A stretch of DNA of 33,422 nt, from assembly GCA_012729955.1 (NCBI GenBank), contig JAAYBX010000094.1:1-33422 (forward strand), in the 5' to 3' direction. A program made the translations under genes and the position numbers. The notes beneath the pieces are model-generated. The model was not told the DNA's origin, searched no databases, and saw nothing but the letters and a program-made list of their open reading frames with translations. This DNA comes from Clostridiaceae bacterium (GTDB lineage: Bacteria; Bacillota; Clostridia; DUPQ01). This document shows positions 1 to 33,422 of this stretch, one piece after another; position 1 is the stretch's first letter, and every line of letters starts with the position of its first letter.

Positions 1-1117
1 GAGCACCATTACTTTCAATTATTCCTATCTTCATGCCTTTTATTGCAGGAAGCCTGGCTGCATAATTTTTATTTATCTCCACCAGCATAGGAGTAACCGT
101 CAGATCAGCGCAAAAAACATTAATACCCTTTTTCAATGCAATCTTAGCAACTTTATTTGTGACTGTTAAAGTCTTTGCTATCGGCTTAAGGGCAAATGCT
201 TTGTAACCTTGTTTAATTTTCCTTATCGCGTCAGCTTCATCATGCACCGATTCATCAGCTGCTACTGTAATATAAAGATTTGATACATCAATATCATTGT
301 TTTCATCAAAAGGTTCTTCTAAAAGTACAATCCTTTCAAAAGCACCGATTTCTTTCGCATAATCCAAAAGCTGATTCATCCTGTCTATAGTATCATATCT
401 TCCATTAGCATCAAGATAGTATGCAACATAACCGGTATCAGTATATATAGTTTTATACTGTTTCAAAATATCATGTATCTGAAGAAGCCTTTTTTTATCC
501 TGATTAAGCATTTTTGACATATCATTATCATTATCCGGGTCAGCTCCTATCTTTATCTTAAATATACACACACCGCTTTCAGCAAGATTTTTAATCTGGT
601 CCAAAGAAGTCCCATATGTAATAAGAGGAATTAATGCAAGTTTGTCCTGTTTTATATCAGACATAGTTTCTATGGACGCAAAATGCTCAAAATCATATAT
701 TCCTTTATACCTGCTATAAAGCATCCGTATAGCGTTATCAATAGGTACTAAAGCATTTAGAATAAAGGTCTTCCGTGGGAAAATATGTAAAACTGAATGA
801 GCATAATTTATAGCCAGCTGAAAAATATTATCGAAAAGATCTTCTGGATGGGTAAAACACATTCCTATTAACTTCTCGCATACATAACTGGTTATATTAA
901 ACATGTATTCATTTGCCTTCTGTTCTTTTATAGATGAATACAAAGATCCGTCTGACCACAAAACTCCCTGGATAGAGCTTCCAGATGCTTTGGTTTCATG
1001 GCTTTCCAGTTTAACCTCAACTGTCCATATGCAGCTTGAGTATGCTCCCTTGAAACCAAAAGGATGAGTCAGTGGCTGAATTTGGTATGTGCAGTTAGAA
1101 TTATTTATTTTAATCAT
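1..1117 (-). CDS. Enolase-superfamily (MR/MLE-type) enzyme, 3' end cut off by window
   Basis: The reading frame is open from an ATG at 1117 to the window edge, giving 372 residues with the C-terminus missing. The start has an SD-like GAAGGAAAT just upstream. The barrel carries muconate-lactonizing/dipeptide-epimerase type landmarks in order: K-I-K near residue 186, metal-ligand Asp in LDANGR near 236, Glu in LLEEPF near 268, Asp in AADES near 288, and Lys in ALKPIAK near 311. Known families with this pattern abstract an alpha proton next to a carboxylate (cycloisomerases, dipeptide epimerases, N-acyl amino acid racemases, OSB synthase). The substrate cannot be told. It is divergent from an AraC regulator followed by an amidohydrolase and a Gfo/Idh oxidoreductase, suggesting a shared catabolic role (inference). 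Confident in the superfamily, not in the reaction. Confidence 0.85.
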   Translation of the reverse strand, partial: MIKINNSNCTYQIQPLTHPFGFKGAYSSCIWTVEVKLESHETKASGSSIQGVLWSDGSLYSSIKEQKANEYMFNITSYVCEKLIGMCFTHPEDLFDNIFQLAINYAHSVLHIFPRKTFILNALVPIDNAIRMLYSRYKGIYDFEHFASIETMSDIKQDKLALIPLITYGTSLDQIKNLAESGVCIFKIKIGADPDNDNDMSKMLNQDKKRLLQIHDILKQYKTIYTDTGYVAYYLDANGRYDTIDRMNQLLDYAKEIGAFERIVLLEEPFDENNDIDVSNLYITVAADESVHDEADAIRKIKQGYKAFALKPIAKTLTVTNKVAKIALKKGINVFCADLTVTPMLVEINKNYAARLPAIKGMKIGIIESNGA

Positions 1118-1292
1118 GCGCTATTTCCTTCTTCTTTCCTATCTTATATCATAATACTGCTTTATTCCATACTTATTCGGATCATATAGTTATATATTAT
1201 TGTCTTTATTATTATAACTTATTAGCATGTATTCAAAATTTATACGGTATTTAACGCCTATATCACATATAATCCACTTATACTATATTGTG

Positions 1293-1320
1293 TTGTAAAT
1301 CCTTTTATTTCTGTTACACT
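1293..1320 (+). promoter_or_regulatory. Candidate promoter for the AraC gene
   Basis: TTGTAA at 1293-1298, a 16-bp spacer and TACACT at 1315-1320 lie just before the SD of the regulator gene. The leader would be very short. The intergenic region 1118-1338 is very AT-rich and contains other -10-like boxes (for example TATAAT at 1268-1273, without a good -35), so this is only the best of several candidates. I saw no clear AraC half-sites. Confidence 0.3.
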
Positions 1321-1338
1321 TTATATAGGAGAGACAAC

Positions 1339-2148
1339 ATGTCAAAAAAACTGCTTTCTGACATATTTACATACTGGGTCGAAAAATGCGTTTATCCTGA
1401 GAATAATTCGATTGAAAACCATTCTCATGACTTCTATCACTGCCTTTGCATTATTTCTGGAAAAGGTGAAATGATTTGTAATGACACTGTGTATGAAATG
1501 CATGAAAAAAGAGTATTTTTAGCTTGCCCTTCAGATGTTCATGGATTTAAAAATATTTCATTTGAAGACATGGTTTCATACGAATTGAAATTTGATATCA
1601 ACAATGATTCGTTAAAAGCAAAACTTATAAGCCTTCCTTTCTGCCTAGATGTCCAAGAACAGGTAACAGAGTTATTCGCCCAAGTATATAACGAATCCAA
1701 GTCAAAAAAACCATTTAACAATGAAATAACAGATACACTGATAATACAGCTGCTCTTTACTATCATTCGAAGTACTTATGAAAACCTTACAGGCAGCAGA
1801 AAATATGGATCAGTTGAGTATGAAGACTCATTTTCAAAGATACTTTCATATCTTGAACGGAATATGTCAAAAGATATAGGTCTTGACCAAATGGCTCAGA
1901 CAATACATTTGGAAAAAGTATATTTTTTAAAGAAATTTAAAAAACTTACTGACATGACTCCCATGAGATATCTCAAATCCATTCGCATGAAAAAAGCAAA
2001 AGCACTGCTACAATATTCTGACATGTCTATTACTTTAATTGCTGAATCTGTGGGATTTAAAAATATACAATATTTCAGCAAAGTATTTACTGAATACAAT
2101 AAAATAAATCCAAGTTCCTATCGCAACAAGTTCATAGCAAGAAGATAA
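1339..2148 (+). CDS. AraC-family transcriptional regulator
   Basis: A 269-residue regulator. The N-terminal half is a cupin-like sensing domain, with histidines in NHSHDFYH at residues 28-34 and a GKGEM turn at 41-45. The C-terminal ~100 residues form the two-helix-turn-helix AraC DNA-binding domain: first HTH about 181-202, second about 229-252, including the typical IAESVGF...YFSKVF pattern. I place the start at the ATG at 1339 because TAGGAGAG sits at 1327-1334; an in-frame upstream ATG at 1288 has no SD and lies in promoter-like DNA. It heads a co-directional run with the nitrilase-family and Gfo/Idh genes and is divergent from the enolase-superfamily gene, so it likely controls both in response to their substrate (inference). 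Confidence 0.9.
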   Translation: MSKKLLSDIFTYWVEKCVYPENNSIENHSHDFYHCLCIISGKGEMICNDTVYEMHEKRVFLACPSDVHGFKNISFEDMVSYELKFDINNDSLKAKLISLPFCLDVQEQVTELFAQVYNESKSKKPFNNEITDTLIIQLLFTIIRSTYENLTGSRKYGSVEYEDSFSKILSYLERNMSKDIGLDQMAQTIHLEKVYFLKKFKKLTDMTPMRYLKSIRMKKAKALLQYSDMSITLIAESVGFKNIQYFSKVFTEYNKINPSSYRNKFIARR

Positions 2149-2159
2149 GGAGAAAGCTC

Positions 2160-3101
2160 ATGGGTAATATGAAAAGAATAAGTGTCATCTGTTCAAGAAC
2201 AACTGATTCAAAGGGATTTAAAAGCCTATCCCGGCTTAATGCCTTGAACAGGGATTTCTGGAAAAGTAAAATTGAAAATGTAATAGATTCCGTTCCAGAT
2301 ATAATTGTACTTCCTGAATATTGTGACAGGTTCAGCGACTTTAGTACTGCACAGTATATAGATTACATTGAAAACAATGGTTCAATAGCTGAACTTATAT
2401 CTGATATTGCCAGGAAACACAAAACTCAGATTACTTACCCTGGACTTAGAAAACATGAATCAGATACACAGTATCCATACCGCAACAGCATACGTATGTT
2501 TGATGTAACTGGTGAAATTGCACACATATATGACAAGAATCATGTAATAATTGAGGAAAACCAATCCGGGATAGGTTATGGAACTGACGCATCCATATAT
2601 AAAACTAAAGATACCAAAATTGTTTTTGGCATATGTTTCGACTTAAATTTCGATTCACTGCTTGAAAAATATAAAGCATATGAGCCAGATCTTTTTATCT
2701 TCAGCTCCTATTATCACGGAGGATTAAAACAAGATCAATGGGCATATGCTTTAAGATGTCATATGGCTAGCGCTATATCTGGCAACATAGGCAGAATAAT
2801 TAATCCTTTCGGACAGGTTATCGCATCAACGACAAACTATTATGATTATGTCACTGCTACAGTGAACCTTGACTGTAAAGTAGTTCATTTGGATTACAAT
2901 ATGGAAAAAATAAGACAGGCGAAAATGAAATATAAAAAGTTTCTTACTGTACATGACCCAGGCAATATTGCGACTGTGCTTCTGACATGTGAATCAGAGG
3001 ACATGAATATTGAGGATATAATCAAAGAATTTGAAATTGAAACTTATGATGAATACCTTAGACGATCAATTGAATACAGAAATAACCATATAAGCAGATA
3101 A
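2160..3101 (+). CDS. Nitrilase-superfamily carbon-nitrogen hydrolase
   Basis: This 313-residue protein carries the nitrilase-superfamily triad: Glu53 in LPEYCD, Lys126 in YDKNHV and Cys159 in GICFDLNF. Members hydrolyse amides, carbamoyl groups or nitriles through a Cys thioester. The superfamily call is solid, but the branch (amidase, N-carbamoyl amidohydrolase, beta-ureidopropionase-like) is not determined. The start ATG at 2160 follows AAGGAG at 2147-2152, which overlaps the stop of the AraC gene; an ATG at 2169 is less well placed. There is no signal peptide, so it should be cytoplasmic. It is only 11 nt after araC and 13 nt before the Gfo/Idh gene, so the three are probably cotranscribed. 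A pathway that opens an amide and then oxidises the product is a reasonable guess. Confidence 0.85.
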   Translation: MGNMKRISVICSRTTDSKGFKSLSRLNALNRDFWKSKIENVIDSVPDIIVLPEYCDRFSDFSTAQYIDYIENNGSIAELISDIARKHKTQITYPGLRKHESDTQYPYRNSIRMFDVTGEIAHIYDKNHVIIEENQSGIGYGTDASIYKTKDTKIVFGICFDLNFDSLLEKYKAYEPDLFIFSSYYHGGLKQDQWAYALRCHMASAISGNIGRIINPFGQVIASTTNYYDYVTATVNLDCKVVHLDYNMEKIRQAKMKYKKFLTVHDPGNIATVLLTCESEDMNIEDIIKEFEIETYDEYLRRSIEYRNNHISR

Positions 3102-3114
3102 ATAGGAGGCAATT

Positions 3115-4140
3115 ATGAGAAAACAGGTAAAAGTAGCAGTTATTGGAGCAGGCGGAATAGCAAATTCTGTACATCTTCCAAGTCTAGCAGAAATTAAGGA
3201 TTGTAAAATCGTCGCAATATGCGATCTGGTAGAGGAAAAAGCAAAAAGAGCGGCAGAAAAATACGGAATACCGAAAACATATGTCCTAATGGAAGAAATG
3301 TTGAAGAAAGAAGAAATTGACGGCATATTCTGCCTTGTTCAGCCTGATCTTCTTTACAGGGTAGCATATGACTGCCTTTCAGCAGATAAAGATATCTTCA
3401 TGGAAAAGCCCGCCGGACTTAATTCATATCAGGCAGAATCGCTTGCAAGACGGTCAGCTTCTCTTGGTAAACTGATTCAGGTGGGAATGAACAGGCGTTA
3501 TGTCCCGCTTGTGCAGTATGTGTTTGAAAGAATGAAAAAAGCGACTACAATAAACCAAGTTGATGGGTGCTTTATAAAACACACGGACATAGCATCCATA
3601 TGGCACTATACTGATGCCTTTTCCTGTGATATCGTGCATGCGGCTGATCTGGTAAGATACCTCGCAGGTGCTGAAGTATCAGATGCTGCAAGCGTTATTG
3701 CAAGAAACAACAGTCCGGTGGATAATTCATGGAGCTGTATAATGCGGTTTGAAAACGGAGTAACAGGAACACTAAGAGGTAACTACCAGACAGCAGCAAG
3801 AATCCACAATTTCGAAATTCACGGAGCTGAAGCTAGTGCATACATAAACCTTGGATTCCCTGGCACTAAGGGTTGCGATGCGACCATAATTTATGCTTCA
3901 GGAGCAAATATATACTCGCAAGCTGCCGCTGGAGCTTCAGTATCCAATATAGAACATATTGATGGTATCAAACTTTGTAATGGCAATGACTCACTCTATT
4001 CACATTACGGATACAAGCAAGAGGATCAGGCTTTTATCGATTATTTGAAAAACAATATGAAACCGATCTGTCTTATTGATGATGCTGCAAAATCTATGAG
4101 ACTAGTAGAATTGCTTGTGGAAAACAGAATTAATGCATGA
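3115..4140 (+). CDS. Gfo/Idh/MocA-family NAD(P)-dependent oxidoreductase
   Basis: A 341-residue protein with an N-terminal Rossmann fold (GAGGIA at residues 11-16), the family EKPAG motif at 97-101, and a DIVHAAD segment at 172-178 where the catalytic Asp/His pair usually lies. Family members oxidise or reduce sugars, inositols, amino sugars and related polyols, or act as dehydratases or epimerases through a transient keto intermediate. The specificity is unknown. ATG 3115 follows a strong AGGAGG. It is the last gene of the AraC-led run, and a bidirectional terminator begins about 45 nt after its stop. Confidence 0.88.
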   Translation: MRKQVKVAVIGAGGIANSVHLPSLAEIKDCKIVAICDLVEEKAKRAAEKYGIPKTYVLMEEMLKKEEIDGIFCLVQPDLLYRVAYDCLSADKDIFMEKPAGLNSYQAESLARRSASLGKLIQVGMNRRYVPLVQYVFERMKKATTINQVDGCFIKHTDIASIWHYTDAFSCDIVHAADLVRYLAGAEVSDAASVIARNNSPVDNSWSCIMRFENGVTGTLRGNYQTAARIHNFEIHGAEASAYINLGFPGTKGCDATIIYASGANIYSQAAAGASVSNIEHIDGIKLCNGNDSLYSHYGYKQEDQAFIDYLKNNMKPICLIDDAAKSMRLVELLVENRINA

Positions 4141-4184
4141 CCACATCAAATAACTTAGCACTATTTTATTATATTATTAACACA

Positions 4185-4209
4185 AAAAAGGAGCCAATAG
4201 CTCCTTTTT
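4185..4209. terminator. Bidirectional intrinsic terminator
   Basis: A perfect 10-bp inverted repeat, AAAAAGGAGC / GCTCCTTTTT with a 5-nt loop (CAATA at 4195-4199). The A-run and T-run make it a rho-independent terminator on both strands. It sits between the convergent Gfo/Idh gene (+) and SDR gene (-) and should end both transcripts. Confidence 0.9.
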
Positions 4210-4260
4210 CCAAATGTTATACATTTTTGCCATACGACTACACTATATGAAGAAATCATC

Positions 4261-5004
4261 CTATGGCATCAGTATACCGCCATTAGGTGAGATCGTCTGT
4301 CCTGTGACATACTTTGCATTGATGAGATACTCCATACAGTCAGCTATATCGTTAACTTCGCCGATCTCGCCTAAAGGGATTGCAGTCTTTAAAGCAGCTA
4401 CTGCATTCTGATCTGCCTGTCTTAACATATCTGTCCATATCATGCCTGGAGCTATACAATTTACTCTTATGTTTCGAGGTCCGAATTCTACTGCAAGTCC
4501 TCTTGTAAACCCTATAACACCACTTTTAGCAGCACAGTAATCAGCTTGTTCTGCTACTCCCATCATGCCTCCGATGGATGCAATGTTAATGATATTGCCA
4601 TCTTTATGTTCAACCATATATGGTAAAGCTACATGAGTCATATGAAGGTAACTCATCAGATTAACATTCACAAGCTTGGTATACTCTTCAGGAGTGATTT
4701 TCAAAAAGCTTTTGTTATTGTCAATGCCTGCATTGTTCACAAGAACATCAATCTTGCTGCCGAATACTTTTACTGTTTCGTCAATAAGCCTTTTGCATGT
4801 ATCATAATCAGATACATCACCCTGTATTGCTAAACCTTTAACATTATATTCTTTCTCTATATCATTAATCAGTTCCAAAGTGCCTTCCCTGCTTCTGTCA
4901 CTTACAAAATTAACAACAACATTGTATCCCATCGATGCAAGCTTCTTGACCATTGCTTTACCTAGACCTCTTGATCCGCCTGTTACTATCGCTGTCTTGT
5001 TCAT
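4261..5004 (-). CDS. FabG-like short-chain dehydrogenase/reductase (SDR)
   Basis: A classical SDR of 247 residues: TGGSRGLG cofactor motif at 8-15, NNAG at 90-93, catalytic Ser143 in NIASIGG, Tyr156 and Lys160 in YCAAK, and a VTGQTISPNGG C-terminus. It resembles 3-oxoacyl-ACP reductase (FabG), but no fatty-acid genes are nearby, so it may reduce another keto substrate. I chose the ATG at 5004. An in-frame TTG at 5016 lies directly against the AAAGG ribosome site and is too close to use it. It is monocistronic, divergent from a purine permease, and closed by the shared terminator at 4185-4209. Confidence 0.88.
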   Translation of the reverse strand: MNKTAIVTGGSRGLGKAMVKKLASMGYNVVVNFVSDRSREGTLELINDIEKEYNVKGLAIQGDVSDYDTCKRLIDETVKVFGSKIDVLVNNAGIDNNKSFLKITPEEYTKLVNVNLMSYLHMTHVALPYMVEHKDGNIINIASIGGMMGVAEQADYCAAKSGVIGFTRGLAVEFGPRNIRVNCIAPGMIWTDMLRQADQNAVAALKTAIPLGEIGEVNDIADCMEYLINAKYVTGQTISPNGGILMP

Positions 5005-5025
5005 ATAATTTACCAACCTTTCATA

Positions 5026-5053
5026 ATTTTATCGCATCGTTGATGCAAACAAA
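5026..5053 (-). promoter_or_regulatory. Candidate SDR promoter with inverted repeat in spacer
   Basis: On the minus strand, TTTGTT (5053-5048) and TAAAAT (5031-5026) are separated by 16 nt. The spacer contains the inverted repeat GCATC-N3-GATGC at 5034-5046. The predicted transcript would start just before the SD of the SDR gene. The -35 is weak, so confidence is low. Confidence 0.35.
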
Positions 5054-5080
5054 GTATATCTCTGTTTTAATATATGGTCT

Positions 5081-5094
5081 GTTGCAATTGCAAC
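5081..5094. promoter_or_regulatory. Perfect 14-bp palindrome, candidate operator 1
   Basis: GTTGCAATTGCAAC is a perfect palindrome 77 nt upstream of the SDR start, in the SDR/permease divergent region (5005-5312). Together with the second palindrome at 5187-5204 it shares the outer GTTG...CAAC half-site pattern. The form suits a dimeric repressor such as a MarR or GntR protein, but no regulator gene adjoins it. Confidence 0.5.
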
Positions 5095-5186
5095 ATAAAT
5101 AAAGAACTGATTACGAAGATTTTTGAAAATCTAAGAGAAATATCCAAGCATTGTAATTTATCACATATCAATATATGCTATTTTAA

Positions 5187-5204
5187 GTTGTTGTATACAA
5201 CAAC
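5187..5204. promoter_or_regulatory. Perfect 18-bp palindrome, candidate operator 2
   Basis: GTTGTTGTATACAACAAC is a perfect 18-bp palindrome, 47 bp upstream of the permease -35 box. Its core GTTGTATACAAC resembles GntR-type operators (comparison from memory). Its centre lies 108 bp from the centre of the palindrome at 5081-5094, and both are followed by AACATA-like sequence. The rest of the 308-nt gap holds promoters and AT-rich DNA; I see no gene in it. Confidence 0.55.
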
Positions 5205-5250
5205 ATATTGTGTAATTACATAGATTCGAGTATTTTTTGCATGTTCCATA

Positions 5251-5278
5251 TTGACAATTTATCACCTTGTAATATACT
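5251..5278 (+). promoter_or_regulatory. Promoter of the purine permease gene
   Basis: A consensus TTGACA (5251-5256), 16-nt spacer, and TATACT (5273-5278). Transcription would start near 5285, leaving a leader of about 28 nt carrying AGGGGGA before the ATG at 5313. That is too short for a purine riboswitch, so control probably acts at initiation. Confidence 0.8.
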
Positions 5279-5312
5279 AGCAGTATATTAAATTCAAAAG
5301 GGGGATTTAAAA

Positions 5313-6659
5313 ATGTTCAAGCTAAAAGAAAATGGCACAAAAGTGTCAACAGAAATTTTAGCAGGCCTGACAACATTCGTTACAATGGCCTACATTATCG
5401 CTGTAAACCCGGGAATGTTATCGCAAGCAGGAATGGAATGGGGAGCTGTTTTCCTAGCAACCATAATTGCGGCAATAATCGGTACATTGATAATGGGTCT
5501 TGTTGCTAATGTTCCATATGCACAGGCTCCTGGAATGGGATTAAATGCTTTATTCGTATTTACAGTATGTTTTACTTATGGTTTCTCATGGCAGCATGCG
5601 TTATCCATGGTATTCATCTGCGGACTTATAAACATACTCATTACAGTAACTAAAATTCGTAAGCACATAATAAAAGCCATACCAAAGAGTCTTCAGAATG
5701 CTATTGGCGGCGGTATCGGAATATTCATCGCTTATGTTGGATTACTGAATATCGGTGCTATAAATTTTGGAGCTGGAGTACCTTCCATGTCAGTAATAAA
5801 TACAAGCGGATTATATGTATTTTTCATAGGACTTGTTCTTACGATAGTACTTCTTCTGCTTAAGGTAAAAGGCGCAATCCTTATTGGTATAGTAGTCTCA
5901 ACACTTATAGGTATACCATTAGGAGTAACAACTGCTGCAAATCAAGTAAGTTTCACTGATGCTGTAAGCGTGTTACCGACAACATTCGGCGTCATATTCA
6001 CAAAAGCAGGCTTAGGTTCATTATTTGCGGATCTTACAAAACTTCCAATCGTTCTTCTTACAATATTCGCATTCAGCTTATCTGACACATTCGATACAAT
6101 CGGAACATTTATCGGAACAGGACGTCAGACAGGAATATTCAGTGAAGAAGATGAAAAAGCAATGGAATCCAGTTCAGGATTCAAATCCAAAATGGATAAG
6201 GCATTGTTCGCAGATGCTACAGCAACATCAATAGGAGCAATATTCGGAACATCCAATACTACTACTTATGTAGAAAGCGCATCTGGAATAGCAGTTGGCG
6301 GACGTACAGGTCTTGTAAGTGTTGTAGTTGCAATATGTTTTGCAATAAGCGCATTCTTAGCTACATTTATCAGTGCGATTCCATCAGCAGCAACTGCTCC
6401 CGCTCTTGTCATTGTAGGTATAATGATGCTTTCATCATTCAAGGAAATTAACTGGTCTGAACTTGAAGAAGCAATCCCTGCATTCTTTACTGGCGTATTC
6501 ATGGCACTTGTATATTCCATTACATCCGGTATCGCAATGGGTTTCATTTTCTACCTAATAGTCAAGATATGCAAAAAGCAGGCTAAGGATGTATCACCGG
6601 TATTATGGGTAGCTACAGCTTTGTTCATACTAAATTTTGTATTCCAGGCCATAATCTAA
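5313..6659 (+). CDS. AzgA/PbuG-type NCS2-family purine permease
   Basis: A 448-residue polytopic membrane protein, the usual length for AzgA-like nucleobase:cation symporters that import adenine, guanine or hypoxanthine. Family signatures include the N-terminal EILAGLTTFVTMAYI, YAQAPGMGLNA near residues 71-81, the TM8-region SDTFDTIGTFIGTG, and GTSNTTTYVESASGI in the TM10 region. These correspond to the binding-site helices of the NCS2 fold. The start is clear: AGGGGGA precedes the ATG. It stands alone between its own strong promoter and an intrinsic terminator. The exact purine cannot be read from sequence. Confidence 0.93.
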   Translation: MFKLKENGTKVSTEILAGLTTFVTMAYIIAVNPGMLSQAGMEWGAVFLATIIAAIIGTLIMGLVANVPYAQAPGMGLNALFVFTVCFTYGFSWQHALSMVFICGLINILITVTKIRKHIIKAIPKSLQNAIGGGIGIFIAYVGLLNIGAINFGAGVPSMSVINTSGLYVFFIGLVLTIVLLLLKVKGAILIGIVVSTLIGIPLGVTTAANQVSFTDAVSVLPTTFGVIFTKAGLGSLFADLTKLPIVLLTIFAFSLSDTFDTIGTFIGTGRQTGIFSEEDEKAMESSSGFKSKMDKALFADATATSIGAIFGTSNTTTYVESASGIAVGGRTGLVSVVVAICFAISAFLATFISAIPSAATAPALVIVGIMMLSSFKEINWSELEEAIPAFFTGVFMALVYSITSGIAMGFIFYLIVKICKKQAKDVSPVLWVATALFILNFVFQAII

Positions 6660-6679
6660 AAAGATTGCTAATTACAAAG

Positions 6680-6710
6680 AAGAACCGTTTTATTATACGG
6701 TTCTTTTTTT
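6680..6710 (+). terminator. Intrinsic terminator after the purine permease
   Basis: AAGAACCGT (6680-6688) pairs with ACGGTTCTT (6697-6705) around an 8-nt loop, and a T-run continues to 6710. It begins 20 nt after the permease stop. Confidence 0.9.
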
Positions 6711-6746
6711 ATTCATATAAATATAGTTTTATGATAAACTTATTTA

Positions 6747-8354
6747 ATGAAGACATTGAGAATCAGCAGCTTGATAACAAATCTTGATGCTGATAAGCAT
6801 GAATTATATGAAAAAGCAGCAAAGAGACTGAATATTTCAACAGAAGAAATTCTTGGTTTAACAATTATTAAGAAATCTATTGATGATAAGTCTATGGATA
6901 ATATATGCTTCAAGTATATTATTGATGTTACCATTGCTTCAGATTCTACTTACATGTTAAAGCATATTGATAAAGATATTTCCTTTCCAAAAACGATTGA
7001 ATACACGCCTACAATTTTAAAACACAAAAAAAAACATAAAAGGCCTGTTGTAGTCGGGTCCGGTCCTGCTGGACTTTTCTGCGCATTAACGTTATCTTAT
7101 GCTGGGTTACGCCCTATAATTATTGAAAAAGGAATGGAAATCACACAAAGAGATTTTCATGTAAAACAATTCACAGAAAAAAGCATATTAAATGAAGACA
7201 GTAATATACAGTTTGGAGAAGGTGGCGCAGGAACCTATTCAGACGGAAAATTAAAGGTCGGAATGATGACTCCTGTGAAATATAAAGTACTAAATGAATT
7301 TGTAAGATCAGGAGCAGAACCGGATATACTATATTTGTCTAAGCCGCATATAGGGACAGACAGGCTTAAGAATATACTGATTAACTTAAGAAAACAGATT
7401 TTATCATTAGGCGGTGAATACAGATTCAATACAAGCATGAATGAAATACTGTTTAAAGATAATCAAGTACTCGGTATTATGGTAAAAAATCAGGATAAAA
7501 TATCTAAAATCATCACTGACACTGTGATTCTTGCAACTGGACACAGCGCAAGAACTACATTCAGTTATCTTTATTCTATAGGTATTCCTATGAAAAGCAA
7601 ACCTTTCGGTATCGGTTTAAGAATAGAACACCCTCAGGCTTATATAAACAAGATAAGGTATAAAAATTTCCACGAGAACCCGAATATAATACCAGCAGAT
7701 TATCACCTTGTCACCCATCTCAGCAGCAGCAGAAGCGTATATTCATTCTGTATGTGCCCCGGAGGTTATGTTATACCTGCAACATCTGAAGAAGGATGTG
7801 TCGTCACTAACGGCATGAGCATGCATTCCAGGTCAGGCGTAAACGCGAATTCAGCTCTATTGGTATCTGTAACAGAATCGGATTTTAAATCATGTCATCC
7901 ATTGGCAGGAATGGAGCTGCAGAGAAAAATCGAAATGCTGGCTTATAATGCTGCTGGCAGGACATATTGTGCAGGTGTCCAAAGACTTGAAGATTTCATG
8001 ATGGACAGAAACAGCAGTAAATTCAATGATGTGCTTCCCACATACAGGCCTTCAACAGTTTTTCTTAAAAGTGATGAATATCTTCCTCATTACATAACTG
8101 ATTCAATCCGTATGGCTATAAATGATATGGATCAGTGGCTTGAAGGATTCTATTATCCCGATGCTCTTCTTACTGGTCCTGAAACCCGTTCAACATCACC
8201 TGTCGTGCTGCTTCGAGATAATAATATGCAATGCATTTCCAGAAAAGGTCTTTTTTTCTGCGGTGAGGGTTCAGGTTATACAGGAGGAATTCTTTCATCT
8301 GCTGCAGACGGAGTAAATTGTGCAGACAGCATACTGAACATGATGAATCCGTAA
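6747..8354 (+). CDS. Uncharacterised FAD-dependent dehydrogenase (COG2509 type)
   Basis: A 535-residue flavoprotein. Residues 1-80 form a small family-specific N-terminal domain. An FAD-binding dinucleotide fold starts at about 99, with GSGPAG at 104-109 and IIEKG at 125-129. A GEGGAGTYSDGKL segment follows, and the C-terminal GLFFCGEGSGYTGGI is the second FAD contact region. The protein matches the widespread uncharacterised FAD-dependent dehydrogenase family of Firmicutes; no substrate is known to me. ATG 6747 has no visible SD. TATGAT at 6730-6735 lies 11 nt before it, so the mRNA could be leaderless or nearly so (inference). It lies between a terminator and the trkA promoter and so is probably transcribed alone. 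Confidence 0.85.
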   Translation: MKTLRISSLITNLDADKHELYEKAAKRLNISTEEILGLTIIKKSIDDKSMDNICFKYIIDVTIASDSTYMLKHIDKDISFPKTIEYTPTILKHKKKHKRPVVVGSGPAGLFCALTLSYAGLRPIIIEKGMEITQRDFHVKQFTEKSILNEDSNIQFGEGGAGTYSDGKLKVGMMTPVKYKVLNEFVRSGAEPDILYLSKPHIGTDRLKNILINLRKQILSLGGEYRFNTSMNEILFKDNQVLGIMVKNQDKISKIITDTVILATGHSARTTFSYLYSIGIPMKSKPFGIGLRIEHPQAYINKIRYKNFHENPNIIPADYHLVTHLSSSRSVYSFCMCPGGYVIPATSEEGCVVTNGMSMHSRSGVNANSALLVSVTESDFKSCHPLAGMELQRKIEMLAYNAAGRTYCAGVQRLEDFMMDRNSSKFNDVLPTYRPSTVFLKSDEYLPHYITDSIRMAINDMDQWLEGFYYPDALLTGPETRSTSPVVLLRDNNMQCISRKGLFFCGEGSGYTGGILSSAADGVNCADSILNMMNP

Positions 8355-8382
8355 ACAGCATAAAACGATTTATTTATGTTAT

Positions 8383-8410
8383 TTGCTTTATAGTGTCATT
8401 GTAGTAAAAT
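8383..8410 (+). promoter_or_regulatory. Candidate promoter of trkA-trkH
   Basis: TTGCTT (8383-8388), 16-nt spacer, TAAAAT (8405-8410), followed by about 46 nt to the trkA start. It lies between the FAD dehydrogenase stop and trkA. Confidence 0.55.
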
Positions 8411-8456
8411 AGGGTTAATATCTGCTTTGAAATCAAATGCAGTACAGGAGAATGAT

Positions 8457-9818
8457 TTGAGGATACTTATAATTGGCGACGGAAAAGTCGGAAGCACTCT
8501 TATAGAACGTTTATCAAAAGAAGACCATGATATAGTTGTTATAGATACTAATCCAAAAGTAATAGAGAATGCGGTTAATTCATGTGATGTAATGGGGGTT
8601 GTAGGTAATGGTGCCAGCTACACAATACTAAAAGAAGCAGAAGCTGATAAAGCGGACATAATAATTGCTGCGACAAACTCAGATGAATTGAATATACTTG
8701 CTTGTCTGGTCGCAAAAAAAATCGGAGCAAAGCATACTATAGCAAGGGTCAGAAGCCCAGAATATTCCAAACAGCTGCAATTTCTAAAATATGAACTGGG
8801 TTTATCAATGGTGATTAATCCGGAATATGAGACAGCTGCAGAAATTTACAGAATATTGCGTTTTCCTTCTGCTATTAAGCTGGATGTATTCTGTAAAGGA
8901 AAGGTCGAGATGGCTGAAGTTCAGATTGGCGAAAACAGTATTCTCGACAATACAAAGCTGATTGACCTATATGACAAAATTAAAGTAAAAGTCATTATAG
9001 GAGCCATCCAAAGAGGAGAAGAAGTATTTATACCTAAAGGAAATTTCGTCATTAAGAATAATGATATTATCCACATAACTGCTTCACACAAAGATTTATC
9101 TGAATTTCTGAAGGCTTTGGGCATATACAAGGATAGACTTAAGAACATAATGATAATTGGCGGTGGGAAAATCGCATATTATTTGGCAAATATGCTTTCT
9201 GAGACAAATATGAATGTCACAATTGTGGAGATTGATGAGAAACGCTGTGTTGAGCTTTCAGAAGCTTTACCGAAAGCAAGAATCGTATATGGTAACGGGA
9301 CAGACCAGATGCTTTTAGCAGAAGAAGGGATATATGATGCAGATGCAGTAATTCCACTTATGGGTATTGATGAAGAGAATATAATACTGTCATTGTATGC
9401 AAACAAGCATAATGTACCAAAAACAATTACTAAAATAAATAATTCATCACTTGTAGAGCTTTTAGGGACACTTAACACAGGAAGCGTCGTCTCTCCAAGA
9501 AAGGTCACTGCAGATAGAATCGTTAGATATGCAAGAGCTTTGCAGAATTCTGAAGGCAGTATGGTAAACACGCTCTACAGGATTGTTAACAATAAAGCTG
9601 AGGCATTGGAATTCTTAATAACTGATGATACTCTTCCTGTACTTCACATACCTCTTAAAAACCTGAAATTCAAACAAAACATACTAGTCGCCTGTATAAT
9701 TCGAAATAACAAGTTAATCTATCCTGCCGGGATGGATACGATAGAGGTAGGCGATAATGTGATAGTCATATCTCCTGCTGAGCAGTACATAAAAGAGTTC
9801 CAGGATATAATGGAGTAA
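8457..9818 (+). CDS. trkA: TrkA, cytosolic gating subunit of the Trk K+ uptake system
   Basis: The frame gives 453 residues from a TTG start at 8457, preceded six bases upstream by CAGGAG (8445-8450). The N-terminus then reads MRILIIGDGKVG, as is typical for TrkA; a further upstream TTG at 8427 adds ten residues with no SD. The protein has two tandem RCK units: a TrkA_N Rossmann fold (GDGKVG at 7-12) plus a TrkA_C domain, then a second Rossmann fold (IIGGGKIAYYLA near 230-240) plus a second TrkA_C. TrkA binds NAD(H)/ATP and gates the TrkH channel at the inner membrane. trkH follows after 7 nt, so the pair is an operon. Confidence 0.94.
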   Translation: MRILIIGDGKVGSTLIERLSKEDHDIVVIDTNPKVIENAVNSCDVMGVVGNGASYTILKEAEADKADIIIAATNSDELNILACLVAKKIGAKHTIARVRSPEYSKQLQFLKYELGLSMVINPEYETAAEIYRILRFPSAIKLDVFCKGKVEMAEVQIGENSILDNTKLIDLYDKIKVKVIIGAIQRGEEVFIPKGNFVIKNNDIIHITASHKDLSEFLKALGIYKDRLKNIMIIGGGKIAYYLANMLSETNMNVTIVEIDEKRCVELSEALPKARIVYGNGTDQMLLAEEGIYDADAVIPLMGIDEENIILSLYANKHNVPKTITKINNSSLVELLGTLNTGSVVSPRKVTADRIVRYARALQNSEGSMVNTLYRIVNNKAEALEFLITDDTLPVLHIPLKNLKFKQNILVACIIRNNKLIYPAGMDTIEVGDNVIVISPAEQYIKEFQDIME

Positions 9819-9825
9819 ACAGCTA

Positions 9826-11271
9826 ATGAATTTCAAAATGATATTCCACATACTTGGAAAGGTTCTGTACATCACTGCTATATTAATGCTATTGCCTTTG
9901 ATTGTTGCATTTATATACGGAGAAAAAGATACTTATATAGGATTTGTTGTTCCAATACTTGTTTTACTTTCTGCAGGAATACCTCTTGAGATATTCAAAC
10001 CTAAAAATACCCTTATCTTTGCTAAAGAAGGGTTAACAAGCGTAGCGCTTGCATGGATAGTGACCAGCCTTATCGGAGCTCTTCCCTTCTATATATCCAG
10101 GTATATCCCATCATTCCTTGACAGTGTATTTGAGACAGTATCCGGATTCACCACTACAGGCGCATCAATACTAACTGATGTAGAAATGATGCCTTATTCC
10201 TTGCTGTTCTGGAGAAGCTTCACGCATTGGATTGGAGGTATGGGTGTTTTAGTATTCATACTTGCAGTTATTCCAAAAACCGACATGAGTATGATGCATC
10301 TATTACGAGCTGAAGCGCCTGGTCCTGTGATAGGAAAACTTGTGGCAAAAATGAGGCTGTCAGCCAGAATCCTGTATGGTATTTATGTTCTATTGACAGT
10401 AATTTTAATTATTTTCCTTGTTGCAGGCAAAATGCCGTTCTTTGACAGTGTAGTAACAAGTTTCGCTACAGCAGGAACTGGAGGTTTCGGAATAAAAAAC
10501 AACAGTATAGCTTTTTATGACAGCGCATACATTGATATTGTTTTAAGCATATTCATGATTCTTTTCGGTGTAAATTTCAACATCTACTATCTGATGCTTT
10601 TGAAAAATTTTAAAAGAGCTTTTAAGAATGACGAACTGAGATGGTATCTGGGTATAATCATTATTTCAGTTGTGGCAGTTGCAATAAATATTTACTCAAT
10701 ATATCCAAACATAATGGAATCATTAAGACATAGTTTTTTCCAGGTCTCATCAATAATTACAACAACAGGGTTTTCAACTGCAGATTTTGACCAATGGCCT
10801 ATGTTTTCTAAAACTGCAATACTTTTGCTTATGGTAATAGGTTCAAGTGCAGGTTCCACTGGCGGAGGCATGAAAGTAAGCAGGATCGTTATTCTTTTCA
10901 AAAGTGTAAGAAATTCAATAAAAAGCATGGCAAATCCCCGTTCAGTCTCTTCAATAAATCTTAGCGGTGAAATTATAGATTCAAAAACAGAAAAAGGTGT
11001 ATTGAATTATTTTGCCCTGTATATGCTTATAGCTGTTACATCTGTTGTTATACTCTCATTTGACCAGTATGACGGTATAACAAACATATCAGCAGTACTC
11101 GCCTGTTTGAATAATGTCGGTCCAGGATTAAGAGCAGCAGGTCCTTTAGGTAACTATTCAGGATTTTCTTCGGTTTCAAAAATTATACTTATACTCAACA
11201 TGCTTATCGGCAGATTGGAGATATATCCGGTAATTGTGCTTTTCTCACCATTAACATGGAAACGCAGATGA
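9826..11271 (+). CDS. trkH: TrkH, membrane channel subunit of the Trk K+ uptake system
   Basis: A 481-residue integral membrane protein with the four pore-loop repeats of the TrkH/KtrB/HKT superfamily. Their selectivity-filter turns are visible as SGFTTTGAS (about 106-114), ATAGTGGFG, ITTTGFST and LNNVGPGL. The ending IGRLEIYPVIVLFSP is also typical of TrkH. It imports K+ together with TrkA. The start lies 7 nt after the trkA stop, with a GGAG inside the trkA 3' end serving as a distant SD, so translation is probably coupled. No terminator is visible after it; a new promoter follows. Confidence 0.95.
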   Translation: MNFKMIFHILGKVLYITAILMLLPLIVAFIYGEKDTYIGFVVPILVLLSAGIPLEIFKPKNTLIFAKEGLTSVALAWIVTSLIGALPFYISRYIPSFLDSVFETVSGFTTTGASILTDVEMMPYSLLFWRSFTHWIGGMGVLVFILAVIPKTDMSMMHLLRAEAPGPVIGKLVAKMRLSARILYGIYVLLTVILIIFLVAGKMPFFDSVVTSFATAGTGGFGIKNNSIAFYDSAYIDIVLSIFMILFGVNFNIYYLMLLKNFKRAFKNDELRWYLGIIIISVVAVAINIYSIYPNIMESLRHSFFQVSSIITTTGFSTADFDQWPMFSKTAILLLMVIGSSAGSTGGGMKVSRIVILFKSVRNSIKSMANPRSVSSINLSGEIIDSKTEKGVLNYFALYMLIAVTSVVILSFDQYDGITNISAVLACLNNVGPGLRAAGPLGNYSGFSSVSKIILILNMLIGRLEIYPVIVLFSPLTWKRR

Positions 11272-11286
11272 TTTATCCCATATTTA

Positions 11287-11314
11287 TTGAATTTAAGTAT
11301 AAATCTGTTAAAAT
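11287..11314 (+). promoter_or_regulatory. Candidate promoter of the zinc-ribbon/radical SAM operon
   Basis: TTGAAT (11287-11292), 16-nt spacer, TAAAAT (11309-11314), about 44 nt upstream of the first zinc-ribbon gene. There is no terminator between trkH and this point, so read-through from trkAH is also possible. Confidence 0.5.
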
Positions 11315-11357
11315 AAATATATTAAGAATGATTAACATGCTATAACAGGGGGGTCTT

Positions 11358-11783
11358 ATGAATTGTTCAAAGTGTGGTACGTTGTTAAAAGAAAATGCTA
11401 AATTCTGTCCAGGATGCGGTTCTCAGGTTACTCAGATTCAAAGCAATCCCGGCTCATGCACAAATTGTGGCACAACATTAATATCGGGTGCCAAATTCTG
11501 TCCAGGATGTGGGAAACCTATTCAACCTAAACCATCAAATACATGTCAAAAATGCAATAATCCTCTTGTTCCAGGTGCAAAATTCTGTGCGTTCTGCGGT
11601 ACACCTTCAGTAATGGCTTCAATAAATTGTACCAGATGCAATAATCCTTTGAAACCTGGAACTAAATTCTGCGGAGTATGCGGAGCACCTACAAATTCCA
11701 TAACAATGAATACTTGCCGCACATGCGGCCAGCCATTGAGTCCTAACACAAAATTCTGCGGTAAATGCGGAACACCTGTGTAA
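11358..11783 (+). CDS. Five-module tandem zinc-ribbon protein
   Basis: A 141-residue protein built only of zinc ribbons. Twenty cysteines fall in ten CxxC pairs, forming five modules of exactly CxxC-x10-CxxC. These begin at C3, C34, C63, C91 and C120, a repeat of about 29-31 residues. The modules share the pattern CxxCGxxLxxxxKFCxxCG, the DZR/zinc-ribbon type usually found as an N-terminal cap on membrane proteins. There is no transmembrane segment, signal peptide or other domain. AGGGGGG lies just before the ATG. The next gene starts 21 nt later and has the same ribbon at its N-terminus, so the two may act together (inference). Function unknown; it may mediate protein contacts or bind metal. 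Confidence 0.88.
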   Translation: MNCSKCGTLLKENAKFCPGCGSQVTQIQSNPGSCTNCGTTLISGAKFCPGCGKPIQPKPSNTCQKCNNPLVPGAKFCAFCGTPSVMASINCTRCNNPLKPGTKFCGVCGAPTNSITMNTCRTCGQPLSPNTKFCGKCGTPV

Positions 11784-11804
11784 ATACGTAAAAAGGAGAT
11801 AAAA

Positions 11805-12701
11805 ATGAATTGTAAAAACTGTGGAGCACCATTAACCAATCAGGACAGGTTCTGCCAGAATTGCGGAGCGCCGTTAAATGCCCAGCAGCAGATGCCTCCG
11901 GCATTCAACAATCAGCAATACGCACAGATGCCTGTTCAGCCTAAAAAAAAGAGAACAGGATTAAAAGTCTTTCTGGTATTACTGCTCATAGCAGCTCTTG
12001 GGGTAGCTGCATTTATAGTTTTCAAACCCAATATTAAACTGTTCGGACCTAAAAATCTAGGAGTTAAGTATACACAAGCAGATTACCAGAATGCTCTTGC
12101 TAAAACAGGTATAGACATTAACTTTAATGGCATGTCACAGCAGCAGCTCGAAGCATTTAAAGATGACAATAAAAACCAGGATCTTAAAATTAGTGATTAC
12201 AACTGGGAGTTTTCCGATTATGAGCAGCGTAATTTTACACTGACCCCTTCAGAAGCAACTGCCTTGTTAAATGAAATAGCACCGGATTTCTTCTGGTTTG
12301 AGGATATACAGGTGAAAGTAAATCCTGATGGCACAATGGAAGGATCAAGCACTCTCAATGTTGATAAGATACTTGATGAGTTATTCTATGATCTAAAAGA
12401 TCAGATACCTTCAGAGTTATCTTCTCTTTTACCTGGAACTGTGAATATTTACAGCCAAGGTACTGTAAGCATTACTAACAATCAATTAAGCGGGAATCCC
12501 GAAGTATTTAAAATCGGTCCTGTGAATCTTCCTGAGCAATATATGAATGATGAAAGCATTGAAGTCATGGAGGATATCTTTTCCAGAATATATACCATTA
12601 TACCGGGATTAGAAATATACTCATTGGGCAGTGATGCGAATGGTAATTTCACATTTGACGGACTTATCCCTCAGACTGTAAATGTCACTCCTAAGTATTA
12701 A
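11805..12701 (+). CDS. Zinc-ribbon, membrane-anchored protein with extracytoplasmic domain
   Basis: A 298-residue protein with one zinc ribbon (C3, C6, C17, C20), a Gln/Pro-rich linker, a basic stop (PKKKR at 46-50) and one transmembrane helix at about 53-73. A polar domain of about 225 residues follows that should lie outside the cytoplasm. I do not recognise the outer domain; it has an NPDGTMEGSSTLN beta-hairpin-like stretch and few charged clusters. AAAAGGAG precedes the ATG. The stop overlaps the next start as TAATG, so it is translationally coupled to the radical SAM gene. The arrangement suggests a sensor or scaffold for the operon (inference). Confidence 0.8.
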   Translation: MNCKNCGAPLTNQDRFCQNCGAPLNAQQQMPPAFNNQQYAQMPVQPKKKRTGLKVFLVLLLIAALGVAAFIVFKPNIKLFGPKNLGVKYTQADYQNALAKTGIDINFNGMSQQQLEAFKDDNKNQDLKISDYNWEFSDYEQRNFTLTPSEATALLNEIAPDFFWFEDIQVKVNPDGTMEGSSTLNVDKILDELFYDLKDQIPSELSSLLPGTVNIYSQGTVSITNNQLSGNPEVFKIGPVNLPEQYMNDESIEVMEDIFSRIYTIIPGLEIYSLGSDANGNFTFDGLIPQTVNVTPKY

Positions 12702-13987
12702 TGAGACATCTGATTATAAACGGAGAAAAGAAAAAAATACCTCCTTTTCCCCATCATAAATATTATGCTTACTGTTCAAGAAAATTCTTTATGGCAAAAA
12801 GTATACTCAGTCATATGGTTATGCACCGTTTTATAACCATAAAAGAACTATTTAACGGATGGAGATATAAGGCTTTTATTCCTAGAGTCCTACTTATAGA
12901 TCCTACTTCAGCCTGCAATCTGAAATGCAAAGGATGCTGGGCTGCTGATTACAGCAGGCAAGATCATCTGTCTTTTGAAAAACTTGATGATATAGTAACA
13001 CAAGCACGTAAAATTGGTATTGGAGACATTCTCATGACAGGAGGAGAACCTCTTATGAGAAAGAATGACATACTAAAGCTTTGCGAGAAACATCGGAAAA
13101 CAACTTTTGCTGCATTTACTAATGCTACTATGATAGATGAAGAATTTGCTGATGAAATGGCACGTCTGGGAAACCTGAATATGTTCTTAAGCATAGAGGG
13201 TACTCGTGAAGAAACTGATTTTCGAAGAGGACAGGGAGTATACGACAAAGTGATTCAAGCTATGGACATTCTTAAAAGCAGAGATATCGGTTTTGCTTTC
13301 TCAGCATGTTATCACAGCAAAAATTATAAAACCATCGCATCGGATGAATTTTTAGATTATATGAGAGAGAAGGGATGCTGGTTCGGATGGCTGTTCAATT
13401 ATGTTCCCGTGGGCAGTGATGCAGATCTTGAACTTACCTGTAACGCAGAACAAAGAGCTTATGTGCAGCAGAAAATTTCGAATTATTGCATAAAACACCA
13501 ATTTACTATTGTAGATTTCTGGAATAATGGACATATGGCTTTCGGCTGTCTTGCTGCAGGTAACGGATTTGTACATATAAATTCCAAAGGTGATGTTGAG
13601 CCTTGCGCATTCTGCCATTACTCAGATTCCAATATCTATGAGATGTCACTGTTAGATGCCTTAAGATCCCCTTTCTTTACTGCATTCAGAAAAGCTCAGC
13701 CTTTTTCCAATAATCCTCTTAGGGCATGCCCTATGGTTGATGTGCCAGAGGGAATTGTAAAGGTTGTATCAGAAGGAAATGCTCATTCCACTCATTATAA
13801 CTGTCCTGAATCTGCAGAAACTCTTTCCAAAAAGAATACTAAAAGAGCTGAGGAATGGAAAATTAAAGCTGATGAGCTCTATAAATCCATGCCTTTATAT
13901 AATCAGAAAAATTTTCCTGTTTTCCTTAAATACCACAGTTTTAAAAAAAGAATGTCTGATGGAAGAAGAAACCAAAAAAATGTTTGA
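12701..13987 (+). CDS. Radical SAM protein with extra C-terminal cysteines
   Basis: A 428-residue radical SAM enzyme. The [4Fe-4S]/SAM motif CxxxCxxC is C72, C76, C79, and the SAM-contact GGEP is at 114-117. The C-terminal part holds C283, the pair C302/C305, C343 and C368 in a SPASM- or twitch-like arrangement around GDVEPC, which could bind an auxiliary Fe-S cluster. Such enzymes modify peptides, lipids or other small molecules by radical chemistry; the substrate here is unknown and I found no precursor-peptide gene beside it. Its ATG overlaps the previous stop by one base, and the hydrolase gene starts inside its 3' end. Confidence 0.88.
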   Translation: MRHLIINGEKKKIPPFPHHKYYAYCSRKFFMAKSILSHMVMHRFITIKELFNGWRYKAFIPRVLLIDPTSACNLKCKGCWAADYSRQDHLSFEKLDDIVTQARKIGIGDILMTGGEPLMRKNDILKLCEKHRKTTFAAFTNATMIDEEFADEMARLGNLNMFLSIEGTREETDFRRGQGVYDKVIQAMDILKSRDIGFAFSACYHSKNYKTIASDEFLDYMREKGCWFGWLFNYVPVGSDADLELTCNAEQRAYVQQKISNYCIKHQFTIVDFWNNGHMAFGCLAAGNGFVHINSKGDVEPCAFCHYSDSNIYEMSLLDALRSPFFTAFRKAQPFSNNPLRACPMVDVPEGIVKVVSEGNAHSTHYNCPESAETLSKKNTKRAEEWKIKADELYKSMPLYNQKNFPVFLKYHSFKKRMSDGRRNQKNV

Positions 13988-14804
13988 TTATTCCACTGTT
14001 AGAAATAACATTGATTATCCCTGGGTGGTTTTCATTCATGGCTTCGGCGGAAGCAGCATTACATGGAAAGGACAGATAGAAGAGTATTCCAAGCATTTCA
14101 ATCTTCTTTTACTAAATCTTCACGGCAACATTTCGAGAACATACGACCTTGACATAAAATCCATATGCAACAATATTTATGCTACACTTTGCAATGAAAA
14201 AATCAACAGAGCCTTTTTTGTTAGCATGTCTTCAGGCTCTTTAGTTGCATTAGTATATGCATCATGTTTTCCTGATACAATAATGGGAATGATAATGGCA
14301 GGTGGAATGATACGGTTTAATACTCTTACAAAAACGTTATTGTATATTGCAAGGAAGCTAAAGCATGTTATACCATATCTCACATTATACAAATTCTTCG
14401 CCCATATAATAATGCCTGGTAAGAATCATAAGAAATCGAGGGAAATATTCGTCAGGGAATCTGATAAATTAGGACATGTTGAATTTGCCAAATGGGTTGA
14501 TCTTCTTCCTATTCTAATAAATAATGAGGAAATAATTAAGAAAATTAACTGCAAAAATGAACCTATCCCCTTTATATATATAATGGGCAGTCAGGATCAT
14601 CTGTTTAAGACACCTATACAAAAAGATATATCTTTATTAAAAGAAGCAAAAGTTATAATAATAGAAGAATGCGGCCATGTCTGCACAATAGAAAAAACTG
14701 ATATTTTCAATCAGATATCAGTAGATTACATTAAAAATATTTACAATAATAAAATGCACTTCTGTAATAATATAAATGGCATAAAGGAGCTAGATAATGA
14801 ATAA
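13959..14804 (+). CDS. Alpha/beta-fold hydrolase
   Basis: A 281-residue alpha/beta hydrolase with the oxyanion motif HGFGG at residues 27-31. The nucleophile elbow is S89-M-S91-S-G93 (proposed nucleophile Ser91, with Ser replacing the usual first Gly of GxSxG), followed by Asp213 in GSQDHLF and His240 in CGHVC. There is no signal peptide. The frame is open much further upstream (ATG at 13764), but that region is radical SAM coding sequence. I take the ATG at 13959, overlapping the upstream gene by 29 nt; the ATG at 13980, which also overlaps its stop, is an alternative. The next gene starts 8 nt before its stop, so it is part of a translationally coupled chain. Confidence 0.82.
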   Translation: MEEETKKMFDYSTVRNNIDYPWVVFIHGFGGSSITWKGQIEEYSKHFNLLLLNLHGNISRTYDLDIKSICNNIYATLCNEKINRAFFVSMSSGSLVALVYASCFPDTIMGMIMAGGMIRFNTLTKTLLYIARKLKHVIPYLTLYKFFAHIIMPGKNHKKSREIFVRESDKLGHVEFAKWVDLLPILINNEEIIKKINCKNEPIPFIYIMGSQDHLFKTPIQKDISLLKEAKVIIIEECGHVCTIEKTDIFNQISVDYIKNIYNNKMHFCNNINGIKELDNE

Positions 14805-16767
14805 TGTAATATTCTGCACAAGAAGAAGTAACGATTTAATTAAAGCATTAAGATATAGCGGTTATAATCCTGTTGTATTCCAAAGTGTAAATGATGCGCT
14901 CAAGAATGCAAGAGAAGCTTCCTCAATTCTATTTCTTGCTGATAAGTATCCTGCTTCTTCATTTGAGTTGACGCCATCTGTTATTGATGAGATCAAATCC
15001 AGAAAAATCAAAGCATATGTGGAATATCCGCTATCAATTAATGGAAAAAAAACAGATGAACCCAAGACTATAAAATATGAAAGAGCGATTATAAGGAATA
15101 ATTTCTTTAATGGCAATCCTGCAAAAAACAGCATCTGTTATATAAACGGATGCTGGTACAGGTCTACCGATGAACTTTCAGATATATCCATAAGTCTAGC
15201 AAAAGCTGCCGGATATGATTCATTAGCTTATGAAATGCCAAAAGATTCCATTCCTGTTTTAGGGTGTCTAAACAATGATAGAAATATTCTAGTCTGCACT
15301 ACAAGCCTGTCAAGTTTTATAAGAGGCAGGTATTCCCCATATTTAAGATGGAAAGGCATTTGGGAAGGAATACTGAAATATTTTGGCTTGGAAATCAACC
15401 TTAACTGGCAGCCTGATATTGATTTTATGCATAAAATTGATTCCAATATAACAAAGAAGGACTATGTTAATGCTTTCAAGAAAAACTGCAAATGGTCACT
15501 GGAAAACATTATATTGAAAATGGAGGACAATGCTTTTGCCATAGAAGGTTATCAGTCGGACATCTCGCATGACGGACGCCAATACTTAAGGCACTCTAAC
15601 AGAGGGGATTGCAATATGGAGACTGCAATGCAGTTGGGGTTGTATGGCAGTTATCTTAAGGATCCTGAAATACTAAAGACTGCAAAGAATATTGCATCTA
15701 ACATATATACGCATCCCTGGTTTGCCAATCCTGATCCGGAATCTTCAATGTACGGGCTTACTAACTGGTATGAGAAAGGTAGGGCTTTCTATGGAGATGA
15801 CAATGCAAGAGTCCTTCTGTCCTCAATAATCTTGCGCAATAATCTGGACTTCAAAGACTTGGATGAGTATATCTTAAAATGTGCTTTCGGTAACCTTAGG
15901 ACAACAGGCACATTAGGATTCAGAAGAATGAGGCTGGATGATGGAAGATTCGCAAATACCACATGGAAAGATTACTATAACGAGGATTTTATTCATCTAT
16001 CCCCTCATTATCAGTGCTATCTATGGGCTGCTTATCTTTGGATATATAAGCTTACAGGCGTAGAAGAACTTCTTACTAAATCTGTTAACGCTATTGAAAT
16101 GACTATGGCTGCTTTCCCTGATGAATTGATCTGGACAAATAGCCTTACAGCTGAAATCGCAAGGATGATACTGCCGCTTTGTATCCTGTACAGGATTACA
16201 AACAAGGAAGAACATAGAAAATGGCTTGAAAGAGCTGTTTTCGGAATAATCGAATATCAGCAGCCCTGTGGAGCAATACGTGACGGATTTAAAGATGTAA
16301 GCAAAGGAAGGTATCCGCCACCAAAATCAAATGATGATTATGGCACAACTGAGGCATCGCTTATCCAAAGCAATTCTGATCCTGCAACTGATCTTATGTA
16401 TACAACAAACTGGGCTTTTTTAGGGCTGCATGAAGCTTCTTTTATTCTTAAGGATGAAAGAGTTAATAAGGCATATGATCTTCTTGCTGATTTCTTAACC
16501 AGAATTCAAATAAAAACAAACGCCCAGCCTTATCTTGACGGTTCCTGGATGAGAGGATTCGATTATTCCAAATGGGAATACTATAGTTCAGCTGCTGATA
16601 TCGGCTGGGGTGCAGCATGTGTGGAAAGCGGATGGTGCAACACTTGGATATCTACTGTTTTGTACTTAAAAGCATATAAAAAACCTGTTTTCACAGGCTC
16701 TTTTGATAAGGAACTTTCCGAAAAAGCAAAAAGAATTTATAAAGAGATGATAACCGATAGACTATGA
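14797..16767 (+). CDS. Six-hairpin-glycosidase-like protein with N-terminal alpha/beta domain
   Basis: A 656-residue soluble protein. Residues 1 to about 215 look like an alpha/beta domain of the ThuA/GATase-like kind (hydrophobic strands, and SILFLAD near 43-49). From about 235 to 645 the sequence is rich in paired helices and aromatic patches (TNWYEKGRAFYGDDNARV, HYQCYLWAAYLW, PYLDGSWMRGFDY) characteristic of (alpha/alpha)6-barrel glycosidases. No signal peptide is seen, so it would act in the cytoplasm. I cannot assign a glycoside hydrolase family or confirm catalytic acids; a non-hydrolytic role is possible. The start ATG has AAAGGAG 8 nt upstream, inside the hydrolase gene, and overlaps it by 8 nt. 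It ends the operon, 24 nt from the convergent leuB. Confidence 0.7.
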   Translation: MNNVIFCTRRSNDLIKALRYSGYNPVVFQSVNDALKNAREASSILFLADKYPASSFELTPSVIDEIKSRKIKAYVEYPLSINGKKTDEPKTIKYERAIIRNNFFNGNPAKNSICYINGCWYRSTDELSDISISLAKAAGYDSLAYEMPKDSIPVLGCLNNDRNILVCTTSLSSFIRGRYSPYLRWKGIWEGILKYFGLEINLNWQPDIDFMHKIDSNITKKDYVNAFKKNCKWSLENIILKMEDNAFAIEGYQSDISHDGRQYLRHSNRGDCNMETAMQLGLYGSYLKDPEILKTAKNIASNIYTHPWFANPDPESSMYGLTNWYEKGRAFYGDDNARVLLSSIILRNNLDFKDLDEYILKCAFGNLRTTGTLGFRRMRLDDGRFANTTWKDYYNEDFIHLSPHYQCYLWAAYLWIYKLTGVEELLTKSVNAIEMTMAAFPDELIWTNSLTAEIARMILPLCILYRITNKEEHRKWLERAVFGIIEYQQPCGAIRDGFKDVSKGRYPPPKSNDDYGTTEASLIQSNSDPATDLMYTTNWAFLGLHEASFILKDERVNKAYDLLADFLTRIQIKTNAQPYLDGSWMRGFDYSKWEYYSSAADIGWGAACVESGWCNTWISTVLYLKAYKKPVFTGSFDKELSEKAKRIYKEMITDRL

Positions 16768-16791
16768 TTTTTTGTTTACTGAAAAGTTACC

Positions 16792-17841
16792 TTATAAATA
16801 CTCAAGAATCTTTTCTGTTATCTGATCTGTTGTGAGATCTCCACCGATATCTTTTGTGAGGTATCGGTTTCTTAATGTTTTTTCAACAGCTGTATCTATC
16901 TTTTTTGCAATAACATCTAGGTCAAATGAATAAGACAGCATCATGGAAACAGACAGAATTGTTGCAATGGGATTAGCCAGATTCTTGCCCGCAATATCAG
17001 GAGCAGAACCATGTATAGGTTCATAAAGTCCTCTTTTTGTATTACCTAATGAAGCTGAAGGCAGCATTCCTATGGAGCCCGTTAGTTGTGAAGCCTCATC
17101 TGACAATATGTCACCGAACATATTTGAAGCAACAATAACATCGAACTGTTCTGGATTCCTTATAAGCTGCATTGCTGCATTATCGACGAGCATATCGTTG
17201 TATTCGACTAATGGGTATTGCTTTGAAAGATTATGCATTACTTCCCTCCAGAGCCTGGAGCTTTCCAAAACATTAGCTTTATCGATACTTGTAACCTTCT
17301 TTCTCCTCTTCATTGCATATTCAAATGCTACCCGGCCGATTCTTTCAATTTCCATCTCGTTGTAGGTTTCAGTATCATATGCTTCAATACCATATTCAGT
17401 CTGGTTTCTTCCTCTTTGACCAAAATATATTCCTCCAGTCAGTTCTCTTACAATTACTATATCAATCTTGGCAGCATCCTTTAAAAGACACCTGTCCTTT
17501 AATGCGGGAAAAAGTTTCACAGGCCGGATATTCGCATACAACCCAAGTTCCTTTCTTAATCCAAGCAAGGCTCTCTCAGGCCTTAGATGGCCTGGCAGAG
17601 TATCCCATTTCGGCCCGCCTACTGCTCCTAACAGAATACTGTCGCATTTAAGTGCTTTTTCAACTGTCACAGCAGGAAGAGGCACATCATATTTATCTAT
17701 TGCTGTTCCTCCTGCACATAATTCCTCGTATACTGCATAATGACCGCTATTATCTAGTGCTTTATTTAAAACCTTCACAGCACAGTCCACTATTTCAGGA
17801 CCTATACCATCTCCCTTAACCAATCCGATTTTAAGCTCCAT
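16792..17841 (-). CDS. leuB: 3-isopropylmalate dehydrogenase LeuB
   Basis: A 349-residue NAD-dependent beta-decarboxylating dehydrogenase with the family start LVKGDGIGPEIV, the substrate loop YFGQRGR, the metal-site region DIVIVRELTGG, and the NAD-site GSAPDIAGKNLANP. It oxidises 3-isopropylmalate to 2-oxoisocaproate in leucine synthesis. With CimA in the same operon it very likely also handles the methylmalate intermediate on the route to 2-oxobutyrate (established for citramalate pathways). AGAGGT precedes ATG 17841. It is the last gene of the ilv-leu operon; no clear terminator lies in the 24 nt before the convergent gene. Confidence 0.97.
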   Translation of the reverse strand: MELKIGLVKGDGIGPEIVDCAVKVLNKALDNSGHYAVYEELCAGGTAIDKYDVPLPAVTVEKALKCDSILLGAVGGPKWDTLPGHLRPERALLGLRKELGLYANIRPVKLFPALKDRCLLKDAAKIDIVIVRELTGGIYFGQRGRNQTEYGIEAYDTETYNEMEIERIGRVAFEYAMKRRKKVTSIDKANVLESSRLWREVMHNLSKQYPLVEYNDMLVDNAAMQLIRNPEQFDVIVASNMFGDILSDEASQLTGSIGMLPSASLGNTKRGLYEPIHGSAPDIAGKNLANPIATILSVSMMLSYSFDLDVIAKKIDTAVEKTLRNRYLTKDIGGDLTTDQITEKILEYL

Positions 17842-17878
17842 ATGTAACCTCTTTTTCTGTAATTTAATACTTTAATTA

Positions 17879-18376
17879 TCAATCATTAAGCATGCCTTTG
17901 TTGACTGCTTCTATCAATCCGCCCGCATTTATTATCTTCCTTATAAATTCAGGAAACGGCTCAATTCTGTATTCCCTGTTCTGTGTATGGTTAATGATAA
18001 TACCTTTTTCAAAATCTGCTTCCACTTCATCACCCTCATTGATCTGTTCAGATGCTTCTGCACATTCAATTATAGGTAAACCGATATTTATAGAGTTTCG
18101 ATAGAAAATCCTTGCAAAATCCTTTGCGATAACCAATGAAATACCGCTTTCCTTTATTGCTATCGGAGCATGTTCTCTGGAAGACCCGCATCCGAAATTC
18201 TTTCCTGCCACCATTATGTCCCCTTTTTGGACTCTCTTTACAAATGTATTATCAATATCTTCCATACAATGGGATGCAAGCTGCTGCTTGTCTGTCGTAT
18301 TGAGATAACGAGCTGGTATGATTACATCTGTATCAACATTATTACCGTATTTAATGACTTTACCTCTTACTGACAT
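17879..18376 (-). CDS. leuD: 3-isopropylmalate dehydratase small subunit LeuD
   Basis: A 165-residue swivel-domain protein of the short LeuD type common in Clostridia and archaea. It has [15 protein letters not shown] at the N-terminus, where the YLxTT loop sets substrate choice, and the signature [11 protein letters not shown] at 61-71. With LeuC it forms the isomerase that converts 2-isopropylmalate to 3-isopropylmalate, and plausibly citramalate to 3-methylmalate. The SD GGGAG lies in the last codons of leuC; the genes are separated by 3 nt, implying translational coupling and balanced subunit production. Confidence 0.96.
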
Positions 18377-18379
18377 TTT

Positions 18380-19657
18380 TTATTCTCCCTTCTTAATAAC
18401 ATCTAAAGGTTGAGCAATCCTGCCTAATATAGCACTTGCTGCTGCAACTTCGGGACTTGCAAGATACACTTCAGATTCGGGATGACCCATCCTGCCGACA
18501 AAATTCCTGTTAGTTGTGGCTACGGCTCTTTCACCCTTTGCTAAAATACCCATATGTCCTCCAAGGCATGGACCGCATGTAGGAGTAGATACTGCGCAAC
18601 CGGAATCAATAAATATCTTTAAAAGACCGAGTTCCATTGCTTCTAAATATATTTTTTGCGTAGCTGGGATAATTATTGTCCTGACTCTTTTAGCAACCTT
18701 CCTGCCTTTCATGATTTTTGCTGCAATAATTAAATCTGATAATCTCCCATTAGTACAGGAACCGATTACAACCTGATCAATTTTTATTTCCGGTATATTA
18801 TCAAATGTTCTCGCATTTTCCGGAAGATGTGGGAATGCGACAGTTGACTGGATTGTACTAAGATCAATATCATATGTTTCATCATATTGCGCATTTTTAT
18901 CGGCTTTATATACAACCGGTTCTTTAGCTCCAACACTATGCAAATATGTTTTTGTTATGTCATCAACTTCAAATATGCCATTCTTCGCTCCTGCTTCAAT
19001 AGCCATATTAGCCATGCAAAGCCTGTCATCAATAGTAAGATTCTTTAATCCGGGACCTTTAAATTCCATGGATTTATATAGCGCGCCAGAAACTCCTATC
19101 ATTCCAATTATGTGCAGTATGACATCTTTTCCTGAAACATAACTGTTAAGCTTTCCCTTTAAATTGAAGCATATTGCAGAAGGTACCTTGAACCATGCTT
19201 TACCTGTAGCCATGGCACATGCCATATCAGTGGAGCCGACTCCTGTTGAAAAGGCTCCCAATGCTCCATATGTACAAGTGTGCGAATCTGCTCCTACAAC
19301 TATATCACCTGATGTTACAAGTCCTTTTTCAGGAAGAAGAGCATGTTCTACGCCCATATCGCCTGTATCATAAAAGTTGCTAATCTGATTATCATCAGAA
19401 AATGTTCTGCACAGTTTGCATTGCTGTGCGGCCTGTATATCCTTGTTAGGAGCAAAATGGTCCATAACCAGAGCAATCTTATCTTTATCAAATACGCTTT
19501 TTACATTTATCTTTTTGTACTCGTTTATGGCGACTGGTGAAGTTATATCATTTCCTAACACCATATCTGTTTTTGCCAGAATAAGCTGTCCTGCAGCGAC
19601 ACTTTCCAATCCTGCGTGTGCAGCCAGTATTTTCTGGGTCATTGTCATTGCTTTCAT
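18380..19657 (-). CDS. leuC: 3-isopropylmalate dehydratase large subunit LeuC
   Basis: A 425-residue aconitase-family protein of the short LeuC type. The three [4Fe-4S] ligands are C301 in GSCTNGR and C361/C364 in [18 protein letters not shown] is the other family signature. I start at ATG 19657 because GTGGAGG at 19663-19669 is its SD. The longer frame beginning at GTG 19669 would start inside that SD. It partners LeuD, encoded 3 nt downstream. The cluster is oxygen-labile in this family, consistent with an anaerobic host. Confidence 0.96.
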
Positions 19658-19668
19658 ATATACCTCCA

Positions 19669-21237
19669 CTATTCGTTCATCGCAAGCTTGTACTCTATGG
19701 AATCAACAAGAGCTATTAAGCTTGCTTCAATTATATCATTTGATACGCCTATGGTAGACCAGCTGCGCTTTTCATCTGCTGTCTCTATAAGAACCCTTAC
19801 TTTAGCAGCAGTCGTACTGTTTTCCTCTAATACACGCACCTTGTAATCTGTGAGCCGTATGTCTTTAATAGCCGGATAAAACACAGTCAGAGATTTTCTT
19901 AATGCTAAATCTAATGCATTTACCGGTCCGTTTCCCATTACTGCTGTTATCTCTTCTTTTCCGTCAACTTCAACTTTTATTGTAGCTGAAGCTGGCATTC
20001 CGCCGACTGGTACTGGAAATTCACCCATCGTCTTGTAAAGCACCAGATTGAAATGAGGTTTATATAAACCCATAGTCCGTTTCACTAATAATTCAAATGA
20101 TGCATCTGCAGCTTCAAAATGATATCCGTAATGCTCCATTTCCTTAAGTTTCTCAAGTATCATGACGACTTCCTTGGAATCTTTTGTAAGGTTCGGAACA
20201 ATTGATGAAGCTTTAGCTAACAAAGTGCTCCTCCCTGCTACTTCGCTCATTAAGAATTTCCGCTTGTTGCCTACAGATTCAGGATCAACATGTTCGAAAC
20301 TTGCATGCACTTTAAGTACTCCATCAATATGCATTCCCCCTTTATGGGCAAATGCTGATTTGCCTACATATGGCTTGTTATTATCAATCTGGGTATTTGA
20401 AATATCCGCAATTCTTCTAGTTACCGAATACAATTGTGAAATATCACCATTACAGTCATAACCCATTTTTAATTTCAGATTTGGAAGTATTACTGAAAGA
20501 TCCGCATTACCGCATCTCTCTCCTATACCAATGAAAGTTCCCTGTACCTGGCTGGCTCCTGCATCAACCGATATCATACTGTTTGCAACAGCACATCCCG
20601 AATCATTATGGCAGTGTATAGATACTTTAGCATTAGGAAATGCAGACACAACCTTCTTTGTAAGTGTTTCTACTTCATTAGGCAGGGTGCCTCCGTTTGT
20701 GTCACACAATGTCAATACATCCGCTCCGCCTTTAATAGCATGTTCAAGGACTTTCATAGCATACTCATTATCTGATTTGTATCCGTCAAAAAAATGTTCC
20801 GCATCAAAAATTACATACTTTTTCAGTGATTTTAAATAAGATACTGTTTCTTCAACAATTGTCAGATTATCATTCAGAGAAATATTTAATACTTTTTTAA
20901 CATGCAGATCCCATGTTTTTCCGAATATAACAAGAGTATCTATTCCTGCATCAATCAAAGCCTGTATGTTTTTATCATTTTTAGGATGCACACCATTTCT
21001 GCAAGTACTGCCAAATGCGCACAATTTGGAATTTTTTAATTCCAGTTGAGCAGCTTTCTGGAAGAATTCCATATCTTTCGGATTAGATCCCGGATTACCC
21101 GCTTCAATATAGTCTATTCCAAAAGAATCAAGAGCTTTAACTATATTGAGCTTATCACTTACAGAAAAAGATATACCTTCTCCTTGCGCGCCGTCTCTTA
21201 ATGTGGAATCCAATATTTCTATTTTTCTTTTATACAT
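19669..21237 (-). CDS. cimA: (R)-citramalate synthase CimA
   Basis: A 522-residue DRE-TIM metallolyase with [13 protein letters not shown] at 9-21, [10 protein letters not shown], the metal-binding HCHND near 203, and a C-terminal LeuA-type dimer domain. The [10 protein letters not shown] variant and overall length match the CimA branch rather than LeuA, which is encoded separately just upstream. It condenses pyruvate with acetyl-CoA to citramalate, the first step of the threonine-independent route to 2-oxobutyrate and isoleucine. GGGAGGG precedes ATG 21237. The stop lies 11 nt before the leuC ATG. Confidence 0.93.
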
Positions 21238-21251
21238 ATGTGAATCCCTCC

Positions 21252-22760
21252 CTATTTCATTTCCAGTATCTTATTGATACCATTTATATATGCCATAATA
21301 CTTGATTCTATTATGTTAGTGGACAATCCTCTTCCTGTAACAATTATATCTTTAGATTTCAACCTTACTGTGACTTCACCTAAAGCATCATTCCCGTCAG
21401 ATACTGAATGAATTGAATAGTTAACCAGTTTTTCGCAGATATTTCCTGTAAGATTGTTTATCACATTATATGCTGCATTTATTGGGCCGTCTCCAAGTGA
21501 AACTCCTTCTATTACATCGCCTTCTTTTGACAATCTTATGACACATGATGATGTGGAATTTCTGGTTGTATGAACATCGAAATGCTCAAGCTTATACATA
21601 CCCAAAAATCTTTCTTTATTATTAACAATAGCTTCAAGATCGCTGTCTGTTATATTTTTCTTTTTGTCAGATAAGTCTTTAACTTTCTCATAATAGTTAG
21701 CCAGTTCATCAGGCGTAAAATCATATCCCATATTTTTGAGCTTGTCAGCAATAGCATGTTTGCCTGAGTGTTTTCCGATAACAAGTTTGTTTTCGACTAT
21801 ACCCAGATCCTCAGCTTTCATAATTTCATATGTCTCTCTTGCAGAAAGCACTCCATGCTGATGTATTCCTGACTCATGCGCAAATGCATTAGCGCCAACT
21901 ATAGGTTTGTTTATAGGAGCTGTCTGGCCAATTATGTTATATACAAGTTTACTGCTTCTGTTTATTTGTTTAGTATCAATATTCGTATACGCATCAAACA
22001 AGGCTTTTCTTGTCCTTAAAGCCATAACAATCTCTTCAAGTGCAGCATTTCCCGCTCTTTCACCAAGTCCATTTACTGTACATTCAACCTGCAAAGCTCC
22101 CGCACGCACTCCAGCCAATGAATTCGCAACAGCCATTCCAAGGTCATTATGGCAGTGTACTGATACAATCACGTTTTCTATGCCGTTCACATTTTCATAA
22201 AGGTATCTGATTCTCTCATAAATCTCCTCTGGCAGCATATATCCTACTGTATCAGGAACATTTATGACAGTTGCTCCAGCCCTGATAGCTGTATTAAACG
22301 CTTTTACCAGAAATTCCTTCTCGCTTCTCATAGCATCTTCTGCAGAAAACTCAACATCAGGACAATAACTTCTTGCATATCTTACTGCATAGTCTATATT
22401 CTCAAGCACTTTTTCAGGAGACATTTTCAGCTTATGCTCCATATGTATGGGTGAGGTTGCCAAAAAAGTATGAATTCTGGGATTTGCAGCACTCTTTATA
22501 GAGTTCCATGCTGCATCGATATCTTTTTGAACTGCTCTGCATAGCGCGGCAACCTGCGAATCCTTAATAGCTTTTGCAATCTTTTCAACAGAAGCGAAAG
22601 CTCCTTCTGAACTTATCGGAAATCCAGCCTCTATACAGTCAACACCCATTAACTCAAGCTGTTTAGCTATTTCAAGTTTTTCTTCAGTATTCATACTGCA
22701 AGAAGGAGCTTGCTCGCCATCACGAAGCGTTGTATCAAATATTCTTATATGTCTCTCCAT
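21252..22760 (-). CDS. leuA: 2-isopropylmalate synthase LeuA
   Basis: A 502-residue enzyme with the catalytic-domain motifs DTTLRDGEQAPSCSM at 9-23, VHCHNDLG near 200, GLGERAGNAALEE, and AFAHESGIHQHG in the linker. A C-terminal allosteric domain of about 120 residues (LGDGPINAAYN) normally senses leucine. It condenses 2-oxoisovalerate with acetyl-CoA in the first leucine-specific step. Length matches the long bacterial LeuA type. GAGAGGAT precedes the ATG, and ilvD ends 11 nt upstream. Confidence 0.97.
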   Translation of the reverse strand: MERHIRIFDTTLRDGEQAPSCSMNTEEKLEIAKQLELMGVDCIEAGFPISSEGAFASVEKIAKAIKDSQVAALCRAVQKDIDAAWNSIKSAANPRIHTFLATSPIHMEHKLKMSPEKVLENIDYAVRYARSYCPDVEFSAEDAMRSEKEFLVKAFNTAIRAGATVINVPDTVGYMLPEEIYERIRYLYENVNGIENVIVSVHCHNDLGMAVANSLAGVRAGALQVECTVNGLGERAGNAALEEIVMALRTRKALFDAYTNIDTKQINRSSKLVYNIIGQTAPINKPIVGANAFAHESGIHQHGVLSARETYEIMKAEDLGIVENKLVIGKHSGKHAIADKLKNMGYDFTPDELANYYEKVKDLSDKKKNITDSDLEAIVNNKERFLGMYKLEHFDVHTTRNSTSSCVIRLSKEGDVIEGVSLGDGPINAAYNVINNLTGNICEKLVNYSIHSVSDGNDALGEVTVRLKSKDIIVTGRGLSTNIIESSIMAYINGINKILEMK

Positions 22761-22771
22761 AATATCCTCTC

Positions 22772-24436
22772 TTAACGGACTATAGCGCCTTTATCTGCTG
22801 AAGAAACGCTTTTTGCATATCTTGCGATATATCCTTTTAGATCATCCTTTTTCTTTATAACCATTGTTTTCTTTCTTTGTTCCATTACACTGCTTTCAAC
22901 ATCCAGATCAAGCTTGTTGTTTGGAATATCGATCGAGATAAAATCTCCTTCCACAACATATGCTATAGGTCCTTTACTTGCTGCTTCATCAGATACATGG
23001 CCGATTGCAGCGCCTCTTGTAGCTCCGGAAAAGCGTCCATCAGTTATTAACGCAACATGCTTATCCAAACCCATTCCTGCAATTGCTGATGTCGGGTTAA
23101 GCATTTCTCTCATACCCGGTCCCCCAGCAGGCCCTTCATATCTTATAACCACAACATCACCTTTTTGTATCTTTCCACTATAGATGGCCGAACAGGCATC
23201 TTCCTCACAATCAAATACCCTTGCAGGACCTCTGTGCTTCATCATCTCTGCAGATACAGCACTTCTTTTGACTACAGAGCCGTTCGGAGCAAGTGAGCCG
23301 AACAAGACTGCAATACCGCCCTTGTCTGAATATGGTTCTTCAATAGGACGAATAACATCACTCCTTGTTACATATGGATGAAACTCTTCCAGATTCTGTT
23401 TCATAGTCTTGGTTGTGCATGTCATTACGTTTTCATTAATAAGATTCTTCTTGCATAATTCGGAAATTACCTTGTATACTCCGCCTGCAGCATCAAGATC
23501 CTGCATATGATATGGACCTGCTGGAGCAAGCTTGCATAAATTTGGTGTTCTGCTGCTTATTGTATTGACCATATTCAAATCCATACTGACTTCTGCCTCA
23601 TTAGCTATCGCCATAAGATGAAGGACAGAATTTGTAGAACAGCCTAAAGCCATATCTACAGTCAGAGCATTCATAAAAGCTTCTTTTGTCATTATGTCCT
23701 TAGGCCGTATGTCTTTTTTCAAAATATCCATAATCATCTCACCTGCTGTCTTTGCAAGAACCAGCCGCTTTGAATATACAGCAGGTATTGAACCATTACC
23801 GCTCAATGCCATACCTAATGCCTCGCTTAAACAATTCATGGAATTAGCTGTAAACATACCTGAACAGGAACCGCAAGTAGGACAGCAGCTTTGCTCTATC
23901 CTCATAAGTTCATCTTCATCTATACTTTTATTCATATATGAACCTACTGCTTCAAACGCACTGTTCAAATCCAGATTAGTTTTGCCATCATTTAAAGAAA
24001 GCATAGGCCCACCTGAAACAAATATACTGGGTACATTGATTCTTGCTGCTACCATAAGCATTGCAGGTACAATCTTGTCACAGTTAGGAATAAAGACTAA
24101 TGCATCAAAAGCATGTGCCATTGCCATGCATTCTATTGAATCAGCAATTACTTCACGTGATGACAGCGAATACTTCATACCAGCATGCCCCATGGCAAGA
24201 CCGTCACATACCCCGATTACATTAAATTCCATTGGTGTACCTTGCGCTGACAAAACCCCATCCTTCACAGCTCTGGCTATATCCTTTAAATGCATATGAC
24301 CAGGTACAACTTCATTATATGAATTAACTATACCTATTAATGGTTTTGCTATCTGACTGTTCGTATATCCCATCGCTTTGAGCAATGATCTTTTCGGGCA
24401 GGCTTCAACACCTTTTTTTATTTTATCGCTGTTCAT
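22772..24436 (-). CDS. ilvD: Dihydroxy-acid dehydratase IlvD
   Basis: A 554-residue IlvD/Edd-family dehydratase that converts dihydroxy acids to 2-oxo acids for valine, leucine and isoleucine. Cluster cysteines are C119 in FIPNCDK and C191 in CGSCSGM. The third position, a Cys in plant-type [2Fe-2S] enzymes, is here Gly46 in NEVVPGH, as in the oxygen-sensitive [4Fe-4S] type of E. coli (comparison from memory). That would fit an anaerobe. GGAAGGAAAGAG lies immediately before ATG 24436. It is the fourth gene of the operon. Confidence 0.97.
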
Positions 24437-24454
24437 CTCTTTCCTTCCTGTTCA

Positions 24455-25456
<1,002 letters not shown>

Positions 25457-25462
25457 TTATAT

Positions 25463-25969
25463 TTATTTATCAGAATCATCAGCCATCGCACCGCGTTTTA
25501 CAGCTAATGCCCCTGCTCTGCACATTTCCAGTATCCCGAACTGGGATACAAACTTTATAAAAGCATCTAATTTGTCAGATTCACCAGTAACTTCCACTGT
25601 CAGTGAATCAAGATTAAAATCTACAACTCTACCCCTGAAAATGTTTACCGATTCGACAATTTCTCCCCTTGTTTTTTTAGTAACTTTTATCTTCAATAAC
25701 AGATGCTCTCTTAATACTGTTTTTTCAGGAGTTAAAAGCTCAATCTTCTTTACATCATGAAGTTTATCCAGCTGCTTGGTTATCTGTTCCTGAACTGCTT
25801 CATCACCTCTTGCTATTATTGTCATCCTTGAGAAAAGAGGATCTTCTGTAACAGCGACATTTAAACTGTCTATGTTAAAATTCCTTCTGGAAAACAAACC
25901 AGATATCCTAGTAAGAACACCAGCATGATTTGCTACTAATACGCTTAATATGAACTGTCCTTTTTTCAT
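25463..25969 (-). CDS. ilvN: Acetolactate synthase regulatory subunit IlvN/IlvH
   Basis: A 168-residue small subunit with the N-terminal ACT domain (VLVANHAGVLTRISGLFSRR near 8-29) that normally binds valine for feedback inhibition, followed by the second ACT-like domain (LLKIKVTKKTRGEIV onward). It activates and regulates the ThDP-dependent IlvB. AAAGGGG precedes ATG 25969, 13 nt after ilvB. Confidence 0.96.
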   Translation of the reverse strand: MKKGQFILSVLVANHAGVLTRISGLFSRRNFNIDSLNVAVTEDPLFSRMTIIARGDEAVQEQITKQLDKLHDVKKIELLTPEKTVLREHLLLKIKVTKKTRGEIVESVNIFRGRVVDFNLDSLTVEVTGESDKLDAFIKFVSQFGILEMCRAGALAVKRGAMADDSDK

Positions 25970-25982
25970 AATTTACCCCTTT

Positions 25983-27644
25983 CTATCTTGTTATAATATT
26001 GTCTATGGATCCCCCTGGCGGTATCATAGGCAGAACTTTTTCATCCTGGCTTATTGAACAGTCAATTACAACCGGGCCTTGTGTTTTAAAAGCTGTATCT
26101 AATGCTTCTTTAAGCATCTTAATATCCATTACTCTGAATCCTGTTGCTCCAAAAGCTTCTGCAAGCTTTACAAAGTCAGTTTTCCGGTTAAGTGTAGTCT
26201 GCGAGTATCTCTGGTCATAGAATGTATTCTGCCACTGTCTTACCATGCCAAGTACCCCGTTATTGAATATAAGAATAACAAGCGGCAGATTGTTTGATAC
26301 AGCAGTTGCCATTTCGTTAAGATTCATACCAAAAGATCCATCTCCAGTAAACAAGACAGTTTTTTTACATCCTGATGCGAAACACCCTCCAATAGCTGCT
26401 CCCATGCCAAAACCCATTGTACCTAAACCTCCGGATGTAAGATAAGTACGAGGTTTTTTAAATCTGTAATACTGAGCGACCCACATCTGGTGCTGGCCGA
26501 CATCAGTTGCGACAATTGTATTTTCATCAGTATATTCCATTACTTTTTCAATAATATCTTTAGGATGCATTACTCCGTCTTTTACAAACTGTATTCCCTC
26601 CTGTATCCGCATCTGCTGGATTTTATCCATCCACTGGGTATGCGTCTTTTTCTCCAGCTTTGCTAAAAGTTTAGTAAGAACCGTTTTAACATCCCCGATT
26701 AGGCCGAAATATGCCGAGATGTTTTTATCTATCTCGGCAGGGTCAATATCAATATGAACAACTTTTGCATACTGTGTATATCTGGATTTATTACCTGTCG
26801 CACGGTCGGAAAAACGTACACCAGCAGCAATTATGAGATCTGCTTCTGAATTTGCTTTTGTAGATGCATATCTGCCATGCATTCCTGTCATTCCAAGCCA
26901 ATAAGGATTATCTGCAGACACTGCTGAAAGGCCCATCATGGAAAATCCGATAGGAGAATCTATTTTTGCAGCTAATTTTTCAATTTCCTCTCCTGCCTGT
27001 GATATCACGACTCCTCCGCCGCAGTATATATATGGCCTTTCAGATTCAGAAATCAATTTCGCTACCTGTTCAAGCTGCTTTTCCGTTACAGAGCATATTC
27101 TTTCCATTTTTTCAGGCTTTTTATTTTCGAAATCACATACAGCAGTCTGTACATCCTTGGGAACATCAATCAGTACAGGACCAGGCCTGCCTGATTGAGC
27201 AATTTTAAATGCTTCCCTTATCACATCAGCAAGTTCGTTTACGTCCTTTACTATATAGTTATGCTTGGTTATAGGCATTGTAATTCCTGTTATGTCCACT
27301 TCCTGAAAACTATCTTTTCCTAGTAATGGGAGAGCTACATTTCCAGTTATTGCTACAATAGGTGATGAATCCAGATATGCGTTAGCAATCCCGGTTACGA
27401 GATTTGTTGCACCAGGTCCTGAAGTAGCTATGACAACCCCAGCTTTACCAGTTACTCTTGCATAGGCATCAGCAGCATGAGCAGCTCCTTGTTCGTGAGC
27501 GCTTATCACATGATGGATTTTATCACTATTCCTGTAAAGCTCATCATAAATATTCAATACTGCTCCTCCAGGATAACCGAATACAGTATCGCATCCCTGT
27601 TCTATAAGCGTTTCAATTATTACTTTGGTTCCTGTCGCTTTCAT
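25983..27644 (-). CDS. ilvB: Acetolactate synthase catalytic subunit IlvB
   Basis: A 553-residue ThDP enzyme. The cofactor-activating Glu is E51 in SAHEQGAAH, and the C-terminal ThDP/Mg motif runs from GDGSFGMNLNE to NNGVLGMVRQWQ. It makes acetolactate from pyruvate, and acetohydroxybutyrate from pyruvate plus 2-oxobutyrate, the entry to all three branched-chain amino acids. ATG 27644 has a strong CAGGAGG. It is the first structural gene and lies only 17 nt after the attenuator terminator U-run, so its transcription depends on antitermination in the leader. Confidence 0.97.
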   Translation of the reverse strand: MKATGTKVIIETLIEQGCDTVFGYPGGAVLNIYDELYRNSDKIHHVISAHEQGAAHAADAYARVTGKAGVVIATSGPGATNLVTGIANAYLDSSPIVAITGNVALPLLGKDSFQEVDITGITMPITKHNYIVKDVNELADVIREAFKIAQSGRPGPVLIDVPKDVQTAVCDFENKKPEKMERICSVTEKQLEQVAKLISESERPYIYCGGGVVISQAGEEIEKLAAKIDSPIGFSMMGLSAVSADNPYWLGMTGMHGRYASTKANSEADLIIAAGVRFSDRATGNKSRYTQYAKVVHIDIDPAEIDKNISAYFGLIGDVKTVLTKLLAKLEKKTHTQWMDKIQQMRIQEGIQFVKDGVMHPKDIIEKVMEYTDENTIVATDVGQHQMWVAQYYRFKKPRTYLTSGGLGTMGFGMGAAIGGCFASGCKKTVLFTGDGSFGMNLNEMATAVSNNLPLVILIFNNGVLGMVRQWQNTFYDQRYSQTTLNRKTDFVKLAEAFGATGFRVMDIKMLKEALDTAFKTQGPVVIDCSISQDEKVLPMIPPGGSIDNIITR

Positions 27645-27661
27645 TGCTACCTCCTGTTTGT

Positions 27662-27695
27662 AAAAAAAATCCTACAGTTTTTGTTCTGTAGGATT
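27662..27695 (-). terminator. Attenuator terminator before ilvB (segments 3:4)
   Basis: On the minus strand AATCCTACAG (27695-27686) pairs with CTGTAGGATT (27677-27668). The 8-nt loop is AACAAAAA and eight T's follow (27669-27662). This strong intrinsic terminator stands inside the operon leader, between the leader peptide and ilvB, which marks it as a conditional attenuator rather than an end-of-gene terminator. Confidence 0.93.
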
Positions 27696-27830
27696 GTCAT
27701 TTTTGCTTTTTTGTTCGGTTATGCCATTTGCTTTATCCGATTCAGCTTGTATGATCCACCTACAGTATTGCGTATAATTAGTACTACGACGACGCCTAGC
27801 AGTTCTATGACTGTTAGTGCTAATACTAGG
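27686..27830 (-). promoter_or_regulatory. Attenuator leader RNA: segments 1, 2 and 3
   Basis: Segment 1 is CCTAGTATT (27830-27822, codons 11-14 of the leader peptide). Segment 2 is AATACTGTAGG (27769-27759, codons 31-34). Segment 3 is CCTACAG within the terminator 5' arm (27692-27686). Segments 1:2 can pair (AGTATT:AATACT plus CCT:AGG around a 2-nt bulge). Segments 2:3 can pair (CTGTAGG:CCTACAG, 7 bp), and this excludes the 3:4 terminator. Segment 1 lies within the Ile/Leu/Val codon run, so a ribosome stalled there would free segment 2 to form the antiterminator. Read by eye; energies not computed. Confidence 0.75.
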
Positions 27831-27862
27831 TTGATAATGATGATTACGGATAAATCCGACAT
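27719..27862 (-). CDS. ilvL: ilv-leu operon leader peptide (branched-chain attenuator peptide)
   Basis: A 47-codon peptide with an AAGGAG SD 6-7 nt before its ATG at 27862, encoded between a strong promoter and the attenuator terminator. Residues 4-30 contain 21 Ile, Leu or Val, including four Ile in a row (7-10) and four Val in a row (24-27); the rest (RNTVGGSYKLNRIKQMA) is ordinary. This composition and placement are those of attenuation leader peptides such as IlvL of enteric bacteria. It should act in cis: low charged Ile, Leu or Val tRNA stalls the ribosome and prevents termination. An 80-codon extension starting at 27961 runs through the promoter and is not real. Too hydrophobic and short for another role, although a small membrane protein cannot be strictly excluded. 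Confidence 0.9.
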   Translation of the reverse strand: MSDLSVIIIINLVLALTVIELLGVVVVLIIRNTVGGSYKLNRIKQMA

Positions 27863-27890
27863 ATACAGCTCCTTGAATTTATTTTTTACA

Positions 27891-27919
27891 ACTGTACCAC
27901 GCGTAATTCCATCTGTCAA
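27891..27919 (-). promoter_or_regulatory. Promoter of the ilv-leu operon
   Basis: Minus strand TTGACA (27919-27914), 17-nt spacer, TACAGT (27896-27891): a near-consensus vegetative promoter. Transcription would start near 27884, giving a leader of about 240 nt before ilvB. The DNA upstream (27920-28084) to the neighbouring gene's stop shows no gene and no clear operator or terminator. Confidence 0.85.
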
Positions 27920-28084
27920 CATTTTTTTGTAAATTTGCATAAAATATTTTTCCGATTTCACTATTTACCTCTATTTTATCGGTTTTGAGCTTCTTTTCAG
28001 TATGAGAAATGCAATTTTCTATTCTTGGTCTTTCATTTTGCTAATAAGGTATTACATGATACTCTAAGATTTCCAGTCATTAAT

Positions 28085-29179
28085 CTATACTTTGAAATTG
28101 TAACTGCTACCCCGAATATCTGTTTTTATGTATTCATCACTAATATTCCCATCCTGAGAACAGTAAAGCCTGCTGGTCAGATTTGCAGTTGAGCAGGAAT
28201 GGTTAGGTATAATTCTGACTATGTCCCCTATTTTAAACTCTTCTTTACCGGCATTTATTATCCCTACCTCTTCACTTAATGAAGTTATAACAGCATCCGG
28301 ATGTTTTATGATATATCCATATCCCTTAATTGCTGTATTGCCATGTGCTCCTTTATCCAGCCCTAAGCATTTAGCTCCTGCATCAATTATAAAGACGCCT
28401 TCTGCAGGATTGGAAATAACTGATGCCATTACATATAATGCGCAATCAGTTTCTTGCGCTGAACCCAATACCATCTGTATGTAGTCATTGAAGACATAAT
28501 TGCCTGGATGAAAAACATTGATTATATCATCACTGATGGCATGTCTTATGGTTGGAGTGCTCCCGCTTGTAATGTACTTACATTCGACACCGTTATTTGA
28601 TGCGTAAAGTCTGGCTAATCTTAAACATTCACATTCTTCTTTTGCTATATGGATTACCTGATCTGCAGTATTTGCATACACATGACCAGGATGAGTGGAA
28701 AATCCGATAAACTTTATATTTTCCAGCTTATTGATATATACAGCTAGTTTAGCAGCATTATACGCATCCATACCGAACCTGTGAAGCCCGCTATCCACAA
28801 TAACACTCATTTCAAAGCAGGTTTTATTTTTTTTTGCAATAATCTGAGCAAGATCAGCACACTCATATGAGTCAGTTCGTAGCATCATGTTACAGTGTTT
28901 TGACAATTTACTTAAAATATTAAGGTTTTCAGAATTGCTTACAGGGTATGCATACATTATGTTATATGCATTAATAGAGAATGCAGCTACACATTCATCA
29001 ATTGTCCCACAGAGAAAACCGTAACACCCAGCAGCCATCTGCATTTTAGCTATCGAAGTACTTTTGTGTGTCTTCATCATCGGCATCAGAAGTTTAGAAT
29101 GCTGATTAAGTAATGTCTGCATCGTATATATGTTGTTTTTAAGTATAGATTTATCCAGTATAGTTAAAGGTGTTTTCAT
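28085..29179 (-). CDS. Fold-type III PLP enzyme, D-threonine aldolase/D-serine dehydratase-like
   Basis: A 364-residue protein with an alanine-racemase-type N-terminal barrel and a C-terminal beta domain. The likely PLP lysine is K36 in MMKTHKS. The C-terminal PNHSCSTANL supplies a metal pair H327-x-C329. A His-x-Cys zinc site is typical of D-serine dehydratases of the DSD1 kind, whereas D-threonine aldolases usually use His-x-Asp (knowledge of the families, from memory). So it probably cleaves or deaminates a D-hydroxy amino acid. I start at ATG 29179, with AGAGGA upstream; the ATG at 29209 lies inside the -10 box. It is transcribed alone. Confidence 0.82.
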   Translation of the reverse strand: MKTPLTILDKSILKNNIYTMQTLLNQHSKLLMPMMKTHKSTSIAKMQMAAGCYGFLCGTIDECVAAFSINAYNIMYAYPVSNSENLNILSKLSKHCNMMLRTDSYECADLAQIIAKKNKTCFEMSVIVDSGLHRFGMDAYNAAKLAVYINKLENIKFIGFSTHPGHVYANTADQVIHIAKEECECLRLARLYASNNGVECKYITSGSTPTIRHAISDDIINVFHPGNYVFNDYIQMVLGSAQETDCALYVMASVISNPAEGVFIIDAGAKCLGLDKGAHGNTAIKGYGYIIKHPDAVITSLSEEVGIINAGKEEFKIGDIVRIIPNHSCSTANLTSRLYCSQDGNISDEYIKTDIRGSSYNFKV

Positions 29180-29204
29180 CCAGTTCCTCTTTTCAAGTAA
29201 TTTT

Positions 29205-29232
29205 ATCATAAAATTTTATCTTAAGGAAACAA
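29205..29232 (-). promoter_or_regulatory. Promoter of the D-amino-acid enzyme gene
   Basis: Minus strand TTGTTT (29232-29227), 16-nt spacer, TATGAT (29210-29205), with transcription expected near 29198. It decides the start of the following gene in favour of 29179. Confidence 0.6.
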
Positions 29233-29313
29233 TAGAAGTATTATGCTCTGTCTCTGTTTCTATATATCCATTTCTGCATTTATGGTTATATCAATATCAA
29301 TAGTTGTCATGAA

Positions 29314-29342
29314 ATAAAGAGATGGAATAACCATCCCTTTAT
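29314..29342 (-). terminator. Probable terminator after the zinc-ribbon membrane gene
   Basis: A 12-bp stem with one A-C mismatch: ATAAAGAGATGG (29314-29325) and CCATCCCTTTAT (29331-29342), loop AATAA. On the minus strand the stem ends in a T-rich CTTTATTT run about 60 nt beyond the stop of the gene at 29400-30176. The U-tract is imperfect, so efficiency is uncertain. Confidence 0.6.
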
Positions 29343-29399
29343 CAGACATTATTTTACAAGAATACAATTGTATTAGTAAATGTTGTTATGGTTTATCTA

Positions 29400-30176
29400 T
29401 TATTTAAGAAGCCTGAACTTCCCAATAACCGGCAATTCCCTTGCTCTTCCTTTGGCTGCATTAATAATGCCTACAACCATAAGGTATATAACAACAACTG
29501 AACCTGCAAATGCAATTATTCCTAAAAGTATAAGGAAGAAGAGCATCCTTCCAAGAAGAATATTCAATATACCCATAAGGATATAGAATACAATCTCAAT
29601 AATTGCAAGAGTCAAACCCTGGTTTGAATGATACCTTGTAAATTTTGATTTCGGGAAGCAAAGAATCGGAATAAGGACAAGAAGACCAAGATAAGCTACT
29701 ATTGATATGCGTTTAAACATTGCTATGTCTTCAGGATCATATTCATTTGTAGTATCTGGAGTCTTATTAATTTTTTCAAAAGTTTCTTTTGCTCCCGGCT
29801 GAGGTCCGGTATTCGGCATCGCTGCAAAAGGTACTGGCCCTGTTCCCGTAGCAGTTTGAGCACCTGCTGGCGTGCCACATGTAGGACAGAACTTCACACC
29901 AGGTTCTACTTTTGTGCCGCAATTTCTGCAGATAACAGCCTGTGGTACTGTTGTTGCTCCACATGTTGGACAGAATTTAGCCCCTTCTTCTAAAGCAGCT
30001 CCGCAATTCTTACAGTTATTTGTGCTTTTAACAGGTTGTTCAATAGGTTTATCCTCAGGTTTACCCTGTTCAGCTGCTTCATTAACAACTGGTTTGACTT
30101 CCTCAACAGCATTTCCGCAACTTGCACAGAATTTTGCATTGTCTTCCAGTTCATTGCCACAATTTATACATTTCAT
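29400..30176 (-). CDS. Triple zinc-ribbon membrane protein with DUF4870-like domain
   Basis: A 258-residue protein with three zinc ribbons, each CxxC-x10-CxxC: C3-C20, C55-C72 and C83-C100. A Pro/Gly/Thr-rich linker (about 101-150) follows, then a C-terminal membrane region of three or four helices (about 156-173, 186-208, 211-240). The segment with FTRYHSNQGL near 179-188 is characteristic of the small DUF4870/Tic20-like membrane family. Function unknown. The ribbons should face the cytoplasm. AGAGGGG lies about 12 nt before ATG 30176. Another zinc-ribbon membrane protein gene is just upstream on the same strand. Confidence 0.82.
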   Translation of the reverse strand: MKCINCGNELEDNAKFCASCGNAVEEVKPVVNEAAEQGKPEDKPIEQPVKSTNNCKNCGAALEEGAKFCPTCGATTVPQAVICRNCGTKVEPGVKFCPTCGTPAGAQTATGTGPVPFAAMPNTGPQPGAKETFEKINKTPDTTNEYDPEDIAMFKRISIVAYLGLLVLIPILCFPKSKFTRYHSNQGLTLAIIEIVFYILMGILNILLGRMLFFLILLGIIAFAGSVVVIYLMVVGIINAAKGRARELPVIGKFRLLK

Positions 30177-30198
30177 AATGTGCTACCCCTCTCTATAT

Positions 30199-30213
30199 AT
30201 GTATTGTATACAT
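30199..30213. promoter_or_regulatory. Inverted repeat upstream of the triple zinc-ribbon gene
   Basis: ATGTAT-TGT-ATACAT, 6-bp arms with a 3-nt centre, located 23 nt before the gene start. It overlaps a possible minus-strand -10 box (TACAAT). Could be an operator, or chance in AT-rich DNA. Confidence 0.3.
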
Positions 30214-30283
30214 GAATATAATATCACAAATATATAATCCTACACAATAATCTATACAAATAAATTAAAACACATTTTTTATA

Positions 30284-30934
30284 TCAGCGTATTGGATGCA
30301 TGAAAGCATCATAATCAGGATAAACATACCATTTACCATGTATTTTTATCATATCAAGAGCCATTGTATATGTCTGTTCCTGGCTTTCACCTCGTAAAGT
30401 TACCTGAAGGTTTACAGTAATAATATCCTTGACTGATGTTTTAGGAATACGCCAGATATCATATAACTGGGTCTTCTGCAGATTAATTTCTTCTCTTGAC
30501 CAGTACTCCTTTACCTTAATTGAATATCTCACACGAAACCGTTCACCGAATTTGTTGTAGTTATATGCATAATCCTCATCAAAAGATGATTTGAAATCCT
30601 CATATCTTATTCCGTCTATAATGCTCTTTTGAGTAAAAATGTTTTCCACTTGAGGAGGAAAAGAGGCAATGAAATTTTCAATCTGATTTTTCTGTATCCC
30701 TCTAAAATACATGTCAAGAGATTGCTCGATACTGCCGAATGAATTAATTATTAATATCAACAGCATAATTACAGTAATAAAAGCTGATAATGTGATTATT
30801 GCATTCTTATTAACTTTTACAGGTTTCTTAATTGTGGGAACCTCCAGCCTGACTTCAAGCTTCTGTCCGCACTCTTCACAATATCTAGAGCCAAAGCTGT
30901 TGTTTGTCCCGCAATTCTTGCATAAACGAGCCAT
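30284..30934 (-). CDS. Zinc-ribbon, single-pass membrane protein of unknown function
   Basis: A 216-residue protein with one zinc ribbon (C5, C8, C19, C22), a basic linker, a transmembrane helix at about 44-64, and an extracytoplasmic domain of about 150 residues. That domain resembles small NTF2/DUF-type folds: helices around LDMYFRGIQKNQIENFIASF, then strands ending in KIHGKWYVYPDYD. The GKWYVYPD ending is frequent in such lipoprotein-like or cell-envelope domains. GGAGGAG sits right before ATG 30934. The layout (ribbon, helix, outer domain) parallels the protein at 11805-12701, but the outer domains look unrelated. Confidence 0.8.
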   Translation of the reverse strand: MARLCKNCGTNNSFGSRYCEECGQKLEVRLEVPTIKKPVKVNKNAIITLSAFITVIMLLILIINSFGSIEQSLDMYFRGIQKNQIENFIASFPPQVENIFTQKSIIDGIRYEDFKSSFDEDYAYNYNKFGERFRVRYSIKVKEYWSREEINLQKTQLYDIWRIPKTSVKDIITVNLQVTLRGESQEQTYTMALDMIKIHGKWYVYPDYDAFMHPIR

Positions 30935-30961
30935 TACTCCTCCATAACTTTCTTCGCTTAT

Positions 30962-30990
30962 ATTCTATATGTACACAATATTAATATCAA
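30962..30990 (-). promoter_or_regulatory. Promoter of the zinc-ribbon gene at 30284-30934
   Basis: Minus strand TTGATA (30990-30985), 17-nt spacer, TAGAAT (30967-30962), about 27 nt upstream of the gene start. It is divergent from the pyrG promoter. Confidence 0.65.
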
Positions 30991-31029
30991 CATCTGCCTT
31001 GAATTCCTGCCTATTTTTCCTTATGCTTA

Positions 31030-31059
31030 TTGACAGCAAAGCGCTTTGCGATGTAAAAT
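31030..31059 (+). promoter_or_regulatory. Promoter of pyrG with embedded palindrome
   Basis: TTGACA (31030-31035), 18-nt spacer, TAAAAT (31054-31059). The spacer contains the perfect 14-bp palindrome GCAAAGCGCTTTGC at 31036-31049. A protein bound there would cover the space between -35 and -10, so it looks like a repressor operator. The leader would be under 20 nt, so the CTP-sensing attenuation known for Bacillus pyrG seems not to apply here. Confidence 0.7.
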
Positions 31060-31083
31060 AAAAAAAACCGTATGGGGTGGGAA

Positions 31084-32682
31084 ATGGCAATAAAACATAT
31101 ATTCGTAACTGGCGGCGTCGTATCCGGATTAGGTAAGGGAATAACAGCCGCTTCTTTAGGCAGGCTTTTAAAAACTATGGGTTATAAAGTAGCTCTTCAA
31201 AAATTCGATCCATATATCAATGTAGATCCTGGGATTATGAGCCCATATCAGCATGGAGAAGTTTACCTGACAGAAGATGGAATAGATACAGATCTGGATT
31301 TAGGCCATTACGAAAGATTTATTGACGAAGACCTTGATTATTTAAGCAGTTTTACTGCTGGTAAAATATATGACACAATACGTAAAAGAGAATATGCCGG
31401 CACATACGGAGGAGGCACAATTCAAGTCATTCCCCATATCACCAATGAAATTAAAAGCCTTATATATAAAAATGCCGAACAAAAAGGAGTACAGGTCGCA
31501 ATAACAGAAATTGGCGGAACTGTAGGAGATATTGAGTCACAGCCTTTTTTAGAAGCAATACGGCAGGTAGGATTGGAAAAAGGCCATGAAAATGTCCTTT
31601 ATGTCCATGTCACTCTTCTTCCTTACCTGAAAGTTTCAGATGAGTTAAAGACTAAGCCTACCCAGCACTCGGTAAAAGAGCTTAGAAGCCTGGGAATTCA
31701 GCCGGATATAATCGTATGTCGTTCTGAAAGACATATTACCAAACAGATAAAAGATAAAATCGCATTATTCTGTGATGTTGATCCCGCATGCGTCATTGAA
31801 AATATTGATGCATCAAGCATATACGAAATTCCTGTTCTGCTTGCTAATGAAGGATTTGCTGATATTGCCGTGAAGAAGCTTAATCTTAAGAAGCGTAATC
31901 TGGATTTATCAGAATGGAATAAAATTATTTATGAGCTCAATAATCCTCAGATGAATGTCAAAATAGCTTTGGTTGGTCAGTATGTTGCATTCCATGAAGC
32001 ATATCTGTCTGTAAGTGAAGCATTGAAGCACGGAGGTTTCTATAATCATTCCTCAGTAGAAATCATATGGATAGATCCTACTATAATTAATGATGATAAT
32101 ATGGATGATGTTTTCAAAGGAGCAAGCGGTATACTTGTACCAGCAGGATTTGGAGACAAAGGTATTGAGGGTATGATAAAATCTGCCGGGTATGCAAGAA
32201 AAAACAACATTCCATATATGGGTTTTTGTTTAGGTATGCATACTGCAGTAATTGATTTTGCCAGAAATGTATGCGAAATGCCTGAAGCCCAGAGCCAGGA
32301 ATTCGATACTAACGCTAAATACAATGTCATTATGTTAAGCAAAAATGAAGGTCGTACGGGAGGTTATGTTTGTGAACCTGCAAAAAACTCCATATTATGC
32401 GAAATATATGGCAGCTCCAAACCTTTCTCTGAGAGGCATAAGCATAAATATGAGATAAATAGTGATTATTCAGATATAATGGAACAAAAAGGTCTTAAGG
32501 TAAGCGGCGTAAACAAGGATCTTATTGATGTAATGGAACTTGAGGGACATCCCTTCTATATCCTGGCACAGTTCCAGCCGGAATTTAAATCGCGTCCCAC
32601 CAACCCGCATCCTCTGATGAAAGCATTTATAGCTGCTGCAATAAATCATATGGAAAAGGATAACAATGAATACGGACAATGA
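31084..32682 (+). CDS. pyrG: CTP synthase PyrG with altered glutaminase site
   Basis: The 532-residue protein has a normal-looking amidoligase half (HIFVTGGVVSGLGKG, QKFDPYINVDPG, LDLGHYERF, GGTVGDIESQPF) that makes CTP from UTP, ATP and ammonia. The C-terminal glutaminase half keeps the nucleophile C382, E406 and triad Glu E500, but has Q498 where the catalytic His should be (QFQPE, codon CAG at 32575-32577). It also has A354 in PAGFG (usually PGGFG), H386 in CLGMH (usually CLGMQ) and K455 in RHKHKYE (usually RHRHRYE). Ammonia-dependent activity is likely; glutamine use is doubtful. I start at ATG 31084 with GGGGTGG upstream; an in-frame ATG at 31072 lacks an SD. The next gene overlaps its 3' end. 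Confidence 0.93.
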   Translation: MAIKHIFVTGGVVSGLGKGITAASLGRLLKTMGYKVALQKFDPYINVDPGIMSPYQHGEVYLTEDGIDTDLDLGHYERFIDEDLDYLSSFTAGKIYDTIRKREYAGTYGGGTIQVIPHITNEIKSLIYKNAEQKGVQVAITEIGGTVGDIESQPFLEAIRQVGLEKGHENVLYVHVTLLPYLKVSDELKTKPTQHSVKELRSLGIQPDIIVCRSERHITKQIKDKIALFCDVDPACVIENIDASSIYEIPVLLANEGFADIAVKKLNLKKRNLDLSEWNKIIYELNNPQMNVKIALVGQYVAFHEAYLSVSEALKHGGFYNHSSVEIIWIDPTIINDDNMDDVFKGASGILVPAGFGDKGIEGMIKSAGYARKNNIPYMGFCLGMHTAVIDFARNVCEMPEAQSQEFDTNAKYNVIMLSKNEGRTGGYVCEPAKNSILCEIYGSSKPFSERHKHKYEINSDYSDIMEQKGLKVSGVNKDLIDVMELEGHPFYILAQFQPEFKSRPTNPHPLMKAFIAAAINHMEKDNNEYGQ

Positions 32683-33422
32683 AATCGAGAAAAAAATAAA
32701 GAATAAGAAACTCTTAACAAATATACTGCTATTTGCAGCTTTCCCTATCATATGCCTTGTGTTCGCATTAATAGGAAAATGGCTTTTATTCGGTATAGTT
32801 CTTTCAATATATCTAGCTGTTTTCATATATATGAAGCTGGAAAATATCCGTTTGATACAGACAGGTTATTTCGATAAGAAGGGAGAGTTTCAAAAAGCAC
32901 TGAAACCAGCTTTTATGGCATATAAAATGAAACATTCCTCAGTAGACACTTTGAATATTTTCATATATATGCTATTAAAGGCAGGCAAATATGAGAAAGC
33001 TCTTGAGATAACAGATCAAAACAGGAATCGTCACATGACTGAGGACCAATTCATAGCTTTTTCATCTAACGAGGCTTTGGCTTTATGGAAAGTTGGAAAA
33101 ATAGAAGATTCAATTGCGCTTTTTGATAAAATAACACAGAAATTTGAATCTACAAATATATATGTTTCGTTTGGTACAGTACTCACATATTCTAATGATT
33201 TGAATAAAGCGCTTGAGCTCAATAAAAAGGCATATCAGTACAATTCCAGCAGCAAAGGTATAAAGGACAATCTAGCCTATACATATTTTCTTATAGGTGA
33301 TACAGACCGAGCAAAAAGGATGTATGACGAACTGCTTGATGAGCCTTTGAATTTTCCAGAAGCATATTACAATGCCGCGATGGTTTCAAATTCGCAAGGT
33401 CAGTATGATGAAGCAGTAAGGC
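32666..33422 (+). CDS. Membrane-anchored TPR-repeat protein, 3' end cut off by window
   Basis: The frame is open from ATG 32666 to the window edge (252 residues). AAAAGGA lies 5 nt upstream. The start overlaps the end of pyrG by 17 nt in another frame, so translation is probably coupled. Two hydrophobic helices at about 17-37 and 39-56 are followed by helical TPR-like repeats (for example AGKYEKALEITDQN, GKIEDSIALFDKIT, NDLNKALELNKKAYQYN, GQYDEAVR). Such proteins are scaffolds for protein contacts at the membrane. No specific function is apparent, and there is no evident link with CTP synthesis beyond the overlap. Confidence 0.8.
   Translation, partial: MNTDNEIEKKIKNKKLLTNILLFAAFPIICLVFALIGKWLLFGIVLSIYLAVFIYMKLENIRLIQTGYFDKKGEFQKALKPAFMAYKMKHSSVDTLNIFIYMLLKAGKYEKALEITDQNRNRHMTEDQFIAFSSNEALALWKVGKIEDSIALFDKITQKFESTNIYVSFGTVLTYSNDLNKALELNKKAYQYNSSSKGIKDNLAYTYFLIGDTDRAKRMYDELLDEPLNFPEAYYNAAMVSNSQGQYDEAVR

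Follow-up and report, generated by a model that had tools for sequence, protein, structure and literature searches.

CTP synthase (CTPS) is treated as a uniformly glutamine-dependent, GTP-activated enzyme, and in a survey of 800 genomes, which counted domains and not residues, CTP synthetase was fused to a glutaminase in 100% of cases and was never found without it (PMC3376133). In the described enzymes, R468 and R470 lie in the GTP cleft, the CTP synthase-specific L13 motif GG(T/S)(M/L)RLG is required for GTP activation of glutamine hydrolysis, and L109 has a role in coupling through the NH3 tunnel (PMC9138612). Exogenous NH3 enters by a hole beside the GTP site, which is blocked by bound GTP (PMC9138612). 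Single mutations of G352, R429, R356 or T438 in the E. coli or L. lactis enzymes impair glutamine-dependent synthesis and largely spare NH3-dependent synthesis; in E. coli G352P and R429A and in L. lactis T431V, glutamine-dependent activity is lost and NH3-dependent CTP synthesis is kept (PMC9138612). A natural ammonia-only CTP synthase was not reported in the open-access literature that was searched. Two other enzymes offer parallels. Carbamoyl-phosphate synthetase I (CPS I) of land vertebrates retains a class I glutamine amidotransferase (GAT) domain, whose triad is incomplete, and works with free ammonia, and a similar shift has converged in an ammonia-adapted fish (PMC7657897). The single-domain NAD synthetase NadE carries out an amidotransferase-type reaction on ammonia without a glutaminase (PMC3376133).

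The window, which is the whole stretch of 33,422 nucleotides that was analysed and comes from an uncultured anaerobic bacterium, encoded a protein, PyrG2, that can be set beside these systems. The gene and its surroundings were as follows.

31030..31059, + strand: sigma-70-type promoter of pyrG2, TTGACA-18-TAAAAT, 11/12 consensus match
31084..32682, + strand: pyrG2, CTP synthase with a degenerate glutaminase domain, 532 aa, equivalog matches to NF003792/TIGR00337
32666..33422, + strand: membrane-anchored TPR protein continuing beyond the window end, TPR Pfam matches

PyrG2 scored 695.2 bits against TIGR00337 (curated equivalog cut-off, 462.75) and 726.7 bits against NF003792 (cut-off, 308), exceeding both. 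It shares the two-domain architecture, the synthase-site residues and the CTP feedback residues with the PyrG proteins of E. coli (PDB 1S1M) and T. thermophilus (1VCO), and the fold of its model was alike (TM 0.95-0.96). It differs from both in that the triad His is replaced by Gln, the oxyanion Gly by Ala and R468/R470 by Lys, while L13 is deleted and L109 is lost. By sequence, fold and synthase site PyrG2 is a PyrG, but the features that define the glutamine-hydrolysing CTP synthases are missing from it. Like CPS I, it keeps a class I GAT domain whose triad is incomplete, although the synthases are different and CPS I has typically lost the Cys, whereas PyrG2 has lost the His and kept the Cys; the use of free ammonia is proven for CPS I and inferred for PyrG2. 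NadE resembles PyrG2 as it is read below, but has no glutaminase domain altogether. In the laboratory mutants G352P, R429A and T431V (PMC9138612), which are NH3-only or prefer NH3, changes in the oxyanion and GTP loops lower or abolish the use of glutamine and leave the use of NH3 intact, much as proposed for PyrG2; those are engineered single changes, whereas several changes are combined naturally in PyrG2.

The pyrG2 reading frame was open from the ATG at 31084 to the stop at 32682. An alternative ATG at 31072 was unusable in the sister species, in which a TGA was found in that frame. Two orthologs, 90% and 83% identical to PyrG2, were present in sister species of the same genus, represented by the independent public assemblies ADurb.Bin146 and STD2_39. 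The promoter and leader, with the block TTTGCGATGTAAAATAAAAAAAACCGTATGGGGTG and the 35 nt around the -10 box, were identical in all three species. Between the window and the nearest ortholog, the synthase half showed 98.9% identity with a dN/dS of 0.011, and the GAT half 81% identity with a dN/dS of 0.049; in the canonical copies of these two species, the two halves were 97-98% and 90-93% identical, respectively. A pseudogene was rejected on the basis of the open 532-aa frame, these low dN/dS values in both halves and the conserved promoter. Selection thus acts on the gene, which is very probably transcribed, expression being deduced from the conservation of the promoter. At 31054-31075, after the -10 box, an A8-CC-G stretch was identical in the three species; an A tract followed by C at the likely start site might, speculatively, recall other pyr genes, in which CTP is sensed through reiterative transcription.

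The start of the TPR gene overlapped the pyrG2 stop by 17 nt, and the two genes are therefore probably co-transcribed. The order of the genes around pyrG2 was conserved: in both sisters, pyrG2 was followed by the TPR gene and an RluA-like gene (named from its translation), and zinc-ribbon genes lay 5' of pyrG2 in STD2_39 as in the window. The TPR gene was present in all four genomes of the genus, including the fourth member (G002), in which the locus was present without pyrG2; pyrG2 is therefore not essential in the genus. A candidate pyrG2 remnant in G002 was discarded, as the matching bases overlapped the start of the TPR gene and its ribosome-binding site, and for the same reason deletion and original absence are indistinguishable there.

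To describe the protein, residues were numbered according to E. coli PyrG (Ec) aligned to PyrG2, and 126 aligned CTP synthases with intact Cys/His served as the comparison set. The features within pyrG2 were as follows.

31084..31884, + strand: synthase (amidoligase) domain, residues 1-267, intact, PF06418 at 399 bits
31390..31422, + strand: L4 loop (Ec 102-112), YLGAT to YGGGT, L109 to G109, by alignment
32143..32145, + strand: A354 (Ec G351, oxyanion strand), Ala in 3/3 orthologs, Gly in 125/126 intact enzymes
32152..32178, + strand: lid L11 (Ec 354-362; name from PMC9138612), K359 in place of R356, by alignment
32227..32229, + strand: C382, the nucleophile position (Ec C379), kept, by alignment
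32239..32241, + strand: H386 (Ec Q383), variable among orthologs (H/Q/H), by alignment
32335..32355, + strand: deletion site of the L13 "wing" (Ec 429-439), GGTMRLG motif gone, by alignment
32440..32448, + strand: K453-H-K455 (Ec R468-H-R470), GTP cleft, both Arg in 126/126 intact enzymes
32575..32583, + strand: Q498-P-E500, Gln in place of the triad His (Ec H515), Glu (Ec E517) kept, by alignment

In the synthase half, 75 of the 78 near-invariant columns were kept. The P-loop K18, K40, D72, H75, H57, E142, K189/K191 and K225 were present in PyrG2, and equivalents of K18, K40, D72, H75, H57, E140, E149, K187/K189, K223 and F227 were all found; every residue of the ATP, UTP and CTP sites that was checked in the alignment was intact. 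The gate H57, the K-x-K-P-T-Q-H segment and, for CTP feedback, E149, R158 and F227 were likewise retained. The predicted structure had a pLDDT of 92 and a TM of 0.96 to E. coli CTPS, and by this match the GAT domain is still folded.

The GAT domain kept 44 of 57 near-invariant columns. Its Cys-His-Glu triad was incomplete in all three orthologs, with the Cys and Glu in place and the His replaced by Gln498 (codon CAG, 32575-32577). The GTP-activation motif GG(T/S)(M/L)RLG, whose GG is present in 125/126 intact enzymes, was deleted, and both GTP-cleft arginines were Lys. H515, C379, R468 and R470 were each found in 126/126 of the intact CTP synthases and G351 in 125/126; owing to this near-invariance, the changes in PyrG2 go well beyond chance. 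Q498, A354, K453/K455 and the L13 deletion were common to all three orthologs, and the change of Q383 was not. The first-pass annotation had listed four substitutions (Q498 for H515, H386 for Q383, A354 for G351 and K455 for R470) with the nucleophile Cys and the synthase half intact, and the alignment contained all four along with the nucleophile C382 and the conserved synthase half. Its view of the Q383 to His change as a loss is the weakest of the four: the change is there in PyrG2, but Gln is found in the 90% ortholog, and His in 7/126 of the intact enzymes. R470, described there as a carboxylate-binding Arg, lies instead with R468 in the GTP cleft (PMC9138612). Additional changes were R468 to K453, R356 to K359, L109 to G109 and the deletion of the L13 "wing". 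Judged from these residues, glutaminase activity has almost certainly been lost in PyrG2.

Comparable proteins were found in other bacteria. About 85,000 species genomes were scanned with a DNA signature of Q-[FY]-Q-P-E in a PyrG context, and of the 23 matches, 19 were PyrG loci, one was a PyrG remnant and 3 arose by chance. The 19 His-to-Gln loci belonged to about 14 lineages, including several Clostridia, Gallicola, an Erysipelothrix-like family, Cloacimonadota, Synergistaceae, Chloroflexi, Bacteroidetes and Rubellimicrobium; since the scan itself selected for Gln, it gives no measure of how common Gln is relative to other replacements. Sampled genomes added two further lineages, G176 (His and Cys both gone) and G247 (Cys to Ser), giving about 16 lineages with such glutaminase-dead PyrGs in total. 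Among 21 non-redundant dead sequences, Cys379 was lost (G or S) in 11. The L13 motif was broken in 16/21, G351 was lost in 10/21 and R468/R470 in 7/21, versus 1/125, 1/125 and 0/125 of the intact enzymes, respectively; for the co-loss of L13, G351 and L109, strictly independent pairs were too few for significance in sign tests (L13 median p 0.06).

In synthase-half trees, whose long branches make several placements unsure, 149 sequences gave 13 changes of state, at least 8 of them forced by supported branches, and 58 sequences gave 12 changes, at least 7 forced by well-supported branches. A single origin of the dead state appeared in 0/200 bootstrap trees of the 58-sequence set, and a single ancient origin is thus unsupported. 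Read from the sequences, the glutaminase was also lost independently in about twelve further lineages of bacteria. The nearest retrieved relatives were canonical for the dead PyrGs of Cloacimonadota and of the Erysipelothrix-like family. In Cloacimonadota (L146 and relatives), the closest relative of the dead PyrG already carried CLGLH and a changed lid with the triad His kept, which looks like an intermediate step. Spread by phage was addressed by a weak test, in which the exact DNA pattern had no match in viral contigs. A PyrG remnant in Verrucomicrobia bog_1451 (L050) had its first residues fused to its last and is likely an internal deletion or a pseudogene. In another PyrG (L032, in G022), a long insertion rich in Ala and Ser separates the synthase half from the Cys region of the GAT domain.

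Re-searching with the PyrG family model revealed no other full-length PyrG in eight of the dead-copy genomes, among them G176, which is 96% complete with 0% contamination. The dead copy, as the only full-length PyrG, is therefore probably the source of CTP in those genomes. The record titles of many dead-PyrG genomes, read from isolate names, pointed to digesters, landfill leachate, termite guts and mammalian guts, habitats that are consistent with high ammonium, with sampling bias possible.

In the genome of the window, PyrG2 is not the only PyrG. This draft assembly of 202 contigs from a strain mixture also contained canonical pyrG in two pieces, the N-terminal part on the short contig C200 and the C-terminal part on the short contig C195, which kept CLGMQ, GGTMRLG, RHRHRYE and QFHPEF. 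The two differed by 76 nt over 367 shared codons and therefore probably derive from co-occurring strains. Canonical pyrG was flanked by a conserved hypothetical gene upstream and groES-groEL downstream, the same as at the intact locus of the sister species. A second pyrG, for which the first-pass annotation had proposed to look, is thus encoded elsewhere, and no switch of the entire organism has taken place. In the match list of a class-wide sample (146 genomes at least 95% complete), two full-length PyrGs occurred only in the genus of the window. A genome-wide loss of glutaminases was excluded as well: CarA, HisH and PdxT (named by sequence) keep their Cys and His, so the loss is specific to PyrG2.

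Taken together, PyrG2 is likely to be a real, expressed CTP synthase paralog whose GAT domain is a folded, non-hydrolysing scaffold and which would make CTP from UTP, ATP and free NH3. Its best reading is that of a feedback-controlled, ammonia-dependent CTP synthase analogous to CPS I. The switch of function suggested in the first-pass annotation stands as far as the loss of the glutaminase with the synthase kept is concerned, given the three orthologs, the deleted GTP motif and the recurrent loss; free ammonia is its most plausible nitrogen donor in the cell. In this mechanism, NH3 would use the vestibule between the GAT and synthase domains as its way in, the route of exogenous NH3 in E. coli CTPS, and then pass the conserved H57 gate. 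The loss of the L13 wing, R468/R470 and R356 would release the enzyme from gating by GTP, which could then no longer plug the NH3 inlet; the CTP feedback site is kept. Removal of the triad His and the GTP loops is what would be expected of a non-glutaminase enzyme that gains from an open inlet for NH3, because the NH3 inlet is blocked by GTP and the mutants spare NH3-dependent synthesis. CTP synthesis from NH3 is suggested by the intact synthase site and by lineages in which such a form is the sole CTP synthase. PyrG2 would work beside the normal glutamine-dependent PyrG, using ammonia in vivo and escaping GTP inhibition, and would probably be of benefit in ammonium-rich surroundings.

An unlikely alternative is that the main role of PyrG2 is that of a regulatory or structural subunit, which tunes canonical PyrG in mixed tetramers or filaments and whose own catalysis is secondary. 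CTPS filaments are known (PMC9138612), and dead and canonical copies occur together in five genomes (G000, G003, G047, G052 and G057), but PyrG2 conserves the synthase active site in full as well as the site of CTP feedback, and the degenerate form is the only copy in many lineages. Less probable still is a dispensable paralog with no special ammonia role, its glutaminase drifting under relaxed constraint toward loss. The GAT half does evolve faster than in the canonical copies and G002 lacks the gene at its locus, yet selection on both halves remains strong, the promoter is conserved and dead forms are the only PyrG elsewhere. It is slightly more doubtful again that the glutaminase was reorganised, with C382 served by a new base such as H386, or that NH3 is delivered by another glutaminase protein. 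C382 and E500 are kept, and a His four residues after the Cys recurs in dead lineages (8/21). However, the 90% ortholog has Gln at 386, a His at Ec 383 is also found in 7/126 intact enzymes and in lineages without the Cys (GMGMH, SMGMH, GLGMH), and PyrG2 also lacks the L13 motif and the two arginines of the GTP cleft. H386 was accordingly rejected as a general new triad base, and the "reorganised glutamine site" offered in the first-pass annotation is disfavoured, because the residue varies among orthologs and recurs in Cys-less lineages. An assembly or sequencing artefact at the changed codons is of negligible probability despite the draft state of the assembly and the split of canonical pyrG, since the same changes, Q383 excepted, occur in both independent sister assemblies with ordinary synonymous divergence; these orthologs, the conserved promoter and the strong purifying selection rule out error as well as pseudogene.

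Beyond this genus, the evidence leans toward natural ammonia-only CTP synthases as a recurrent, convergent class in ammonium-rich anaerobic habitats, present as a second or only copy with the glutaminase (His to Gln, often Cys to Gly/Ser) and the GTP-gating loops disabled. If true, such a class would overturn the assumption that bacterial CTP synthesis always needs glutamine and GTP, and glutaminase-dead forms in nature would show that the choice of nitrogen donor evolves in pyrimidine synthesis. The dead PyrGs would be a natural set of mutations for the study of the NH3 tunnel and GTP gating, and they would show that annotation pipelines wrongly label these proteins "glutamine hydrolyzing". 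If confirmed, enzymes of the PyrG2 type should be insensitive to DON and other glutamine analogues and would offer ammonia-driven CTP production for biocatalysis.

Two further observations were made. No PyrG match was found in 36 of the 146 Clostridia-class genomes at least 95% complete (e.g. G015, G016, G023, G027 and G034) or in 30 of 78 genomes of the Erysipelothrix-like family, and a re-search of 12 of those 36 genomes with PF06418 gave 0/12 matches versus 14/14 in control genomes; CTP synthase may be absent from many anaerobes, or an unknown replacement may stand in for it. In the window itself, a branched-chain amino acid biosynthesis cluster occupied 16792-27644 on the - strand, with ilvB, ilvN, ilvC, ilvD, leuA and cimA, then aconitase-family (leuC/leuD-like) and isopropylmalate/isocitrate dehydrogenase-family genes.
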